From assembly GCF_014196805.1 (NCBI RefSeq), contig NZ_JACIEI010000003.1, positions 1 to 64,000 of the forward strand: 64,000 nucleotides of DNA, given 5' to 3'. A program made the position numbers and the translations under genes. The stretch comes from Sulfitobacter undariae. GTDB taxonomy: Bacteria; Pseudomonadota; Alphaproteobacteria; Rhodobacterales; Rhodobacteraceae. Positions 1 to 64,000 of the stretch are shown here, in pieces (positions within the stretch are counted from its first letter, which is position 1; each line of letters starts with the position of its first letter). Below the pieces are notes generated by a model that saw nothing but the letters and a program-made list of their open reading frames with translations, was not told where the DNA came from and did no database searches.

Positions 1-73
1 AGCGCTCCATGGAGAAACTCCCTTATAATCCATCTGTCAGGGCTGAATCTCAGATCAGGGGCTCACAAGGAAG

Positions 74-319
74 GTGGGGTGGGCGCACCGCTTACGCTAT
101 ATGCACCACCAGCGTTGTGAAATTGACCGTCGATCCGTTCGGGTCCGACTGACCGAGCGGGGCCGGAACATCCGTGATCTGGTTTCAAACCTGTTCTTGC
201 GCCACGCAGGCGGATTGGAAGACCGTGGCGTGTTGGGGCCGGAAGGCGTGATCGAAATCACAGCATCACTCAAGCGGGTAGAACGCTATTGGGTCGATCA
301 AATCCGCTACATTTACTAA
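74..319 (+). pseudogene. 5'-truncated MarR-family regulator remnant (LdtR-like)
   Basis: From the tyrosine at position 98 to the stop, the reading frame matches the C-terminal half of LdtR-like MarR regulators: the wing with EIDRRSVRVRLTERG, then the dimerisation helices ending in ERYWVDQIRYIY. Such proteins are normally about 150-170 residues; only about 73 are left here. The recognition helix and N-terminus are missing. The frame is closed upstream by a TGA at 44-46, and neither other frame of bases 1-73 reads as the missing part. The GTG at 74 is only the first available start codon. The join between unrelated bases and intact family sequence suggests a deletion or rearrangement, though an assembly error is possible. 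It should not bind DNA as a normal winged helix. Confidence 0.7.
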
Positions 320-398
320 GCTACAGAGGTAGGGTGTGGCACGTAGGTTTGCCGCATCCTCTCTCCGAGTTTGTATGAAAGCAACACGTCGGGTCGCG

Positions 399-1097
399 TT
401 ATTTCATGGACAGCACCAGCCCGTCCAATTCACGCAGCAGCTTGATTTCCATGGCCGCTGCATAGTCCTCAAACCCGTTTGCGGTTTCTACAAACGCATT
501 CGGTCCCAAGATTACATCGGCGCGAAAATATGCGGCAAGCCCACCACCTAAATCTTGGGTGTTGTCAGCGTCGATGACCAGTGCGTTGATCGTAACGCCT
601 TGGGCTTCGATCTGGGCCTTTAGGTTGCGGGGGCGGGGGCCAAGGTTGCTTTTGCCATCGCCAGAAATGTCTAATGTCCGCTGCCAGCAATGGCTGCGTT
701 CTGACAAATGCTGTGCCCCTCTCAACATCGCAACGCCCAATGCCGTTCCCGGCGTTGATCCCTCCCGACGGGTCACGCCTAGCAACTGCGCAATCACGGC
801 GTCCAATGTCGAGGGGGATGTGATCCGTGTCCAGGGGACCAGTGTCATCAGGTCTTGTGGACCGCTCCACTCATAGATCAACAGCTCAACGGGGGCGTCG
901 ATTTGTTCCAGCAGTGCAGCACGGACAGCAGTACTGCCCAAGGCCTGCGCCAGCCCGTCCATTTGCAGGCGGTATTCACGGGCATCCACAGACCCCGAAA
1001 CATCCAGCCCCAAAGCCAGCGCCTGACGACAGGTTTCTGCCCTCGCCGAATGCCCCAGACCCATCACAAGACATGCCGCAAGCAATGCTGTTTTCAT
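399..1097 (-). CDS. DUF1194 (VWA-like) secreted protein
   Basis: The 232-residue product starts with a signal peptide (about residues 1-20, ending SARA). It then has a von Willebrand A-type metal-site motif, DVSGS at residues 32-36, which marks the DUF1194 family of periplasmic or exported VWA-like proteins found in Alphaproteobacteria. A second conserved segment, TLDISGDGKSN, lies about residue 145. The family has no established function; a VWA fold implies metal-dependent protein binding. The gene stands alone on the minus strand, downstream of glyoxalase I and convergent with the MarR remnant. Family assignment is firm and role is unknown. Confidence 0.85.
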   Translation of the reverse strand: MKTALLAACLVMGLGHSARAETCRQALALGLDVSGSVDAREYRLQMDGLAQALGSTAVRAALLEQIDAPVELLIYEWSGPQDLMTLVPWTRITSPSTLDAVIAQLLGVTRREGSTPGTALGVAMLRGAQHLSERSHCWQRTLDISGDGKSNLGPRPRNLKAQIEAQGVTINALVIDADNTQDLGGGLAAYFRADVILGPNAFVETANGFEDYAAAMEIKLLRELDGLVLSMK

Positions 1098-1164
1098 CCT
1101 GTGGTTTCCTCAGATAACAGCGCGTGTTCGGCGGCAAAGAGGAGCCTTGCCGCCGAAGAGGGGA

Positions 1165-1599
1165 TTACCAGCTGCCGGTGTTGCCCAAAGATGTCCAAGG
1201 TTCTGCTGGCGCCAGTGCATCCCCTTCTTGCAACAGCTCAACCGAGATGTTGTCAGGAGATCGTATGAAAGCCATACGCCCGTCATGAGGAGGGCGGTTG
1301 ATGGTCACGCCATTGTCCATCAGGAATTGGCAGGTTTCATAGATGTTTTCAACGGAATAGGCCAAGTGGCCAAAGTGACGGCTGTCTGAGGGCAGCGCAT
1401 CATCGCCGTCCCAGTTGTAGGTCAGCTCAAGGTCCGCGTGGCCGTCATCCATACCGGGAGGGCAGAGATACAGCAGAGTAAACCGCCCCTCTTTGGACTC
1501 ATAACGCTTGCGTTCCTCAAGTCCCAGCAGCTTGTAAAAGGCGAGGGACACATCGAGGTCTTTGACGCGGACCATCGTGTGAAGGAATTTGATCGGCAT
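1165..1599 (-). CDS. gloA: Lactoylglutathione lyase (glyoxalase I)
   Basis: This 144-residue VOC-fold enzyme isomerises the methylglyoxal-glutathione hemithioacetal to S-lactoylglutathione in the cytoplasm. The sequence opens FLHTMVRVKDLDVSLAFY, with the first metal-ligand His at residue 7. The other expected ligands lie in DLELTYNW (Glu), GHLAYSV (His) and SVELLQEG (Glu), as in Ni-dependent bacterial GloA. Length and motif order are normal for the family. An AGGAG ribosome-binding site sits a few bases before the ATG at 1599. The next genes on the same strand are unrelated, so it is probably its own transcript. Confidence 0.93.
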   Translation of the reverse strand: MPIKFLHTMVRVKDLDVSLAFYKLLGLEERKRYESKEGRFTLLYLCPPGMDDGHADLELTYNWDGDDALPSDSRHFGHLAYSVENIYETCQFLMDNGVTINRPPHDGRMAFIRSPDNISVELLQEGDALAPAEPWTSLGNTGSW

Positions 1600-1676
1600 G
1601 GCGGTGCTCCTTTATGGGCAATTGCGTGTTGCCCATACCCTAGCATTACGCGCCACAGTGTCGAGACACAGTGGCG

Positions 1677-3113
1677 TTAAAACGACGAGGCGATGCCGAT
1701 GCTTAGGCCCATAGTGTTCACATCATAAAGGCCGATATTGCTGTCCGTCTTCGATGCGCTCAGGCTGACTTTGGGGTTAAAGCCCATATAGTCAATATTT
1801 TTGAACGTGGCGGTCAAATCTGCCGAAATTTGAAAATCTTGGCGGCCCGATTTGTCGTGTGGCGACACATCATAGTTGCGAAAGCTGGTGCTCAGTCCAA
1901 ATTGCAGCGATGTCCCCATGACCTCACGGCCCAGCAAATAACCCGAGCGCAGGCTGACTTCCTCATACTCATAACTCGCGGTGTCAGATGCCAGAGCACT
2001 GGCTGAAATCCCCAAATAGAGGCCATTTTGATCGGCGAGCTTTTTGCTCAACCCGGCGCTAAGGGTCAATTTTTCCTGATCCGACCCCCGTTGGGCATTG
2101 CGGATATCCGCGTTCAGCCCGAAGCTAAGCTTGGACTGCGGGTTTAGGTAGTAGGACTGCCCGACGCTGGCACGCAAAAAGCTATTGTAGCGGGCACCGC
2201 CATAAAAACTCTGTCCGATGTCAGCCGTCGCGCTGAATTCACCACGTTGGTCCTCGCGCATTTTCTTAAAGCCATAGCCCAGTTGAACGGTGCCGAAGGC
2301 AAAATCGCTGCCCTCCAATCCAAGTGGTGACTGCCCTCTGCCGATCCGGTCGGCATCTTCCGCAGCCAGATCTTTCTTGGATGAGGAAGACAGTTGATAC
2401 GTGCGGTAAGAAAGGCCCATCCGCAGATCATGCGCTGTGCGTTCGGTTTGGAAAAAGCGGTAACGGGATTGAACGTTGAACCCTGTTTCCAAGCCCGACA
2501 GCGCTTTGCTTGCGGCCCCCAAAGTTAGCTCGTTACCGCCGAAAATCGGGTCCAGCACATAATAAAGCGAAGATGAATCGCGTGAAGAACCGTTGTTGAT
2601 GTTGGAACTGGGCTGCAATGTGAAAGAGAGGTTTGTCTGCCACGGGTTGCGCTGCTGGACATAGCGGAAATCTTGTGCCGCACGGGCCTCATGGGCTTTA
2701 CTTGGCGCAACTTGCCCTGCACGACGCAACCAGAGCTGCGCACGTGTGCGCTTGCCGTCCGATGACAGGGCTTGCGCCATAAGCAATGCGGCGGCGTATT
2801 TTTGATCATCTGTTTTTGATGCTTGCCATGCTGCACGGGCCGCTTTTTGTGCTGCTGCGTATTCAGCCTTTGCGCGCATGGCAAAGGCGCGGATCATCAG
2901 CGCAGTCACATCCTCGGGGTCGCGTTTCAGCAATGCATCCGTCAGGGACAGAGCAACGTCAATCTGGCCGTTGCGCATGTTTAAATCAGCGGCCAGCCTC
3001 ATTTGCTCAGCCGAGAGTCGTACGGGATCAGTGTCGGCGATTGCACAAGGCGCGGTCAGAACAGTGACCGCGCCAAAAACAACTGCAACAAAATGTCGCT
3101 TGAGAAACGTCAT
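1677..3113 (-). CDS. Slam-like outer-membrane protein (TPR + 14-strand-type barrel, DUF560)
   Basis: The 478-residue protein has a signal peptide (about 1-26), a helical TPR-like periplasmic region (about 30-155, with DVALSLTDALLKRDPEDVTAL and LLMAQALSSDGKRTRAQLWL segments), and then a long beta-rich region. That region has alternating aromatic strands and ends in IGIASSF, with the terminal Phe typical of outer-membrane barrels. This architecture matches Slam (surface lipoprotein assembly modulator), which moves specific lipoproteins to the cell surface in Neisseria and relatives. The start lies 4 bases after the stop of a TbpB-like lipoprotein gene, so the two are probably translated from one mRNA. 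Length fits the family. Slam activity in this organism is inferred from architecture and neighbour. Confidence 0.75.
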   Translation of the reverse strand: MTFLKRHFVAVVFGAVTVLTAPCAIADTDPVRLSAEQMRLAADLNMRNGQIDVALSLTDALLKRDPEDVTALMIRAFAMRAKAEYAAAQKAARAAWQASKTDDQKYAAALLMAQALSSDGKRTRAQLWLRRAGQVAPSKAHEARAAQDFRYVQQRNPWQTNLSFTLQPSSNINNGSSRDSSSLYYVLDPIFGGNELTLGAASKALSGLETGFNVQSRYRFFQTERTAHDLRMGLSYRTYQLSSSSKKDLAAEDADRIGRGQSPLGLEGSDFAFGTVQLGYGFKKMREDQRGEFSATADIGQSFYGGARYNSFLRASVGQSYYLNPQSKLSFGLNADIRNAQRGSDQEKLTLSAGLSKKLADQNGLYLGISASALASDTASYEYEEVSLRSGYLLGREVMGTSLQFGLSTSFRNYDVSPHDKSGRQDFQISADLTATFKNIDYMGFNPKVSLSASKTDSNIGLYDVNTMGLSIGIASSF

Positions 3114-3117
3114 TGGT

Positions 3118-4185
3118 TTACTCGTCTTTGCCCCGATAGACGATAAATCCGCCAGTATCGCGTGAATTACCGGCTTCTAGGACAAACACACCGACGATTT
3201 CATCCGCATTATCGCCCGCGACGATGGCATAGTAATTGCCGGTTTCATACTCGACCTCATTTCCATCGGCAGTGCGATAACTGCTCACAACCTCGCCTAC
3301 CAAGTCGCCGCTATCCTGAAGAACACCAGCCTGGACAACAAGTTGCGCGTCAGGAATTTGGGTGAGGCCAGTTCCGATTGTAGCCGCGACAGTGCCGGTG
3401 ATGTCGTTACCGTCGAGGTCAAAAACGCGGCGGTTTGAAATGCGACCATTCACACCAGCACCTTTGTCGAAATCATCGCTGTCGATGTTGATCTCAACGT
3501 CAGCGGTTGTGAATTGCAAGTCGCCGCCATCATTGGAATCACGCAAACCTGCGGACTTGCCCGTGTATTTTGCTTGTAGGGTTTCGGGCAGTGTTACACC
3601 GCCGTCGCGTTGGTAAATGAACCCGCCAAACCCGTATTTAACGTAAGCGCCTGTGCGTACGATTGCAAATTGGGTCGTCGGCACATTGCGGCCATCGGTG
3701 GTCCTGTTTTTGCTCACGCCATAAATAGCACGGTATTTAAACTGGTCGATCGCATCGCCAGTGTTTGGATCAAAGGCGAGCTCTTCCGCTTCATAAACAT
3801 TGAAACGGCCACCATTTAGGCTGCTCACGGATTTGCCACGCACGTAGGGGCTGTCTCCATCAAAGGCCAGGTTGTTTACAGTGAACGTGTCATCGTCGCT
3901 ATTGTAAGAGACGCTGTTTGCGTATCCGTCGCCGCTTTCTTCGTTTAGCTTTTCGCTTCGATAGATCGTGTCGCCAGATGTCGGAGACTCTGTTCCCGGT
4001 GGGGTGCCATCAGTGATAGCGATGCCATCGCCGTCTGTTTCGCCGCCCGTATCTGTGCCACCGTCTGTGCCACCATCCGTGCCGCTACCGCTGCCTGTAT
4101 CTGTTGCGTTTTCATCAAATGGATTGCCACCGCTGCACGCGGCAAGGCCTGCGATAAGCGCAAGACTGATAACTGTATTTTTCAC
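3118..4185 (-). CDS. TbpB-like surface lipoprotein, candidate Slam substrate
   Basis: The start chosen is GTG at 4185: it begins a lipoprotein signal (VKNTVISLALIAGLAAC) with lipobox LAAC, and GAGG lies just upstream. An open frame continues upstream to 4452, but that extension has no signal-peptide character. After the lipid-acceptor Cys there is a Gly/Thr/Asp/Ser-rich linker, typical of surface-tethered lipoproteins. Beta-rich sequence follows, ending in EIVGVFVLEAGN and GGFIVYRG, resembling the C-terminal barrel of transferrin-binding protein B and related Slam-dependent lipoproteins. Its ligand cannot be read from the sequence; no TonB receptor gene is adjacent. The mature protein is about 335 residues, smaller than TbpB, so it may hold a single lobe. 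Confidence 0.7.
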   Translation of the reverse strand: MKNTVISLALIAGLAACSGGNPFDENATDTGSGSGTDGGTDGGTDTGGETDGDGIAITDGTPPGTESPTSGDTIYRSEKLNEESGDGYANSVSYNSDDDTFTVNNLAFDGDSPYVRGKSVSSLNGGRFNVYEAEELAFDPNTGDAIDQFKYRAIYGVSKNRTTDGRNVPTTQFAIVRTGAYVKYGFGGFIYQRDGGVTLPETLQAKYTGKSAGLRDSNDGGDLQFTTADVEINIDSDDFDKGAGVNGRISNRRVFDLDGNDITGTVAATIGTGLTQIPDAQLVVQAGVLQDSGDLVGEVVSSYRTADGNEVEYETGNYYAIVAGDNADEIVGVFVLEAGNSRDTGGFIVYRGKDE

Positions 4186-4390
4186 TACTCTGCCCTCGGA
4201 AACTTTATGTTTGGTTAACGGGGACAATCGCTGCACGCTTGGCGCTTTGTCAACGATGGGTGTTAACAGTGACTGATAAACCCCTGTACCATGGCGAAAA
4301 AACAATACCATATATCGCGTTCCCGCCCGACGCTCCGCAAGATATAGTGAACAGCGAATCCATTCCAATCCGTCACAAGGACCCGCCCCC

Positions 4391-5311
4391 ATGCCGATCA
4401 GCCCAGAACAACAAGCCGAAATTGACGCGCAGCGCGCACAATCTGCACCCACTTTGCGTGCCGTCTCCGAGGGGATGGAAGCGCATCTCTATACTGCCCA
4501 CGAAGTCCTTGATCACGGGTTTATCCGCGTCATCGATTACATGGGCGACGATGCCGCCATTTGTCAGGCGGCACGGGTAAGCTATGGAAAAGGCACCAAA
4601 TCTGTACAAAATGACGAAGGGCTGATCCGCTATTTGATGCGCCATTGGCACTCCACACCTTTTGAAATGTGCGAGATTAAATTGCACGTGAAACTGCCTG
4701 TTTTTGTGGCCCGCCAGTGGATCAGACACCGGACCGCAAACGTGAATGAATACTCTGCCCGCTATTCGATTCTGGACCGTGAATTCTATATTCCTGCGCC
4801 CGAACACGTGAACGCGCAGTCCGTAGTTAACAATCAAGGCCGTGGTGGCGTGTTGGAAGGGGCGGAAGCCGCTCGTGTGCTGGAGATTCTTAAATCCGAT
4901 TCGAATCGCGCTTATGACAATTACGAGGCAATGATCGGCACCGAAGGCCCCGACGGCGAAGCCCAAGACGGTCTGGCCCGCGAATTGGCCCGCATGAACC
5001 TGCCCACCAACATCTACACGCAATGGTATTGGAAAGTTGATCTGCACAACCTCTTCCACTTCCTTCGCCTGCGCGCCGACCCCCACGCCCAATATGAAAT
5101 CCGCGTTTACGCCGATGCCATCTGCAAAGTCGTCGCCGATTGGGTGCCGGCCGCTTACGGCGCATTCGAAGACTACCGCTTGGGCGGCGCCAGCCTCTCA
5201 GGCCGCGCCTTGGACTGCATCCGCCGCATGTTGGCGGGCGAAGAAATGACGCAAGAGAACAGCGGCATGAGCAAGGGAGAATGGCGTGAGTTTGAGGGTG
5301 TGATTAGGTAA
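4391..5311 (+). CDS. thyX: FAD-dependent thymidylate synthase
   Basis: This 306-residue flavoenzyme makes dTMP from dUMP using methylenetetrahydrofolate and reduced FAD. The ThyX signature [14 protein letters not shown] is at residues 112-125, and a second conserved stretch, [19 protein letters not shown], is near residue 220. Length is at the long end but usual for alphaproteobacterial ThyX. The gene is divergent from the lipoprotein/Slam pair, with about 205 bases between starts. No thyA or dihydrofolate reductase gene is nearby. Having ThyX suggests that dihydrofolate is not produced at this step. Confidence 0.97.
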
Positions 5312-5636
5312 TTGCAGGTTCTATTTCCTTACCTGTAACGAGTTAAAGGGCTTGGCCCCACTCAGGGGGATGGCAACGCCTGTAGGGTGGGTGAAACCCA
5401 CGCGCATTGGATGGGTTTCATCCACCCTACAACTCACTCCAATACCCGAACCACACATACCTAATCTCCGATTGGGCAGGGAGCTTTATCCTGTACGCTG
5501 AGGTGTAATCCTATCCAGTGTACAGGCGGTGCACGCTCGGTGTACGCATGACACACCCGTTTCCCCCTCGAAAAAACTGGACTTACCACCCCACCTCGGC
5601 AAAAATGGCCGCAACAGATAACACACGAGGGACAAA
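5312..5636. other. Intergenic region after thyX with one palindromic repeat
   Basis: These 325 bases have no convincing gene. The main structure is the large inverted repeat at 5382-5430. The last 40 bases should hold the promoter and ribosome-binding site (ACGAGGGAC) of the small secreted-protein gene at 5637. Confidence 0.6.
5382..5430. repeat. REP-like palindrome (19-bp arms)
   Basis: The left arm (GTAGGGTGGGTGAAACCCA, 5382-5400) and right arm (TGGGTTTCATCCACCCTAC, 5412-5430) are reverse complements at 18 of 19 positions, with an 11-base loop. Sequence of the type GTAGGGTGGGTGAAACCCA is a recurring extragenic palindrome in many bacteria, possibly mobilised by REP-associated transposases. 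No second copy was seen in this window. It could also stop or stabilise the thyX mRNA, but no U-rich tail follows. Confidence 0.7.
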
Positions 5637-5951
5637 ATGAACAAAATCAAAGCACTACTCGTCGCGGGCACCTTTGGTCTCATGGCAGCACTGCCACAAA
5701 CCGCCGCCGCAGGGTCCGAAGCCAAAATCTTTCGCTATGAATCCACAGAAAATTACTGCCCCGCAGGCCTACAGCCTGTGTCGATCAGCGGCACAATCTG
5801 CTGTGGTGTACCGAACCAGAACATGAGCTATCAACAAGCCAAAGCGCACCCCGTTGCCAAGAAACGCGTTCAGCGCAAAGTGGTCCAGCGCACCGTATAC
5901 CGTTCGCGTGTAGATTGCCCGATTGGCACCAAAGGTTGCACGTTCGACTAA
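5637..5951 (+). CDS. Small secreted protein with paired cysteines, unknown function
   Basis: The 104-residue product has a signal peptide of about 25 residues (MNKIKALLV...TAAAG). The mature part contains NYCPAGL, TICCGVP and a C-terminal pair, DCPIGTKGC, so five cysteines remain after export. A basic stretch, KKRVQRKVVQRTVYRSR, separates the two Cys groups. I do not recognise a named family. Cys-rich exported basic proteins can be disulfide-bonded or bind metals, but nothing visible decides this. The ATG at 5637 is preceded by a GAGGGA ribosome-binding site. It stands alone on the plus strand. Confidence 0.7.
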   Translation: MNKIKALLVAGTFGLMAALPQTAAAGSEAKIFRYESTENYCPAGLQPVSISGTICCGVPNQNMSYQQAKAHPVAKKRVQRKVVQRTVYRSRVDCPIGTKGCTFD

Positions 5952-6038
5952 GCAAACCTGGTGAACTCGGCTCCAAAGGCTGGCCTCTGATCGGGGTCAG
6001 CCTTGTTCTTTTTTACCCAATTTCAAGGGACTACCACC

Positions 6039-6365
6039 ATGATTACCCTCTACGGCCTCAAAAATTGTGACACCTGCCGCAAGGCACTAAAAGCGTTGCC
6101 GGATGCCGTATTGGTCGATGTCCGTGCCGAGGGCGTGCCTGAGGATGTGATGGCGCAAGCCTTTGAGACGTTCGGCGCTGCCGCCTTGCTGAACACACGC
6201 TCTACCACATGGCGCGGGTTGGAGGAGAGCGAGCGCGCCGCACCGCCGCTTGATTTGATCGCCAAGCACCCCGCCTTGATGAAGCGCCCGCTGATCCAAG
6301 CGGACGATACTTTGTTTCTCGGCTGGACGGCCGATGTGCAAACCGCCCTAGCGGCGCGGGGTTAA
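6039..6365 (+). CDS. ArsC/Spx-family thioredoxin-fold protein
   Basis: The start is set at ATG 6039, which has AAGGGA eight bases upstream and begins the family sequence MITLYGLKNCDTC; the frame extends further upstream but with no such support. The 108-residue product has the CxxC motif (NCDTCRKAL) and the later segments LLNTRSTTWR and ALMKRPLI, as in the arsenate-reductase-like YffB/Spx group. These proteins may act as glutathione- or thioredoxin-dependent reductases, and the substrate is unknown for this branch. There are no arsenic-resistance genes nearby, so arsenate reduction is doubtful. Its 3' end overlaps the convergent doxX gene by 18 bases. Confidence 0.85.
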   Translation: MITLYGLKNCDTCRKALKALPDAVLVDVRAEGVPEDVMAQAFETFGAAALLNTRSTTWRGLEESERAAPPLDLIAKHPALMKRPLIQADDTLFLGWTADVQTALAARG

Positions 6366-6896
6366 AGCGCGGTCAAGCGACAGTGGCCCAGCCCCTTTGA
6401 ACACCAAGACCAACAGCAAAAACACCCAAAGTGCGCGTTGATCCATGATGATCCCGTCAGGAAAGCGGTCAAACCACGCGCCTAGCACTTTGGCATCCGC
6501 CCAGCCGCCATGGCCGTAAAGATCGGTCAGCGATTGCACAGCGATAAATCCGATCATCCCCAGCGCTGCCAAGCGGGTGAACAACCCCAGCACAACCAGC
6601 GCAGGCAGGATGAACTCCGCCCAAGTCCCAAACAGCACAATCAGCTTTTGCAACATGTTGAATTGATCGGTGTCATAGCCAAGCGCCTCCATCATTCGTG
6701 GGAACATCTGCACGTAAGCCCCTGTAGAAGGAGAGAAAATGCCGCCAAACCCGTCGCCTAATTTGGTCAGGCCTGATACCCAGAAGTACATCAAAAAGAT
6801 CGCCGCGAACAGCAGACGCGCCAGTGTCGGTAGCAGCCAGTCGGCGCGCTCCAGCGTGTCGGTGAGGCGGGTGTAGAGCGAGAAAATGGGGGTCAT
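6348..6896 (-). CDS. DoxX-family membrane protein of the bufferin operon
   Basis: The 182-residue protein has four or so hydrophobic segments: around residues 22-45, 85-112, 113-130 and 155-172. Its LPTLARLLFAAIFLMYFWVSGLTKL and TWAEFILPALVVLGLFTRLAAL stretches are DoxX-type. In characterised bufferin loci a DoxX protein (BufD/HvfD) is the last gene and may supply electrons or redox balance at the inner membrane during maturation or export. Here it follows the bufC-like gene with an ATGA overlap, which indicates translational coupling. The role is inferred from the operon; the family itself is clear. Confidence 0.88.
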   Translation of the reverse strand: MTPIFSLYTRLTDTLERADWLLPTLARLLFAAIFLMYFWVSGLTKLGDGFGGIFSPSTGAYVQMFPRMMEALGYDTDQFNMLQKLIVLFGTWAEFILPALVVLGLFTRLAALGMIGFIAVQSLTDLYGHGGWADAKVLGAWFDRFPDGIIMDQRALWVFLLLVLVFKGAGPLSLDRALTPRR

Positions 6897-7645
6897 TTGG
6901 GGTCCTTTTGGGGGGCGCAGAAGGTCTGTGCCTGTAGGGTCAGTGTCAGTGTGGTGGCAAAATTAAACTCGGGCGCGGCGGTTGTTGCTGTCTCGATTGC
7001 GGTCCCGACATCTTGGGTCATCAACGCGTCTATCCAAGTGGCTGCGCCCGTTGGCAGCAGGTGCACGGCAGGGTCAAAGGCGGGGCGGGTGATCATCACC
7101 GCTTGACCCACCGCACGCGGTTGCGGCGCATCGGGCTGGGTCGCGCGACACCACAGATCATGCAGCGGCCAGCGCGAGCGTAAAACACGTGTCGAAGGCG
7201 CGCGCGTCAGCCGTATTTGGGCTAGCACTTCTGGCGTGGCTTGCAGCGTGTTCGGATCAAAGGGCAGGGCATCAGCCGCGTGATAAGAGGCGCGGATTTC
7301 CAGATCCAGCCGTGCCACATCAGCCAGATATCCAAGATGGGCCAAGGGCTCAAACCCTGCCAGAAATTCAGGAAATTCAACGCCGTAATGCATCATCAGC
7401 GGTGAGGCAGGCGGGTGCAACCGCACGTACATCGGTACAAGGCTGTCGAAGTTATTTGGGCCCAGCAGGGCGCGTACAGTCGGGAAGGCAAGCTTCATTG
7501 CCTCAATCAGCGAGACGACAACGTTGTTTCGGTAGACCGCATAGCGGCGACCAGCGGGCGCACCTGCGCCGTCCAACAGGCCACTGGGTACAGGCGCATC
7601 AGCATCCAGCAATGCGGCGCGGAACTCGGTCTGGGTGACGTGCAT
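6893..7645 (-). CDS. MNIO partner protein (DUF2063, BufC/HvfC type)
   Basis: The 250-residue product starts VTQTEFRAALLD and contains GRRYAVYRNNVVVSLIEAMKLAFPTVRALLG at about 33-62, the hallmark of the DUF2063 N-terminal domain. Families with this domain were once called putative DNA-binding. In bufferin-type RiPP clusters the protein is the partner of the DUF692 oxidase and helps present the precursor. Its ATG overlaps the stop of the bufB-like gene by one base (TGATG), so the two are probably made in fixed ratio. C-terminal residues 150-250 are divergent. No helix-turn-helix motif is evident by eye, favouring the partner-protein role. Confidence 0.85.
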   Translation of the reverse strand: MHVTQTEFRAALLDADAPVPSGLLDGAGAPAGRRYAVYRNNVVVSLIEAMKLAFPTVRALLGPNNFDSLVPMYVRLHPPASPLMMHYGVEFPEFLAGFEPLAHLGYLADVARLDLEIRASYHAADALPFDPNTLQATPEVLAQIRLTRAPSTRVLRSRWPLHDLWCRATQPDAPQPRAVGQAVMITRPAFDPAVHLLPTGAATWIDALMTQDVGTAIETATTAAPEFNFATTLTLTLQAQTFCAPQKDPK

Positions 7646-8505
7646 CAGCTTGCCTGCAGCAAGGCGAGGGCGCTGGCAGCACGCTCTGCTTCTACGCGTA
7701 GGACGGGCCAGTCTGGCACGTCAGTGTCCCATTCCACCAAAACGGGTTTGGGGCCGCTTCGGGCCAACGTATAGTCCAGCAGCGCCCAAACTGGGTCAAC
7801 CACGGGGGCACCGTGGCTGTCGATCAACAAGGGCGCGCCATGATCATCGCTGTCTTCGTCATGTCCGCCAACATGCACTTCGTGCACGGCCTCCAGCGGG
7901 TAAGCGTCAATATAGGCATGGGGGGCTAGGCCAAGATTTGTGCATGAAACAAAGACATTGTTCACATCTAGCAACAAACCACAGCCTGTCTTGTGGACAA
8001 GTGCCGCCAAAAAGTCGGTCTCGGAGAGGGTGCTTTCGGCAAAGGCGAGGTAGCTGGAAGGATTTTCCAGCAGCATTTGGCGGCCCAACGTATCTTGCAC
8101 CTGCGCGATATGATCAGCCACGCGTGTTAGGGTGGTGGCTGTATAGGGCAGGGGCAGCAGATCATTCAGGAACTCGGCACCATGGGTAGACCACGCAAGA
8201 TGCTCAGAGAAGCTGGCGGGGTTGGTGCGGTCCAACAGGGTGCGCAGGCGTGTGAGGTGGGCACGGTCCAGCGGTGTCTCGCCGCCGATTGACAGGCCAA
8301 CGCCGTGTACGGAAAGGGCGAAATCTTCGCTCAGCGCGCGCAGTTGCGCGTGTGGGCGGCCGCCATCGCCCATGTAATTCTCGGCATGAACCTCAATCCA
8401 TTCAACAGGGCCGGGGGCTTCACGCATCTGATTGAAATGTTGGGGTTTATATCCGACGCCGACGCTGTTTGGCAGGCGGCGGGGAGGGGAGGATTGGTCA
8501 AACAT
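7645..8505 (-). CDS. DUF692 multinuclear non-heme iron oxidase (MNIO, BufB/HvfB type)
   Basis: The start is placed at ATG 8505 because GGAG lies nine bases upstream; a TTG at 8520 would add five residues without support. The 286-residue product carries the MNIO metal-site segments in order: [55 protein letters not shown] and [12 protein letters not shown] enzymes use a cluster of two or three irons to modify cysteines of ribosomal peptides, for example to thiooxazoles in bufferins or oxazolone-thioamides in methanobactin. The predicted substrate is the Cys-containing precursor encoded 71 bases upstream. The enzyme class is certain from motifs; the product chemistry is inferred. Confidence 0.92.
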
Positions 8506-8576
8506 TGCAATACACTCCAATCATAAGAGGGGGGGGCAACAGGCCCGTGCAGCTGGCACAGGCCTGTCGGAATAGT

Positions 8577-8879
8577 TTATGCTGGTAGGTCGCGGTCAAG
8601 CGCGTCAAGCGAACCTTGGCGTGCTGTGCCGTCTGCTTGCGCAGGTAGTTCGATGGTTGCGCAAGTGCCCGCGTCTACCAATGTCCAGGCGTTGCCTTGG
8701 TAATCGGTGACGGATGTACCCGCGCATGTTGTGCCCGGACCAGCGGCGCAGTCATTGGCACCTGCCAGAGAAACGCCATAGCACTTTTCTTTGGAGGCGG
8801 CGTCTGCGGTTGTTGCAACGCTGCCAAATGATGCGGCAACGGCGCCTGCAATCGCGAGGGTTTTCAGTGTAGTGGACAT
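8577..8879 (-). CDS. Bufferin-type RiPP precursor (DUF2282, BufA1/HvfA-like)
   Basis: The start is set at ATG 8879, preceded by GGGAGAG; a longer open frame has no signal peptide or ribosome-binding site. The 100-residue precursor has a Sec signal peptide (about 1-28, ending TADAAS). A core follows with exactly four cysteines at 33, 44, 52 and 73 ([30 protein letters not shown]). This layout is that of class 1 bufferins, copper-binding periplasmic RiPPs whose cysteines are modified by the MNIO enzyme. The bufB-, bufC- and doxX-like genes follow in the same direction. The last 20 residues are acidic and lack Cys. Metal specificity cannot be read from sequence. Confidence 0.85.
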
Positions 8880-8950
8880 CGGGTCTCTCCCTTTTTGAAC
8901 CAAATCTGTCGTGACAACTGTAGTAAAGCAGGCCTGCGGAGGCAAATCTA

Positions 8951-8977
8951 CTCACGACACAGTGTGTCACAGGTGAG
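8951..8977. promoter_or_regulatory. Palindrome upstream of the bufferin operon, candidate operator
   Basis: A perfect 13-base palindrome (GACACAGTGTGTC, 8956-8968) lies inside a wider symmetric frame with CTCAC at 8951 and GTGAG at 8973-8977. It is about 75-100 bases upstream of the bufA start, where a repressor or activator could bind. No known operator (CueR, SigF -35/-10) was recognised. It is a DNA-level symmetry only, and the regulator is unknown. Confidence 0.4.
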
Positions 8978-9045
8978 TTAGGGGTTTGGGCGGGAAACTC
9001 AATGAAAACGGCGCATAATCGTGGGAGTGGGCCGTTTTTGTAACA

Positions 9046-9070
9046 ATCGGGGGGTATTTCGCCCCCCGAT
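9046..9070 (-). terminator. Strong GC hairpin after thrS
   Basis: The arms ATCGGGGGG (9046-9054) and CCCCCCGAT (9062-9070) pair perfectly across a seven-base loop, 10 bases downstream of the thrS stop. The following sequence in the thrS direction (TGTTACAAAAACGG) lacks a U-tract, so it may be a 3'-end stabiliser or a weak terminator. Confidence 0.5.
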
Positions 9071-9080
9071 GTTGCAAATG

Positions 9081-11027
9081 TTACAGCAGGTCGGGCGCTG
9101 TTGCTTCGATTTTTAGGGCGGCTGTAACATCATCCAGCGATTGCACGGATGTTTGCTTTTCCCCGAGACGTCGTACCGACACGGTCCGCTCCTCTACTTC
9201 GCGTGCACCAACCGCAAGGATAACAGGCACTTTGCCGACAGAGTGCTCACGCACTTTATAGTTGATTTTTTCATTGCGGATATCGGCTTCGGCACGCACG
9301 CCAGCAGCCTTCAATTGCGCAACAACTTCCAGCACATAGTCATCGGAATCTGAGGTGATGCCCGCCACAACAACCTGACGTGGTGCCAGCCAGAAGGGAA
9401 GTTTACCGGCGTGTTCTTCGATCAGAATACCGATGAAACGCTCAAACGATCCCAATGTCGCACGGTGCAACATATAGGGCGTGTGTTTTGCGCCGTCCTG
9501 CCCGACAAATGTCGCGCCAAGCCGTTCTGGAATGTTGGGGTCAACCTGCAAGGTACCACATTGCCAGTCACGGCCAATCGCATCGGTCAGCACAAATTCC
9601 AGTTTCGGGCCATAGAACGCGCCTTCGCCGGGATTGAGGATAAAGTCATGCCCTGCGGCCTTGCAGGCATTGCCCAACGCCGCTTCGACGATGTCCCAGC
9701 TTTCATCAGAGCCAACACGTTTTTCAGGACGTGTAGACAGCTTGATCGACCAGTTGTTGAAGCCCAGATCGGCATAGACATTCGATAGGAATTCGATGAA
9801 GATTCTGGTCTCTTCCTCGATCTGCTCTTCTGTACAGAAAATATGCCCGTCATCTTGTGTAAAGCCGCGCACGCGCATGATGCCATGCAGCGCGCCTGAG
9901 GGTTCATAGCGATTACACGATCCAAATTCCGCCATCCGCAGTGGCAGGTCGCGGTAGGATTTCAGACCTTGGTTAAAGACCTGAACGTGGCACGGGCAGT
10001 TCATCGGCTTGAGCGCATTCACCGCTTTTTCGCGGGCGTGTTCCTCGTCAACTTCGACGATAAACATGTTCTCTTGGTATTTCTCCCAATGGCCCGAGGC
10101 TTCCCACAGTTTGCGGTCCACAATCTGCGGTGTGTTCACTTCGACATAGCCGTTGGCGCGCTGTTTGCGGCGCATATAGTCTTGCAGTTCGGTGTAGATC
10201 ATCCAGCCGTTTGCATGCCAGAACACCTGACCAGGGGCTTCTTCTTGCATGTGGAACAGGTCCATTTCGCGGCCCAGTTTGCGGTGGTCGCGTTTGGCGG
10301 CCTCTTCCAGCATGTTCAGGTGGGCCTTTAGCTTTTCCTTGCCTGTGAAGGCCACGCCGTAGATGCGTTGCAGCATCGCGCGGTCGCTGTCGCCGCGCCA
10401 ATAGGCACCCGCGATGGACATCAGTTTGAACGCATCGCCCGGCACTTGGCCGGTGTGTTGCAGGTGGGGGCCACGGCACAGATCTTGCCACTCGCCATGC
10501 CAATACATGCGTAGCGGTTCATCGCCGGGGATCGCTTCGATCAACTCGACCTTATAAGGCTCACCCAAGTCTTCGTAATGTTTAATCGCACGGGCGCGGT
10601 CCCAGACCTCTGTACGGACAGGATCACGGGCGTTGATGATTTCTTTCATCTTCTTTTCAATCAACCCGAGGTCTTCGGGTGTGAAGGATTCCTTGCGATC
10701 AAAGTCGTAATACCAGCCGTCTTTGATGACAGGGCCGATGGTGACTTTGGTATCGGGCCACAGGTCTTGCACAGCGCGGGCCATGATGTGGGCCAGATCG
10801 TGGCGCACCAGTTCATTGGCCTGATCTTCGTCCGCCATGGTGTGAATGGCGATATCTGCATCCGCATCAATCGGCCATGCCAGATCGAAATGCGCGCCGT
10901 TCACGGTGGCGCTGATGGCTTTTTTGCCAAGGGATTTAGAGATATCGGCAGCGACCTCGCCCGCAGTGATACCTGCGTCGTAGTGTCGTGCATTGCCATC
11001 GGGAAGGGTGAGTGCGATTTGGGCCAT
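9081..11027 (-). CDS. thrS: Threonyl-tRNA synthetase
   Basis: This 648-residue class II enzyme charges tRNA-Thr. In order it shows an N-terminal TGS domain (about 1-60), the editing domain with [14 protein letters not shown] (His-rich editing site), the catalytic core with motif 2 ([24 protein letters not shown]) and MNCPCHVQ carrying a zinc-ligand Cys, and a C-terminal anticodon-binding domain starting about residue 540 ([12 protein letters not shown]). Length is normal. The ATG at 11027 has GGAGG upstream. It appears to be transcribed alone. No T-box leader is seen, as expected for a proteobacterium. Confidence 0.98.
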
Positions 11028-11113
11028 GTGAGCCTCCTCGTCAGTTTGGCGCCTACGAGACGCCCGGTTGCGGGTTATGTGTGGCGGCTATGTGACTCTC
11101 TGGGCGCTTTGCG

Positions 11114-12304
11114 TCAAGAGGTTGTGCTGTCTAAAGGCGAATAGCGTGCTGAAAATGTCAGGTGTATCAGTGCAAATACCGCGCCGATTCCCGCTGCAAT
11201 ACCCAGCGACAGCATCCCGAATTGCAAGATCATCCCGCCACCCACGGCTGATCCTATGGCCGCGCCGACGTAAATCGCAGCAGCGTTCAGGGCCAGCACC
11301 ACAGGGGCGCGGTGGCCAGCCAGCCCAATCAGGCGGCCTTGTTGCGCGGCCATAAAGGACCAACTGCCCATCGCCCAAAAGAACACCAACACCAACAGTT
11401 GCGGTACGCTGAGGGGCAGAAACGAGAAAATCGGCATGAGGCAGATTTGTGCAAAACACAGGCCCGTCAGTGTCGCGCGCCAGCCAAAGCGATCTGCCAG
11501 AAATCCACCCAGAATATTACCCGGTACTGCGCCAATGCCTGACACAACCAAGATCATCGCGATCCCGTCGCGGCCAAAGCCCATCGTTTCGGTCAACAGC
11601 GGGGTGATATAGGTAAAGAGCACATATTGCGCGCCGATGAATGTGGCGGTGAAGCCGATGGCCAGCATCAGGCGGCCTTCGCCAATGACATCACGCAAGT
11701 CGCGCAGGGAGACGGGTTGAAAACGCAACCCCACAGGCACCCGCGTCCAGATCAGCCAAAGACATGGTAAGGCAAGTGCAAAGACCAGCCACAAGGCCCA
11801 ACGCCAGCCGTAAGTATAGGCGATCCAACTGCCCACAGGAACACCTGCCACTTGGCTCATTGTCAGGCCAAAGAACACGGCTGATAGCACTCTTGCCCGC
11901 TGCTCGGCAGGATAGAGGCCTGCTGCAACAGCGGCCGCAAGGGGTGTGAAGATGCCGCTTCCCGCTGCCGCGATAACACGTGCACCGCCTAAAACCGCAA
12001 AGTTGGGGGCCAGGGCGGAAACTGCCGCTGCCAGCGCAAACAGCGCAAAGCCGGCAGCCATGACCCGTCTGCGTCCGATATTGCCTGTAACCGCAACCAG
12101 AAGCGGTGACAGGATCGCATATGCTACGGCGTATATGGTCATCAACTGGCCTGCCTGCGCCGGAGAACGGCCCAGATCCGTGCCCAGCGGCTCTAACATT
12201 CCGATGATGACAAATGCCCCGATGCCGATGATGAAATTGCACGCAGAAAGGGCGGGGATCAGCAGGCGGTCTGGTGGCGTGATGTCGGGTTGCATTGTGT
12301 CCAT
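11114..12304 (-). CDS. MFS drug/sugar efflux-type transporter (DHA1 family)
   Basis: The 396-residue protein has twelve predicted membrane helices. It has the MFS motif A region between helices 2 and 3 (TGNIGRRRVMAAGFALFAL) and repeats it after helix 8 (LADRFGWRATLTGL). A DHA1-type motif is seen in helix 5 (GVPVGSWIAYTYGWRW). The overall sequence resembles AraJ/YdhP-like proton-driven exporters of the inner membrane; the substrate is not predictable. A second ATG lies three codons in, and no clear ribosome-binding site separates the two. It is divergent from the small gene at 12444 and shares its promoter region. Confidence 0.9.
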   Translation of the reverse strand: MDTMQPDITPPDRLLIPALSACNFIIGIGAFVIIGMLEPLGTDLGRSPAQAGQLMTIYAVAYAILSPLLVAVTGNIGRRRVMAAGFALFALAAAVSALAPNFAVLGGARVIAAAGSGIFTPLAAAVAAGLYPAEQRARVLSAVFFGLTMSQVAGVPVGSWIAYTYGWRWALWLVFALALPCLWLIWTRVPVGLRFQPVSLRDLRDVIGEGRLMLAIGFTATFIGAQYVLFTYITPLLTETMGFGRDGIAMILVVSGIGAVPGNILGGFLADRFGWRATLTGLCFAQICLMPIFSFLPLSVPQLLVLVFFWAMGSWSFMAAQQGRLIGLAGHRAPVVLALNAAAIYVGAAIGSAVGGGMILQFGMLSLGIAAGIGAVFALIHLTFSARYSPLDSTTS

Positions 12305-12443
12305 AGGATTGGTTTATCAACAACGGTGGACCTCGCAAGAGGCAGGTCTATGTTGGTCCAAGTGCCGTTACGGCATTTTGGCCTCGGCGCTGGCAGACTT
12401 GCGGTTGCTGCGTCATACTCGGGGCTTCTTGGAAAGGTCAGCC

Positions 12444-12674
12444 ATGTCTAAACATAACAAAAGTTTCGATCTGAGCATCAGCGACATCGCACTGATCGAG
12501 TCGGCGTTGAATGTTGTCAAACGCGATTTGTCGCTGGGGCGTGAAGGGGCGCGGGCGCTGCTGCCCAATGGCGGCGCGGGTGATCCGGTGCGCGACATAG
12601 ACGAGCTGTTAGGCCGTTTGCACAATCAAAAAGTATTCTTCCGCCCCAGCAAGACCCCCTATATCGGTGGCTAA
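12444..12674 (+). CDS. Conserved small acidic/helical protein, unknown function
   Basis: The start is ATG 12444, with GGAAAGG seven bases upstream. The 76-residue product has no signal peptide or membrane segment. It is predicted mostly helical up to residue 60 (SDIALIESALNVVKRDLSLG, then DIDELLGRLHNQKVFF) and ends in a short polar tail. The sequence looks like a Rhodobacterales-restricted hypothetical protein and I assign no function. It lies 41 bases before an alpha/beta hydrolase gene and is probably co-transcribed with it. Confidence 0.7.
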   Translation: MSKHNKSFDLSISDIALIESALNVVKRDLSLGREGARALLPNGGAGDPVRDIDELLGRLHNQKVFFRPSKTPYIGG

Positions 12675-12715
12675 GGCGCGGCCCGCATATTTAAACACCC
12701 ACGAGGAGACCACCA

Positions 12716-13471
12716 ATGGCAGAACCAACATATTTGGACACGGCGCAGGGCCGCCGGATTGCTTATCACCTGACAGAAGGCGATGGGCCGTGTGTGGTGT
12801 TTCTAGGCGGGCTGAAATCCGACATGGAAGGCACCAAAGCTGTGCATCTTGAGGATTGGGCGCAGGCCACAGGGCGTGCATTTTTGCGGTTTGATTATTC
12901 TGGCCACGGGCAATCATCTGGCACGTTTGAGGAAGGCTGTATCGGCGATTGGCACGAAGATACGCTTGCCGTGATTGATGGGCTGACGCAGGGGCCGATT
13001 GTGCCTGTGGGCTCCAGCATGGGCGGCTGGCAATCTTTGCTGCTGGCGCGGGCACGGCCCGAACGTCTGGCGGGGCTGGTCACCGTTGCTGCGGCGCCTG
13101 ATTTCACCGAAGACGGCTGGTGGGCGGGTTTTGACGATGCGCAAAAAGCCGAGCTGGAAGCGAAGGGACAAGTGGCGCTGCCCTCAGATTATATGGAACC
13201 CTATATTGTCACCAAACGTATGGTGGAGGATGGGCGCACCCGTCTGGTGTTGCGCGATCCGCTTGAGCTGCCGTTCAGCGTACGCATGTTACAAGGCACT
13301 GCCGATACTGCCGTGAGCGTTGCAACCGCAACAAGGCTGCTGGAACATGCGGCAAGCCCTGACATGCAGTTGGTGCTGGTAAAAGACGCAGATCACCGCT
13401 TTTCTGATCGCACATGTTTGGACTTGATCGAAGCCGCAGTGGAGGAGATCATCGCGGCGATAGAGGAGTAA
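12716..13471 (+). CDS. Alpha/beta hydrolase (ABHD10-like thioesterase group)
   Basis: The 251-residue cytoplasmic protein has the alpha/beta-hydrolase fold with an oxyanion-loop region (VFLGGLKSDMEGTK), nucleophile elbow GSSMGG (Ser at about residue 100), a conserved DYSGHGQSSG segment and a C-terminal His in KDADHRFSD. The arrangement resembles ABHD10/mitochondrial acyl-protein thioesterases and esterase relatives. Substrate is unknown. A GAGGAG ribosome-binding site precedes the ATG. Only four bases separate its stop from the next VOC gene, so 12444-14527 is likely one operon. Confidence 0.9.
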   Translation: MAEPTYLDTAQGRRIAYHLTEGDGPCVVFLGGLKSDMEGTKAVHLEDWAQATGRAFLRFDYSGHGQSSGTFEEGCIGDWHEDTLAVIDGLTQGPIVPVGSSMGGWQSLLLARARPERLAGLVTVAAAPDFTEDGWWAGFDDAQKAELEAKGQVALPSDYMEPYIVTKRMVEDGRTRLVLRDPLELPFSVRMLQGTADTAVSVATATRLLEHAASPDMQLVLVKDADHRFSDRTCLDLIEAAVEEIIAAIEE

Positions 13472-13475
13472 AGCG

Positions 13476-13901
13476 ATGGACCAACGTATCAGCCTGATCA
13501 CCCTTGGTGTACAAGATTTGGAGGCCACCGCCGCCTTCTATGAAGCCTTGGGGTGGCAACGTGTCGAAAGCGAAGACGGCATCATTGTTTTTGACCTGAT
13601 CGGTCAGGCGCTGGGGCTGTATCCATTGGAAAAATTGGCCGAGGACATTGGCTTGCCTGTGGAGGAGTTGGGGCGCGGAGCTTCGACTTTTTCCTATAAT
13701 GTGCGCAGTAAGGAAGATGTCGCTCCATTGTTGGCCTTGGCCGAAGGTGCAGGCGGGCGCATTTTGCGGCCCGCATCGGATGTGTTCTGGGGCGGGCATA
13801 TCGGCTACTTCGCCGATCCAGAGGGCACCATCTGGGAGGTATCGCACAACCCGTTTTCGCCATTGTCGCCCGAAGGCGCATTCCGCTGGAATGGCTATTG
13901 A
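13476..13901 (+). CDS. VOC-family (glyoxalase/bleomycin-resistance fold) protein
   Basis: The 141-residue protein has a two-module VOC fold: RISLITLGVQDLEATAAFYEALGW at residues 4-27 and GGHIGYFADPEGTIWEVSHN at about 107-126, with Glu in the last strand. The first metal-ligand position (His/Gln after the first strand) reads TLG, not the usual HxxLxV, so the metal site may be incomplete. This branch is often of unknown substrate. It overlaps the next gene's possible TTG start in the arrangement TTGA. Confidence 0.88.
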   Translation: MDQRISLITLGVQDLEATAAFYEALGWQRVESEDGIIVFDLIGQALGLYPLEKLAEDIGLPVEELGRGASTFSYNVRSKEDVAPLLALAEGAGGRILRPASDVFWGGHIGYFADPEGTIWEVSHNPFSPLSPEGAFRWNGY

Positions 13902-14527
13902 GGCGCAAACCCGCCAGCATGCGCGGCCTAGAAGAACTGGGCCGCGTGCGTTTATCCAAACATTTCTACATGCGTGATTTCCTGATGAGCGAGATCAGCG
14001 CGGTCCATGGTATCCCCAATATCCCCGACGACCCCGATCTGGCCCTCACTCATGGACGCCGTCTGTGCACCGATTTGCTGGACCCGTTGGAGGAGACCTT
14101 TGGCCGTATCGCTATCCGCTCAGGCTATCGCTCAACCGCGCTGAATACCTATGGGAACGACAATAATCTGAACTGTGCGCGCAGTGATAACCCCATTGAA
14201 TGTCACATCTGGGATTACTCCGACCGCCCCATTGCAGGCACATCACTGGTGATCCCATGGTTTGCGGATCAATACGCACAGGGCCGCGACTGGCGTGATC
14301 TTGCGTGGTGGGTGCATGATCATCTGCCTTATTCCGAAATGTGGTTCTTTCCAAAGCTGGCGGCGTTCAATCTGGTTTGGCGCCCGGAACCTTTGCGCAC
14401 CATCAGCAGCTACATTGCTCCGCGCGGGATGTTGTTGCGGGCAGGGGAGCCGCCAACCGAAGATTTGTCAGCCCGTGCCGCACGATACGCGGATTTCCCC
14501 CCATTTAGAGGCATTGCCTATCCCTGA
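13898..14527 (+). CDS. Peptidase M15-like (D,D-carboxypeptidase fold) protein
   Basis: The 209-residue product has the pattern of M15A-type zinc peptidases: a conserved IRSGYRSTALN segment (about residues 75-85), then CHIWDY (about 106-111), where His and Asp would be metal ligands, and a later PYSEMWFFP stretch. No signal peptide is evident, so it may act in the cytoplasm or be a non-canonical relative. The start is uncertain: TTG 13898 overlaps the upstream stop, whereas ATG 13919 lacks a ribosome-binding site. It is coupled to the VOC gene. Assignment rests on motif order, so activity on peptidoglycan is only inferred. Confidence 0.65.
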   Translation: MRRKPASMRGLEELGRVRLSKHFYMRDFLMSEISAVHGIPNIPDDPDLALTHGRRLCTDLLDPLEETFGRIAIRSGYRSTALNTYGNDNNLNCARSDNPIECHIWDYSDRPIAGTSLVIPWFADQYAQGRDWRDLAWWVHDHLPYSEMWFFPKLAAFNLVWRPEPLRTISSYIAPRGMLLRAGEPPTEDLSARAARYADFPPFRGIAYP

Positions 14528-14592
14528 GGGCTTGCACACGGCGGCGTGGCACGGCATTCACATGGGGCAGGCAATCGGAGTGAGATACCACC

Positions 14593-15303
14593 ATGAAAGA
14601 GCCATTGGTTCTATTGCCCGGAATGATGTGCGATGCGCGTCTATTCGGCCCGCAAATTGCAGAATTGTCCAGTGATATGGCCATTATGGTGGCCCCCGTC
14701 ACGATCGGGGAACGTGTCGAAGAAATCGCATCAACGTTGCTGGATATTTTGCCAAAACGCTTTGCGCTGGTCGGGCACGCCATGGGCGGTGCCGTTGCAA
14801 TGGAGATTTTGCGCCGCGCGCCTGATCGCGTCTCCCGCATCGCCTTGATAGACACGCACCCGTTGGCGGAAACGCCTGCGATTGCTGCCGCACGTGAACC
14901 GCAGATCGTCAAAGTGCGCTCAGCGCGGTTTGATGAGGTGATGCGCGAGGAAATGCCGCTGAGCGCACTTGCTCCTTCTCCTTACCGCAAAGAGGTGCAC
15001 GCGTTGGCGGTGGATATGGCGCAAACGCTGGGCGCTGAGGTGTACATCCGACAGGCCCGCGCCATGCAGCGGCGTAAGGACCAGCAGGTGACACTGCGGC
15101 GCTGTAAAGTGCCCGCCTTGGTGCTCTGCGGCGCGCATGACACGATTTATCCGGTCAAACGCCACGAGTTCATGGCCGAGCTGATCCCCTATGCGCAATT
15201 GCGTGTGCTGGAAGGGTCGGGCCATCTGCCAATGCTGGAACAGCCCGAAGAAACAACCGCCGCGCTGCGTGAATGGCTGAAGCAGCCTTATGTGCTACAA
15301 TAG
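14593..15303 (+). CDS. Alpha/beta hydrolase-fold protein with Ala at the nucleophile position
   Basis: The 236-residue protein has the expected fold segments: LVLLPGMMCDARLF, the elbow sequence GHAMGG (residues 61-66), LVLCGAHDTIYPV with the acid, and GSGHLPMLEQPEE with the C-terminal His. The elbow normally reads GxSxG; here codon 14779-14781 is GCC, so residue 63 is Ala. The acid and His remain. The protein may be non-catalytic, use another nucleophile, or have a different role; sequence alone cannot decide. It is preceded by GGAGTGAGATACCACC and follows the M15-like gene by 65 bases. Confidence 0.85.
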   Translation: MKEPLVLLPGMMCDARLFGPQIAELSSDMAIMVAPVTIGERVEEIASTLLDILPKRFALVGHAMGGAVAMEILRRAPDRVSRIALIDTHPLAETPAIAAAREPQIVKVRSARFDEVMREEMPLSALAPSPYRKEVHALAVDMAQTLGAEVYIRQARAMQRRKDQQVTLRRCKVPALVLCGAHDTIYPVKRHEFMAELIPYAQLRVLEGSGHLPMLEQPEETTAALREWLKQPYVLQ

Positions 15304-15414
15304 CTATCTCGTGAAGCAGTGGGCACCCGAATAGAACACGTGCGGCGGACATCACTGTGTCAGGGTCGATCGTAACCGCCGCGTTGTTTTCGAAGCAAAT
15401 CTTCTATCCGCAAG

Positions 15415-16524
15415 TTAGGCGTGTTCAGCAAAAGGCGCATTGTCCTGCAACAAAAGAGCGTGGTTCTTGTGATGCCTTTCAATCAGTCTCTTTTGCAGTT
15501 TACCGATTGGCATTTGCCTGATGTATGCGTGCTTGTAATCGGACCTATTTAGGTCAGGGAACAAGCTCAAGACCTCTTCGCGTGCTTCGGGCGCAATGGC
15601 TTTCAACGCTTCGGGGCCAGTGTAGAGGCTTTCAGAGGGACAGCCTTCGGCAAAAATGATCTCGTGACGATCAAATAGAACATGGAAATACTCCACCTCT
15701 GCGATGGCTTCATCCACATAGATGCCTGGCAAGCTGGTGAGCTTGTTTGCGGCAATCAGAACTTCTTTGTCGCCAAACATCCGCTCCGCAATTTTGGAAC
15801 ATGCCAACATGCGATGCTGCGGGGAAATCCACAAATCACGGGCTGGCAGGCCTTGGCCCATTGCTCCGGCTGTGATGCGTATCGGGCGTAGCTTAGGCAT
15901 GGCGCGTAACTCGGCTTGGCCGATGATACGGCGTCCGATCCATTGAACTTTTTGTACGCCATGATCCGCAGTGATGACCTCTTGCCCAACCTCAAGCGTC
16001 TCAACCGCGACAGGGCCTGACGGTGTTAATAGTTGCGTGTGTTTGGCAAAGCAGATCGCGAAATTGCTATATGCCTCGGGTGGAGTACTGTTATTTTGGT
16101 AGGTAACGGTGTAGGTGACATTTGGTAATAGCGGCTGTTCGCTAACAAAAATGAAATCACCGTTTCCGATCGGATCTGATGACTGGCTATTGCCTGTCCG
16201 AATGCCCCACATTTTGAACGAAGATCCGTCATCACCAGTGACAGTGAACCAATTGGAAATGGCCACACTGTGCCCTGTTGACGCAAAGCCCAAAAAATCA
16301 TTTTGGATAACCTGATTTCCCGCCCCAGCGGTCGAGAAACCAGGGGCGTAATCATCACTAAATGTCTGGTCTTGCGTGCCGCTACCGGAATCCTCAATTG
16401 TCATCGTATCTGTGGGATGGTCGGCTGGCGAGAACTTAAACGAAAAATCGTCATTCCAAGCAGTCGACCCCGCAGGTCTCGTCGCACTCAGGTCATAGAC
16501 CAACATTGTGGTTGTTGTCGTCAT
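15415..16524 (-). CDS. Hint-domain protein (Hint_2 type), likely secreted
   Basis: The 369-residue protein has an N-terminal half (1-155) of beta-rich sequence with many Gly, Ser, Asp and Thr residues, then a Hint (Hedgehog/intein) domain from Cys158 (CFAKHTQLLTPSGPVAVETL) to about 310. Hint domains can self-cleave at the first Cys; in Rhodobacterales this class is often attached to proteins exported by type I secretion. No classical signal peptide is present, consistent with that. No RTX repeat or ABC exporter is adjacent. The N-terminal part has no recognised family. Self-processing is inferred, not shown. Confidence 0.8.
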   Translation of the reverse strand: MTTTTTMLVYDLSATRPAGSTAWNDDFSFKFSPADHPTDTMTIEDSGSGTQDQTFSDDYAPGFSTAGAGNQVIQNDFLGFASTGHSVAISNWFTVTGDDGSSFKMWGIRTGNSQSSDPIGNGDFIFVSEQPLLPNVTYTVTYQNNSTPPEAYSNFAICFAKHTQLLTPSGPVAVETLEVGQEVITADHGVQKVQWIGRRIIGQAELRAMPKLRPIRITAGAMGQGLPARDLWISPQHRMLACSKIAERMFGDKEVLIAANKLTSLPGIYVDEAIAEVEYFHVLFDRHEIIFAEGCPSESLYTGPEALKAIAPEAREEVLSLFPDLNRSDYKHAYIRQMPIGKLQKRLIERHHKNHALLLQDNAPFAEHA

Positions 16525-16614
16525 TTTACTACTGATGCCTCAAAGCATTATATTCTTTAAACGCGGTATTTTTACCGTCGCCTTTAGGGTTTCACAGCTT
16601 CTCCACAAAATTAA

Positions 16615-16848
16615 CTATTTTTTAACCTTGGCGGGTGAAAATGATTGGGGCTGACAAATATGGAACGGTTCGTCAGGCGGATGCGGCTTATAATAAATGA
16701 GAAAAAGCGCTCTGTTGTTGAGTGAGTTTCGCCGGATGCCTTGGGGAGAGGGCGCCAAAAGGTACATCTTTTGGGAAGCTTCCAAAAAAGAATTTAGAAG
16801 GTCGTCGCTATAGAAGGTTTTACCCTCTTGGCGGAAATCGTTTGTCAT
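16615..16848 (-). CDS. Possible small protein, weakly supported
   Basis: A 77-residue frame lies in the gap between the Hint gene and phaZ. It starts ATG 16848, and a purine-rich GAGGGGGGAAC stretch lies about 11 bases upstream, which is too far to be ideal. The sequence has a polar N-terminus, a stretch resembling LIYYKPHPPDEPF, and a basic C-terminus. I recognise no family. The 16525-16614 part of this gap holds no gene and is AT-rich. It may be noise; the region's codon pattern does not decide. Confidence 0.3.
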   Translation of the reverse strand: MTNDFRQEGKTFYSDDLLNSFLEASQKMYLLAPSPQGIRRNSLNNRALFLIYYKPHPPDEPFHICQPQSFSPAKVKK

Positions 16849-16860
16849 ATTCGCTACGTT

Positions 16861-16894
16861 CCCCCCTCACGCAATGAAGGCTGTGTAAGGGGGG
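16861..16894 (-). terminator. Hairpin downstream of phaZ
   Basis: CCCCCCTCAC (16861-16870) pairs with GTAAGGGGGG (16885-16894) with one mismatch and a 14-base loop, 10 bases after the phaZ stop. There is no U-tract in the phaZ direction, so it may act as an mRNA 3' stabiliser. Confidence 0.4.
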
Positions 16895-16904
16895 GAGTAT
16901 GTTT

Positions 16905-18215
16905 TTAGGCTGCCGTATTCGTATTGGCAGCTTTCTTTTTGGCCACAGGTTTGGCGGCTGGCGCATTGGTTTTCTTCGCCTCTGTGCCGTTGTTCGCGTC
17001 GATGAACTCCAAAACAAGCGGGCGGATATTTTCGCGCCAGCTTTTGCCAGCGAAAATCCCGTAATGCCCTGCGCCGTCTTCTAGGTGGCTTGCTTTTTTG
17101 CTGTCCGGCAGGCCAGTGCATAGATCAAGTGCAGCAACACATTGGCCGGGGGCCGATATGTCGTCTTTGGAACCCTCAACCGTTTTAACCGCAACGGTTG
17201 TGATCTTGCCGATATCTACTTTTTTGCCACCCACAACAAAGCGGTTGTCACCGATTTCATTGTCTTTGAAAATCCGCTCAACGGTGGACAGGTAGAACTC
17301 GGCGGTCATGTCCATCACTGCAAGATATTCGTCGTAAAATTTGTTGTGCTTGTCGTGCTCATGCGCTTCGCCGCTGGCAACGCGCTGGATTTGACCCATG
17401 AAAGCGTCGCGGTGCGTGTCGGTGTTCATCGAGATGAACGAGGTCAGTTGCAGCAAGCCCGGATAAACCTTGCGGCCCACACCTTTGTATTTAAAGCCGA
17501 CTTGCTGGATCATGGACTGTTCAAGCTGGCCCATTGTCACCGAATGGCCAAAGTCGGTCACATCGGTAGGGGAGGCGCTTGGATCAATTGGCCCACCGAT
17601 CAGGGTAAGCGAACGCGGCTGCGCTTCTGGGTCTTCTTCGGCCAGATAGGCGGTTGCGGCCAATGTCAGCGGGGCAGGCTGGCACACGGCGATCACATGT
17701 GTATCGGGTCCGAGGTGACGCATGTAGTCAACCAAACGCATGGTATAGTCTTCGATGTCGAATTTACCTGCGCTTACAGGAATGTCGCGGGCGTTGTGCC
17801 AATCTGTAATATACAGGTCACAATCGGGCAGTAGGCTGATGACGGTAGAGCGAAGCAGCGTGGCGTAATGGCCAGACATCGGAGCGACCAGCAAAACCTT
17901 ACGAGGTTTTTTGGCGCTGCCCTGTACGTCAAAGTATACCAGATCGCCGAAGTCGCCTTCCAGCTCTACCTTGGTGTTGACCACTCGGTCCGTGCCGTTT
18001 GGTCCGACGATTGTGGGGAGGTCCCAGTCAGGCTTGACGACCATACGGCTAAAGGAACGCTCTGTGACTGCGCCCCAAGCGCCCATCCACTCTAGTGCAG
18101 GGTTTGGGAACATCGAGAAGGCAGGGTAGGACGCCATCGCCGTAGCCGAAGCACCGAGCCACTGGTTTGTGTTTCGGATTGTCTCCATCATGTCGTAAGA
18201 TGCCATAAAGCGCAT
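16905..18215 (-). CDS. phaZ: Intracellular polyhydroxyalkanoate depolymerase
   Basis: The 436-residue enzyme degrades stored PHB granules. The catalytic cysteine is in VCQPAPL (Cys178), where classical lipases have Ser, as is typical of PhaZ1-type depolymerases. The PHB_depo C-terminal region continues to about residue 410. The last 25 residues (AKPVAKKKAANTN...) are Lys/Ala-rich and resemble granule-binding or DNA-binding tails. It is divergent from phaC with 113 bases between them, allowing joint control of synthesis and breakdown. The start at 18215 gives the usual family N-terminus. Confidence 0.94.
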   Translation of the reverse strand: MRFMASYDMMETIRNTNQWLGASATAMASYPAFSMFPNPALEWMGAWGAVTERSFSRMVVKPDWDLPTIVGPNGTDRVVNTKVELEGDFGDLVYFDVQGSAKKPRKVLLVAPMSGHYATLLRSTVISLLPDCDLYITDWHNARDIPVSAGKFDIEDYTMRLVDYMRHLGPDTHVIAVCQPAPLTLAATAYLAEEDPEAQPRSLTLIGGPIDPSASPTDVTDFGHSVTMGQLEQSMIQQVGFKYKGVGRKVYPGLLQLTSFISMNTDTHRDAFMGQIQRVASGEAHEHDKHNKFYDEYLAVMDMTAEFYLSTVERIFKDNEIGDNRFVVGGKKVDIGKITTVAVKTVEGSKDDISAPGQCVAALDLCTGLPDSKKASHLEDGAGHYGIFAGKSWRENIRPLVLEFIDANNGTEAKKTNAPAAKPVAKKKAANTNTAA

Positions 18216-18295
18216 TGCGGAACTCCTATCTCAAAGCCCAATTTCAGGCTACACTTAACCAAAAGACCAATAAAAAAGCCTAACCGGCGAAAATG

Positions 18296-18307
18296 CTGCA
18301 ACTGCAA
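18296..18307. promoter_or_regulatory. Near-match PhaR half-site pair between phaZ and phaC
   Basis: CTGC-AACT-GCAA matches CTGC-N3-4-GCAG (the PhaR-binding consensus reported in Paracoccus) at 7 of 8 conserved bases, 22 bases upstream of the phaC start. It is weaker than the sites before phaP and phaR. Confidence 0.3.
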
Positions 18308-18328
18308 ACATAGGGTGGAACGATTATA

Positions 18329-20134
18329 ATGACAACAAATTCCTCGAATTCTGGTGAACCGTCTGCTGAATCTTTGGCGCGAATGACTGCAAACCTTAAC
18401 AAAGTTGATGCTCTGCGCGAGCGACTGACGGCGGTAATGGTCAATCGAAACACACACCAAGCGGCACTTGATGCCCCGAATCAGGAACTGTTTGTCAAAG
18501 CGGCGCAGGCTTATATGCAAGAAGCGATGACCAATCCGGCCAAATTGATCGAGCACCAACTGGGCTTTTGGACAAAATCCGTGACGCATTTTGTCGAGGC
18601 GCAGCAGGCCTTGGCAAAGGGTACGCTTGCAGCGCCCTCAGACCGCACGCCCTCAGACCGGCGTTTTGCAAACCCCTTGTGGGAACAGCATCCCTATTTC
18701 AACTTTCTAAAACAGCAATACATGATGAACGCGGAGGCGCTGACCCAAGCTGTCGAGGACGTAGAAGAGATGGAGCCGAGCGAAAAGCAGCGGCTTAAAT
18801 ACTTCTCGCGGCAGATCATTGACATGATGAGCCCAACCAACTTTCTGGCGACCAATCCTGATGTCCTGCAACGTGCCGTCGATACCGAAGGCGAAAGCCT
18901 GATCAAAGGTCTAGAGAACCTCATCTCGGATCTAGAGGCCAACAAAGGCGAGATGGTTGTCCGTCTGGCGGATGAAAGCGCGTTTGAATTGGGCGGCAAC
19001 ATTGCCACCACGCCGGGCAAAGTGGTGTTCCGCAACCGCATGTTCGAGTTGATCCAATACACCCCCACCACCGAGAAGGTTCACGCGACACCGCTGGTTG
19101 TTTTCCCTCCGTGGATCAACAAATTCTACATTTTGGACCTGAAAGAGCAGAACTCGCTGGTCAAATGGGTGGTGGATCAGGGGTACACGCTGTTCATGGT
19201 GTCATGGATCAACCCTGACTCCAGCTACCGCGATGTGGGAATGGAGGCATATGTGGAAGAGGGGTACGTGACCGCATTTGAACAGGTCAAAGCCATCACA
19301 GGCGAAAAACAGGTCAATGCGGTGGGTTATTGTATCGCGGGCACCACTCTCAGCCTGACGTTGAGCTTGCTCAAGCAGCGCGGGGATAGCACTGTTAAAT
19401 CTGCCACCTTCTTTACCGCGCTCACGGATTTCTCTGACCAAGGAGAATTCCAGCCCTTCCTGACCAATGACTTTATCGACGGGGTAGAGGCCGAAACAGA
19501 GGATAAAGGCATTCTGCCGTCGCTTGTCATGGCGCGGACGTTTTCGTTTTTACGCTCGAATGATCTGGTTTATGGGCCTGCGGTCAAAAGCTATATGATG
19601 GGGGAAACACCGCCTGCGTTTGATCTGCTCTATTGGAACGGGGATGGCGCGAACTTGCCGCAAAAAATGGCGATGCAGTATCTACGTGGCTTGTGTCAAC
19701 GTAATGAACTGGCCGAAGGTGGGTTTGATTTATGCGGGCATCACTTGGTGCTGGATGAGGTGGATGTGCCGCTGTGTGCGATTGCCTGTGAGACAGACCA
19801 TATTGCCCCGTGGAAAGACAGCTACCGTGGCGTTCAGCAGATGGGCAGCAGCGACAAGACCTTTATCATGACCCAGTCAGGCCATATCGCAGGCATCGTG
19901 AATCCGCCCAGCAAAGGCAAATACGGTCACTATACAAATGATGATCTGTCGCTGGGCTATGAGGACTGGCAGGCAGGGGCCGATTTTACCGAAGGCTCAT
20001 GGTGGCCACGTTGGGAAGCATGGCTCAAGCCGCGATCCGGCAAGATGATTCCCGCCAGAAATCCAGGGGACGCGGGCCATGAAATTTTAGGTGACGCGCC
20101 AGGCACCTATGTTGCCGTAAAGGCAAGGGGCTGA
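18329..20134 (+). CDS. phaC: Class I polyhydroxyalkanoate synthase
   Basis: The 601-residue enzyme polymerises (R)-3-hydroxyacyl-CoA into PHA on granules. The lipase-like box is GYCIAGT with catalytic Cys335. The conserved Asp (LCAIACETDHIAPW) and His (SGHIAGIVNPP) follow in the correct order. The N-terminal domain includes NPLWEQHPYFNFLKQQY, typical of class I synthases. Length is normal. It is divergent from phaZ and followed by phaP and phaR on the same strand, each preceded by its own candidate PhaR site. No phaA or phaB is in this window. Confidence 0.97.
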   Translation: MTTNSSNSGEPSAESLARMTANLNKVDALRERLTAVMVNRNTHQAALDAPNQELFVKAAQAYMQEAMTNPAKLIEHQLGFWTKSVTHFVEAQQALAKGTLAAPSDRTPSDRRFANPLWEQHPYFNFLKQQYMMNAEALTQAVEDVEEMEPSEKQRLKYFSRQIIDMMSPTNFLATNPDVLQRAVDTEGESLIKGLENLISDLEANKGEMVVRLADESAFELGGNIATTPGKVVFRNRMFELIQYTPTTEKVHATPLVVFPPWINKFYILDLKEQNSLVKWVVDQGYTLFMVSWINPDSSYRDVGMEAYVEEGYVTAFEQVKAITGEKQVNAVGYCIAGTTLSLTLSLLKQRGDSTVKSATFFTALTDFSDQGEFQPFLTNDFIDGVEAETEDKGILPSLVMARTFSFLRSNDLVYGPAVKSYMMGETPPAFDLLYWNGDGANLPQKMAMQYLRGLCQRNELAEGGFDLCGHHLVLDEVDVPLCAIACETDHIAPWKDSYRGVQQMGSSDKTFIMTQSGHIAGIVNPPSKGKYGHYTNDDLSLGYEDWQAGADFTEGSWWPRWEAWLKPRSGKMIPARNPGDAGHEILGDAPGTYVAVKARG

Positions 20135-20170
20135 TTTTTAAGGCGGTTTAAGAATGGCCATGGGGAAATG

Positions 20171-20181
20171 CTGCGGTGCAG
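20171..20181. promoter_or_regulatory. Candidate PhaR operator before phaP
   Basis: CTGCGGTGCAG fits CTGC-N3-GCAG exactly, 133 bases upstream of the phaP start. PhaR from related species binds this motif and represses phasin until granules form. The site is in the 179-base gap between phaC and phaP, where the phaP promoter must lie. Confidence 0.55.
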
Positions 20182-20313
20182 AAAAAGCTTGCAATGCCGC
20201 GCTGCAGCATGTAGAGATTACGCAGACGCAGAAACTTGGATGACCCAAGGGCATGCGAAGCAAATTACGAAGGGGCAATACTGCTCCGACGATGCAAACA
20301 AAGGAATACTCTG

Positions 20314-20763
20314 ATGGCTACTGCAACTACACCAGACATGACAGCAATGCTCAAAGACATGATGGGCGCATTTCCTGTGGACACAACTTCCATGGAAGCA
20401 TCTTTCAAAACATCCGCAACTCTGAACGAAAAATTGTCCGGCGTTGCGCTGACAGCTGTTGAAAAATCCACAGAAATCTCTTCCAAGTGGACAAAAGACA
20501 CCGTTACCAAGCTGACCGAAATGGCAAAAGCCAAATCCGAGCCAGCAGATTACGCAAAAGCAATGTCCGACTTCGCAACTGCTTACTCCGAAGCCGCAGC
20601 AGAGCACATGTCTGCTTTCGCTGAAGTTGCGAAAAAAGTACAAGCTGACACAGTTGAACTGATGATGGCTGCTGGCAAAGACATGTCTGCCGAAGCACAA
20701 ACCGCAATGACCAAAGCGACTGGCGACGTTCAAGCCGCTGCGAAAAAAGCGACATCTAAATAA
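20314..20763 (+). CDS. phaP: Phasin, PHA granule-associated protein
   Basis: The start is ATG 20314, with AAGGAA seven bases upstream; a longer frame to 20236 runs through untranslated leader. The 149-residue product has no signal peptide and is almost wholly helical and rich in Ala, Lys and Glu. Heptad-like sequence runs through residues 45-140 (SSKWTKDTVTKLTEMAKAK, then EVAKKVQADTVELMMAAGKDM), as in phasin_2 proteins that coat PHA granules. Its codons favour a small set of preferred triplets, consistent with high expression. It lies between phaC and phaR. Confidence 0.92.
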   Translation: MATATTPDMTAMLKDMMGAFPVDTTSMEASFKTSATLNEKLSGVALTAVEKSTEISSKWTKDTVTKLTEMAKAKSEPADYAKAMSDFATAYSEAAAEHMSAFAEVAKKVQADTVELMMAAGKDMSAEAQTAMTKATGDVQAAAKKATSK

Positions 20764-20811
20764 GTCTGGATGCCAGACTGAAAGTGCTCCTTTCGGGGGG
20801 CGCAAAATAAG

Positions 20812-20847
20812 GAAGGGTGGGCTGATTGCAGCGCACCCTTTCTTTTT
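20812..20847 (+). terminator. Intrinsic terminator after phaP
   Basis: AAGGGTG (20813-20819) pairs with CACCCTT (20834-20840), followed after one mismatch by an inner GCTG/CAGC pair and a four-base loop. TCTTTTTG follows. It should end much of the phaP transcript before phaR. Confidence 0.75.
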
Positions 20848-20865
20848 GTGAATGTGGGGTCTAGG

Positions 20866-20876
20866 CTGCACTGCAG
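20866..20876. promoter_or_regulatory. Candidate PhaR operator before phaR
   Basis: CTGCACTGCAG fits CTGC-N3-GCAG exactly and lies 24 bases upstream of the phaR start. It would allow autorepression, as described for Paracoccus PhaR. Confidence 0.6.
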
Positions 20877-20899
20877 CACATGTTTTCGGAGGAAACCAA

Positions 20900-21454
20900 A
20901 TGACAGCAACGGGCAAACCCCTTCTGATCAAAAGATACGCCAGCAGACGCCTCTATAATACCGAGACAAGCGACTATGTGACGCTTGATGATATTGCGGG
21001 ATTTATCCGTGATGGCCGTGAGGTAAAGATCATTGATCTGAAATCCGGTGATGACCTAACCCGTCAATATCTGTTGCAAATCATTGCTGAACACGAAAGC
21101 CGTGGCGAAAGCGTGCTGCCTTTGGATGTGCTGAATGATCTGGTGCGCAGTTATATGACAGGCAAAGTCAGCGTTGTGCCAGAGTTTCTAGAGCAGTCCT
21201 TTGCTATGCTGCGCGATGGTCAGGCCAAAGTGATGGAAAACATCACCACTTTGAACCCGCTGTCCAAGATGCCCGGCTTTGACGCGATGCAAGCGCAGCA
21301 AGAAGTTTTCATGAAGGCGATGACCGGCGGCTGGAACGGTGGCACAACCCCCAGCGCCGAAGCGGAAAAGCCGAAACAAGATAGTGCCGAAGATCTGGCT
21401 GCTATCAAACGTCAATTGGCCGAGTTGCAAGAGAAGCTGTCTAAGCTGAAGTAA
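20900..21454 (+). CDS. phaR: PHA-responsive transcriptional repressor
   Basis: The start is ATG 20900, preceded by GGAGGAAA. The 184-residue product begins with the PHB/PHA accumulation regulator DNA-binding domain (LLIKRYASRRLYNTETSDYVTLDDI) and the second domain around residues 60-110 (LTRQYLLQIIAEHESRG and LDVLNDLVRSYM). A Gln/Glu/Lys-rich coiled-coil tail ends the protein. PhaR binds PHA granules and releases phaP and phaR promoters when polymer is present. It stands after phaP and before a bidirectional terminator. Confidence 0.94.
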   Translation: MTATGKPLLIKRYASRRLYNTETSDYVTLDDIAGFIRDGREVKIIDLKSGDDLTRQYLLQIIAEHESRGESVLPLDVLNDLVRSYMTGKVSVVPEFLEQSFAMLRDGQAKVMENITTLNPLSKMPGFDAMQAQQEVFMKAMTGGWNGGTTPSAEAEKPKQDSAEDLAAIKRQLAELQEKLSKLK

Positions 21455-21480
21455 TGCCTGTTATCTGAACAAGCGGTGAT

Positions 21481-21506
21481 AAGGCGGGGTTAACCCCGCC
21501 TTTTTT
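21481..21506. terminator. Bidirectional intrinsic terminator (phaR / polyamine operon)
   Basis: AAGGCGGGGTTAACCCCGCC is a perfect palindrome, followed by TTTTTT on the plus strand. On the minus strand the A-run becomes only a short U-run. It sits between the convergent phaR and the oxidoreductase at 21523. Confidence 0.85.
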
Positions 21507-21522
21507 ATTGCTCGCAGCCGCG

Positions 21523-22824
21523 CTAAACGCCCAAACGGTCCCGCAGCGCGTACCATGTCATGGCAAGCACCAAAAGCGGGCTACGCGCGGCAGGTCCGCC
21601 GGGGAAGGGTGTGCAGGGTAGGGCGGCAAGTGTATCAAAGCCGTCACCATCGCCCTGAATGGCACGCGCCATCAATTGCCCTGCGTGGGTCGCGGTGCCG
21701 ACGCCGTGACCGGAATAGCCAGAGGCCGATAGGATGTTTTTGTCGCGCATCAGATAGGGCAGGCGCTTCATCGTAATGCCCAACGTGCCGCCCCACGCAT
21801 AGTCGATCTTCACATCGCTGAGAGAGGGAAAGACAACCGACATCGGTTTGCGCACCTTGGCGGCGATGTCTGCGGGGAAACGGTAGCCATAGCTTTCACC
21901 GCCGCCAAACAGCAGGCGGCTATCATGGCTGAGGCGGAAATAGTTGACCACAAAGCGGCTGTCGGCCACGGCCACGTCACGCGGTAGCACGTCCTTGATA
22001 CGGTCACCCAAGGGTTCGGTTGCGGCGATGAAATTATTGATTGGCATCACCCGTGCGGCGACACGGCGGTTTAACCCGCCCAGATAGCCATTGCAGGCAA
22101 GGATCACGTGATCCGCCACCACATGGCCCCCATCGGTATGGACCGTCGCGGGAGTGCCTTCATCGATGGTATGCACGGCGCTTCGCTCAAATATCTGGAC
22201 GCCAGCAGCGACAGCAGCGCGGGCCAAACCCAGTGCATAGTTCAGCGGATGCAGATGCGCTGCGCCCATATCCAAGGTGCCACCACGATAATCAGGCGAA
22301 GGGCAGACAGATTGTAACGCCGCATGGTCCAGCGTTTCAATTTCATCATAGCCGTATTTCTTGGAAAGATGCTCGGCGTATGTGTGCAGGTGGCGCACTT
22401 CGCTATCGCTAGACCCCGTATGCGCGACACCCGGCTTCAGATGGCAGTCGATCTGGTGTTCCGCGATCAAGGATTTAACAAGGGCTTTGGCGTCTTCGGC
22501 CAAGGCCCACAGCTTTGCCGCCTGCGCGTCCCCGACCATCGTTTCCAGCGCATCCTGCTCAGCGCGCTGCCCCGAGCCAAGCTGCCCCCCGTTACGCCCA
22601 GAGGCGCCAAAACCGACGCGCTGCGCCTCCAGCAAGATCACGCTCCGCCCTGCTTGGGCCAAATGTAATGCAGCGGATAGACCAGTGTAGCCGCCGCCCA
22701 CAATACAAACATCAGCCTTTTGCGCCCCTTTCAAAGGGGAAAAAGGCTGTGTTGGTGTGGCCGTGGCGGCATACCAACTAGTAGGGTATTCGCCACGGCG
22801 ATCATTTGCATAGAGCAAGTTCAT
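21523..22824 (-). CDS. FAD-dependent amine oxidoreductase (PuuB/OrdL-like)
   Basis: The 433-residue DAO-family flavoenzyme has the dinucleotide site VCIVGGGYTGLSAALHLA at about residues 40-57, then SGRNGGQLGSGQR, a FAD-contact region typical of gamma-glutamylputrescine oxidase-like proteins. GYSGHGVGTATHAGQL lies close to the C-terminus. With the two glutamine-synthetase-like genes and GATase upstream it fits a Puu-type route: glutamylation of an amine, oxidation, then hydrolysis. It is the last gene of the minus-strand operon. The exact substrate amine is not determined. Confidence 0.88.
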   Translation of the reverse strand: MNLLYANDRRGEYPTSWYAATATPTQPFSPLKGAQKADVCIVGGGYTGLSAALHLAQAGRSVILLEAQRVGFGASGRNGGQLGSGQRAEQDALETMVGDAQAAKLWALAEDAKALVKSLIAEHQIDCHLKPGVAHTGSSDSEVRHLHTYAEHLSKKYGYDEIETLDHAALQSVCPSPDYRGGTLDMGAAHLHPLNYALGLARAAVAAGVQIFERSAVHTIDEGTPATVHTDGGHVVADHVILACNGYLGGLNRRVAARVMPINNFIAATEPLGDRIKDVLPRDVAVADSRFVVNYFRLSHDSRLLFGGGESYGYRFPADIAAKVRKPMSVVFPSLSDVKIDYAWGGTLGITMKRLPYLMRDKNILSASGYSGHGVGTATHAGQLMARAIQGDGDGFDTLAALPCTPFPGGPAARSPLLVLAMTWYALRDRLGV

Positions 22825-22857
22825 GGGAAGGCCTTTGTGTAAAGTTCGCGTGCAGGA

Positions 22858-24216
22858 TCAGACGTTCAGCAGCAGATGTTCACGCTCCCAAGGCGAAATG
22901 ACCTGCAAGAATTCGTCATATTCCGCTGTCTTCACGATGGTATAGACACGTGCAAATTCAGGTCCCAAAATTTCATGCAAGGCGGTAGCTTCTTGGAAAA
23001 CACCCAGCGCTTCGCCCATAGTGCGCGGGATATCCCCATCGCCCTCATAGGCATCGCCTTTGAATTCGGCCATTGGCATCTTGGCTTCTTTCAGGCCCAG
23101 ATAGCCGCAGGCCAGCGACGCCGCGATGCCCAGATAGGGGTTGCAATCCATCCCTGCCAAACGGTTTTCAACCCGCCGCGCATTGGAGCTGGAGAGCGGC
23201 ACGCGGATGCCAGTGGTGCGGTTATCACGACCCCATTCCAGATTGATAGGGGCTGCGTGGTCTTTTACATAACGGCGATAGCTGTTCACATAGGGGGCCA
23301 TCACAGCAAGAGCCGCAGGCATGTGGTTTTGCAGACCTGCGATGAAATGCATAAACGGCGGCGTTTCGCCCCCATCCTCGTCCGAGAACAGGTTTCTGCC
23401 GGTTTTCATATCCAGCACCGAATGATGAATATGCATCGCCGATCCCGGCTCATCCGCGATGGGTTTTGCCATAAAGGTGGCATAACAATCGTGACGCATG
23501 GCTGCTTCGCGGATCAGGCGCTTGAAGTAAAACACTTCATCCGCCAGCTTTACAGGATCGCCGTGCAGGAGGTTGATTTCCAACTGACCAGCGCCGCCTT
23601 CTTGGGTGATGCCATCAATCTCAAAACCTTGCGCTTCGGCAAAGTCATAGATGTCGTCAATAACGGGGCCAAATTCATCCACAGCCGTCATAGAATAGGC
23701 CTGACGCGCCGCAGCAGGACGGCCCGAGCGGCCCATCATCGGCTTGATCTCTTGTGCAGGGTCCAGATTACGCGCTGTCAGGTAAAACTCCATCTCTGGC
23801 GCGACAACGGGTTCCCAGCCTTCGGCGTGGTATAGATCAACAACACGCTTCAGCACGTTACGCGGACTGAATGGCACCACATCGCCATTGCGATCATAGG
23901 CGTCATGGATGATTTGCAACGTCCAGTCTGCGGTCCACGGGGCTGCGGTTGCAGTGGACATATCGGGGCGCAGGATCATGTCGCGCTCGATAAAACCCTC
24001 AGAACCAGCGGCGTCGCCCCATTCCCCCGTGATGGTCTGGTAAAAGATGCTGTCGGGGAGGTGGAAACTGTCTTGGCGTGCGAATTTGGAGGCAGGTACG
24101 GCTTTTCCGCGCGCAATGCCGGGTAGGTCGGGGACGATACATTCAACCTCGTCCAGACGTCTGTCTTTCAGGAATTCTTGTGCTGCCGCAGGCAGGTTAT
24201 CTTTCCAATCGGCCAT
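22858..24216 (-). CDS. Glutamine synthetase-family ligase (gamma-glutamylpolyamine-type)
   Basis: The 452-residue protein has the GS C-terminal catalytic domain: GGAGQLEINLLHGD, GSAMHIHHSVLDMKTG, and NLEWGRDNRTTGIRVPL with the conserved NRT...R. The N-terminal beta-grasp domain is short (ECIVPDLPGIARGKAVPASKF). Family members of this type (PuuA-like) join glutamate to amines. The ATG overlaps the stop of the upstream GATase gene by one base (TAATG), so translation is coupled. Whether this copy prefers putrescine, other polyamines or ethanolamine is unknown. Confidence 0.88.
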   Translation of the reverse strand: MADWKDNLPAAAQEFLKDRRLDEVECIVPDLPGIARGKAVPASKFARQDSFHLPDSIFYQTITGEWGDAAGSEGFIERDMILRPDMSTATAAPWTADWTLQIIHDAYDRNGDVVPFSPRNVLKRVVDLYHAEGWEPVVAPEMEFYLTARNLDPAQEIKPMMGRSGRPAAARQAYSMTAVDEFGPVIDDIYDFAEAQGFEIDGITQEGGAGQLEINLLHGDPVKLADEVFYFKRLIREAAMRHDCYATFMAKPIADEPGSAMHIHHSVLDMKTGRNLFSDEDGGETPPFMHFIAGLQNHMPAALAVMAPYVNSYRRYVKDHAAPINLEWGRDNRTTGIRVPLSSSNARRVENRLAGMDCNPYLGIAASLACGYLGLKEAKMPMAEFKGDAYEGDGDIPRTMGEALGVFQEATALHEILGPEFARVYTIVKTAEYDEFLQVISPWEREHLLLNV

Positions 24217-24899
24217 TAGGCCCTCGCTTTGCTTTTAAAAAATTGCGCCATATGGGCGGCGATGTCGGTACGGTCTAAAGGTTGATCAAGTTTGGTGCTG
24301 GCGTCTGCCAGCTGTGCATCTGGTACCACGCCAATGCCCCGTGACTTGATCAACCCATCGACAAATTCGGGGCTGAACTCGGGGTGCGGTTGTACTGTCC
24401 AGATGTTGTCGCCGTAGGCCAGCATGGCATTGGCGCAAAAATCTGACGACCCGACAACACGCGCACCTGTCGGCAATTGCGTCACCTGATCCTGATGCCA
24501 TGCATTCAGGGCAACTGTTTTGCCGTCCAATGTGTATTCGGTGCGCCCGACCGACCAGCCGTCTTTAAACTTTTCCACCTTGCCGCCCAAAGCTTGGGCA
24601 ATGATCTGGTGGCCAAAGCAAACGCCGATCAGGGGTTTGTCAGCGGAATTGATATCGCGGATCAGGTTCTCCAGTGGCGGTATCCACGCGTGGTCCTCAT
24701 AGGCACCGTGTTTGGAGCCTGTGATCAACCAGCCGTCGGCCTCTTGGGCGCTTGCGGGAAATTCACCATCCACAACCGAATAGGTCTGGAAGGTGAAATC
24801 ATTACCGGCGAGCAGGGTGACGAACATTTCGTCGTAGTTGCCCATGGCCTCGATCATCCCATCGGGAGAATGGCCTGCGCGAAGAATTCCAATTTTCAT
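24216..24899 (-). CDS. Class I glutamine amidotransferase-like protein
   Basis: The 227-residue protein has the triad GATase fold: KPLIGVCFGHQIIAQALGG (nucleophile Cys in GVCFGHQ, near residue 94) and VQPHPEFSPEFVDGL with the His-x-Glu pair (about 172-174). In Puu pathways a related enzyme hydrolyses the gamma-glutamyl product. The present one resembles the stand-alone GMP-synthase-like GATases more than E. coli PuuD, so a different hydrolytic or signalling use is possible. It starts five bases after the stop of the second GS-family gene. Confidence 0.85.
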   Translation of the reverse strand: MKIGILRAGHSPDGMIEAMGNYDEMFVTLLAGNDFTFQTYSVVDGEFPASAQEADGWLITGSKHGAYEDHAWIPPLENLIRDINSADKPLIGVCFGHQIIAQALGGKVEKFKDGWSVGRTEYTLDGKTVALNAWHQDQVTQLPTGARVVGSSDFCANAMLAYGDNIWTVQPHPEFSPEFVDGLIKSRGIGVVPDAQLADASTKLDQPLDRTDIAAHMAQFFKSKARA

Positions 24900-24904
24900 G
24901 TTAA

Positions 24905-26239
24905 TTACACCGTATCCAGATAAATTTCGGCCTGCTCGGCCGGACTAAGCTCTGCCATATAGTGTAGCTCTTGGCGCTTTGTCAGAACAAGGTTTTCGAT
25001 CAACTCTGGTGCAAATATTCGTGCAACGGCTGCGTCTTGTGCAAAAGCGTCGATGGCGGTTTGCCATGTGTTCGGGATTTGCGGAAGATCAGCTGCATAG
25101 GCATTGCCCGTGATGGGCGCTGGAGGCTCTTTGCCGTCTTCGATGCCGTTGATTGCGGCACCCAGCACAGCGGCCAGCATGAGGTAGGGGTTCACATCGC
25201 CGCCGGATACGCGGTGTTCAATCCGCCTTGCGGTATGCGCGCCAGAAGGGATGCGAATGGATGACGTGCGGTTTTCGTAGGCCCAGCTGACACCCGTAGG
25301 TGCATGACTGCCCGGCACCATCCGGTCAAAACTATTGGCATGCGGGGCAAAGATCAGCGCCGATCCCGCCATCGCCTCCATGCAGCCCGCAACGGCATGG
25401 CGCATCATATCTGTGCCTTCAGGGCCGCCGTTATCAAAGACGTTATTGCCGTCCGTGTCTAACACCGAGAAATGTGTGTGCAGACCTGATCCCGCGTAGT
25501 CCTCATAGGGTTTCGCCATAAAGCTGGCTGCAAATCCGTGACGGCGGGCAAGACCACGGACCAGCATTTTGAACAGCCACGCATCATCGGCAGCACGCAA
25601 TGCATCGTCGCAATGCATCATGTTGATTTCAAACTGACCCAGACCCGCCTCGGAGATCGCCGTATCTGCGGGAATGTCCATTTCTTCACAAGCGTCATAA
25701 AGATCGGTGAAAAACTGATCAAACTGGTCAAGCGCACGGATGCTGAGTGTTTCAGCGCCCTTGCGGCGCTTGCCTGATCTCTCAGAAGGGGGGATTTGCA
25801 GCTTGCGACCGGAATCGTCAATCAAGAAGAACTCAAGCTCCACCGCGCAAACAGGGGTAAGCCCGCGTGCTTTAAATCGGTCCAGCACAGCCCGCAAAGC
25901 GTGACGGGGATCGCCTGCATAGGGGCGGCCATCGTCGTGGAACATCCAGATTGGTAACAAACCAGAAGGCGATTCCAGCCAAGGCATTGGCATAAAGCCA
26001 CGCTCGGTCGGTTTGAGTACGCCGTCGCGGTCGCCGCTGTCAAATACCAGCGGGCTATCTTCGATATCCTCGCCCCAGATATCAAGGTTGAGCACGGAGA
26101 ATGGAAAGCGGGTGCCGTCCTGCGTGATTTTATCTGCAAAGCGTGTGGGAATACGTTTGCCGCGAGGCACGCCATTGAGGTCAGCAGCGGCCACACGGAT
26201 TGTGCGGACATTAGGGTTTTTACGAAGCCAGTTGTGCAT
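24905..26239 (-). CDS. Glutamine synthetase-family ligase, second copy
   Basis: The 444-residue paralogue of the gene at 22858 shows the same catalytic landmarks (EAGLGQFEINMMHCDD, GSGLHTHFSVLDTDG, WAYENRTSSIRIPSG) and the same truncated N-terminal domain (IRVAAADLNGVPRGKRIPTRF). The two differ enough (about 30 percent by eye) to suggest different substrates. It is the first enzyme gene downstream of the ABC permeases. The 97-base gap before it contains an inverted repeat, so it may have an internal promoter. Confidence 0.87.
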   Translation of the reverse strand: MHNWLRKNPNVRTIRVAAADLNGVPRGKRIPTRFADKITQDGTRFPFSVLNLDIWGEDIEDSPLVFDSGDRDGVLKPTERGFMPMPWLESPSGLLPIWMFHDDGRPYAGDPRHALRAVLDRFKARGLTPVCAVELEFFLIDDSGRKLQIPPSERSGKRRKGAETLSIRALDQFDQFFTDLYDACEEMDIPADTAISEAGLGQFEINMMHCDDALRAADDAWLFKMLVRGLARRHGFAASFMAKPYEDYAGSGLHTHFSVLDTDGNNVFDNGGPEGTDMMRHAVAGCMEAMAGSALIFAPHANSFDRMVPGSHAPTGVSWAYENRTSSIRIPSGAHTARRIEHRVSGGDVNPYLMLAAVLGAAINGIEDGKEPPAPITGNAYAADLPQIPNTWQTAIDAFAQDAAVARIFAPELIENLVLTKRQELHYMAELSPAEQAEIYLDTV

Positions 26240-26273
26240 AGGTCACCATTTGGTGCGCTGGCACAATACAATA

Positions 26274-26287
26274 CACTCACCTGAGTG
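26274..26287. promoter_or_regulatory. Short inverted repeat before the second GS-family gene
   Basis: CACTCA-CC-TGAGTG is a perfect 6-bp inverted repeat in the 97-base gap between the ABC permease and the GS-family gene. A second symmetric element, TTTGATCAAA, lies about 30 bases further upstream of the gene. Either may be an operator; no regulator gene is adjacent. Confidence 0.3.
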
Positions 26288-26336
26288 CATCAGACGCCTG
26301 CGGCCAGCGCCGAGGGATTTGATCAAATTATTGATA

Positions 26337-27143
26337 CTACCGTATCAGATTGGGACGCAAGCGTATTTTTTGCCGCCTGTCAGCAGGTAGGTGACGGTTG
26401 AGGCGACGATTGACTAATCCGTAGGCAGAAATCACGATCAGGGTCAGCAAAATGAAGTAGCCCGCAAGGATGGGGTAGGGGATGAAGGGGTTGAAGGTCT
26501 TGGCTGCGAAATAGCTGGCGTAATAGAGCGAGTCGCCGCGTTGTTGGAACGCAGGAAAACCCGAAATATAGACCAGTGTCGTCGCATGAAAGAGGAAGAT
26601 CGCTTCGTTGGTATAGGCAGGCCATGCAAGGCGCAGCATCGTTGGCCAAACCACCCGCTTAAACCGCTTCCACCCCGACAATCCATAAGCATCCGCTGCT
26701 TCGACTTCGCCTTTGGGAATAGATTGCAGTGCGCCATAGAAAATCTCGGCTGAGTAGGCGGATGTGTTGAAGAACAGCACAATCAACGCGCCCAGCCAAG
26801 CAGAGGTCAGACTGTCTAAATAGATGGATTGTGACTTGAGGCTGAGAAACAGGAAGTAGGCAAAGAAGAATTGGATGAACAACGGCGAGCCGCGAAAGAC
26901 AAAGATAAACCATTCGGAAGGTTTACGCAGAATCTTGCGCGGGCTGGCTTTGCCCAAAGCGAGGGCGGTGGCGAAGAAGAAACCAAACACCAGCGCGGTA
27001 AGCCCGAAATAGACGTTCCAGATCATGCCAGAACCGATCAGGGTGAACTGCTCACACAGGGTGAAATCCTCACGCGGGAGCAGGCGCTCACCGATGCCAA
27101 GGGCGCGCAAACCGTAGTCTTGGATGGTCTGGATACAGCTCAT
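26337..27143 (-). CDS. Polar amino-acid-type ABC transporter permease
   Basis: The 268-residue inner-membrane protein has about five hydrophobic segments. It has the permease EAA-loop region, EAADAYGLSGWKRFKRVVWPTMLRLAWP, near residue 165, and the family FRGSPLFIQFFFAYFLF segment. It matches the HisM/GlnP type that imports basic or polar amino acids. Its first four bases overlap the stop of the other permease (ATGA). A C-terminal basic tail (RLNRHLPADRRQKIRLRPN) is cytoplasmic. Confidence 0.93.
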   Translation of the reverse strand: MSCIQTIQDYGLRALGIGERLLPREDFTLCEQFTLIGSGMIWNVYFGLTALVFGFFFATALALGKASPRKILRKPSEWFIFVFRGSPLFIQFFFAYFLFLSLKSQSIYLDSLTSAWLGALIVLFFNTSAYSAEIFYGALQSIPKGEVEAADAYGLSGWKRFKRVVWPTMLRLAWPAYTNEAIFLFHATTLVYISGFPAFQQRGDSLYYASYFAAKTFNPFIPYPILAGYFILLTLIVISAYGLVNRRLNRHLPADRRQKIRLRPNLIR

Positions 27144-28048
27144 GTCGCTTTCCTTTGTGCTTCGCCGCCTGTGGTGGCTTGCCCGCGGGTCAGGCGCTGC
27201 ATCAAGAGATCCAGCACTTTTTCAGACACATAGGTGAAGACGAGATAGAAAATTAACAGGGCTAGGAAATACCAAATGCGCCAATCAGGGTGTGGGTAAT
27301 CGGTAAACCGTGTGGTTTTTGTGCCGCCCAATTCACGTGCCCAATAGACGATGTCTTCGACGCCAAGCAAGAACAGCAATGGCGTTGCTTTGATCAGCAC
27401 CATCCAGAGGTTGCCCAAGCCGGGCAGGGCATAGACCCACATTTGCGGCACCACCACACGCCAGAACGTCTGGCGGGGGGACATGCCGTAAGCCTCGGCG
27501 GTCTCAATCTGGGCATGGGGCACAGCCCGCATCGCGCCAAACAGGACGTTGGCTGCAAAGGCCCCAAAGACGATGGCAAAGGTCACTACGGCGAGCCCAA
27601 AGCCGTAGACTTCGTGTATCCATTGCGGGGCATTGCCGAGCGGCATTTTGGCGGCTTGGCAAACAAGAAAATCATTGCCTTGCCGTATCGGTTGATCCCA
27701 GTCAGGGCAGAGCGCTTGATGGCGCAGGTATTCGATGCCTTGATCCAATGCGATCACAAAGAACAAGAAAAACGCAATGTCGGGCACGCCGCGAACAATG
27801 GCGATATAGGTTTTACCGATCCAGCGCAGGGGCGCGATCCGTGACCGCGCAGCAGTCGCGCCGCCAAAGCCGAAGGCCAGCGCTGCGGGGGCGGTGATTG
27901 CCAGCAGGGCTAAAACGGTAAGTACGGACCAATAGAGATTTATGTGCTTGCCTGTGGTCAGGTAGCAACTGAGCCATTTCAGGCCTTCGATCTGGGAGGG
28001 GTCGGCGCAATAACTGTAGATGGTGTGGCTCTTTGGCGGGGGCCGCAT
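27140..28048 (-). CDS. Polar amino-acid-type ABC transporter permease
   Basis: The 302-residue permease has the conserved EAA loop (ETAEAYGMSPRQTFWRVVVPQMW) near residue 188 and hydrophobic segments at about 40-62, 80-100, 150-175 and 255-275. A long periplasmic loop (ALCPDWDQPIRQGNDFLV) lies about residue 115. It pairs with the permease at 26337 to form the heterodimeric pore of a HisQM-like importer. It is 81 bases downstream of the substrate-binding protein. Confidence 0.92.
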   Translation of the reverse strand: MRPPPKSHTIYSYCADPSQIEGLKWLSCYLTTGKHINLYWSVLTVLALLAITAPAALAFGFGGATAARSRIAPLRWIGKTYIAIVRGVPDIAFFLFFVIALDQGIEYLRHQALCPDWDQPIRQGNDFLVCQAAKMPLGNAPQWIHEVYGFGLAVVTFAIVFGAFAANVLFGAMRAVPHAQIETAEAYGMSPRQTFWRVVVPQMWVYALPGLGNLWMVLIKATPLLFLLGVEDIVYWARELGGTKTTRFTDYPHPDWRIWYFLALLIFYLVFTYVSEKVLDLLMQRLTRGQATTGGEAQRKAT

Positions 28049-28129
28049 CAGCAGGGGATGCGTGCGGTGGTGGGAATAGGTAAAGCGGAGAAGAGAGGGG
28101 GGCAGCGCAAAGCCGCCCCCTTTGGAATA

Positions 28130-28864
28130 TTATTCGTAGACTGTCGCGTCTTCGCCGAACCACTTGATGATCGCGGCGTTGATTGTGCCGTCTTCCTTCA
28201 TGGAGGTGATCGCCGCGTCGAATTTCGCTTTCAGCTCGGTGTCGCTTTCGCGCAGACCCATGCCGATGCCGCCGCCGAGAGGCACGTCGTCACCAACGAA
28301 AACGACCTCGCCGCCGGATTCTTCAACTGCAGGAACCAGCGCGTCTTTGTCAGCAAAGACAGCATCAGCTTCGCCGTTACGAACGGCGGCTACGGTTTCG
28401 TCATAGGTTGCGAATTCCAGCAGTGTTGCGCCGCTTTCAGCGACGTGGCCCGCTTGGATGGTGCTGGCTTGTGCTGCGACAACGCCGCCCGTGATATCCG
28501 CGTCAGCAGAGAGTGCCGCGTAGGCCGAGGCCGCTGGTGGCAGGTAGTTTTGAGTGAAGTCGATGACTTCGTCACGCGCGTCGGTGATGCTCATGCCGGC
28601 GATGATCACGTCATAGTTGCCAGATGTCAGGTTGGGAATGATGCTGTCCCATTCGTTTGTGACCCATTCGCATTTCAGCTCTGCGCGTTTGCACAATTCG
28701 TCGCCGATTTCGCGCTCATAGCCGTCTACTTCGCCATTGTCGTTGAGGAAGTTATAGGGGGGGTAGGCGCCTTCGGTGCCCATGCGGATGGTTTTGCCTT
28801 CTTGTGCAAATGCCATGCCAGCCATTAGCGCCATGGCGCTTGTCGCAAGGATAATCTTTTTCAT
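28130..28864 (-). CDS. Periplasmic polar amino-acid-binding protein
   Basis: The 244-residue protein has a signal peptide (about 1-20, ending GMAFAQ). The mature SBP_bac_3 fold starts TIRMGTEGAYPPYNFLND and continues with GEVDGYEREIGDELCKR and VIAGMSITDARDEVIDFTQNYL, the family ligand-site region. It resembles histidine/lysine/arginine/ornithine-binding proteins. Given the polyamine-type enzymes downstream, the ligand may be a basic amino acid or a related amine; this is inference. It lies 32 bases after the ATPase gene. Confidence 0.93.
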   Translation of the reverse strand: MKKIILATSAMALMAGMAFAQEGKTIRMGTEGAYPPYNFLNDNGEVDGYEREIGDELCKRAELKCEWVTNEWDSIIPNLTSGNYDVIIAGMSITDARDEVIDFTQNYLPPAASAYAALSADADITGGVVAAQASTIQAGHVAESGATLLEFATYDETVAAVRNGEADAVFADKDALVPAVEESGGEVVFVGDDVPLGGGIGMGLRESDTELKAKFDAAITSMKEDGTINAAIIKWFGEDATVYE

Positions 28865-28896
28865 ATTGTTACTCCCTAGTGATACCGATTTTCGGT

Positions 28897-29673
28897 TTAT
28901 GCGGCGTGGGTTGCAGAGAGGAACCCGCGCAGACGCTCTGATTTGGGTGCGCCGAACAGCGTGTCGGGCGCCCCTTGTTCTTCGATCAGGCCCTGATGCA
29001 GGAACACGACTGTGTCCGAGACATCCGCGGCCAATTTCATGTCATGTGTCACGATCATCATCGTGCGCCCTTCGGCTGCGAGATCTTTGATCACTTTGAC
29101 AACTTCTTGCTCCAACTCGGGATCCAGTGCCGATGTCGGTTCGTCAAACAGCAGCGCTTCCGGCTCCATGCACAGGGCACGTGCGATGGCGGCTCGCTGT
29201 TGCTGGCCACCAGAAAGCTGCGCAGGATAGACATCACATTTGTCGCCAATGCCGACCTTTTCCAGATAGGCGCGGGCAGATTTTTCAACCTCGGCGCGGT
29301 CGCGGTCCAACACTGTGAGCGGCGCTTCCATGACGTTTTGCAGGATGGTCATATGCGCCCACAGATTGAACTGTTGAAATACCATGCTCAGGTTGGTGCG
29401 GATGCGCAGCACCTGTTTTGGGTCTGAGGGGCGGCGGTTGTGGCCGGACCCACGCCAACTTAACGGCTCGCCTTTGAACAGAACATCGCCTTGCTGGCTG
29501 TCTTCCAACAGGTTGCAGCAGCGCAGCAGCGTAGACTTGCCCGATCCAGAAGATCCGATCAACGAAATAACATGTCCCTTGGGCGCGGCGATGTTGACGC
29601 CTTTCAGGACCTCCAAAGATCCATAGGCTTTGTGGAGGTTCCGTATCTCGATAACAGGTGTGTCTTTGGTCAC
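28897..29673 (-). CDS. Amino-acid ABC transporter ATP-binding protein
   Basis: The 258-residue ATPase has Walker A GSSGSGKST (about 39-47), Q-loop VFQQFNLWAHMT, signature LSGGQQQRAAIARAL, Walker B ALLFDEPTSALDPE and switch His IVTHDMKLA. It is HisP/GlnQ-like and drives the permease pair downstream. It is the first gene of the operon, so the promoter should be in 29674-29782; no consensus -35/-10 was obvious. Confidence 0.95.
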   Translation of the reverse strand: MTKDTPVIEIRNLHKAYGSLEVLKGVNIAAPKGHVISLIGSSGSGKSTLLRCCNLLEDSQQGDVLFKGEPLSWRGSGHNRRPSDPKQVLRIRTNLSMVFQQFNLWAHMTILQNVMEAPLTVLDRDRAEVEKSARAYLEKVGIGDKCDVYPAQLSGGQQQRAAIARALCMEPEALLFDEPTSALDPELEQEVVKVIKDLAAEGRTMMIVTHDMKLAADVSDTVVFLHQGLIEEQGAPDTLFGAPKSERLRGFLSATHAA

Positions 29674-29782
29674 GCTTGGCCCATCTTTTCCAGTTGTGAC
29701 AGAGATATGACGCGAGAATCACAGCAGTTGCAACTTGGAATACAGCGTAAATGCCTAAGCTTGCGTCAGGTCAGGCTATTTT

Positions 29783-30217
29783 TTAGCCTTCAATACGTCT
29801 GCGGGCGTTTGCGCTATCAACATCTGTGACACCCAGCAGGCTCACGACCAGCCGCAACAGCGCATCCTCCTCTTCGGCACGTTCACCATCAGCCAATGCC
29901 ACTTTCCATAACGCTTCTACCACGGCGAGCCGATCATCATAGGCTACGGCGTCTTTGATGGCGCGGGTAAAGCGGACGGTGTCGGGGGCTTCGGTCTCCA
30001 ACGTTTCGGCATCTGCCAATAGCGCATCGCGGGCGGTGGCATTCAGTGCGTAACGGGCGCTGATGATATTCTGAATGCGGGTGCGTTCGGCTGTACTGTA
30101 GTCATTGTCTGATCGCGCAACGCGCACCAATAGCGCAGTTAACGCCAGACGCGCATCTGCATCGGGCATTTGTACAGGAGCGGGATCGGTCAGGCGTTTT
30201 AGAAAATCTGCAAACAT
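29783..30217 (-). CDS. TerB-family protein
   Basis: The 144-residue, all-helical protein shows the TerB pattern: ALTALLVRVARSDNDYSTAERTRI, then AVVEALWKVALADGERAEEEDALLRLV, with acidic turns that may bind metal. TerB-like domains occur in tellurite-resistance and stress proteins of unclear mechanism. It follows a paralogue 29 bases upstream, with which it probably forms an operon. No ter operon is nearby, so tellurite resistance is not implied. Confidence 0.85.
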   Translation of the reverse strand: MFADFLKRLTDPAPVQMPDADARLALTALLVRVARSDNDYSTAERTRIQNIISARYALNATARDALLADAETLETEAPDTVRFTRAIKDAVAYDDRLAVVEALWKVALADGERAEEEDALLRLVVSLLGVTDVDSANARRRIEG

Positions 30218-30246
30218 GGATATCTACCTAATGGTGCTGGCGTGAA

Positions 30247-30684
30247 TTACAAACCGTCAAGCGCGTTTTTGCGTGCGGCGGCGATGTCTTCGTCGCTCAG
30301 GCCAAGTGCGGTTTCGATCGCAAGGAGTTGTACCTCTTCGTCGTCGTCGCGGCGACCGTCTGCCATTGCAACGGCCCACATCGCATCGCCTAGCGCTTTG
30401 CGGTCGGCGTAAGGAACTTCGTCACGTAGTATTTGGGTGAATTCGGGGGTGCCGGGGGCATGACGCTCTAGCGCCTCGCATTCGGCGCGCAACTTGGCGG
30501 CTTCGAGCGGCTTTAGGCCAAAGGTTGCGGCAAGGGTCTTGTCAATTTGCGCAACTTCGGCTGCGACATATTGGCGGTTGGCCATGGCCACACGGACCAA
30601 AAGCGCCCCAAGCGCAAGCTGCGCGTTGGGCTGAGGAAGTGGTTTGGGCGAAGGCGCACGGCGTGGGAAAAGGCGTTCTAACAT
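30247..30684 (-). CDS. TerB-family protein, tandem paralogue
   Basis: The 145-residue protein has the same two helical repeats as its neighbour: ALGALLVRVAMANRQYVAAEVAQI and ALGDAMWAVAMADGRRDDDEEVQLL. The two paralogues align over almost their full length, each starting with a basic LKRL/LFPRR segment. The gene pair may have arisen by tandem duplication. Function is unknown. Confidence 0.83.
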   Translation of the reverse strand: MLERLFPRRAPSPKPLPQPNAQLALGALLVRVAMANRQYVAAEVAQIDKTLAATFGLKPLEAAKLRAECEALERHAPGTPEFTQILRDEVPYADRKALGDAMWAVAMADGRRDDDEEVQLLAIETALGLSDEDIAAARKNALDGL

Positions 30685-30753
30685 CGGGTGATTTTATCCG
30701 GATTTTGAAGGTTTTCAAAAAGGAGCTATTTTAGTTGAATTGACCAGCAAATG

Positions 30754-31050
30754 CTAGCTTTCATACCCTTCGATGATGATCAAGCTGCCGTCCGAAACCG
30801 TCATGCGGATGTCTTTTGCCGCTTGGTAGGCAGGGCTTTCATAGCAGGCAACGGCATCGGCATAGCTGGCGAATTCGATTACAACGGTACGGGAATGGGC
30901 AGTGCCTTCACGCACTTGCTGAGTGCCGCCGCGTACCAGAAATTTTGCACCGAATTCGGCAAACGGTTTTGCATTTGCTGCGCGGTATTTTTCATAGACC
31001 TGCGCATCGCGCACATCCATATTTCCGATCCAATAACCTTTTTTAGACAT
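30754..31050 (-). CDS. DUF1330 protein
   Basis: The 98-residue, dimeric alpha/beta-barrel type product shows the DUF1330 pattern GYWIGNMDVRDAQVYEKYRAAN near the N-terminus and VVIEFASYADAVACYESPAYQAAK near residue 65. No enzymatic function has been established for the family. GGGAGGATTACATC precedes the ATG. It is 17 bases after rlmJ and probably shares its transcript. Confidence 0.88.
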   Translation of the reverse strand: MSKKGYWIGNMDVRDAQVYEKYRAANAKPFAEFGAKFLVRGGTQQVREGTAHSRTVVIEFASYADAVACYESPAYQAAKDIRMTVSDGSLIIIEGYES

Positions 31051-31067
31051 GATGTAATCCTCCCGAT

Positions 31068-31847
31068 TTAACGTAGTTTTGCGTAACGCGCCGTCAGTTT
31101 CTTTGCCTCATCCGCCAGCCCGTAAGGCGCATTTAGCACAAACATGCCTGAGCCTACCATCCCATGCCCTGGGCGGGCGGGAGGGAAACGGACTTCGTGG
31201 CGCAAGGCGTCTGGATGCTGGGCAGTGAGAGCTTCCAGCATGGGTTCATGGGCGCGGTTGGTCAATATCGGATACCACAAGGCAATGATTCCGACGTTCC
31301 ACGCGCGATGTAACTTGTTGATATGGCGGAAGATACTTGTATAATCTTCTTTGATTTCATAGCTGGGATCAATCAACAACATGCCGCGGCGCGGTGTCGG
31401 TGGACAGAGCGCAAAGGCAGTTTCAAACCCGTCGCGTAGGTGGATCTTTGCACCCGTGGGTGACATGGCCAGCTCAAGCGCTGCGTGTTCGCGGGGATGC
31501 AATTCGGCCAGATGAATGTGATCCGTGGGGCGCAACAAATGCGCCGCAATCAGCGGGGAACCGGGATAGGCTTTCGGGCCATCCTCGGCCACGACGCGGT
31601 CAAGCACCTTGGAATACGGGTGATCTGCGTTGAACCAGCCACGTGTCTGCGCGATGCCTGCTGCGGCTTCGCCCGTTTTCAGGGCTTCCTCGGCACCTAA
31701 ATCATAGAGCGCACGGCCTGCGTGGGTCTCGATATAGGTGAGGGGTTTGTCCTTGCGGGTGAGGTATTCCAGCATCCATGCCAACAGGCTGTGCTTTTGA
31801 ACGTCGGCGAGATTTCCCGCATGATATATGTGTTGATAACTGAGCAT
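31068..31847 (-). CDS. rlmJ: 23S rRNA A2030 N6-methyltransferase
   Basis: The start is set at ATG 31847, which gives the family N-terminus MLSYQHIYHAGNLADVQKH; an open frame continues 15 codons upstream without family similarity. The 259-residue SAM-dependent enzyme methylates adenine 2030 of 23S rRNA. LIDPSYEIKEDY (about residue 160) is the catalytic DPPY-like motif, present as DPSY, which is normal for RlmJ. The start segment with AGNLADVQKH is diagnostic. Confidence 0.93.
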   Translation of the reverse strand: MLSYQHIYHAGNLADVQKHSLLAWMLEYLTRKDKPLTYIETHAGRALYDLGAEEALKTGEAAAGIAQTRGWFNADHPYSKVLDRVVAEDGPKAYPGSPLIAAHLLRPTDHIHLAELHPREHAALELAMSPTGAKIHLRDGFETAFALCPPTPRRGMLLIDPSYEIKEDYTSIFRHINKLHRAWNVGIIALWYPILTNRAHEPMLEALTAQHPDALRHEVRFPPARPGHGMVGSGMFVLNAPYGLADEAKKLTARYAKLR

Positions 31848-31933
31848 GGCACGGGTGTAGCGGATCGGGCTGCGGGTGCAATGTCTATTCACTAGGGGGC
31901 GGTGCTATGTGTACACCCCCTGTACAGCAGATG

Positions 31934-32608
31934 TCACAGTGCCGGGATGTCACCGCGTGAGAGCAGGCCAACCATCACAGCCCCCTCCAAAAGATCGGGC
32001 GCGATGATCTGCCCGTGTTCTGCGAAGGCGGGCGAGGGGGGGATCAGGTCAGGAACCTGTACGGTTCTGGCACCCGAGGCCACAGCCGCGCGTGTGCCTG
32101 TTTCGCTATCCTCAAATGCAACGCAATCCGAAGCATCCACAGCAAGAAGGGCCGCGGCCTTGTGATAGACTTCGGGGTCGGGTTTGCCTGTTTCAACCTG
32201 ATCACCGCCTACCACATCTGTGATAAAGCGCAGCATTCCGGCCTGTTCGAGATGCGCACGCGCTGTCGCGGTTTTGGTGGAGGTTGCCACAGCCATTGAG
32301 CACCCTTTGGCGGCGAGGATTTGCAACAACTGCAACGCCCCGTGTTTGAGAGGGATTTCACGGCGCAAACGCGCGTCGTTGTTTGCGGTCCACATGGCGT
32401 TGAACGCTTCAAAATCGGCAGAGTTTTCGAGGCTGTCGCGGATGATGATGTCGGAGTCGACTTGGCGGTGGCCGACACATTTCAAGAATACTTCAGGGCT
32501 GTCGGGCAATGAAAAGGCGCGTCTGGTGTCAATGAACGCATCACGGCAGACCCGTTCGGTATCCAGCAATAGGCCATCCATGTCGAAAACTATGGTCGAT
32601 GATATCAT
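31934..32608 (-). CDS. HAD-superfamily phosphatase (subclass IA)
   Basis: The 224-residue enzyme has HAD motif I FDMDGLLLDTE (residues 8-18; nucleophile Asp9), the motif II Thr in MAVATSTKT and the motif IV pair in AFEDSETGTRAAVASGA. The cap (residues 20-80) is helical. It resembles beta-phosphoglucomutase/phosphoglycolate-phosphatase-like enzymes; substrate is not predictable. The gene is on its own transcript. Confidence 0.9.
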   Translation of the reverse strand: MISSTIVFDMDGLLLDTERVCRDAFIDTRRAFSLPDSPEVFLKCVGHRQVDSDIIIRDSLENSADFEAFNAMWTANNDARLRREIPLKHGALQLLQILAAKGCSMAVATSTKTATARAHLEQAGMLRFITDVVGGDQVETGKPDPEVYHKAAALLAVDASDCVAFEDSETGTRAAVASGARTVQVPDLIPPSPAFAEHGQIIAPDLLEGAVMVGLLSRGDIPAL

Positions 32609-32658
32609 GGGCTGTGTTCGATCCTGTAGGGGGCGAAAATCTGTAAAGGGGCAGAAAG

Positions 32659-33174
32659 TTAAGGTTCGCGTTTAAAGACAAGAGTGAAGTGAGCGGGCTG
32701 TTCAATGCGGTCTACGTTCACATAGCCCAGCATTGTTGCAAGTTTTATGGAAGGGGCATTGGCCTGTGCAATCAGGCAGGCCGTTGGTCCCTGCCGATTT
32801 GCATCAAACCACTCATGCGCTGCTTGGGCGGCCTCTTTGGCAAATCCTTTACCGTGGAAATGTGACCCTAGGGTCCATGATGTTTCTACGGCTGTGTTTG
32901 CATGAAGGCCGAGATCGCGTTCAAATTTGGCAAATCCGGTTTTCCCGATATAAGAACCTGATGATTTTTCGATAATCGAAAACTGACCAAAACCTTCAAG
33001 TGCCCAATGGCCATAGTCGCGCAGAAAGCGGCTCCATGCCTCTGATCTGGAAATTGCGCCGCCGATATGCGCCACCACATTGGGGTCACTGAACATCGCG
33101 GCTGTTGGCTCAAAGTCCTCCGCGATAGGTTGGCGCAGGATCAAGCGTTCTGTTTCAATCATCGTAAGCCCCAT
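32659..33174 (-). CDS. GNAT acetyltransferase (RimJ/RimL-like)
   Basis: The 171-residue protein starts MIETERLILRQPIAEDFEPTAAMFSDP, characteristic of the RimJ/RimL N-acetyltransferase group. The acetyl-CoA region lies about 100-140 (TSWTLGSHFHGKGFAKEAAQAAHEWF). Possible substrates are protein or aminoglycoside N-termini but cannot be predicted. Two ATGs, four codons apart, could be the start. Confidence 0.9.
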   Translation of the reverse strand: MGLTMIETERLILRQPIAEDFEPTAAMFSDPNVVAHIGGAISRSEAWSRFLRDYGHWALEGFGQFSIIEKSSGSYIGKTGFAKFERDLGLHANTAVETSWTLGSHFHGKGFAKEAAQAAHEWFDANRQGPTACLIAQANAPSIKLATMLGYVNVDRIEQPAHFTLVFKREP

Positions 33175-33245
33175 GTCTACGATTGTAGCCCCCTCACAGT
33201 AGCGTGTCTTTTACGGTGATCTTACCTATTCCCACGGGCGTTGTT

Positions 33246-35174
33246 TCAGCTTTTGGCATCCCAAGCTTCATCCATGATCCAGTTATGGCGCTCTATGATT
33301 TCGGGAAGTTTGATGATCTCACGGATTTTATTCTTGTGATACTCACAGGCATGTCTTTGCAGTTCCATCAGTTTTTCATCTGTTTCGTATCGATCCCGGT
33401 GGTATGCACGCGCAGCTTTATCCGCTTCCGGGTTATAAGATGACGACATATTATCGTTGCTATTGCGTTGGCGCCAGTACCGCTGCGAAGCTGGCTTGTC
33501 TGCTACAACAACATCACCGCGTATCATTTTCATAAAGAAACTATTGAGTGAACGCAGGGCGTAATGTTCTAACGAGACCAGATCATAGGTTCCGCGCACA
33601 TCTACTCCATTTACGCTAGCATCTGCATGCCACACATCTGTTTGCTGCCCCGACCCATTTAGCCAAACAACCGAGGCGTCATTTTTGAAATCGGGGCGGT
33701 GATTGCGAATTTCCTGAAGCTTGTCAGACAACCGCGTGATGGTTTTTACCCCGCGTCTAGATTTTCGGAGTCCCGGTTTGAGGGTTTCATGCCGAGGAAA
33801 TTGGTCTTTGACCCAGCCTGTTTCAAAATCGATTAGGTTGTTCGAGCCGTGATTGATTTCGCTGATCGACAGTGCATCGAAGGGCCCAATAGCGGTGAAC
33901 AAATCCGTCAAACACCCAACGCCAAGCTGGATGTTGATGAATTCATCAACGTCCATCGAGATCACGAAATCAGCTTCCCGATAAGCGCGCAGGTGATGCA
34001 TCCATTTTAAGGCGAGAGGTTGGAAGTTGGTGGCCTCCGTCGCCAACGCGGGATTGGGAAGATGCGTGACCTCTCCCATCGCTTCAAGTCTATCAAGTAT
34101 TTCTACGGTGCCATCACTACAGTGATTGGTGAAGATCACAAAATCAGTCACCCCAATCGCACGGTTCCACGCCAGCCATTCCAGAATGAATGGGCCTTCG
34201 TCCTTCATGCAGGTGACGGCCAAAACGCGCGGATTTGGCAACGGCCAATTGTGAACCGATTTTCTTTCAGTTTTGGTGGTGGTGTCAGCCAAAGGTTGAA
34301 CAGGTGCTTTTGGTGCGATGTCACCTTCATCCGCCTTCGATGCGTTTTCCTTTGCGTCGATTGGGGCTTCACTTGGGACTACTTTATGGCGTGTTAACGC
34401 CAAATCCATGTAACTGTTTGGGCCAGGGTGATTGTTTTCAGCCTCTTCAAGACGAGGTTTCATGCGGCGTGCCCACATGTTGACCGCGTAGGTATCTGGC
34501 GTCAAAAAGTCCTTTTCGATGTCAAACTTCTTTCTGATCATCTTATTTCGGTCTTTGAATGCAATTGGATAGAAGGCCGATTGGGACAACGCGTGCTCCC
34601 ATTCACCCATTTCCTTGAGGTAGTGATTAAGCACATGCGGGCCGGTCAACTCCCACGATTGCTCGGAAAGATGTATCGGATCGCCACGATCTTTAATCTT
34701 CTCAAGTTCAAGTTGTTGCTCTGGATTTAGCCAAGGCGCTGTCGTGTCTGGGTCTGATGTGAACTTCAATAGGGCCTTCAGAGTTGCGGAGTCTGATGGC
34801 AACCGCAGCACAGCATTACCCACCTGATTTTGCTTATCAAAGCCAAAAACAAAAGGGCTTTCAAAATCGAAAGGCTTTACACATAAGACATCCGCATTGA
34901 ACCAAATATAGTCTGTCTGCTGCATTAAGTGCAGTTGCCAGATATCAACATGAATTGGCGGTTTTTTTGCCCCTTTGCGGCTCGTGATTTCGCTTTCAGG
35001 GAATATATCCCTAGCATCACAAACCGTTACCCCTGAAGGGGCATTTGTTATTTTTTCATAGCTATATAGAATTGTTTCATGCCCAGCATCTACGAAAGAC
35101 TTCAGGCTAAGCTGCTCGAGCCAAGACAGTCGATCCCCTATCCATAACGTGGCCATAGTGGGTAACTGAATCAT
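33246..35174 (-). CDS. Two-domain glycosyltransferase
   Basis: The 642-residue protein has two different glycosyltransferase-like domains. The first (about 1-230) has a DxD-type site in YIWFNADVLCVKPF. A variable, charged linker (about 255-305) follows. The second (about 310-600) is a GT2-like Glyco_tranf_2_4 domain starting RVLAVTCMKDEGPFILEWLAWNR with SMDVDEF as its metal site. No membrane span is seen. The product may add two sugars to a surface polymer or glycoprotein. No other polysaccharide genes are adjacent. Activity of either half is inferred. Confidence 0.75.
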   Translation of the reverse strand: MIQLPTMATLWIGDRLSWLEQLSLKSFVDAGHETILYSYEKITNAPSGVTVCDARDIFPESEITSRKGAKKPPIHVDIWQLHLMQQTDYIWFNADVLCVKPFDFESPFVFGFDKQNQVGNAVLRLPSDSATLKALLKFTSDPDTTAPWLNPEQQLELEKIKDRGDPIHLSEQSWELTGPHVLNHYLKEMGEWEHALSQSAFYPIAFKDRNKMIRKKFDIEKDFLTPDTYAVNMWARRMKPRLEEAENNHPGPNSYMDLALTRHKVVPSEAPIDAKENASKADEGDIAPKAPVQPLADTTTKTERKSVHNWPLPNPRVLAVTCMKDEGPFILEWLAWNRAIGVTDFVIFTNHCSDGTVEILDRLEAMGEVTHLPNPALATEATNFQPLALKWMHHLRAYREADFVISMDVDEFINIQLGVGCLTDLFTAIGPFDALSISEINHGSNNLIDFETGWVKDQFPRHETLKPGLRKSRRGVKTITRLSDKLQEIRNHRPDFKNDASVVWLNGSGQQTDVWHADASVNGVDVRGTYDLVSLEHYALRSLNSFFMKMIRGDVVVADKPASQRYWRQRNSNDNMSSSYNPEADKAARAYHRDRYETDEKLMELQRHACEYHKNKIREIIKLPEIIERHNWIMDEAWDAKS

Positions 35175-35358
35175 GATTTTCTTTCTAAATTCTTATGCAT
35201 ATTACTACCTCTAAGGCGTCTAAATTTTGCAGACAACACTTTGGTAGGTCTCGAAGCGTTACCGCTAATGTGATGTTGTTGTCGTGAACCAGATGCTTGA
35301 GCCACTGCACAATACTGCCCGAAACGACCGCTTTTGAGGTGTGCAACACGCGGTTGCG

Positions 35359-35387
35359 TTTAGCATCTCCCATTGGGAGACGCTAAA
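35359..35387. terminator. Palindrome after the small lipoprotein gene
   Basis: TTTAGCATCTCCCA and TGGGAGACGCTAAA are complementary at 13 of 14 positions around a single central T. It lies 10 bases downstream of the lipoprotein stop at 35398. No U-tract follows in that direction. It may block read-through or be an operator. Confidence 0.45.
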
Positions 35388-35397
35388 TTGCAATTGC

Positions 35398-35631
35398 CTA
35401 CTTTCGTTTCAGGCCTTCGTTGCGGCAGATGGCATCTGCGGCCTCGGTGGTCATTTTGTCGGGGCGGTTGATGGAGCGATCCCAAGCGGTGATGCTCTGG
35501 GTGTAGAGTTGGCAAGTGACTGCGCCTTGAGGGGTGTCGACTTGCACCGGGGCTGTCTCAAAATCAGCTGGAGAGCTGCATGCGGAAATAGCCAAGCAAG
35601 AGAGGCCGAGGATGGTGAGTTTTAGGTACAT
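35398..35631 (-). CDS. Small lipoprotein, unknown function
   Basis: The 77-residue product has a lipoprotein signal peptide with lipobox ISAC at residues 15-18, so Cys18 would be lipidated. The mature region of 60 residues has VTCQLYTQSITAWDRS and ADAICRNEGLKRK; the two cysteines may form a disulfide. No named family is recognised. The sorting position (S, S after Cys) suggests the outer membrane. Confidence 0.75.
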   Translation of the reverse strand: MYLKLTILGLSCLAISACSSPADFETAPVQVDTPQGAVTCQLYTQSITAWDRSINRPDKMTTEAADAICRNEGLKRK

Positions 35632-35974
35632 AGGAGTTCTACCATTTAGAAACAGAGTTGAAAGTGTGAGGAGGACCTCGGATACCTAGTTTATGCAGTC
35701 ATTTATATCCAAAGTCTATGCCACTGTTCTTGAACGCCGTCTGCATTGGTGGGCATGAATGCGCCCCAACATCCATGTGAGAGGGGGTTGCCCTGACCTA
35801 TGTTGTCACCCGCACCAAGAGCCGCTGTCAGCTTGACCGACCCCTTGTGCCAATCGTATTTTGAAACTCATGATGTCTGATCCTTCTCAAATAGCATGGC
35901 TGATGACGCAGCGCTTGTACTGGTGTTAAGCGCCGGAGTGGGGTAGGTCATCTGTAGAAAAAGAGGAGCCGATC
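35632..35974. other. Intergenic region before ribBX
   Basis: No coding frame or RNA gene is convincing in these 343 bases. There is no FMN (RFN) riboswitch before the riboflavin gene: the conserved AGGATCTTCGGGGCAG start and CCGACCGGCGGT-type segments are absent. AAGAGGAG immediately before 35975 is the ribosome-binding site of ribBX. Confidence 0.6.
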
Positions 35975-37096
35975 ATGAGCTTTGAAACACCTGGTCCAGT
36001 TGAGGCAGAACTCGCCAATGCGATTTCACCGATTGAAGATATCATTGCCGCCTGCGCTGCGGGTGAGATGTATATTCTGGTTGATCATGAAGACCGCGAA
36101 AACGAAGGTGATTTTGTGATTGCGGCGGAGTTTGCCGATGCCAAAGCGATCAACTTTATGGCGACCCATGGGCGCGGATTGATCTGTTTGCCGATGACAC
36201 AGGACCGCGTCGATACGCTGGAACTGCCGATGATGGCGACAAATAATTCATCTCGCCATGAGACAGCTTTCACGGTGAGTATCGAAGCACGCGAAGGCGT
36301 GACCACGGGTATCTCTGCGGCGGACCGCGCTTTGACGGTTGCTGTGGCGACCTCCGAGCAGGCGGGGGCGGCGGATATCGCCACGCCGGGTCATGTTTTT
36401 CCCCTGCGTGCGCGTGATGGTGGTGTGTTGGTGCGGGCAGGCCATACGGAGGCTTCGGTGGACATCAGCCGCCTTGCGGGGCTGACACCTGCTGGTGTTA
36501 TCTGTGAGATCATGTTGCCCGATGGCACAATGGCGCGTTTGCCCGATCTGGTGGCGATCGCAACCGAGCATAACATGAAGATTGGCACGATCAGTGATTT
36601 GATCGCCTATCGGAACAAACACGACAATATGTTGGTGCAGCGCGATGACCGCATGGTGGAATCGGCTTATGGTGGCGAATGGCGTATGCGTGTGTTCGAA
36701 GACCAGATTTCGGGCACGGATCATGTGGTTCTAAGCAAAGGTGACATCAGCGATGGGGCACCCGTGCTGGCGCGGACACATGCGTTGAACGCGCTAGAGG
36801 ATGTGTTGGGTTTGGGCGCAAGCGCGCCTGATGAACTGCCGCGCGCCATGAAAATCATCGCAGAAGAAGGCCGAGGCGCAGTGCTGCTGTTTCGCGAGCC
36901 AAATCCGCGTTTGCGTCTGGATGACGATGACGCGGCACCACGCACGATCAAACGCACGGGCCTTGGCGCGCAAATCCTCGCCACTTTGGGGGTGCATGAA
37001 CTGATCTTGCTGACAGATAACCCACGTACAAAATATACAGGGCTGGACGCATATGCCCTCAAGATTGTGGGCAGCCGCCCGATCACGAAGGAATAG
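35975..37096 (+). CDS. ribB: 3,4-dihydroxy-2-butanone-4-phosphate synthase with degenerate GTP cyclohydrolase II domain (RibBX)
   Basis: The 373-residue protein has an intact N-terminal RibB domain (about 1-205: [34 protein letters not shown]). RibB makes the butanone-phosphate precursor of lumazine. The C-terminal half aligns with GTP cyclohydrolase II, but zinc-ligand cysteines are missing (HALNALEDV replaces the HSECL segment, and no RCDCG exists). The catalytic RQEGRGIGL stretch reads [10 protein letters not shown]. Such RibBX hybrids are known in Alphaproteobacteria, so a separate RibA is needed for GTP cyclohydrolase II. It is followed by ribH after four bases. Confidence 0.93.
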
Positions 37097-37100
37097 TATC

Positions 37101-37637
37101 ATGGCCGCAACCGAAGAACATACTGTTTTGCCCGTTCCCACATTCGACAAACCTGTAAAGGTGCTGATTGTCGTTTCCCCATATTACAGCGACATCGCGG
37201 CGGGGCTTTTGACAGGTGCCAAAGCCGCGCTGGAGGCTGCTGGCGCGCATTATGATGTGGTTGAGATGCCCGGCGCATTGGAAATTCCCACGGCGATTAG
37301 CATCAGCGACAGGCGCAGTAACTTTGACGGTTATGTTGCGCTGGGCTGTGTGATCCGTGGCGAGACAACGCATTATGAAACGGTTTGTAACGACAGCAGC
37401 CGCGCGTTGCAGATGATGGGGCTGCAAGGGCTGTGCATCGGCAATGGCATCCTGACAGTTGAGAATAAGGCGCAAGCCGAGGTGCGCGCAGACCCCGCAG
37501 GCCAAAACAAAGGCGGCGGTGCTGCAATGGCGGCCTTGCATCTGGTCGCACTGGCCCGTAAGTGGACCTCCACGCCTACGGGCATTGGTTTCAAACCACG
37601 CGGCGAAGACACGCTGATGGCCGGAGACCTTGCCTAA
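37101..37637 (+). CDS. ribH: 6,7-dimethyl-8-ribityllumazine synthase
   Basis: The start is ATG 37101. The 178-residue enzyme condenses the RibB product with ribitylaminouracil. Landmarks are VVSPYYSDIAAGLLTGA, VVEMPGALEIPTAI (substrate binding), GCVIRGETTHYE and GNGILTVEN. The family often forms 60-mer capsids or pentamers. It lies between ribBX and nusB in the classical rib-nusB order. Confidence 0.97.
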   Translation: MAATEEHTVLPVPTFDKPVKVLIVVSPYYSDIAAGLLTGAKAALEAAGAHYDVVEMPGALEIPTAISISDRRSNFDGYVALGCVIRGETTHYETVCNDSSRALQMMGLQGLCIGNGILTVENKAQAEVRADPAGQNKGGGAAMAALHLVALARKWTSTPTGIGFKPRGEDTLMAGDLA

Positions 37638-37666
37638 AACACCGATTTTGACGGAAACACCACAGC

Positions 37667-38155
37667 ATGAGCACGCCCGACCGCACCAGCAATATGACAG
37701 GCAACATGAAGCGCAAGATGCGCTCGGCGGCGCGGCTTTATGCCGTTCAGGCGCTGTTCCAGATGGAGCATTCAAACCTGACATTGGATAAAGTGCGGTT
37801 GGAATTCCTAGACCATCGTTTTGGCGATATGGTTGACGGAGAAGAAATGCTGGAAGGCGACGAGGCCCATTTTACCCGCGTGTTGGAAGATGCCGTTGCA
37901 AATCAAGCCTCTATCGACCAAATGACGGACCGCGCTTTGGTGGCAAAATGGCCAATTGGCCGGATTGATCCAACGATGCGCGGCCTGTTCCGCGCTGCAG
38001 GGGCAGAGTTCCGCGATGAAGCAACGCCGCCCAAAGTTGTGATTGCCGAATACCTTGATCTGGCGTCTGCGTTCTTCCCTGACGGGAAAGAAGCACGCTT
38101 TGTGAATGCTGTGTTGGATCACATGGCGCGCGAGGCGCGGCCTGACGCGTTCTGA
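37667..38155 (+). CDS. nusB: Transcription antitermination factor NusB
   Basis: This 162-residue helical protein has the NusB core: RSAARLYAVQALFQMEHSN at about 20-38 and RAAGAEFRDEATPPKVVIAEYLDLASAFF. With NusE it binds boxA RNA in rRNA antitermination. The N-terminal 18 residues are Lys/Arg-rich. It is the last gene of the rib operon, and an intrinsic terminator follows 64 bases after the stop. Confidence 0.95.
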   Translation: MSTPDRTSNMTGNMKRKMRSAARLYAVQALFQMEHSNLTLDKVRLEFLDHRFGDMVDGEEMLEGDEAHFTRVLEDAVANQASIDQMTDRALVAKWPIGRIDPTMRGLFRAAGAEFRDEATPPKVVIAEYLDLASAFFPDGKEARFVNAVLDHMAREARPDAF

Positions 38156-38219
38156 TATGTTTGGCTGCACACTGCGTGCAATCCACATCTGAGGTGATTC
38201 TTACATCCATGCCGCAATG

Positions 38220-38249
38220 AGCCATCCTGAGAAGGGTGGCTTTGTTTTA
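38220..38249 (+). terminator. Intrinsic terminator of the ribBX-ribH-nusB operon
   Basis: GCCATCCT (38221-38228) pairs with AGGGTGGC (38233-38240) around a GAGA tetraloop, with one G-U pair, and TTTGTTTTA follows. Confidence 0.8.
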
Positions 38250-38500
38250 TGCGGTTGGAAAAGTGTGACGGGACCGCCGTTGCCGGGTCGGTTGTATTCC
38301 CGGGGACCTGTATGTACAGGTGGGCGCCAGGTAAATGAACCAGGGTTCAGACAGAGCCAGCTCCCGAGGATTTGCTTAAGGCCACTGGAATGTAACGTCA
38401 GCCGCGCAGGGCAGAACCCGCCACCACTTTTAGTTAGGTGCGCACCGCGTCCAGAACAAGGGGCGATTTGGGGGCGGGGCATGAAATTTTATCAAAGCAG
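38250..38500 (+). ncRNA. Candidate structured non-coding RNA, family unidentified
   Basis: After the nusB terminator lies a region with three clear hairpins in a row: CCGGG/CCCGG (38283-38303), ACCTGT-ATGT-ACAGGT (38306-38321) and TGAACC-AG-GGTTCA (38336-38349). Open frames occur on both strands but look random. It lacks tmRNA, RNase P and SRP signatures (no RCAGCC-type SRP loop, no GAGGAAAGTCC). A 6S-type RNA is possible but not shown. Strand and ends are uncertain. Its position between a terminator and a LexA-regulated gene also allows an unusual 5' leader. Confidence 0.3.
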
Positions 38501-38537
38501 TTAATTTTGGCAGGTGCGTCATAGGAAACATTGCAAT

Positions 38538-38552
38538 GTTCATGATATGTTC
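38538..38552 (+). promoter_or_regulatory. LexA (SOS) box before mmcB
   Basis: GTTC-ATGATAT-GTTC fits the alphaproteobacterial LexA consensus GTTC-N7-GTTC exactly. It ends 10 bases before the mmcB start, so LexA would cover the promoter, and the transcript would be almost leaderless. Confidence 0.75.
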
Positions 38553-38562
38553 GTAAGCTTGG

Positions 38563-39018
38563 GTGATGATTCAGACAGAGCTTCTTCAACCCGGCCAATT
38601 GTTACAGCGTGGTGTGTCACGCCATTTGGCAAGTCATGGCTTTGCCTGCGTCGAGGAACTGGTGCGGACACGGGGTTTGCGTGTTGATATCATGGCGCTG
38701 GGGCCAAAGGGAGAGATCTGGGTGGTGGAATGTAAATCCTGCCGTGTGGATTTCACCTCGGACAGCAAATGGCAGGGCTATCTGGAGTGGGCGGACAGAT
38801 TTTTCTTTGCGGTGGACGCGGATTTCCCTACCGAACTGTTGCCAGACGATCAGGGGTTGATCATCGGGGATGGCTATGGCGCTGAAATATTGCGTATGCC
38901 GCCTGAGAAAAAGCTGGCAGCGGCGCGGCGTAAAGTGATGGTGCAGAAATTTGCAACCACAGCCGCGCGGCGCCTACAGATTTTGCGCGATCCTGCGATG
39001 TCCCCAGATCGGGATTGA
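38563..39018 (+). CDS. mmcB: MmcB-family DNA-repair protein
   Basis: The 151-residue protein has the MmcB pattern: RGVSRHLASHGFACVEELVRTRGLRVDIMALGPKGEIWVVECKS, with nuclease-like Asp and ECK residues (about 45-62). This PD-(D/E)XK-type layout suggests DNA binding or cleavage. In Caulobacter mmcB is LexA-regulated and helps survive mitomycin C. The LexA box just upstream fits that. The start may be GTG 38563 or ATG 38566. Confidence 0.88.
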   Translation: MMIQTELLQPGQLLQRGVSRHLASHGFACVEELVRTRGLRVDIMALGPKGEIWVVECKSCRVDFTSDSKWQGYLEWADRFFFAVDADFPTELLPDDQGLIIGDGYGAEILRMPPEKKLAAARRKVMVQKFATTAARRLQILRDPAMSPDRD

Positions 39019-39043
39019 ACGCAAAGATCGCACAGGCAACTGA

Positions 39044-39244
39044 TTAGCGGCCTTTTTTGCCACCCATTTTGCGGGCATGTGCGGCGGCTGCCATGATTTC
39101 TTCGGCGATCTCACGGGCTTCGTCAGGCGTGAAATCCATTGGGATTTCTACGCCGTCACCTTCAATGAACAAACGCACCATGCCTTTATCGGTGGGACCG
39201 ATCTGCAAGTTGGCTTCGATATCGCGTTCGTCGTTGATGCCCAT
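39044..39244 (-). CDS. Small DUF6324-like protein
   Basis: The 66-residue soluble protein reads MGINDERDIEANLQIGPTDKG, then IPMDFTPDEAREIAEEIMAAAAHA, and ends in a basic GGKKGR tail. It resembles a Rhodobacterales family that I recall as DUF6324; the name should be checked. Function is unknown. AAGGAACGCGCC precedes the ATG. It converges with mmcB. Confidence 0.7.
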   Translation of the reverse strand: MGINDERDIEANLQIGPTDKGMVRLFIEGDGVEIPMDFTPDEAREIAEEIMAAAAHARKMGGKKGR

Positions 39245-39329
39245 GGCGCGTTCCTTTATGTTTTACAGCGGCAATAGCTAGCGCTGTGAGACCTGAAAGG
39301 CAAGCGAATGTAAGGGGGGGGGCGATACC

Positions 39330-39812
39330 ATGGCAGAGATTGAGCTTCGCAGTTTTACCGAGGCGGATCGCACGTGGTTAGTGCGGGCGCACATCGAAAC
39401 CTATGAAAAGAGCGAAGGTTTCGATTCCAGCTTTGGTGTGTTGATCGAAAGCATTTTAGATGATTTCTTGCGCGATCATGACGCTGACAGCGAACAGGGC
39501 TGGATTGTCTGGGAGGGTGACACGCGCCTCGGGTCGATCTTTTGTGTACGTCTGGATGACGACACCGCAAAGCTCCGGTTGTTTCAACTTCTGCCGGAGG
39601 CGCGGGGACGCGGTGTGGGTCGACTGCTGTTAGATACATGTACGGAATTTGCCCGCGCGCATGGCTACCGCAGTATGAAACTTTGGACGCACAAAAGCCA
39701 TGAAGCCGCGAATGCGCTGTACCTGCGCAATGGTTGGACGATCGTTGAAGAGACGCCGATATTCAACTTCGGGCAGGCGCTGACCGAGCGTGTCATGCAA
39801 CGATCGCTTTGA
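39330..39812 (+). CDS. GNAT acetyltransferase
   Basis: The 160-residue protein has the acetyl-CoA site LLPEARGRGVGRLLLDTCTEFARAHGYRSMKLWTH (about 83-117) and the C-terminal LRNGWTIVEETP segment. It resembles N-acetyltransferases found beside MarR domains in other bacteria. Substrate is not predictable. It precedes tRNA-His. Confidence 0.9.
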   Translation: MAEIELRSFTEADRTWLVRAHIETYEKSEGFDSSFGVLIESILDDFLRDHDADSEQGWIVWEGDTRLGSIFCVRLDDDTAKLRLFQLLPEARGRGVGRLLLDTCTEFARAHGYRSMKLWTHKSHEAANALYLRNGWTIVEETPIFNFGQALTERVMQRSL

Positions 39813-39910
39813 TTTTTGGTCGCCATCGGGCGCGTATTGTAAAAAGGAGTAAAAAACTATCACGATAGGAGTTGACGCGCAGGCCGTCACAATCTAATCA
39901 ACGGCGCAGT

Positions 39911-39987
39911 GCTGGGGTAGCTCAATTGGTTAGAGCGCGTGGTTGTGGTCCACGAGGCAGTTGGTTCGAAACCATCCCCCGGTACCA
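39911..39987 (+). tRNA. tRNA-His (GTG)
   Basis: The 77-base cloverleaf has acceptor GCTGGGG/CCCCGGT, D stem GCTC/GAGC, anticodon stem CGTGG/CCACG with anticodon GTG at 39945-39947, T loop TTCGAAA and encoded CCA at 39985-39987. Position 73 is A, and the base before position 1 is T. Ordinary bacterial tRNA-His has C73 and an extra G at -1; alphaproteobacterial tRNA-His is known to lack them. The T stem has one T-T mismatch (39961/39975), an unusual feature. Confidence 0.95.
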
Positions 39988-40077
39988 CTTTCAACTAAAT
40001 CATCAATCTGTTGAAAGTGGTCTAGGCACGGCATTCAGGAAATATCCGTTATAATGTGAGGAACCGAATGGCGGTTC

Positions 40078-40362
40078 TTACTCCACTGTAACAGTTTGCT
40101 TTAAGGCGCCTGTAAATCGGTCGAATATCAATATTTCATCTGCGTCTGTTACCACAGCATACCAATTGGCCGCTTGGGTGAAGGCAACAGGCTTGGCGCC
40201 ATCGGGCAAAGTGATCTGTTCAGGTAAAACAGGGGTATCTTGGCTCAGACGCGTGACAAGCAGGCCGATAACGATTACCACGCCGACAATCATCACTGTT
40301 GTTAGCACCGTAACCATCCGCCGCAAAAAGCGCAGGTTGGCCGGTTCAGAAAGTTCTTCCAT
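40078..40362 (-). CDS. Small membrane protein (DUF6476-like)
   Basis: The start is set at ATG 40362, giving 94 residues: a short cytoplasmic N-terminus (MEELSEPANLRFLRRM), one membrane helix (VTVLTTVMIVGVVIVIGLLV, residues 17-36) and a periplasmic domain with a small beta-rich part (AANWYAVVTDADEILIFDR). It resembles a Rhodobacterales family I recall as DUF6476, often found next to rluD. Its start codon overlaps that of rluD on the other strand. A start eight codons upstream is possible. Confidence 0.75.
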   Translation of the reverse strand: MEELSEPANLRFLRRMVTVLTTVMIVGVVIVIGLLVTRLSQDTPVLPEQITLPDGAKPVAFTQAANWYAVVTDADEILIFDRFTGALKQTVTVE

Positions 40363-41395
40363 GTCGCACCGCCGTATTTCATTCATCTTGGGCGAAACGC
40401 CGCCACCGCGACTTGATAAGGCGCTTGCCCGCGATGTGCCAGAGGATGCGGTGCTGTCGCGCACGCGGATTGCAAAATTGATTGATCAGGGGGCGGTTCA
40501 GGTCAACGGCAACGTTGTGCATGATCCACGTGCTGTGGTGGGCGAGGGGGCGCAGATCGATATTGATGTCGAGGAAGCCCAAGAGAGCCACATCCTGCCC
40601 GAAGCGATTCCTTTGGATGTTGTCTATGAAGACGCCGATCTGATTGTGATCAACAAACCCGCTGGCATGGTTGTGCATCCTGCGCCGGGTTCCCCTTCGG
40701 GGACGTTGGTGAATGCGTTGCTGGCCCATTGCGGTGACGACCTATCGGGCGTGGGTGGCATGAAACGCCCCGGTATTGTGCACCGGATTGATAAAGAAAC
40801 CTCTGGCTTGTTGGTGGTGGCCAAATCGGATGTGGCGCATCACGGGCTGGCTAAACAATTCGCGGACCATTCGGTTGAGCGGTATTACCGCACGCTGGTT
40901 TACGGTGTGCCTGACGCAAATGACCCTCGCCTGCGCGGCGTGAAAGGGACAAATTTCGAGACAGGCAATATCCTCAAGATTACCACGCAACTGGCCCGCC
41001 ACAAAACGGACAGGCAGCGGCAGGCGGTGTTCTTTGGTCAAGGTCGTCACGCCGTCACGCGGGCGCGTACCGTTGCGCGATTTGGTACGCCGCCTGTGAT
41101 CGCCTTGATGGAATGTTGGCTGGAAACAGGTCGCACCCATCAGATCAGGGTGCATCTGACCCACGCAGGCCACGGGCTTGTTGGGGATCCGACATATGGC
41201 GGTAAGCGGAAACTGGCGCGCACAGCGCTGCCTGAGCCTGTAGCCGAAGCGGTAAAGAATTTTCCGCGTCAGGCGTTACATGCGGCTGTCTTGGGCTTTA
41301 TCCACCCTGTGAGCGGTGAAAACATCCGTTTTGAGGCCCCTTTGCCTGACGACATGGCGGCGCTGCTTGCCTTGCTGGAGCCTTCACAGGCCTGA
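40361..41395 (+). CDS. rluD: 23S rRNA pseudouridine synthase, RluD/RluA family
   Basis: The start is ATG 40361, with AGAAAG upstream; the frame extends further but has no family similarity. The 344-residue enzyme isomerises uridines in 23S rRNA. An N-terminal S4 domain (about 15-75: DKALARDVPEDAVLSRTRIAKLIDQGAVQVNG) is followed by the catalytic motif HRIDKETSGLLVVAK with Asp144. The ending KNFPRQALHAAVLGFIHP is typical. Specific sites cannot be assigned. Confidence 0.93.
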   Translation: MSHRRISFILGETPPPRLDKALARDVPEDAVLSRTRIAKLIDQGAVQVNGNVVHDPRAVVGEGAQIDIDVEEAQESHILPEAIPLDVVYEDADLIVINKPAGMVVHPAPGSPSGTLVNALLAHCGDDLSGVGGMKRPGIVHRIDKETSGLLVVAKSDVAHHGLAKQFADHSVERYYRTLVYGVPDANDPRLRGVKGTNFETGNILKITTQLARHKTDRQRQAVFFGQGRHAVTRARTVARFGTPPVIALMECWLETGRTHQIRVHLTHAGHGLVGDPTYGGKRKLARTALPEPVAEAVKNFPRQALHAAVLGFIHPVSGENIRFEAPLPDDMAALLALLEPSQA

Positions 41396-41566
41396 CATTC
41401 TGACATATCCCGCACATGTCTGTGACAATCCTGTTGGATCATTTCACGTTAACAAATGTTGTGTAAGTATGAACGAAACGGGGCAGGGCGATCTTGTATC
41501 TGCAAAAATGCACCCCATATGGATGTTAAGCCTAGTAACATGGGCGCCAGGGAAAGGACTTGAGCC

Positions 41567-42463
41567 ATGGCCAATTACGCAAATCTGCCGGCACCAACAC
41601 CGGAAGGCGGTCTGAACCGCTATATGCAGGAAATCCGCAAATTTCCGCTGTTGGAACCTGAAGAGGAATATATGCTCGCCAAAGCGTGGGTAGAGAAAGA
41701 AGATACGCAAGCGGCGCACCGGATGGTGACATCGCACCTGCGTTTGGCTGCCAAGATCGCTATGGGCTATCGTGGCTATGGATTGCCACAAGCCGAGGTG
41801 ATTTCAGAAGCGAATGTAGGCTTGATGCAAGCGGTGAAACGGTTTGATCCCGAAAAGGGCTTCCGCCTCGCGACTTATGCGATGTGGTGGATCAGAGCGA
41901 GCATTCAGGAATACATCCTGCGCTCGTGGTCCTTGGTAAAACTGGGCACAACAAGCGGCCAGAAAAAGCTGTTTTTCAACCTGCGCAAAGCCAAAAATAA
42001 AATTGGTGCGCTGGAAGAGGGCGATTTGCGCCCTGAAAACGTGACCACCATCGCCACACAATTGGGTGTGACAGAGGCTGAAGTCATCTCAATGAACCGC
42101 CGCATGTCGGGCGGGGATGCGTCACTGAACGCCACTGTCGGGTCCGAGGGCGAAGGCACGATGCAATGGCAGGATTGGTTGGAAGACGATAACGCCGACC
42201 AAGCGGGCGATTACGAAGCACGCGACGAGCTGGAAACACGCCGCGAGATGCTGGCCGAAGCCATGGACGTTCTGAATGACCGTGAGAAAGACATTTTGGT
42301 GCAACGCCGCCTGTCAGACGAGACGATCACGCTGGAAGACCTGAGCGGCCAATATGACGTAAGCCGCGAGCGTATTCGCCAGATCGAAGTACGTGCCTTT
42401 GAGAAGCTGCAAACGCGGATGCGTGAACTGGCTGATGAAAAAGGCATGGTTGCTGCGGATTGA
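41567..42463 (+). CDS. rpoH: RNA polymerase heat-shock sigma factor
   Basis: The 298-residue sigma-32 factor has region 2 with FDPEKGFRLATYAMWWIRASIQEYILRSWSLVKLGTT (about 93-130), the RpoH box in QKKLFFNLRKAKNKI, and region 4 with a helix-turn-helix near the C-terminus (DLSGQYDVSRERIRQIEVRAFEKL). It directs heat-shock transcription. The 170-base upstream gap must hold its promoter; no clear sigma-70 consensus was assigned. Rhodobacterales often have a second rpoH elsewhere. Confidence 0.96.
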   Translation: MANYANLPAPTPEGGLNRYMQEIRKFPLLEPEEEYMLAKAWVEKEDTQAAHRMVTSHLRLAAKIAMGYRGYGLPQAEVISEANVGLMQAVKRFDPEKGFRLATYAMWWIRASIQEYILRSWSLVKLGTTSGQKKLFFNLRKAKNKIGALEEGDLRPENVTTIATQLGVTEAEVISMNRRMSGGDASLNATVGSEGEGTMQWQDWLEDDNADQAGDYEARDELETRREMLAEAMDVLNDREKDILVQRRLSDETITLEDLSGQYDVSRERIRQIEVRAFEKLQTRMRELADEKGMVAAD

Positions 42464-42488
42464 TTTAGCCTCATTCAGGTAACCAAAT

Positions 42489-42527
42489 AAAAAGGCCGCT
42501 CCATTCGGGGCGGCCTTTTGTATTTTT
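42489..42527 (+). terminator. Intrinsic terminator of rpoH
   Basis: AAAAGGCCGCTCC pairs with GGGGCGGCCTTTT around ATTC, followed by GTATTTTT. It is also close to the stop of the convergent secreted-protein gene. Confidence 0.9.
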
Positions 42528-42556
42528 GATAATGCACCGGCAATTGTCTGCCAGCG

Positions 42557-43021
42557 TCAGCGCTTTGTGCAGGTGCCTTTAATACGGCCAGACACAATGC
42601 GAAATTCACGCGGTGATACAAATTTGATCTTTGTAAGGCTGGTGTTGCTAGGCCCGTTCATCCGCATCCGCATCGGGAGCGATTTAGACATGCTGCGGCC
42701 TAGAGACGTGTTTGAGATATCATTCCCGTCCGCCATGAGAGACCGCAGGCGTGAAGAAGAGAAGTTTTCACGTAGGCTGTTGCCTTTTATCTCCCAGCGC
42801 CCGCGCATGGCGATAGAGGCATCGATGCGGCCGCGCCGATCCCCCACTGCCATATTAGCGAGATGATACAGTTGACCATTGGCTTTGTATTCTTGCAGGG
42901 TGCGGATCGCCTCACCGCGCCCCGCACGGCCACTGCAATCCCATTTGCCTACTAGGGACTGAGCGGCAGCCTGTGTGCCACCTGTGGCCAAAAGGCCAAC
43001 CATTAGAAGCGCACGTATCAT
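42557..43021 (-). CDS. Secreted protein of unknown function
   Basis: The 154-residue product has a signal peptide (about 1-20, ending QAAAQ). It starts SLVGKWDCSGRAG and ends RIVSGRIKGTCTKR, so the first and last Cys could form a disulfide. The pattern KWDC...GRWEI...FKFVS is reminiscent of a lipocalin-like beta fold, but no family is recognised. The ATG overlaps the stop of pepF (ATGA), which suggests coupling. Confidence 0.75.
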   Translation of the reverse strand: MIRALLMVGLLATGGTQAAAQSLVGKWDCSGRAGRGEAIRTLQEYKANGQLYHLANMAVGDRRGRIDASIAMRGRWEIKGNSLRENFSSSRLRSLMADGNDISNTSLGRSMSKSLPMRMRMNGPSNTSLTKIKFVSPREFRIVSGRIKGTCTKR

Positions 43022-44838
43022 GCTTCCATGGCCTCCAACTCATCAATCATGCCGGAAATCATCGACAGACCTTTGTCCCAGAAGGCAGGGTCACTTGCAT
43101 CCAAACCAAAGGGGGCAAGCAGCTCTTTATGGTGTTTGGAGCCGCCTGCTTTGAGCATGTCGAAGTATTTGTCCTCAAAACCCTCGTTGCCTTCGGCATA
43201 GACGGCATAGAGCGCGTTCACCAAGCCGTCACCAAAGGCGTAGGCGTAGACGTAGAAAGGGGAGTGGATGAAGTGGGGGATATAGGCCCAAAAGGTCTCA
43301 TACCCGTCCATGAATTCAAATTCTGGCCCCAAGCTCTCGTCTTGGACGGACATCCACAGTGCGTTGATGTCATCCGGAGTCAGCTCTCCACCCCTGCGTG
43401 CGGCGTGTAGTTTGCATTCAAAGTCATAAAACGCGATCTGACGAACAACCGTGTTGATCATGTCTTCGACTTTGCCCGCCAGAAGGATACGGCGCTCTGA
43501 TTTGGTTTTGGCGTTCTCCAGCATCTTGCGGAAAGTCAGCATTTCACCAAATACGGAGGCAGTTTCGGCCAGTGTGAGCGGAGTAGAAGACAGCATCTCG
43601 CCCTGACCTGCGGCCAGCACTTGGTGGACGCCGTGGCCCAACTCATGCGCCAAGGTCATCACGTCACGCGGCTTGCCCAAATAGTTGAGCATCACATAGG
43701 GGTGCACATCGGTCACGGTGGGGTGGGCGAAGGCGCCGGGGGCTTTGCCGGGTTTCACACCTGCGTCGATCCAGCCTTTGGTGAAAAACGGCTTGGCCAA
43801 TTCGCCCATACGCGGATCAAAGGCGGTATAGGCATCCATCACCATTTTTTCGGCGGTTGGCCAATCAACGATCTTGGGGTCTTCCATGGGCAGGGGCGCA
43901 TTGCGATCCCAAACCTGCATCGTGTCCAAACCAAGCCATTTCTTTTTCAGGGCATAATAGCGGTGCGACAGCTTTGGATAGGCTTTTACAACGGCATCGC
44001 GCAACGCCTCGACAACTTCGGGCTCTACCTGATTGCTCAGGTGGCGGCCTGTCTGGGCTGTCTCCATGCCGCGCCAGCGGTCCATGATTTCCTTTTCCTT
44101 GGCTTGGGTGTTGTGCACCCGCGCAAAGGTTTTGATGTTTTCGCCAAACACATCCGCCAACTCGCGGGCACCTGCTTCGCGGACATCACGGTCAGGGTCT
44201 GTCATCAAGTTCAGGGTGCCCTCAATGCCTAGTGTTTCGCCGTTCACGTCAAACTTGAGACCTGCGATGGTTTCGTCAAACAGGCGCTCCCATGCATCAC
44301 CCACGACGCCCATATCGTGCAGGAATTTCTCCATCTCATCCGACAATTGATAAGGCTTCATGGCGCGGATGCGGTCAAAGATCGGTTTATATCGCGCAAG
44401 GTCGGCGTTTTTGGCCAGCAACCCGTCGAGGAATTCATCCTCAAGGGTGTTTAGCTCTAAGGTAAAGAAAACAAGTGGGGTGGTGAAATTTGTAATCTTT
44501 TCTTGCACATCCGACATGAACTTCGCGCGGCCTGAATCGGTGGTGACTTGGTAGTACCGCAGACCCGCGTAGGACATGATACGCCCTGCGATCTGGTTGA
44601 TCTTTTCGTTGCGTAGCACACAATCCAACAGACCAGCAGCGTCCAGCGTGCTCAGCTTGCCTTCATAGTCATTCGCAAAGCTGGCGCAGGCTTGCTCTAG
44701 CCAGTCGAGGTCGCGTTTCAGCTCGGGTGCGTCTTCACCTGTGTATAGATCATTGAGGTTCCACTCGGGCAGATCACCAAAAGGAGATTGGCCGCTGGGC
44801 GCGTTGGCATCGTGAACGGGGTATGGCAGGTGAAACAT
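43018..44838 (-). CDS. pepF: M3-family oligoendopeptidase (PepF type)
   Basis: The 606-residue cytoplasmic zinc peptidase has HELGHGVH at residues 398-405 (His398, Glu399, His402) in the M3 motif. A helix-rich N-terminal domain (about 1-200) includes PEWNLNDLYTGEDAPELKRDL, typical of PepF. It degrades peptides of about 6-20 residues. The C-terminal region has FVYAYAFGDGLVNALYAVY. It is coupled to the following small gene. Confidence 0.94.
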   Translation of the reverse strand: MFHLPYPVHDANAPSGQSPFGDLPEWNLNDLYTGEDAPELKRDLDWLEQACASFANDYEGKLSTLDAAGLLDCVLRNEKINQIAGRIMSYAGLRYYQVTTDSGRAKFMSDVQEKITNFTTPLVFFTLELNTLEDEFLDGLLAKNADLARYKPIFDRIRAMKPYQLSDEMEKFLHDMGVVGDAWERLFDETIAGLKFDVNGETLGIEGTLNLMTDPDRDVREAGARELADVFGENIKTFARVHNTQAKEKEIMDRWRGMETAQTGRHLSNQVEPEVVEALRDAVVKAYPKLSHRYYALKKKWLGLDTMQVWDRNAPLPMEDPKIVDWPTAEKMVMDAYTAFDPRMGELAKPFFTKGWIDAGVKPGKAPGAFAHPTVTDVHPYVMLNYLGKPRDVMTLAHELGHGVHQVLAAGQGEMLSSTPLTLAETASVFGEMLTFRKMLENAKTKSERRILLAGKVEDMINTVVRQIAFYDFECKLHAARRGGELTPDDINALWMSVQDESLGPEFEFMDGYETFWAYIPHFIHSPFYVYAYAFGDGLVNALYAVYAEGNEGFEDKYFDMLKAGGSKHHKELLAPFGLDASDPAFWDKGLSMISGMIDELEAMEA

Positions 44839-45201
44839 GGGCTATCCTTTGATCGTTTGCATCATAGGTAGGCATGGCGTGCGCGAGGGGCAAGACGTGA
44901 TACGGGCCACGAAGGGGATAATCCTAGGCGCAGCGCCTGCTGACTATCGGGTGGCGTGGATTTAGCATGGGGGTTTTATGCCCAAAAATCGAATCTCATT
45001 GAGGAGAACGTTGATTTTTTGACGTAATTATTGACGCTGCTTATGGAATGTCGAGTAAAGTGAGGAGTGTGCTTTAATCTATTGGTATCGTTGTTAATTG
45101 TTTATAAACATGTTCGATGTGGAGTTGGGTGGTGCTTGTTCATAATGTGGATTAAGTTTAACGGCTACTAAATTGATATTATGCCTAAAAAGACAGTTGC
45201 G
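44839..45201. other. AT-rich intergenic region before pepF
   Basis: No gene is convincing in these 363 bases. From about 44970 to 45190 the base composition is markedly richer in A and T than the flanks, with TTTGACGTAATTATTGACG and GTTAATTGTTTATAAAC stretches. It must hold the pepF promoter. It may also be a nucleoid-protein binding region or a remnant of transferred DNA. No repeats or tRNA fragments were seen. Confidence 0.55.
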
Positions 45202-46149
45202 CTAATACTTCTTGATGTTGAGGAATAAAGCGCAGATTTCATCAAACACACGTGTTCGGATGGCGGGCGTCTCGAGAAGAATTTCGTGTTCGCCGCCTTC
45301 CACAATGTGAAGCTGTCCGCCATTCCAGTTTTCCATTCGGGCGTGGACCCGTGGTACATCAACGATCCGTTCATTGCTGCCGACATAGGCTGCACAGGGT
45401 AGGTTTGGCACGGCCCGCAAAGACAGGTGCCGGGTTTCGGCAAGTGCCTCGCGCAGCCAAGTATAGCTGGGCCCGCCCAGTTTTAAGTCGGGATGTGCGG
45501 TCAGTTGATCGCGCATCATGTCGTACATTTCTTCGTCTGTGGTCAGCGTATTGTCGTCAAAGGGGGCGCTGAGCACATAAGGGGTGGAGATGGTGCTGGG
45601 AAGCAATCGGTGCCCTTGGTTGAAGTGGGGCATGAGGGTGCTCAGGGCGCGCGCAGGCAGCCGCATCAGGGGCGAGATGTTGATCCCCCACATCGGGCCA
45701 GTAAAGGCCGCAGCCTGAACCGTTATGCCCTCAATGACGGCGCGCAACCCGATGCAGCCGCCCATCGAGTGGGCCAATAGAAAATAGGGGCGCGGCAGAT
45801 TCAGGCTGCGCGCCACACGCATCATTGCGGCCACGTCTTTTTGGTAGTCGGTAAAATGTTCGACGTGGCCGGTAAGTGGGTCATCAAGGAGGCGATCAGC
45901 CAAACCTTGTCCGCGCCAATCGATGGCGATTGAGGCGAGGCCGCGTGCCGCTAGTTCTGCCGCCGCGCCCCCGTATTTTTCAATGTATTCAGTACGACCA
46001 GGGAAAATCAGGACTGTGCCACGCGCCCCCTTTTTATCCCAAACGCCCAGCCGGACCCGAACACCGTCCGAGGTTTCCGCCCAATAGGCTGTTGCCGGAT
46101 CAGGGCCGGGGTGGATATCGGTGAAAAGGGGCGCGGGCGTCAGGGTCAT
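45202..46149 (-). CDS. Alpha/beta hydrolase (PldB-like lysophospholipase)
   Basis: The 315-residue protein has the nucleophile elbow AHSMGG (Ser near 130), the oxyanion/acid segments FPGRTEYIEKYGG and AIDWRGQGLADR, and the catalytic His in GGEHEILLET near the C-terminus. The order corresponds to PldB/monoacylglycerol-lipase-type Hydrolase_4 enzymes. There is no signal peptide. Substrate is inferred from family only. Confidence 0.88.
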   Translation of the reverse strand: MTLTPAPLFTDIHPGPDPATAYWAETSDGVRVRLGVWDKKGARGTVLIFPGRTEYIEKYGGAAAELAARGLASIAIDWRGQGLADRLLDDPLTGHVEHFTDYQKDVAAMMRVARSLNLPRPYFLLAHSMGGCIGLRAVIEGITVQAAAFTGPMWGINISPLMRLPARALSTLMPHFNQGHRLLPSTISTPYVLSAPFDDNTLTTDEEMYDMMRDQLTAHPDLKLGGPSYTWLREALAETRHLSLRAVPNLPCAAYVGSNERIVDVPRVHARMENWNGGQLHIVEGGEHEILLETPAIRTRVFDEICALFLNIKKY

Positions 46150-46162
46150 GCGATCATTGAGA

Positions 46163-46453
46163 TTATGCTAGCGTCGAGGCGAGCTTCATAGCCATGCCCA
46201 TATCGCCATCGATCTTCAATTTTCCTGTCATGAATGCAGACGTCGGGTTTGTGTCGCCGTTCATCATGCCTTGGAAGGTGTCAGTATCTGCGGTGAGGGT
46301 GACATCCGCCTCTTCGTCGCCTGCGCGTACGCCGCTGTCGTCAACCATGATGCAGCCTTCGCCTTCGATTTCGAATTTGACGGTGCCGCCAATTTCAACA
46401 TCAGACATCTTTGTAGAGAGTTGGTTTACCGCTTCGTTAATTACTTCGCTCAT
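46163..46453 (-). CDS. SCP2 sterol-carrier-like protein
   Basis: The start is ATG 46453, preceded by AAGGGCT; a longer frame to 46507 has no family sequence. The 96-residue product has the SCP2 fold: GGTVKFEIEGEG, then ADVTLTADTDTFQGMMNGDTNPTSAFMTGKLKIDGDMGMAMKL. Such proteins bind lipids or acyl-CoA. It is divergent from the TPR gene. Its partner is not visible. Confidence 0.92.
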   Translation of the reverse strand: MSEVINEAVNQLSTKMSDVEIGGTVKFEIEGEGCIMVDDSGVRAGDEEADVTLTADTDTFQGMMNGDTNPTSAFMTGKLKIDGDMGMAMKLASTLA

Positions 46454-46527
46454 TTTTAGCCCTTTTTTGGCAAATGGTGATGGACCTACTGGAATTTGGT
46501 CCATCACCTGTTACATTCACTTTTGTT

Positions 46528-47085
46528 ATGCTTATAAAAATCGTCAACCTCAAACATACCGTCGCGGCAGTTGGTGCAGTTGTGTTGCTCAGTAACCCTG
46601 TGTTTGCACAGGATCGACTGGATGAATTGCTGGAAACGCTACGTACGTCTCCTGCCGAGCAAGCGCGCGCGGCGGAACGCGATGTTGAGCGGGAGTGGTC
46701 GCGCTCGGGGTCGGCAGCGATGGATTTGTTGCTCAAGCGGGGGCGTGATGCGCTTGCTGTGGGGGAATTCGCCGAAGCGATAGATCACTTTACTGCGCTC
46801 ACTGATCACGCGCCAGAGTTTGCCGAAGGATTTCACGCCCGCGCAACCGCCTATTACCGGGCTGATCTATATGGTCCTGCTTTGGCTGATTTGGAAAGAG
46901 CGCTTGAACTTAATCCAAGTAACTTCAATGCGATATACGGCCTTGCTGTCATGTTCGAGGACCTGAAAGACACGCGCCGTGCCGCAGATCTTTACCGCCG
47001 TGTTCTGGCGCTAAACCCGCATCATGAGGGCGCTGAAAAAGCCCTTGAGAAACTGAAGTCCGAAGGTATCGGGCGTACCCTCTAA
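46528..47085 (+). CDS. Periplasmic TPR protein
   Basis: The start is ATG 46528, which gives a signal peptide (MLIKIVNLKHTVAAVGAVVLL...FAQ). The mature 160 residues contain three or so TPR units (GRDALAVGEFAEAIDHFTALTDHAP; AYYRADLYGPALADLERALELNPSN; AVMFEDLKDTRRAADLYRRVLALNPH). It may scaffold an envelope complex. No partner is evident. It is 19 bases upstream of the helicase gene and likely in one transcript. Confidence 0.85.
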   Translation: MLIKIVNLKHTVAAVGAVVLLSNPVFAQDRLDELLETLRTSPAEQARAAERDVEREWSRSGSAAMDLLLKRGRDALAVGEFAEAIDHFTALTDHAPEFAEGFHARATAYYRADLYGPALADLERALELNPSNFNAIYGLAVMFEDLKDTRRAADLYRRVLALNPHHEGAEKALEKLKSEGIGRTL

Positions 47086-47104
47086 TAGTGGTGAGGAATT
47101 TGCG

Positions 47105-49918
47105 GTGAATACGCAAGGCAGGGTTGTGGCCGTATTAGGCCCGACCAATACGGGTAAAACCACTTATGCAATCGAGCGGATGTTGGGGCATCGGACAGGG
47201 ATCATTGGTTTGCCTTTGCGCCTTTTGGCACGTGAGGTCTATGACCGCATTGTCGCTGTGCGCGGTCCCTCGGTCGTGGCGCTGATTACAGGTGAAGAGC
47301 GGATCGTACCGCCGCGTGCCCAGTTCTGGGTCTGCACGGTTGAGGCGATGCCCGAAGGCATGGGCGCAGATTTCGTGGCCGTGGATGAAATTCAACTTTG
47401 CGCAGATCCCGAACGGGGCCATGTGTTTACAGATCGGCTTTTGCGCGCCCGTGGCCTGCATGAGACGTTGTTTATGGGCGCGGATACCATGCGCGGTACG
47501 ATTGCGGCGCTGGTTCCCGAGGCACAATTTGTTCACCGCGATAGAATGTCTGAATTGACCTATGGAGGTCAGAAAAAGATAAGCAGAATGCGCCCGCGCA
47601 GTGCAATAGTCGGATTTTCTGTTGAGAATGTATATGCCATTGCCGAGCTGATCCGTCGCCAAAAGGGCGGCGCAGCCGTGGTTATGGGGGCGCTAAGCCC
47701 GCGTACACGCAATGCGCAGGTCGAGATGTACCAAAACGGTGAGGTGGATTATCTTGTGGCGACGGATGCCATCGGTATGGGCCTTAATCTGGACGTGGAT
47801 CATGTTGCCTTTAGCAGCCTGAGCAAATTCGACGGGCGGCGGATGCGGCCACTTGCGCCAAATGAGCTGGCGCAGATTGCGGGTCGGGCAGGGCGTGGCA
47901 TGAAGAATGGCACGTTCGGGGTGACAGGGGATGCGCCGCCGTTGGACGATGCTGTGGCACGGGCGATCATGGATCACCAATTTACACCGCAGAATAAAAT
48001 CAACTGGCGTAATCCGCGTTTACAATTTGGCACAATTGCCAGCCTGATCAAATCGTTGGAGCAAGCGCCCGATCATGAACGGCTTGTGCGGGCTCGCGAA
48101 GCGGATGATCTGCGGGCGCTGAAGGCATTGAGTGGCGATGCCGAGGTTGCAGCGCGGGCAACTGACGGGCAGTCGGTCAAATTATTGTGGGATGTTTGCC
48201 GAATCCCTGATTTTCGCGGGATCAGCCACGCCGAACATGCAAACCTGCTGGAAATCATCTATAATCACCTGCACCAGCGCGGAAACATCCCTGATGACTG
48301 GCTGGCGCGACAAATAAAGCTCATTGATCGAACCGATGGGGACATTGATGCGTTATCAAAGAGACTGGCGTTTATTCGAACCTGGACATACGTTACCCAG
48401 CGCAAAGGTTGGACAAATGACGAAAACCATTGGCGCGGGCAAGCGCGTGCCGTAGAAGACAGACTGTCGGATGCTCTCCACGAGCGTTTGACCCAAAGAT
48501 TTGTAGATCGGCGTACATCTGTATTGTTACGCCGGCTAGGACAGAAGGAAGCCATGGTGGCCGAAGTTAATAGCGATACCGGTGAAGTAACCGTTGAAGG
48601 CGAATTTGTAGGCAAGCTGGACGGTTTCCGTTTCCGCGCAGACAAAGGGGCCGGAACGGCAGAAACGAAAACGATCAAGACAGCTGCTTTGCAAGCGCTG
48701 GCACCGCAGTTTCACCTGCGTGCGGATCGTTTCTATAATGCACCGGACACGGAGATCGATTTCACCGAGCAAGGTGGCCTCATGTGGGGCAGTTCTGCTG
48801 TGGGCAAACTCGTGGCTGGGGCTGATGGCCTCAAGCCGCAAGTCGAAGTATTTGTGGATGATGTGGCAGGGCCAGAGGTTGCACAGAAGGTGCAGCGCCG
48901 CTTGCAGCATTTCATTGACCGCAAAATCGCGGCGTTGTTCGAGCCGCTGATCGCGCTTCAAAAAGACGAAGCGCTGACAGGTTTGGCCCGTGGCTTTGCC
49001 TTCCGTCTGGTTGAGGGCTTTGGCCTGCTGCCGCGTGCGGATATTGCTGAAGAAGTAAAAGCACTGGATCAGGATGCACGTGGCGCGCTGCGCAAACATG
49101 GCATCCGTTTTGGCCAGTTCACGATCTTCCTGCCGCTGTTGTTGAAGCCAGCACCCACGCGGTTGCGTCTGGTCTTGTGGTCTTTGACCAAAGGTTTGGC
49201 TGAATTCCCCGAATCACCTCCTCCGGGCATGGTGACAATTCCCGTTGATGCCAGCGCACCTGCTGGCGCTGACACAATGTCTGGCTACCGCAATGCCGGC
49301 ACCCGTGCGATCCGCATCGATATGTTGGAGCGTCTGGCGGATATGCTGCGCTCCGAAGATTCGCGCAGCGGGTTTGAGGCGAAAGCAGATATGCTGTCGA
49401 TTTCTGGCACGACGTTGGAGCAGTTCGCTGATCTGATGAAGGGTCTGGGCTATAACGCCGAAGCTGGCTCACGCGCCAAAGTGAAAGCCGTGACTGCCGT
49501 TGTACCAGAGGCGGCCACGCAAACCGCTGAAGACACGCCTGTGATGGATGTTGCGGATACGCCTGCTGAGGGTGCGATTGTAGATACTGATGCACAGCCT
49601 ACAGAAGAAGCGCCAATTGCTGCGATGTCTGAAACAGAGACACCTGTTGGTGAAGCAGCAGATGCCGAGGTGAAAGAAGTAGAAATGGAAACATTCTACA
49701 CCTTCACATGGGCGCGTGCGCCACGCCGTCAGCCTGCTGGCGGTGACCGTCCTAAGGGCAAAGGCAGACCTGCGCCGCGCGGTAAAAAGCCTGCGCGTGA
49801 CGGTGGTAAAGGCAACAAGAGCCAGAATTTCTCGGCGCGTCCACCAAAGGCCGAGAAAAAGATCGATCCCGATAACCCGTTTGCTGCGGCTCTGATGGGC
49901 CTCAAAACAGACAAGTGA
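47105..49918 (+). CDS. Suv3-like superfamily II helicase
   Basis: The 937-residue GTG-started protein has helicase motif I GPTNTGKT (residues 12-19), motif II DEIQLCAD, GADTMRGT (motif III) and the C-terminal helicase domain with QIAGRAGRG (motif VI, about residue 260). It resembles mitochondrial Suv3 RNA helicases, which work with PNPase. Residues 790-860 are acidic and Ala/Thr/Glu-rich, followed by a basic Gly/Lys/Arg-rich tail that probably binds RNA. It is translationally coupled to hslR (GTGA overlap) and is part of a conserved helicase-hslR-fdxA-carD block. Confidence 0.9.
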   Translation: MNTQGRVVAVLGPTNTGKTTYAIERMLGHRTGIIGLPLRLLAREVYDRIVAVRGPSVVALITGEERIVPPRAQFWVCTVEAMPEGMGADFVAVDEIQLCADPERGHVFTDRLLRARGLHETLFMGADTMRGTIAALVPEAQFVHRDRMSELTYGGQKKISRMRPRSAIVGFSVENVYAIAELIRRQKGGAAVVMGALSPRTRNAQVEMYQNGEVDYLVATDAIGMGLNLDVDHVAFSSLSKFDGRRMRPLAPNELAQIAGRAGRGMKNGTFGVTGDAPPLDDAVARAIMDHQFTPQNKINWRNPRLQFGTIASLIKSLEQAPDHERLVRAREADDLRALKALSGDAEVAARATDGQSVKLLWDVCRIPDFRGISHAEHANLLEIIYNHLHQRGNIPDDWLARQIKLIDRTDGDIDALSKRLAFIRTWTYVTQRKGWTNDENHWRGQARAVEDRLSDALHERLTQRFVDRRTSVLLRRLGQKEAMVAEVNSDTGEVTVEGEFVGKLDGFRFRADKGAGTAETKTIKTAALQALAPQFHLRADRFYNAPDTEIDFTEQGGLMWGSSAVGKLVAGADGLKPQVEVFVDDVAGPEVAQKVQRRLQHFIDRKIAALFEPLIALQKDEALTGLARGFAFRLVEGFGLLPRADIAEEVKALDQDARGALRKHGIRFGQFTIFLPLLLKPAPTRLRLVLWSLTKGLAEFPESPPPGMVTIPVDASAPAGADTMSGYRNAGTRAIRIDMLERLADMLRSEDSRSGFEAKADMLSISGTTLEQFADLMKGLGYNAEAGSRAKVKAVTAVVPEAATQTAEDTPVMDVADTPAEGAIVDTDAQPTEEAPIAAMSETETPVGEAADAEVKEVEMETFYTFTWARAPRRQPAGGDRPKGKGRPAPRGKKPARDGGKGNKSQNFSARPPKAEKKIDPDNPFAAALMGLKTDK

Positions 49919-50304
49919 GCGATCAACCTGCGGAGAAGCTGCGCCTCGACAAGTGGTTGTGGTTCGCACGGTTCTTTAAAACACGCACTCTGGCGGCAAG
50001 CGTTGTCGCCGGAGGAGCAGTCCGCATCAACGGCACCCCCGCATCCAAACGCAGTACAACGATCTCTGCTGGTGATGTTCTGACCTTTTCAAAAGACGAT
50101 CATATTCGCGTGATCCGCGTAGAAGAATGCGGCACAAGGCGTGGTCCGGCCCCCGAAGCCCAAGCACTTTATACGGATATGGCCCCGCCCGTGCGCAAAC
50201 CGAAGGACTTTGTTCCTGTAAACCCAGCGTTTGAGGGAAAAGGTCGTCCAACCAAGCGTGACCGCCGACAGCTTGATCTTTCTAAGGCGCGCCACCTTGA
50301 ATGA
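49915..50304 (+). CDS. hslR: S4-domain RNA-binding protein, Hsp15 family
   Basis: The 129-residue protein starts with an S4 domain (about 10-70: LRLDKWLWFARFFKTRTLAASVVAGGAVRINGTPASK). HslR recycles stalled 50S subunits bearing peptidyl-tRNA. A basic C-terminal tail (GRPTKRDRRQLDLSKARH) follows. It is coupled to the helicase by GTGA. Confidence 0.92.
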   Translation: MSDQPAEKLRLDKWLWFARFFKTRTLAASVVAGGAVRINGTPASKRSTTISAGDVLTFSKDDHIRVIRVEECGTRRGPAPEAQALYTDMAPPVRKPKDFVPVNPAFEGKGRPTKRDRRQLDLSKARHLE

Positions 50305-50358
50305 TTGCAGTAGCTGATCTAGCTAGAGCCTATTCCACCCATACAGAGACATTCTTCC

Positions 50359-50694
50359 ATGACCTATATCGTGAACGACGCCTGCATCGCCTGTAAATTC
50401 ACCGACTGTGTAGAAGTATGCCCTGTGGATTGTTTCTATGAGGGTGAGAATACGTTGGTGATCCATCCTGATGAATGTATCGACTGTGGCGTTTGTGAGC
50501 CTGAATGCCCCGCTGATGCGATCCGTCCCGATACAGAGCCGGACATGGAAAAATGGGTTGAATTCAACCGCAAGTATTCCGAGCTGTGGCCGGTGATCAT
50601 CAGTAAGAAAGACCCGCTGCCCAATGCCGATGAAATGAACGGCAAAGAGGGTAAGATGGATTTATTCTCCGAAGCACCGGGTGAGGGCGGCTGA
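50359..50694 (+). CDS. fdxA: 7Fe ferredoxin FdxA
   Basis: The 111-residue protein starts [26 protein letters not shown] and continues [16 protein letters not shown]. The spacing gives a [3Fe-4S] plus [4Fe-4S] ferredoxin with the Ala-C-K type first cluster. The C-terminal tail ([15 protein letters not shown], then a Gly-rich end) is typical of alphaproteobacterial FdxA. It transfers electrons; the partner is not indicated. It is 55 bases after hslR. Confidence 0.96.
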
Positions 50695-50958
50695 GACAGT
50701 CCCCTACCGATTCGGTTTCGATTTAGTAAAAATGAAACATTTCCTATAATTTCGACGTTTTGCTGCCCTTTCGGGGGGGGCGATTTTATGTTATAGTATA
50801 TGCAATGACACTTTGTTTCACATATCCAAACGCCGAACTGCCACGGCGCAACTGACCATTCAAAATTTAACGTAATTCTCTCAGGCTGTGGCCTATCTGA
50901 TTTGCGTGTCTTTGTGCGCCGCCCCTTTGGGCAGCGCCGCTTTAGGAGCCTAAACAGT

Positions 50959-51471
50959 ATGACCAAATCGAAAAAGCTTGATTTCCGCCCCAATGAATTC
51001 GTCGTTTATCCTGCGCATGGCGTAGGCCAGATCGTTTCCGTTGAAGAGCAGGAAGTCGCGGGCATCACGCTGGAACTGTTTGTGATCGCGTTTGAGAAAG
51101 ACAAAATGACTCTGCGCGTGCCCACGCACAAGGCCACGGAAATCGGGATGCGCGCGCTCAGCTCACCTGACGTGATTGCCCATGCCATGAAAACGCTTAA
51201 AGGCAAGGCCAAGGTCAAGCGCGCCATGTGGTCGCGCCGTGCGCAAGAATACGAACAGAAAATCAACTCGGGTGACTTGATCGCCATTGCCGAAGTTGTC
51301 CGCGACCTGCACCGCACCGATGACCAACGTGAGCAGTCTTATTCCGAGCGCCAGTTGTATGAAGCAGCGCTTGAGCGTCTGACACGTGAAGTTGCGGCTG
51401 TTTCTGGCGGCGATGAATTGGCTGCGGCCAAACAGGTTGGTGACGTGCTGGACAGCCGTATCGCTGCCTAA
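50959..51471 (+). CDS. carD: CarD-family transcriptional regulator
   Basis: The start is ATG 50959, with TAGGAG upstream. The 170-residue protein has the CarD/CdnL RNA-polymerase-interacting domain (about 10-65: NEFVVYPAHGVGQIVSVEEQEVAG), then a helical DNA-contact domain (MKTLKGKAKVKRAMWSRRAQEYEQKI). CarD stabilises open promoter complexes. The 264-base gap after fdxA is AT-rich and has its own promoter. A GC-rich terminator follows. Confidence 0.94.
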   Translation: MTKSKKLDFRPNEFVVYPAHGVGQIVSVEEQEVAGITLELFVIAFEKDKMTLRVPTHKATEIGMRALSSPDVIAHAMKTLKGKAKVKRAMWSRRAQEYEQKINSGDLIAIAEVVRDLHRTDDQREQSYSERQLYEAALERLTREVAAVSGGDELAAAKQVGDVLDSRIAA

Positions 51472-51491
51472 GCTTGTTATACAGAATTGAG

Positions 51492-51525
51492 AGCCGCGTC
51501 TGACACCCTCAGGCGCGGCTTTTTC
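51492..51525. terminator. Intrinsic terminator after carD
   Basis: AGCCGCGTCTGA pairs with TCAGGCGCGGCT (one G-U pair) around CACCC, followed by TTTTT. The convergent cobS stop is at 51531, so it may serve both genes. Confidence 0.9.
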
Positions 51526-51530
51526 GTGGG

Positions 51531-52286
51531 TTATAACAACAGGGCGGCGCAGACCATTAGGATTGCGGCTTCGCTGATCTGCTGGGCGGCGCCTAACACA
51601 TCGCCGCTTTGGCCACCGATCTTGCGTTTGGCCAAGTGACCCACGCCAAAGGTGACGCCAGCTGCGATGCTGAGCGCAATAATTCCGGTTTCCCCAAGAC
51701 AGAGCAAGGCGATCACAGCGGCAATGCCACAACTCAGTGCCACGCTGAAAATTGAGGGGCGGCCAACGCTATGGGCCAACCCGTCTTGGCGGGCGTGGGG
51801 CAGGGCGTACATCAACACAGGCATCGTGACACGTGATACTGCGGCGGCGGCGAAAATGGGAAAGAGGCTGTTGTGTTCTAAAAGGGCGGCAATTGCCGTT
51901 AAACGCAACGTGAAAACAGTGAGCAGAGCCAAAACGCCGTAGGTGCCGATCTGGCTGTCGCGCATGATCTCTAACCGTTGGGATGGGATGAACCCTCCCC
52001 AAAAACCGTCAAAGACATCCGCCAGCCCGTCTTCGTGCATGGCTCCCGTGATCATGATCATCATGGCCAATCCCAGCGCTGCGGCTGCGAAAGAGGGTAA
52101 ACCAGTCAAAAGCGCCAGATGTGCGGTCAGCCCGCCCGCTGCGCCCACAGCCAACCCGACCAAGGGATAGGACCAGACTGCTTGCGCCCCATCGGCAAAG
52201 GCAGAGGCGGGCAAGCGAGGAAGCGGCAGCCGCGTAAGAAGCACCGCAGCGAGCCAGATTTGGCGGATCGGGTTCGGTTTATCCAT
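51531..52286 (-). CDS. cobS: Adenosylcobinamide-GDP ribazoletransferase
   Basis: The start is ATG 52286; the frame goes on upstream but shows no family sequence. The 251-residue inner-membrane protein performs the penultimate step of cobalamin assembly. EDGLADVFDGFWGG (about 80-93) is the catalytic Asp-rich motif, and several hydrophobic helices follow (AALGLAMMIMITGAMH, then ALSCGIAAVIALLCLG). It is divergent from cobT with 81 bases between them. Confidence 0.93.
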   Translation of the reverse strand: MDKPNPIRQIWLAAVLLTRLPLPRLPASAFADGAQAVWSYPLVGLAVGAAGGLTAHLALLTGLPSFAAAALGLAMMIMITGAMHEDGLADVFDGFWGGFIPSQRLEIMRDSQIGTYGVLALLTVFTLRLTAIAALLEHNSLFPIFAAAAVSRVTMPVLMYALPHARQDGLAHSVGRPSIFSVALSCGIAAVIALLCLGETGIIALSIAAGVTFGVGHLAKRKIGGQSGDVLGAAQQISEAAILMVCAALLL

Positions 52287-52367
52287 GAGATTTGCCCTTT
52301 CAGCGCTTGTGAGCCGCGCCTTATTGGATAAACAGACCGTAATGAACTGGCAATGAGGGTTTCTAAT

Positions 52368-53378
52368 ATGGCTGAGTTTTCTGATCTGGACGGGTTTCGC
52401 GCAGTCCTTGCCGAAATGCCTACGATTGACGCTGCTGCGCATGCAGGGGCGGTTGAACGGAATACCCAGCTCACCAAACCTCCCGCTGCCTTGGGACGAC
52501 TAGAGGACGTGGCGCAATGGTATGCAGGTTGGCGCGGCGATGCGCGGCCTAAGATACACGCACCCCAGATTATTGTTTTTGCCGCAAACCACGGCGTCGC
52601 TGCGCAAGGCGTTTCTGCCTTTCCACCAGAAGTGACCGAGCAAATGGTGCTGAACTTCCAACATGGCGGGGCGGCAATCAACCAACTGGCCCGTGCTGCG
52701 GGGGCTCATTTGGATGTGCATGCGCTGGAATTGGATCGCCCGACCATGGATTTCACCCAAGGCCCTGCCATGTCCGAGGTAGATGTCGTTGCGGCGCTTG
52801 CTGCGGGATGGGATGCGGTGCGGCTGGATGCAGACCTGTTGGTGGTCGGCGAGATGGGCATTGGGAACACCACATCGGCGGCCGCACTTGCCGCGGCGCT
52901 GATAGGGGGCGACGCTGCAGATTGGACAGGTCGGGGCACCGGCGTAGATAATGCCGGACTTGCCAATAAAATCCGCGTGGTTGCCGAAGGGCTGGCGCTG
53001 CACCAAGGGCAGGGCGACGGGGTTGAAACTTTGCGCCGTCTGGGGGGCCGCGAGCTGGCAGCGATGGCGGGGGCAATTGCCCGTGCGCGCAGCCTTCGAA
53101 TTCCCGTCATTCTAGACGGATTTATCTGTACAGCCGCCGCTGCCTGTCTGGAGTACACGATGAAAACTGCGCTTGATCACTGTATTGCAGGACATCTTAG
53201 CGCTGAGGTCGCGCATGGGCGCATGTTACAGGCCTTAGACAAAGAACCGCTGTTGGAGTTGGGGCTGCGGCTGGGTGAAGCGTCTGGCGGGGCGCTGGCC
53301 ATCAGTATCGTCAAAGCAGCGTTGGAATGTCACAGCGGGATGGCCACTTTTGCAGAGGCAGGCGTGAGCGGCGCCTGA
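52368..53378 (+). CDS. cobT: Nicotinate-nucleotide-dimethylbenzimidazole phosphoribosyltransferase
   Basis: The start is ATG 52368 (GAGGGT upstream); an ATG five codons earlier has no ribosome-binding site. The 336-residue enzyme activates DMB to alpha-ribazole phosphate for the lower ligand of cobalamin. Landmarks are [32 protein letters not shown] and [18 protein letters not shown] (substrate loop) and the C-terminal [13 protein letters not shown]. No cobalamin riboswitch is seen in the 81-base gap. Confidence 0.95.
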
Positions 53379-53391
53379 CCCTGCGATAGCG

Positions 53392-55299
53392 TCAGTGATT
53401 GGTGTTTTGATCCTCGTCCGAACGGTTCAGAAACGCGGTTTCCAGATCTTTGGCCAGTTCTTTGGCCCGCGCCACATAGGCTTTGTTGTTTGCTGGTTCG
53501 ACCTCGGGGTCCCAGAGACTTGCCAAGTCGCGCACAGACATTCGGTCATGATTATAGAACAGACGCTGCGCTTCGGCGGCTTCATAGTCGGACAGGCCGA
53601 GGTTCTCTAGCACGTACCGCCCTGCGCGTAGCGAGCTGTCGAACATCTCTCGGACAATGTCATTCGCGCCAGCCTGATATAGGTGATAGGCATCTGTTCG
53701 GTCATGGGCACGCGCGACGATGTGCAAATCTGGCCGCTGGCCCCGCGCATAGCGCACCAATGCTCTGGCTGCTTTCTGATCGTCGAGGGCCACAACCAAG
53801 ACACGCGCATCCGCCAAGCCAGCTTTGCGTAAAATATCGGGACGTGTTGGATCACCAAGAAACGCTTTGAACCCGAAACGTCGCATCACGGCAATGGTAT
53901 CAGGGCTGTGATCCAGGACCACGGTTTCAAAACCCGAAGCCTGCACCAGTCGGTTCACAATCTGTCCGAAACGGCCAATGCCTGCGATGATCACAGGGCC
54001 TTCCTCGTCGATTTCATCGTCAGGTGGGCGCACAGAAGCATCAATGCTGCGCTTGGAAATAACTTCATAGAGGATAAAAAGCAGTGGCGTGATCAACATG
54101 GTGAGGGCAATCACCAGCAGTAAGGTTTCGGCCACGTCATCGGGAATAACCCCCGTGGTCACCGAGAAACTGACCAGCACAAAGCCGAATTCACCTGCTT
54201 GGGCCAAGCCCAAAGCAAACAGCCATTGATCGCGCCCGCGTAGTTTGAACAGGCGCCCCAAACCGAACAGAATGACACCTTTCACAAGTATCACCAGCAA
54301 TGCCATGCCGAAGATAATCACAAAGTCGGACGCAAGAAGTTCAAAGTTGATGCCCGCGCCAACAGTGATGAAAAACAGCCCCAGCAACAGGCCTTTGAAC
54401 GGTTCAAGGTCGGTCTCTAGCTCGTGGCGGAATTCGGAGCTGGCCAGAACCACACCCGCCAAAAAAGCGCCCAGAGCAGGGGACAGCCCCACCAGCATCA
54501 TGGTGAAGGAAATGCCAACAACGATCAAAAGGGCCAAGGCGGTATACATCTCGCGCAGGTTGGCGGAATGGATGTAGCGAAAGACAGGACGGGTGAAAAA
54601 CACGCCCATGAGGATGATGCCCGCAATGGCGCCCAGCGTTACCAGTGTAACGCCCCATGCAGGCAACCCGTCAATAAAGCTGAATGCGGCATCGGCGGCA
54701 GCGCCACCGTGGTCACTTGCTTGGGCTGCTTCACCTGCGGTGGTGATCTGAATAGAGCCGTCTGGCGATACGGTGGGCTGGGGCAGGGTTACAACAATCA
54801 GCGGCAAAAATGCCAACATCGGGATGACGGCAATATCCTGAGACAGCAAAACCGAAAAAACCGAGCGGCCGCCAGCAGTTTGCATCAGCCCTTTCTCGGA
54901 CAGGGTTTGTAGAACAATCGCGGTAGAGCTAAGTGAGAGAGTGAGACCAATCGCCAACGCCACACCCCAAGGCTGGTTATAAGCCATCGCAATGCCCATG
55001 ATGGCGAGGGTACTCAGGCCAACTTGCAAGCCGCCAAGGCCCAGTAGCTTGTGGCGCATGTCCCATAGTGCTTTGGGTTCTAGCTCAAGCCCAATTAGGA
55101 ACAACATCATCACAACACCGAATTCGGCAAAATGCTGCAAGTCTTTTGTTTCGGCTCCGACCAATCCCAACACAGGACCAATCAAAATACCCGCAGCGAG
55201 ATAACCAAGAACAGAACCCAAACCAAGTCGGGCGGCGATGGGAACAGCGATAACGGCAGCGGCAAGATAAATCGTGGCTTGAAACAGAAAACTTTCCAT
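53392..55299 (-). CDS. Kef-type CPA2 cation/proton antiporter
   Basis: The 635-residue inner-membrane protein has about twelve membrane helices in residues 1-390, with motifs of the CPA2 exchanger (SSTAIVLQTL, GAFLAGVVLASSEFR). A cytoplasmic TrkA-N domain begins near 430 (VIIAGIGRFGQIVNRLVQASG), with glycine-rich nucleotide site. The arrangement matches KefB/KefC potassium efflux systems. No KefF/KefG subunit gene lies nearby. Direct glutathione gating is therefore uncertain. Confidence 0.93.
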   Translation of the reverse strand: MESFLFQATIYLAAAVIAVPIAARLGLGSVLGYLAAGILIGPVLGLVGAETKDLQHFAEFGVVMMLFLIGLELEPKALWDMRHKLLGLGGLQVGLSTLAIMGIAMAYNQPWGVALAIGLTLSLSSTAIVLQTLSEKGLMQTAGGRSVFSVLLSQDIAVIPMLAFLPLIVVTLPQPTVSPDGSIQITTAGEAAQASDHGGAAADAAFSFIDGLPAWGVTLVTLGAIAGIILMGVFFTRPVFRYIHSANLREMYTALALLIVVGISFTMMLVGLSPALGAFLAGVVLASSEFRHELETDLEPFKGLLLGLFFITVGAGINFELLASDFVIIFGMALLVILVKGVILFGLGRLFKLRGRDQWLFALGLAQAGEFGFVLVSFSVTTGVIPDDVAETLLLVIALTMLITPLLFILYEVISKRSIDASVRPPDDEIDEEGPVIIAGIGRFGQIVNRLVQASGFETVVLDHSPDTIAVMRRFGFKAFLGDPTRPDILRKAGLADARVLVVALDDQKAARALVRYARGQRPDLHIVARAHDRTDAYHLYQAGANDIVREMFDSSLRAGRYVLENLGLSDYEAAEAQRLFYNHDRMSVRDLASLWDPEVEPANNKAYVARAKELAKDLETAFLNRSDEDQNTNH

Positions 55300-55332
55300 G
55301 GGGTCCTTGAGGTAATAAACGAATATTCGTGA

Positions 55333-55788
55333 TCAGGTGGGCAGCGGCCCATCGTGCTTAAGCTGATCCATGACAATTTGGCTATGAACACGCGCAACGG
55401 CCTTATGCGGCAAAAGCACCTCGTGAATCAGCCTGTTGAGGGCGGGCAGATCTTCACAATAGACGCGTAGCAGATAGTCTGCATCCCCCGTCATGGTCCA
55501 TGCGCTGACGATTTCAGCGCGATTGGCGATCAACCGCCCAAAGCTGGCTGAATGTTCTGGTCCATGTGTTGAAAGGTGAACCTGCACAAACCCCTGAACG
55601 GTCAAGCCAAGCTGCCTTGCGTCTAATCGGGCTGTATAGCCGCTGATCACGCCTTCCGCTTCCAGTTTTTGGCGGCGTCGGCCTGCTTGTGATGCAGAAA
55701 GGTTAAGCTGCTTTCCCAATTCATCAGCAGTCAGGTGGGCGTTCTTTTGCAAAGCGGCCAAGAGGCGCTTGTCTATATCGTCGAGCAT
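55333..55788 (-). CDS. Lrp/AsnC-family regulator
   Basis: The 151-residue protein has an N-terminal helix-turn-helix (DDIDKRLLAALQKNAHLTADELGKQLNLS) and a C-terminal RAM domain (about 65-150: VQGFVQVHLSTHG, TMTGDADYLLRVYCEDL). It is probably a local regulator of amino-acid metabolism; the co-effector is unknown. It lies between the antiporter and the PilM-PilP-like fusion gene. Confidence 0.93.
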   Translation of the reverse strand: MLDDIDKRLLAALQKNAHLTADELGKQLNLSASQAGRRRQKLEAEGVISGYTARLDARQLGLTVQGFVQVHLSTHGPEHSASFGRLIANRAEIVSAWTMTGDADYLLRVYCEDLPALNRLIHEVLLPHKAVARVHSQIVMDQLKHDGPLPT

Positions 55789-55887
55789 GGCGCGGGGCTT
55801 TCACGTGATTTGAAGCAAATATGCGTGATCTATGCGCGATGTACCATAGACGAAGGTATTATAGGGGGATGTCGTACCGTGATATAT

Positions 55888-58554
55888 TTACGGTATCTTC
55901 AAGACAACGTTTTTGCCGTTTTTGGAATAGCGCAATTCTGCGTTCCCAATCGCCGAAATTCGCCCGCCGTCGATGCGGTCGCCGACGCTGACTTTTTGAT
56001 AGCGGCCGTTTGACAGCCGGACAAGGGCGCGGCGGCTGGATGGTTTGCCGTAGACGCCGATCAAATTGACGCGCCGCAGGTTAATGGCGTTTTTCGTTGT
56101 GGCGCTGCGTGCAACCGATGTTCTGGAGGGGATATCCGGGGTTACTGTGCGCGGTGCAACACTGGCAGCCGCAGCCACACGCGTTTCTTCAACAGGTGCT
56201 GCGCGTTCTGCACGTTTCACGATGCGGGAGAAGTTGCGCGGACGGGTATCGGGGCGTTTGGATTCTGCCGTCGCAAGGCGCGTGGCATTTTGAACTGGAG
56301 GGGCCACCGCATTTGTGTCGGGCAGGGCAAGAGCGGCAGCCGCCGCCGCGGCGGCAGTTGCCGCTGCTGCTGTCTCAGATTCACGGGCTGCGATTTCTGC
56401 CGCAGCTCTTTCTTGGGCCTGGCGTGCACGGTCTTGTAAAGAGTTAGGGCGGAATGAGGGGCGGAAAGCGGCCAATTCAATGCGTGATATGCCCCCCAGT
56501 TGGGCGCGCTCGGTCCGTTCTGCGAGATCGGTTGGGCGGCTGTTCGGGCGAAACCCGAGGAGCGGCGAAACGACTGCAATAGCGGCCGCTGTTTCCTGCG
56601 ACAGTGCCGTAGAACGTAGCGCGCTGGCGGAAGGTTTGAGAGGTGGGCTTGCTGCAACCAGCGTGTAACCCCCCGGAGCAACCACGCCTTCAGGTGTGGG
56701 AACAATCAGGCCAGCAGCGTTGATATCAGTGCGCTGGCCGAAAGGTGGTGGTGAAACCATTGCGGCCATTTGGACATCGGTTGAAAAATTGCTTGTTGCT
56801 GGCAGCGCAATCGCATCGGTGGCGGCGCTAACAGGATCAAGTGAACTGAAATAAACGGGTTCAATCGGCGTCTCTGGTTCGGTCAGAGGTGTCGTTGGGG
56901 CGAGTGGCCAAATGCCTGTAACAGCATAGCGCGCTGCAGCTTCTTGCGGGGTGATCACAGGGAGGTCTGGTTCGGTGCGGGCGTCTTGCAAACTATCCAA
57001 TACGGCTGCGTCTTCGGCGGATAACACGGGATCAAGTGCCGCAATCTGGACCGCCTCAGGATCTGTCGATGCTGTTTCGCCGTCGGGTCCACGGATGATT
57101 TCAGGGGTGATCTGGTTCTCGGGCGCAGAGGCGGCGGTCCGCGATTCATTGTTGCGTAAAAGGCCCGCAATGCCGTCATCAAGGAAGACAGCAGCCCATG
57201 CAGCCACACCAGCAAGAAACGCCAGCAGCACAAACATCATGATCAGCCCCAAGTAACGAGGCTTGCCACCGATTTGGTCAGATCGTGATCCGAAAACAGT
57301 CATCCGCTCGGCTTCGACTTTCGCGGGAGATGCCTTTGGTTCGGCGGCGGTTTTGGTCAACCTTGCAGCGGGCCCCAAGCGGCGTTTCAAAAAGCCGACT
57401 TTTGCTGGCGCAGGAACATCAGAGTCGATTGCTGGGCCTGGGTGGATCAGTGAGCTGCTATCAGGTTTGGGGGGCGTAACAGCCAGTCGAGGTGCCCCGT
57501 TCGGCAGTTTTGCCGAAGGGCTACGGCGGCTGGTGAAACCAGTTGCTGATGCGGGATTGTCACCAGCCCAAACTCTTCTTGTGCCAGTTAGTTTTGGTTT
57601 TGTTGGTTCTGGGAACGCTGCAGCTTGCGCAGATTTTTCATCTTGATCTGAGCCAGCTGAGGGCGAGATGACTGGTGGGGTTGGAGGGGTAGGCGAGGAA
57701 ACAGGTGCTTTGGGTGCCGCTGTTGTAACCGGTGCCGATACAGATGGTGCTGAGGGGGGGGGCACCACTGGTTTATCAACCTGTGGTGTTTCCACGGCGT
57801 TGGCAGCTGGCTCGGGAATGGGCTCAGGTGTTGGCGCAGGCTTGGCCTCTTCCGCTGCAACTGGCGCGGGGCTTGGCGTGGCTGCGACCGGTAAAACCTC
57901 GTCAGGCCGCTTTTCTGGTTCCAGTGGGGTTTCGGCTTCGGGGGGCGATGCTGGCTCGGTTACAGGCGCAGGTTCTGCGTCGGGGGCAGGCGCGGCCTCG
58001 GCTATGGTGCCGATAACAACAACCGCAATGCCATCGGGTTCGACAGTTTCGTCTTGCTCCAAAAGATCGGCGGCTGCTTTTGCTGTGCCAAAAAACGGTT
58101 CACCCAAATAAGGAGAATCGCCATCTGGCACTGCGACAAAGCTCACGGGCTGAAAATTATGCTCGACTGCAAATGATTCTGCTTCTGCAAGCGTTTCTAA
58201 AGCGACAGCCGCGATATGGGTTTTTGCGCCGTCATTGCAGATATCAAAGGACAGATCGGAAACTTCATAAGGTGTGGCACCTTGCAAAGCGACCTCGGCG
58301 GCTTTGCGACGTGCGGCGTCGCTCATGCCCATTGTATCAAGGGTCAGGTATTTGATCTGATCTTCCGGAATGATCAGCTTACTGCGCACGCCCGTCGGTT
58401 CAAGGCGGTCTGCGACTTCGCGCAGCGCGGCCAATTCACCCGCGAGATCATCGGCGGTGAAAGGGACGACACCGACCTCACGCCAGCCACCGGCAGCGCG
58501 GTGTAGCACTGTGATGCTTTCGGAAGATAGGGAAAGGGCAAAATTAGGCTTCAT
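55888..58554 (-). CDS. Fusion-like protein: PilM/GspL-like N-terminus and PilP/GspC-like C-terminus
   Basis: The 888-residue protein has an N-terminal domain (about 1-175) with SITVLHRAAGGWREV and KLIIPEDQIKYLTLDTMGMS, resembling the actin-like cytoplasmic domain of PilM/GspL. A Pro/Ala/Glu-rich linker (about 195-320) follows. A basic patch precedes one membrane helix (YLGLIMMFVLLAFLAGVAAWAAVFL, about 440-465). An Ala-rich helical stretch (about 725-760) comes next. The last 65 residues (VNLIGVYGKPSSRRALVRLSNGRYQKVSVGDRI) resemble the HR/PilP domain of secretin-docking proteins. No pilus, secretin or ATPase gene is nearby. Confidence 0.7.
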   Translation of the reverse strand: MKPNFALSLSSESITVLHRAAGGWREVGVVPFTADDLAGELAALREVADRLEPTGVRSKLIIPEDQIKYLTLDTMGMSDAARRKAAEVALQGATPYEVSDLSFDICNDGAKTHIAAVALETLAEAESFAVEHNFQPVSFVAVPDGDSPYLGEPFFGTAKAAADLLEQDETVEPDGIAVVVIGTIAEAAPAPDAEPAPVTEPASPPEAETPLEPEKRPDEVLPVAATPSPAPVAAEEAKPAPTPEPIPEPAANAVETPQVDKPVVPPPSAPSVSAPVTTAAPKAPVSSPTPPTPPVISPSAGSDQDEKSAQAAAFPEPTKPKLTGTRRVWAGDNPASATGFTSRRSPSAKLPNGAPRLAVTPPKPDSSSLIHPGPAIDSDVPAPAKVGFLKRRLGPAARLTKTAAEPKASPAKVEAERMTVFGSRSDQIGGKPRYLGLIMMFVLLAFLAGVAAWAAVFLDDGIAGLLRNNESRTAASAPENQITPEIIRGPDGETASTDPEAVQIAALDPVLSAEDAAVLDSLQDARTEPDLPVITPQEAAARYAVTGIWPLAPTTPLTEPETPIEPVYFSSLDPVSAATDAIALPATSNFSTDVQMAAMVSPPPFGQRTDINAAGLIVPTPEGVVAPGGYTLVAASPPLKPSASALRSTALSQETAAAIAVVSPLLGFRPNSRPTDLAERTERAQLGGISRIELAAFRPSFRPNSLQDRARQAQERAAAEIAARESETAAAATAAAAAAAALALPDTNAVAPPVQNATRLATAESKRPDTRPRNFSRIVKRAERAAPVEETRVAAAASVAPRTVTPDIPSRTSVARSATTKNAINLRRVNLIGVYGKPSSRRALVRLSNGRYQKVSVGDRIDGGRISAIGNAELRYSKNGKNVVLKIP

Positions 58555-58667
58555 GCACTGCCTTTATTACGGTTTGTTGAACCAATACTTCATACCATTA
58601 CACGATACCCCACAGGGGCCAGCAAGAAAAGGTCTGCAAGCGGTTTTTGGCACAGGCAAGCGGCGAT

Positions 58668-58697
58668 CCCCCGCGCAAAGCTTTTGCTGCGCGGGGG
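58668..58697. terminator. GC-rich hairpin after metY
   Basis: CCCCCGCGCA pairs exactly with TGCGCGGGGG around a 10-base loop, in the 152 bases between the stop of metY and the start of the 888-residue gene. Both flanking genes run on the minus strand. There is no U-tract, so it may be an mRNA-stabilising or attenuating structure. Confidence 0.5.
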
Positions 58698-58706
58698 CTG
58701 TAGGAT

Positions 58707-59987
58707 TTAAGCGGTGGCTTTGGTTAGCGCCTGATCCAGATCAGCGATCAAATCTTCGGCGTTTTCAGTACCAATCGAGACACGGACAACGCTTGCGCCT
58801 GCGCCCGCTGCTTCTTGCTGCTCAGGGGTCAGCTGGCGGTGTGTGGTAGAGGCAGAGTGGATAATCAGCGAGCGTGTGTCACCAAGGTTGGCAACATGGC
58901 TGAAGACTTCCAATTCATTCACCAGTTTCACACAGGCGTCATAGCCGCCTTTGACCGCAAAAGTGAACAAACCACCAGCGCCTTTGGGGCAAACCTTCTT
59001 GCTGCGCTCATAATACGGGGATGATTCGAGGCCCGCATAGGTGACGTAATCAATGCGGTCGTCGGCCTCGAGCCATGTTGCGACTTGCTGGGCGTTGGCC
59101 ACGTGGCGGTCCATCCGAAGGCTCAGCGTCTCTGTGCCCATTAGGGTGTAATGCGCCGCCTGCGGGTTCATTGTCATGCCCAGATCGCGCAAACCGATGG
59201 CGATGCCAAAAAAGGTGAAGGCCAGATTGCCAAAGGTCTCATGGAATTTGAGGCCGTGATAGGCCGGTTCCGGCGCACTGAGTGACGGGAATTTGTCAGT
59301 GGCGGACCAGTCGAAGTTGCCACTGTCGACGACGCAACCGCCCGTTACCGTGCCGTTCCCTGTGAGGTATTTGGTGGTGGAATGCACAACCAAAGTCGCG
59401 CCCAGTTCAATCGGGCGGCACAGGTAGGGCGTGGCTGTTGTGTTGTCGATGATCAGCGGGATTTGCGCCGCATCGGCGATATCGGCAATGGCGCGCACAT
59501 CCATGATATAGCCGCCGGGGTTGGCAATGGCTTCGCCAAAAATGGCGCGGGTATCGTCGTTGATGGCCGCTTTTACAGCGTCCAGATCGTCGAAGTCTAC
59601 AAAGGTGCAAGACCAGCCAAAGCGTTTGATAGTATGGCTGAATTGCGTGACCGTACCGCCGTAAAGACGTGTGGAAGCCACGATATTTTTGCCGGGTGAC
59701 ATCAGCGGAAACAGGGCCATGATCTGGGCCGCATGGCCGGAAGAACAGCAAACAGCGCCGACACCGCCCTCAAGCGTGGCAATGCGTTCTTGTAAAACTG
59801 CGACGGTGGGGTTGGTTAGGCGGGAGTAGATAAAACCGACTTCTTGCAGGTTGAACAATGCCGCTGCGTGATCCGCGTCGCGGAAAACATAGCCGGTCGT
59901 CTGATAGATGGGCGTCTGGCGTGCGCCTGTTGCAGGATCGGGGCGTGCGCCCGCGTGAATTTGCAGCGTATCAAAACCGTGTGACAT
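58707..59987 (-). CDS. metY: O-acetylhomoserine sulfhydrylase
   Basis: The start is ATG 59987, preceded by GGGAGAAACAC. The 426-residue PLP enzyme makes homocysteine from O-acetylhomoserine and sulfide. It has the Cys/Met-metabolism family pattern: GFIYSRLTNPTVAVLQERIATLEGG, SSGHAAQI, and the PLP Lys in HSTTKYLTGNGTVTGG. Residues ETLSLRMDRHVANAQ are family-typical. An upstream inverted repeat (GCGCAG at 60036 / CTGCGC at 60050) may be an operator. No SAM-II riboswitch consensus was found. Confidence 0.93.
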   Translation of the reverse strand: MSHGFDTLQIHAGARPDPATGARQTPIYQTTGYVFRDADHAAALFNLQEVGFIYSRLTNPTVAVLQERIATLEGGVGAVCCSSGHAAQIMALFPLMSPGKNIVASTRLYGGTVTQFSHTIKRFGWSCTFVDFDDLDAVKAAINDDTRAIFGEAIANPGGYIMDVRAIADIADAAQIPLIIDNTTATPYLCRPIELGATLVVHSTTKYLTGNGTVTGGCVVDSGNFDWSATDKFPSLSAPEPAYHGLKFHETFGNLAFTFFGIAIGLRDLGMTMNPQAAHYTLMGTETLSLRMDRHVANAQQVATWLEADDRIDYVTYAGLESSPYYERSKKVCPKGAGGLFTFAVKGGYDACVKLVNELEVFSHVANLGDTRSLIIHSASTTHRQLTPEQQEAAGAGASVVRVSIGTENAEDLIADLDQALTKATA

Positions 59988-60173
59988 GTGTTTCTCCCTT
60001 ATGTCTGTCGTACATAGGGTTACGGGATTGCCCAAGCGCAGACAAGAGACTGCGCCTGTTCAAGAACAAGCGGGTTGCGCGGCTATAGTTTTGAGAAAAT
60101 CAGTGTTCTTGTGGATCAGTTTACGGGAACAGGAGTTTGTGAACGACGGCCAAGAGGTAGCGGAAATGCAAGG

Positions 60174-60731
60174 CTAGGCGGATGGTCTTGCTGCCTCCCA
60201 AAATGCGGCGGTCATGCCCGTTTCTTGTTCAAACGCCTGTTTCAGAAGGGGTGGACACGGCAAAAGTTCCACAATCTTGCGTGCCTTTTCCAGATAGGCT
60301 TGTACTTGTGTGTCGGTCCAATCTGGCGGGCTAAGCCGCAAAGACCGGACATTGGACATTTGATCGGCGGCTTTGACCAGCGCCGCCGTGACGGATTTTT
60401 GCGGAGCACTGGCAATTTGGGCCTGACGTCGCTGCGCCTGCGGCAGGCTGGTATCATCGGTGACTTCCAAAACAACAGCGGCCACATCGCTCCCGAATAT
60501 ATGCTCTAGATCGGTGAAGGTGGTCGGAGTGTCTTCAAGGGCGTCATGCAGCCACGCAGCGGCAATGCTCACGTGATCCCCGCCGAAGTCGCGCACAATC
60601 TGTGCGACTTCGGCGGGGTGGGTGATATAGGGGGCCGGATTTTCGCCTTTGCGGAACTGTCCCTGATGGGCATGCTCGGCAAACTCTGCGGCGCGGGTGA
60701 TGAGTGCATCTGCATTGCTACGTGCGTTCAT
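60174..60731 (-). CDS. Single-domain HD (p)ppGpp hydrolase, MESH1-like
   Basis: The 185-residue protein is a single HD domain: AHQGQFRKGENPAPYITHPAEVAQI, WLHDALEDTPTTF (His-Asp metal site) and LVKAADQMSNVRSL. Spacing corresponds to the hydrolase half of SpoT/Rel proteins and to MESH1. It is therefore predicted to hydrolyse (p)ppGpp or NADPH-type substrates. No synthetase domain is present. It follows metY on the same strand, 186 bases away. Confidence 0.87.
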   Translation of the reverse strand: MNARSNADALITRAAEFAEHAHQGQFRKGENPAPYITHPAEVAQIVRDFGGDHVSIAAAWLHDALEDTPTTFTDLEHIFGSDVAAVVLEVTDDTSLPQAQRRQAQIASAPQKSVTAALVKAADQMSNVRSLRLSPPDWTDTQVQAYLEKARKIVELLPCPPLLKQAFEQETGMTAAFWEAARPSA

Positions 60732-60770
60732 TGCGCCTCCTTGTGGGATGTTGTCGAGAAGGAAGCGAGG

Positions 60771-61775
60771 CTACCTCATCCAATACCCGTTTGATTTCAA
60801 CTGGTTGCGGATGGCTTGTTCTTTGCGGGGCAAATGTGCGCGGTCAAATAGGGCGCGGGCCTTTTGACCACGACCCTGAAAGATCATGCGCTTGATCGGG
60901 TCATAGGTTTTCAGCACTTTTTTGACTTTGTTGGGGGAGGTCACATGCTCCAGCACCTCTACAACGCGGTCGCTTTCGCGGGCATAGAGCAACGGCAACA
61001 AGCGATAATGGCAGCTCACCGCGCCATCGATATACCCTTGCTCAAGGGTATCACGGCCGCCGCCCAATGCGTGGATGACCAAGGGCAAGGCCACTTGATC
61101 CAGCCATGGGTCAAACGTTTGGGCGCAGAGTTCAACAGGGGTATCATCGCGGATCGCCAGCGCGTATTTCAAAAACAATTCGCCGAATGCATGCGGGCAT
61201 TTGTAATAGAAAAACCCAGCATTGAAATAGAGATATCGACGCCAGTATTCGTCAGGCTGGCTCAGGTCTAGAGAACTCTCAAAATCCAGATCAAACTTGT
61301 CATAAAGCGATTTCCAAAGTCCGGTGTATCCGGGGCCATATAGCTGCGGCTCCGGCCACGTGCCTTCGCGGCGCAACGACGCGCTGGGGCAGTCAAAGTC
61401 AAAAGGAACCGCTGATAAATCACCTGTGATCAGCGTGTCGGTGTCGAAAAAGACAAAAGGCTCGCCTTTGGGCAGGGCTTGTAGCATCTCGATCTTATTG
61501 CCGAACGGATAGCTATCGCCAAAATGCTTGCTTTCAAAGGGGATGATCTCGGCACCCAATTCGGCCAGCGCATCACGCACAGGCTGGTCGCGTATTGTGG
61601 GGTCTTTTTTCCACAACGGGCCTTCTTGCGGTTCGGCAATCAGCACGCGACCCTTAAAATCAGGGCTCATACTGCGCAATGAGGCGACAAAAATCAGGGC
61701 CTCATAGGCAAGCCGACCCTGCTGCCCCACGATGACGACGTTGAAAGATTGTTTTTTCGCGGGTTTGCGTGCCAT
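60771..61775 (-). CDS. Glycosyltransferase-like protein with DxD motif
   Basis: The 334-residue protein starts with a basic segment, then a Rossmann-type strand (VVIVGQQGRLAYEALIFVASLRS). FVFFDTDTLITGDL at about residue 110 is a GT-A DxD site. Later regions (RRYLYFNAGFFYYKCPHAFG, then DPWLDQVALPLVIHAL) are as in GT8/GT32-like families. The sequence has no membrane span. No neighbouring cluster indicates a substrate. Confidence 0.75.
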   Translation of the reverse strand: MARKPAKKQSFNVVIVGQQGRLAYEALIFVASLRSMSPDFKGRVLIAEPQEGPLWKKDPTIRDQPVRDALAELGAEIIPFESKHFGDSYPFGNKIEMLQALPKGEPFVFFDTDTLITGDLSAVPFDFDCPSASLRREGTWPEPQLYGPGYTGLWKSLYDKFDLDFESSLDLSQPDEYWRRYLYFNAGFFYYKCPHAFGELFLKYALAIRDDTPVELCAQTFDPWLDQVALPLVIHALGGGRDTLEQGYIDGAVSCHYRLLPLLYARESDRVVEVLEHVTSPNKVKKVLKTYDPIKRMIFQGRGQKARALFDRAHLPRKEQAIRNQLKSNGYWMR

Positions 61776-61889
61776 ACTCTGTCCTCAGTTGCGCCTGCAT
61801 TTCTTTGGATGCACTTGTTGTTGCTATTATAGGGTGCGTGACTTTTTTGAAAAGAAGCCTTTTTAAACTACGTTACATAGGACGGTCAT

Positions 61890-62387
61890 ATGTTTGATGT
61901 TATTTTCGCACTGATTGCCGTTACCGTAGCTGCGACAGGGTCAGAGCCTGCTACTGAGCCAAGCAGTCTGGATGTGCCAGCTGTGGTTGACGATGCTGCC
62001 CCAGATTTGGTGGCAGAGCCGCAAACCCCTACGGGGAAATTCACAACTGCGACAGAAGTGAAGCCAATCCTGACTGCGACAAAGGGTAATTGGATTGCCG
62101 TGCGCGACTATGGCGGAAATGATTTGCTGTATTTGACACATCTGTGGAGCTGGCGATGCGGGCTTGTCGCGGTTTCGGTGTCGATCAATGACGCGCCGGC
62201 GCAAGAGGTGCCGCTGCCAGAGTGTCACACCGAATACGCCACGCCGAATGCGATCCTTGATCAGGACGGGCTGCCCTATCTGACATTCCCGCAGGGGAGC
62301 ATTGAAAATGTAACTGTGGGCGTCACTTACGACGACTTGACACGTGACAGCGCCAGCTTTGCACGCGGGGACGTGTTTATTCCGTAA
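61890..62387 (+). CDS. Putative exported protein of unknown function
   Basis: The 165-residue product begins with an N-terminal hydrophobic segment (MFDVIFALIAVTVAATG, about 1-17) that could act as a short signal peptide. An acidic Pro/Ala-rich stretch follows and then a domain of about 115 residues with GNWIAVRDYGGNDLLYLTHLWSWRCGL and VPLPECHTEY; the two cysteines may pair. No family is recognised. It is followed by a long hairpin. Confidence 0.7.
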   Translation: MFDVIFALIAVTVAATGSEPATEPSSLDVPAVVDDAAPDLVAEPQTPTGKFTTATEVKPILTATKGNWIAVRDYGGNDLLYLTHLWSWRCGLVAVSVSINDAPAQEVPLPECHTEYATPNAILDQDGLPYLTFPQGSIENVTVGVTYDDLTRDSASFARGDVFIP

Positions 62388-62442
62388 TATAGGGGTAGGG
62401 CGCAACACAGAGGTCTCTTGTGTAAAACCGCAACACATAACC

Positions 62443-62483
62443 AAGCGCCTTTATTTTCCTTTGCAAGAAAAACAAAGGCGCTT
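62443..62483. terminator. Long hairpin after the exported-protein gene
   Basis: AAGCGCCTTT (62443-62452) and AAAGGCGCTT (62474-62483) pair perfectly, and inner TTTTC/GAAAA extends the stem after a bulge. It lies 55 bases past the stop at 62387. It looks like a bidirectional terminator that also separates the leader-peptide transcript. Confidence 0.7.
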
Positions 62484-62542
62484 TATCAGACGCGGGTAGG
62501 ACCTTGGGTCCCTATCGTAACGCCAACCAAGGAGGGCATCAC

Positions 62543-62587
62543 ATGACCGGTTTCATCGCATCCCTCATGGGGCGGATCACAGCTTAA
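62543..62587 (+). CDS. Possible 14-residue leader peptide
   Basis: A perfect AAGGAGG ribosome-binding site lies seven bases before ATG 62543. The frame reads MTGFIASLMGRITA and stops. A symmetric GGACC-TTG-GGTCC is 30-45 bases upstream, and two tandem hairpins follow at 62604-62634. The pattern of tiny frame plus hairpins is like a translational attenuator upstream of the RtcB-like gene. It is too short to judge by codon use. Confidence 0.45.
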   Translation: MTGFIASLMGRITA

Positions 62588-62603
62588 GTCAGATTACTGA
62601 CGT

Positions 62604-62634
62604 AGTGTGATTACACTGGCCATTAGGCCATTTC
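62604..62634 (+). terminator. Tandem hairpins, attenuator-like
   Basis: AGTGT-GATT-ACACT (62604-62617) is directly followed by TGGCC-ATTA-GGCCA (62617-62630), then TTTCAAAAAT. The two share base 62617, so they cannot both form fully. The weak U-tract makes termination uncertain. Confidence 0.45.
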
Positions 62635-62661
62635 AAAAATTACGAACATGGGACCATAATA

Positions 62662-63120
62662 ATGGGCAATCCTGATATGCATGGCCGTTTGTCTGCATCG
62701 CAGGCAAACGCGACCGTCACAAAACTATACTCGTCCAAAGCATGGATTGAAGGCCGTGCCGAGGATCAACTCACCCAAGTAAGTTCTTGGGCTGGCGTTT
62801 CCGCTGTTGCAGCCTTTCCAGACATACACCCCGGTAAATACGGGCCAGTGGGCTGTACCGTGCTGGCAGATCGCATTTATCCGCAACTGATCGGCAATGA
62901 CATTGGCTGCGGCATGTCGCTGTTTCAACTGGACCTGCCTTTGCGCAAGTTAAAGCTGGAAAAGGCTGTACGACGGATCAGAGTTCTGGGCGATCCAGTG
63001 GATACGCCGCAAGAGGATCAAATGAGCGATCAGAACAAACTACACAAAGCTTTGGAGCGGGGGAATCCAGTGCGGCGGTTTGTCGGGGAGCAGTTCAAGG
63101 AGGATACAAAGAAGAAATAG
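62662..63120 (+). pseudogene. Truncated RtcB-family RNA ligase gene
   Basis: The first 110 residues match RtcB: KAWIEGRAEDQL, AAFPDIHPGKYGPVGCTVLAD and IGNDIGCGMSLFQLDL, with metal-site Asp, His and Cys residues. RtcB enzymes are about 370-480 residues; here the family similarity ends near residue 115 and the frame stops at 152. The rest of the domain, including the catalytic His, is absent. The tail from Met at 63022 has its own GAGG and could be a separate 32-residue frame. A deletion between rtcB and downstream DNA is the simplest reading. The fragment is probably inactive. Confidence 0.8.
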
Positions 63121-63163
63121 CTTCAATGTCTGAATGGGCAAAAGCACTGTCACGTTAGGTCAC

Positions 63164-63208
63164 GAGGAAAACGCTAGATCCGCGAGTGTGGTAAAAGGCG
63201 TTTTCCTC
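63164..63208. repeat. Perfect 11-bp inverted repeat near tRNA-Tyr
   Basis: GAGGAAAACGC (63164-63174) and GCGTTTTCCTC (63198-63208) are exact reverse complements with a 23-base spacer. It lies between the truncated rtcB and tRNA-Tyr. No integrase or att core is recognised. It may be the scar of a lost element. Confidence 0.6.
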
Positions 63209-63308
63209 AGCGAGGACTCGAGGTCTGGCACGCAGCGTTGAGGGGCATAGGCCCAACGTGAGCTGCACCAAGCAACTCGCGGCCTAATAAAGTACAATTG
63301 TAGACTAG

Positions 63309-63392
63309 TGGTGGGCGACCCTGGAATCGAACCAGGCGTGCGTCTCCGCGAGGGAGTTACAGTCCCCTGCCACACCTTGCGGCCTGTCGCCC
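63309..63392 (-). tRNA. tRNA-Tyr (GTA)
   Basis: On the minus strand the 84-base gene has acceptor GGGCGAC/GTCGCCC, a small D arm, an anticodon loop with GTA, a long variable arm as in class II tRNAs, T loop TTCGATT and encoded CCA. Position 8 reads A where T is usual. The tRNA ends face the rtcB remnant; tRNA 3' ends are common integration sites. Confidence 0.93.
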
Positions 63393-63566
63393 ACTGGCGC
63401 CTGAACTACCTGCGGCTATGGGGGGCGTCAACCACTAATTATGCTGTTTCGGCCGGAAATATTACATAAAGGAGAAACCTCTTTTAGAAGCTGTGTCGTG
63501 CAAGGCTTGGCGCGCAGGCTACAAAGGGGTAGACGGGACAAAATTTGCGCGATGTTAGGGGCAGTC

Positions 63567-64000
63567 ATGAAGAAACCTAAGTGGGTTGTTGAAAAAGAGC
63601 AGGGTAAAAAAGCGGATGCGCGTGAGACGCTTTGGCTGTTTGGCTTGCATGCGGTGCGTGATGCGCTGATGAACCCCAAGCGGGTGAAAATCACGATGAT
63701 GGTCACACCCAATGCGTTGGCCAAGTTGGAAGATGCGGTTGCAGCCAGTGGCGTAGAGCCCGAAGTCGTTGATCCGCGCAAATTCCGCCCTCCGATTGAT
63801 CCCGGTTCGGTGCATCAGGGCGTTGTGCTGGAGGTCAAGCCGCTGGACTGGGGCCGTTTGGAAGATGTTTGTATCGGCGCTGTTGCCCCGCGCGTGATCT
63901 TGCTGGACCGAGTGACCGACCCGCATAACGTTGGTGCGATCTTGCGCTCCGCCGAGGTGCTGGGTGCTTCTGCTGTGATCGGCACGCGTCACCATTCCGC
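63567..64000 (+). CDS. rlmB: 23S rRNA 2'-O-methyltransferase, SpoU/TrmH family (partial, runs off end)
   Basis: The frame begins at ATG 63567 and is open to the end of the window (144 codons). The N-terminal substrate-binding part is present ([32 protein letters not shown]-type [15 protein letters not shown]). The start of the SPOUT methyltransferase domain follows ([25 protein letters not shown], motif 1). RlmB methylates G2251 of 23S rRNA; related enzymes act elsewhere. Its C-terminal knot lies outside the window. Confidence 0.92.

Follow-up and report, generated by a model that had tools for sequence, protein, structure and literature searches.

A lipoprotein gene of Sulfitobacter undariae and the gene of an outer-membrane protein beside it raise the question of whether the two products are the exporter and the cargo of one type 11 secretion (Slam) system and, if so, what kind of target such a cargo may bind. 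A first-pass annotation, made from the letters of the window (the whole 64,000-nucleotide stretch of DNA analysed), had described them as a Slam-like translocon next to a TbpB-like surface lipoprotein. Both open reading frames were found where it had placed them, on the minus strand and separated by a gap of 4 bases (3114–3117), so that the observation of the pair is confirmed, and its identification is supported by the results given below. The annotation had also considered the pair unusual for Rhodobacterales, a view that no longer holds: the same locus was described in Roseobacter-group bacteria in 2025. According to the legend of Fig. 8 and the related passages of that paper, a marine "cluster 3" T11SS locus, present in 11 strains of Rhodobacteraceae/Roseobacteraceae, includes thyX, the T11SS protein, a glyoxalase and one or more DUF1194 proteins, with an eight-strand-barrel lipoprotein in 10 of the 11 (Grossman et al., 2025; PMC12282271). 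The locus type is thus already published for these families.

Organisation of the locus

The features of the window are as follows:

399..1097, minus strand: DUF1194 gene, neighbour (E 4e-62; signal-peptide-like N-terminus by eye; gene order conserved, considered to be outside the system)
1165..1599, minus strand: glyoxalase-family gene, downstream neighbour (Glyoxalase, E 5e-16; gene order conserved, considered to be outside the system)
1677..3113, minus strand: Slam/T11SS outer-membrane protein gene, 478 aa (Pfam, structure model)
1683..2642, minus strand: 14 predicted beta strands of the Slam barrel, residues 158–477 (model)
2649..3011, minus strand: predicted helical repeats (TPR-like) at the N-terminus of the Slam protein, residues 35–155 (model; weak TPR matches)
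3118..4185, minus strand: surface-lipoprotein cargo gene, 355 aa, GTG start (lipobox, structure model)
3121..3585, minus strand: predicted C-terminal beta-barrel domain of the lipoprotein, about residues 201–355, fHbp/NHBA/TbpB type (model)
3586..3960, minus strand: predicted N-terminal beta "handle/effector" domain of the lipoprotein, about residues 76–200 (model; boundaries approximate)
3961..4134, minus strand: Gly/Asp/Thr-rich linker of the lipoprotein, residues 18–75 (low model confidence)
4135..4185, minus strand: signal peptide and lipobox (VKNTVISLALIAGLAAC, Cys17; Cys invariant in the 29-sequence alignment)
4248..4253, minus strand: TTGACA (-35-like), 5' of the lipoprotein gene (in 24 of 24 aligned upstream regions, by eye)
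4391..5311, plus strand: thyX (Thy1, E 5e-56), divergent neighbour (gene order conserved, considered to be outside the system)

In the 24 aligned upstream regions of the lipoprotein gene, we also noticed by eye a conserved palindrome-like element further upstream of TTGACA. Near thyX, at about 4290–4360 of the window, ACTATATCTG-like and GATATGCGGTATTGT-like elements are conserved in 23 relatives and may be NrdR boxes. Elsewhere in the window (6348–8945, minus strand), DoxX, DUF2063, MbnB/TglH/ChrH-family and DUF2282 genes stand in a row that resembles a bufferin operon.

The outer-membrane protein

The 478-residue protein matches SlipAM (PF04575) in Pfam with 45.3 bits, against a cut-off of 22 (E 1.1e-11), and with 43.3 bits in a genome-wide search it is the sole PF04575 match of its own genome. 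Matches to TPR at its N-terminus are weak (TPR_14, E 0.014). The AlphaFold2 model, built from 30 aligned sequences (mean pLDDT 87.2), contains seven helices at residues 35–155, followed by 14 long strands at residues 158–477. The nearest solved folds are those of the TPR-barrel exporters BcsC and PelBC, then those of 14-strand porins such as OmpG (2iwv_A, TMt 0.73, rmsd 4.9) and CymA. At the level of sequence, the best match in the PDB is an "outer membrane protein" (9hiv_F, E 0.024), and the Slam profile retrieved weak matches alone, mostly helical-repeat proteins. The TPR-plus-barrel architecture of the annotation is therefore borne out by SlipAM above the cut-off and by a model with helical repeats and 14 strands; the lack of such a barrel, which the annotation had named as grounds for abandoning the identification, is not what the model predicts.

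The lipoprotein

The LAAC lipobox, with its cysteine at residue 17 (invariant across 29 aligned cargo sequences), and the Gly/Asp/Thr linker that follows are both present in the 355-residue ORF, as had been annotated. Against Pfam and NCBIfam, the window cargo gave no match to any family with a useful E-value, and the PDB, searched by sequence, returned chance matches alone; among the 29 aligned cargos, weak Pfam matches were found to FHBP_C in 10 (best E 0.0025) and to TbpB_B_D in 3 (best E 4.1e-4). Searching its own genome with TbpB_B_D gave no match, but the control genomes were likewise silent, so that this search is uninformative.

The structure model, built from the same 29 aligned sequences and of intermediate confidence (pLDDT 69.9, pTM 0.68; residues 1–74 hardly modelled), retrieved 72 PDB chains in Foldseek at E ≤ 0.001. 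The 50 chains listed are TbpB, LbpB, fHbp and hemophilins, together with one titled merely "surface lipoprotein", with loose superpositions (TMq 0.26–0.39, rmsd 5.8–19.2). With VIA-align, the best match is fHbp (8bk2_A, Z 15.1, rmsd 2.6 Å over 168 residues), the haemophore 6om5 aligns with Z 13.8 (rmsd 4.6 Å, 207 residues), and the barrel domain matches 4ayn_A (Z 11.6) and 5o1r_B (Z 11.2). Foldseek and VIA-align thus point to a C-terminal eight-strand barrel of the TbpB/fHbp type, in one loop of which the model places a short helix (residues 263–270). The TbpB-like barrel end proposed in the annotation finds no Pfam match in the window cargo and stands by the structure model, and the outcome that would have spoken against the proposal, a lipoprotein devoid of a TbpB-type fold, was not seen, since a TbpB/fHbp/hemophilin-type fold is predicted. 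Strand positions are more conserved than the other positions of the folded part (0.75 vs 0.61, in the cargos of version 1 described below, 21 of the 29 rows).

The mature window cargo has a pI of 4.06 and contains no histidine, no methionine and one cysteine, that of the lipobox. Two extra cysteines are present in 33 of 105 cargos (L157, L172, L178, L182 and L188, among others), both within the last 25 residues in 30 of these 33, where they perhaps form a disulfide.

Distribution of the pair and presence of the cargo

The lipoprotein was identified in 30 of 36 genomes of the genus, the own genome included, and a Slam ORF adjoins it in all 30, which argues that the pairing is not due to chance. 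Most of the closest named records are from Sulfitobacter. The pair is widespread in the family: at E ≤ 0.001, the window-Slam profile finds a match in 151 of 295 genomes (151 of 294 genera), though some of these matches are weak. Several other genomes of the genus encode elsewhere a second PF04575 Slam, often better-scoring. Directly upstream of the Slam genes of the second class of the genus, lipobox ORFs of about 215–250 aa were observed in L033, L035, L036 and L037.

For the family we analysed 100 loci from 98 of the 151 matching genomes, hand-picked from the listed matches at E of about 1e-68 or better; the other listed Slam matches, many of them partial or on short contigs, fall outside this set. 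A cargo ORF lies directly upstream of Slam in 91 of these loci (87 by profile, 76 by the lipobox rule, 91 by either), the lipobox rule having missed some cargos found by profile, such as a 60-residue fragment at L099. Two more loci likely belong here: in L139 the cargo profile matches at a distance of 378 bases from a Slam ORF that an in-frame stop has shortened, and in L169 an ORF truncated at the end of the contig looks, by eye, like the C-terminus of a cargo. As for the loci where no cargo was called, thyX stands directly beside Slam without a lipoprotein in L154 and L158, the Slam copies of L130, L147, L150 and L175 lie away from the thyX locus and without a lipoprotein, and L173 is the seventh such locus. 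The lipoprotein is still kept in L125, whose 20 kb include none of thyX, glyoxalase and DUF1194. Among named records, the cargo was found by profile in 79 of 80 loci (the best 80 of 210) and by eye in the 80th (L221), beside a split Slam ORF.

Two side observations concern Slam copies of this set. In L130 and L147 the Slam relative adjoins an opposite-strand ORF that is CAP/SCP-domain-like by eye, with a clear lipobox in L147. In one genome (G221), a single contig carries two near-identical copies of Slam: that of L163 is at the thyX locus and has the lipoprotein, whereas that of L175 lies elsewhere and lacks it.

This near-constant presence differs from the published picture, in which TbpBBD was detected by domain search in 8 of 145 loci, the reasons considered, in the part of that work dealing with cargos, being that these are encoded elsewhere, fall below the similarity threshold or are absent; there, Pseudooceanicola marinus LMG 23705 is the single strain named as having no cargo (Grossman et al., 2025; PMC12282271). 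In that very strain (L243) we identified a 348-residue lipoprotein ORF (347 bits) beside Slam, in a locus that also contains thyX, glyoxalase and two DUF1194 ORFs. Because the cargo ORF is nearly always present, also in LMG 23705, we favour the second of these reasons, and the published scarcity of cargos probably reflects detection thresholds.

Neighbouring genes

The same study raises the neighbouring genes as possible functional links and DUF1194 as a possible T11SS cargo, its counts being 102 of 145 loci with DUF1194, 89 with glyoxalase and 77 with thyX (Grossman et al., 2025; PMC12282271, as far as its account of the neighbourhood goes). A pair working together with one-carbon metabolism, aldehyde detoxification or DUF1194, or exporting DUF1194, would accord with these numbers and also with the co-occurrence observed here, where glyoxalase is present in 91, thyX in 75 and DUF1194 in 72 of the 100 Slam loci (anywhere in stretches of up to 20 kb). 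However, the same neighbours were found where this Slam is missing: in 20 thyX loci without it, from 20 genera, glyoxalase is kept in 19 and DUF1194 in 16, and the lipoprotein is present in 2 and Slam in none. These 20 loci are the ones with the most window-like thyX, hence a biased sample, scored within 4 kb of thyX, whereas the Slam loci were scored over the whole stretch, and L196 was counted as glyoxalase-positive even though its thyX ORF overlaps that gene. In Fisher tests, which ignore relatedness, Slam-less and Slam loci differ in the lipoprotein (6.9e-13) and not in glyoxalase (p 1.0) or DUF1194 (p 0.59). Moreover, 17 of the 20 genomes with Slam-less loci have no PF04575 match at E ≤ 0.001. 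The lipoprotein is kept without a local Slam in L201, in whose genome a PF04575 search found no Slam, and in L203, the genome of which encodes a different Slam at another place. A gene resembling, by eye, that of a membrane protein stands between thyX and the next gene in L205 and L209.

Since glyoxalase and DUF1194 stay at Slam-less loci from which the lipoprotein is mostly gone, thyX, glyoxalase and DUF1194 probably represent inherited gene order, bystanders and not partners of the pair, and the Slam-less counts make a functional link to any of the three very improbable. The cargo of marine T11SS, DUF1194 as a cargo and the one-carbon genes nearby are points that the published study leaves open in the portion concerned with this locus (Grossman et al., 2025; PMC12282271). 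Our results suggest that nearly all of the loci examined have a cargo and that the neighbours are probably bystanders.

Proposed function of the pair

Taking together the lipobox, the adjacency of the genes, the folds given by the models, the conservation and the joint loss, we propose, with a probability of roughly 0.8, that the two genes encode a type 11 secretion (Slam) system together with the cargo that it serves, a surface-displayed lipoprotein that likely binds an external target other than His-ligated haem. Lipidation, translocation, surface display and recognition through the barrel are taken from what holds for the family. By this analogy, the lipoprotein would be exported by Sec, lipidated at Cys17 and carried to the outer membrane, where the adjacent 14-strand TPR-barrel protein, recognizing the C-terminal fHbp/TbpB-type barrel, would move it to the outside, and the flexible linker would leave the handle domain exposed. 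An ordinary lipoprotein facing the periplasm, next to a barrel protein with another role, seems improbable to us: no experiment is known for this cluster, the seven verified T11SS systems all belonging to cluster 1 according to the relevant passage of Grossman et al. (2025; PMC12282271), but both predicted folds match those of working systems, and the lipoprotein and Slam genes are mostly kept and lost together.

As to the target, the fold match to the haemophore 6om5 and to HphA structures (Z 12.3–13.8) would be compatible with uptake of haem or iron in the manner of hemophilin or TbpB. Such a cargo could feed a TonB receptor elsewhere, and TonB-receptor searches of the own genome gave five barrel and five plug matches, that is, five receptors on other contigs. 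None lies on the contig of the window (445,862 bases), in agreement with the annotation, which had remarked that no TonB receptor is next door. Because the window cargo contains no histidine, and 33 of 105 cargos have none and 39 have one, His-ligated haem is unlikely as the general ligand. The absence of methionine from the mature window cargo, of a TonB receptor from its contig and of any metal-regulator site recognized by eye in the 24 aligned upstream regions also speaks against a haem or iron carrier, which we accordingly disfavour as an unlikely reading. The annotation had expected a ligand unlike that of the Slam cargos of host-adapted bacteria, and a cargo devoid of histidine, on a contig that encodes no TonB receptor, fits this expectation. 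Tyrosine-based binding or a protein ligand is possible. For the surface-displayed cargo that we propose, the most likely role seems to us that of a strain-variable surface binding protein (adhesin, receptor or decoy).

Two versions of the pair at one site

Within the genus, two versions of the pair occupy one and the same site, in 21 and 9 loci, respectively. Between versions, the median identity is 33% for Slam, 34% for the lipoprotein and 89% for ThyX, the version-2 ThyX data being from the four loci that have a thyX ORF, which is cut in one of the four. The versions fall in different supported groups of the Slam tree, each with other genera, and an AU test rejects a single clade for the same-genus Slams (p-AU 1e-103), under a simple model (LG+G4), with 20 of the 30 same-genus and 34 of the 100 other rows, and with groups chosen after the first tree. 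The ThyX protein tree is poorly resolved (15 of 95 inner branches starred; the genus, with 24 rows, needs 3 changes), and in the thyX DNA tree, which takes in three version-2 loci only, a single clade with support 100/99 unites L011 and L013, of version 1, with L023 and L026, of version 2.

L013 and L023 are 97.7% identical in ThyX, 31% in Slam and 34% in the lipoprotein. From the upstream region to the early linker, signal peptide and lipobox included, their DNA remains similar, after which the similarity breaks off abruptly; at the other end, identity climbs from 36–54% inside Slam to 66% and then to 80–86%, in windows that start some 60 bases past the Slam stop. This collapse in the linker and recovery past the Slam stop is what would be expected if cargo and exporter were exchanged together, and the two appear, from the sequences compared, to have been lost or swapped as one unit between thyX and the glyoxalase gene, which are unrelated housekeeping genes, recombination in the flanks being the simplest reading of two versions at one site. 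Over 332 pairs whose ThyX identity is 88% or more, which are not independent, the identities of Slam and lipoprotein correlate with r 0.91 (318 pairs) and those of ThyX and Slam with r 0.36; linkage alone could keep cargo and Slam together and give this co-variation. An old duplication followed by differential loss would account for the relatives that both versions have in other genera, but it is the less plausible history, given that two lipoprotein matches never occur in one same-genus genome (one in each of 30) and that one version gives way to the other sharply, within the linker and again soon past the Slam stop, between relatives 97.7–98% identical in ThyX.

Building on exchange of the pair, we tentatively suggest that in the Roseobacter group the locus might be a swappable surface module. 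Its flanks, homologous from thyX to the signal peptide on the one hand and in the glyoxalase gene on the other, would allow a single recombination event to replace the whole mature surface protein and its matching exporter, so that marine bacteria could change their surface identity at one stroke, with phages, grazers or partner organisms as the probable source of selection; we hold this to be somewhat less than an even bet. Among the matches listed in literature searches, none on Slam and allelic variation or recombination concerned this locus, by title, and those on roseophage receptors held nothing of use; the cluster 3 passages of Grossman et al. (2025; PMC12282271) do not describe exchange of the cargo/Slam pair. 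If the exchange took place, the pair would constitute a natural test of how exporter and cargo are matched and would illustrate surface variation in bacteria other than host-adapted pathogens.

Comparison with known systems

The pair resembles Slam1 and Slam2 of Neisseria, which likewise are TPR-plus-barrel translocons serving lipoproteins of the same fold class, namely TbpB, LbpB, HpuA and fHbp. The window cargo is 9–19% identical to known cargo structures in the listed structural alignments and, unlike in the Neisseria systems, no TonB receptor is encoded on the contig. TbpB binds transferrin, has two lobes and works together with TbpA; the 355-residue window cargo has, in the model, one handle and one barrel. 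Hemophilin/HphA proteins of Haemophilus, Acinetobacter, Stenotrophomonas and Vibrio have a similar handle and barrel (cargo residues about 70–352, Z 12.3–13.8). Hemophilin-type haemophores use a histidine as haem ligand, whereas the window cargo is, judging by its lipobox, a lipoprotein and has no histidine that could serve as one.

The closest likeness in organisation is to the cluster 3 locus, in which, as in the window, thyX, an SPase II lipoprotein with an eight-strand barrel, a T11SS protein, glyoxalase and DUF1194 are found together, and a Sulfitobacter is named in the cluster; for five cluster 3 cargos a barrel loop with a helix is described, as predicted for the window cargo (Grossman et al., 2025; PMC12282271, in the passages on this cluster). 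Unlike in that account, with few cargos and with neighbours as possible functional links, nearly all of the loci studied here have a cargo, and the neighbours probably reflect inherited order.
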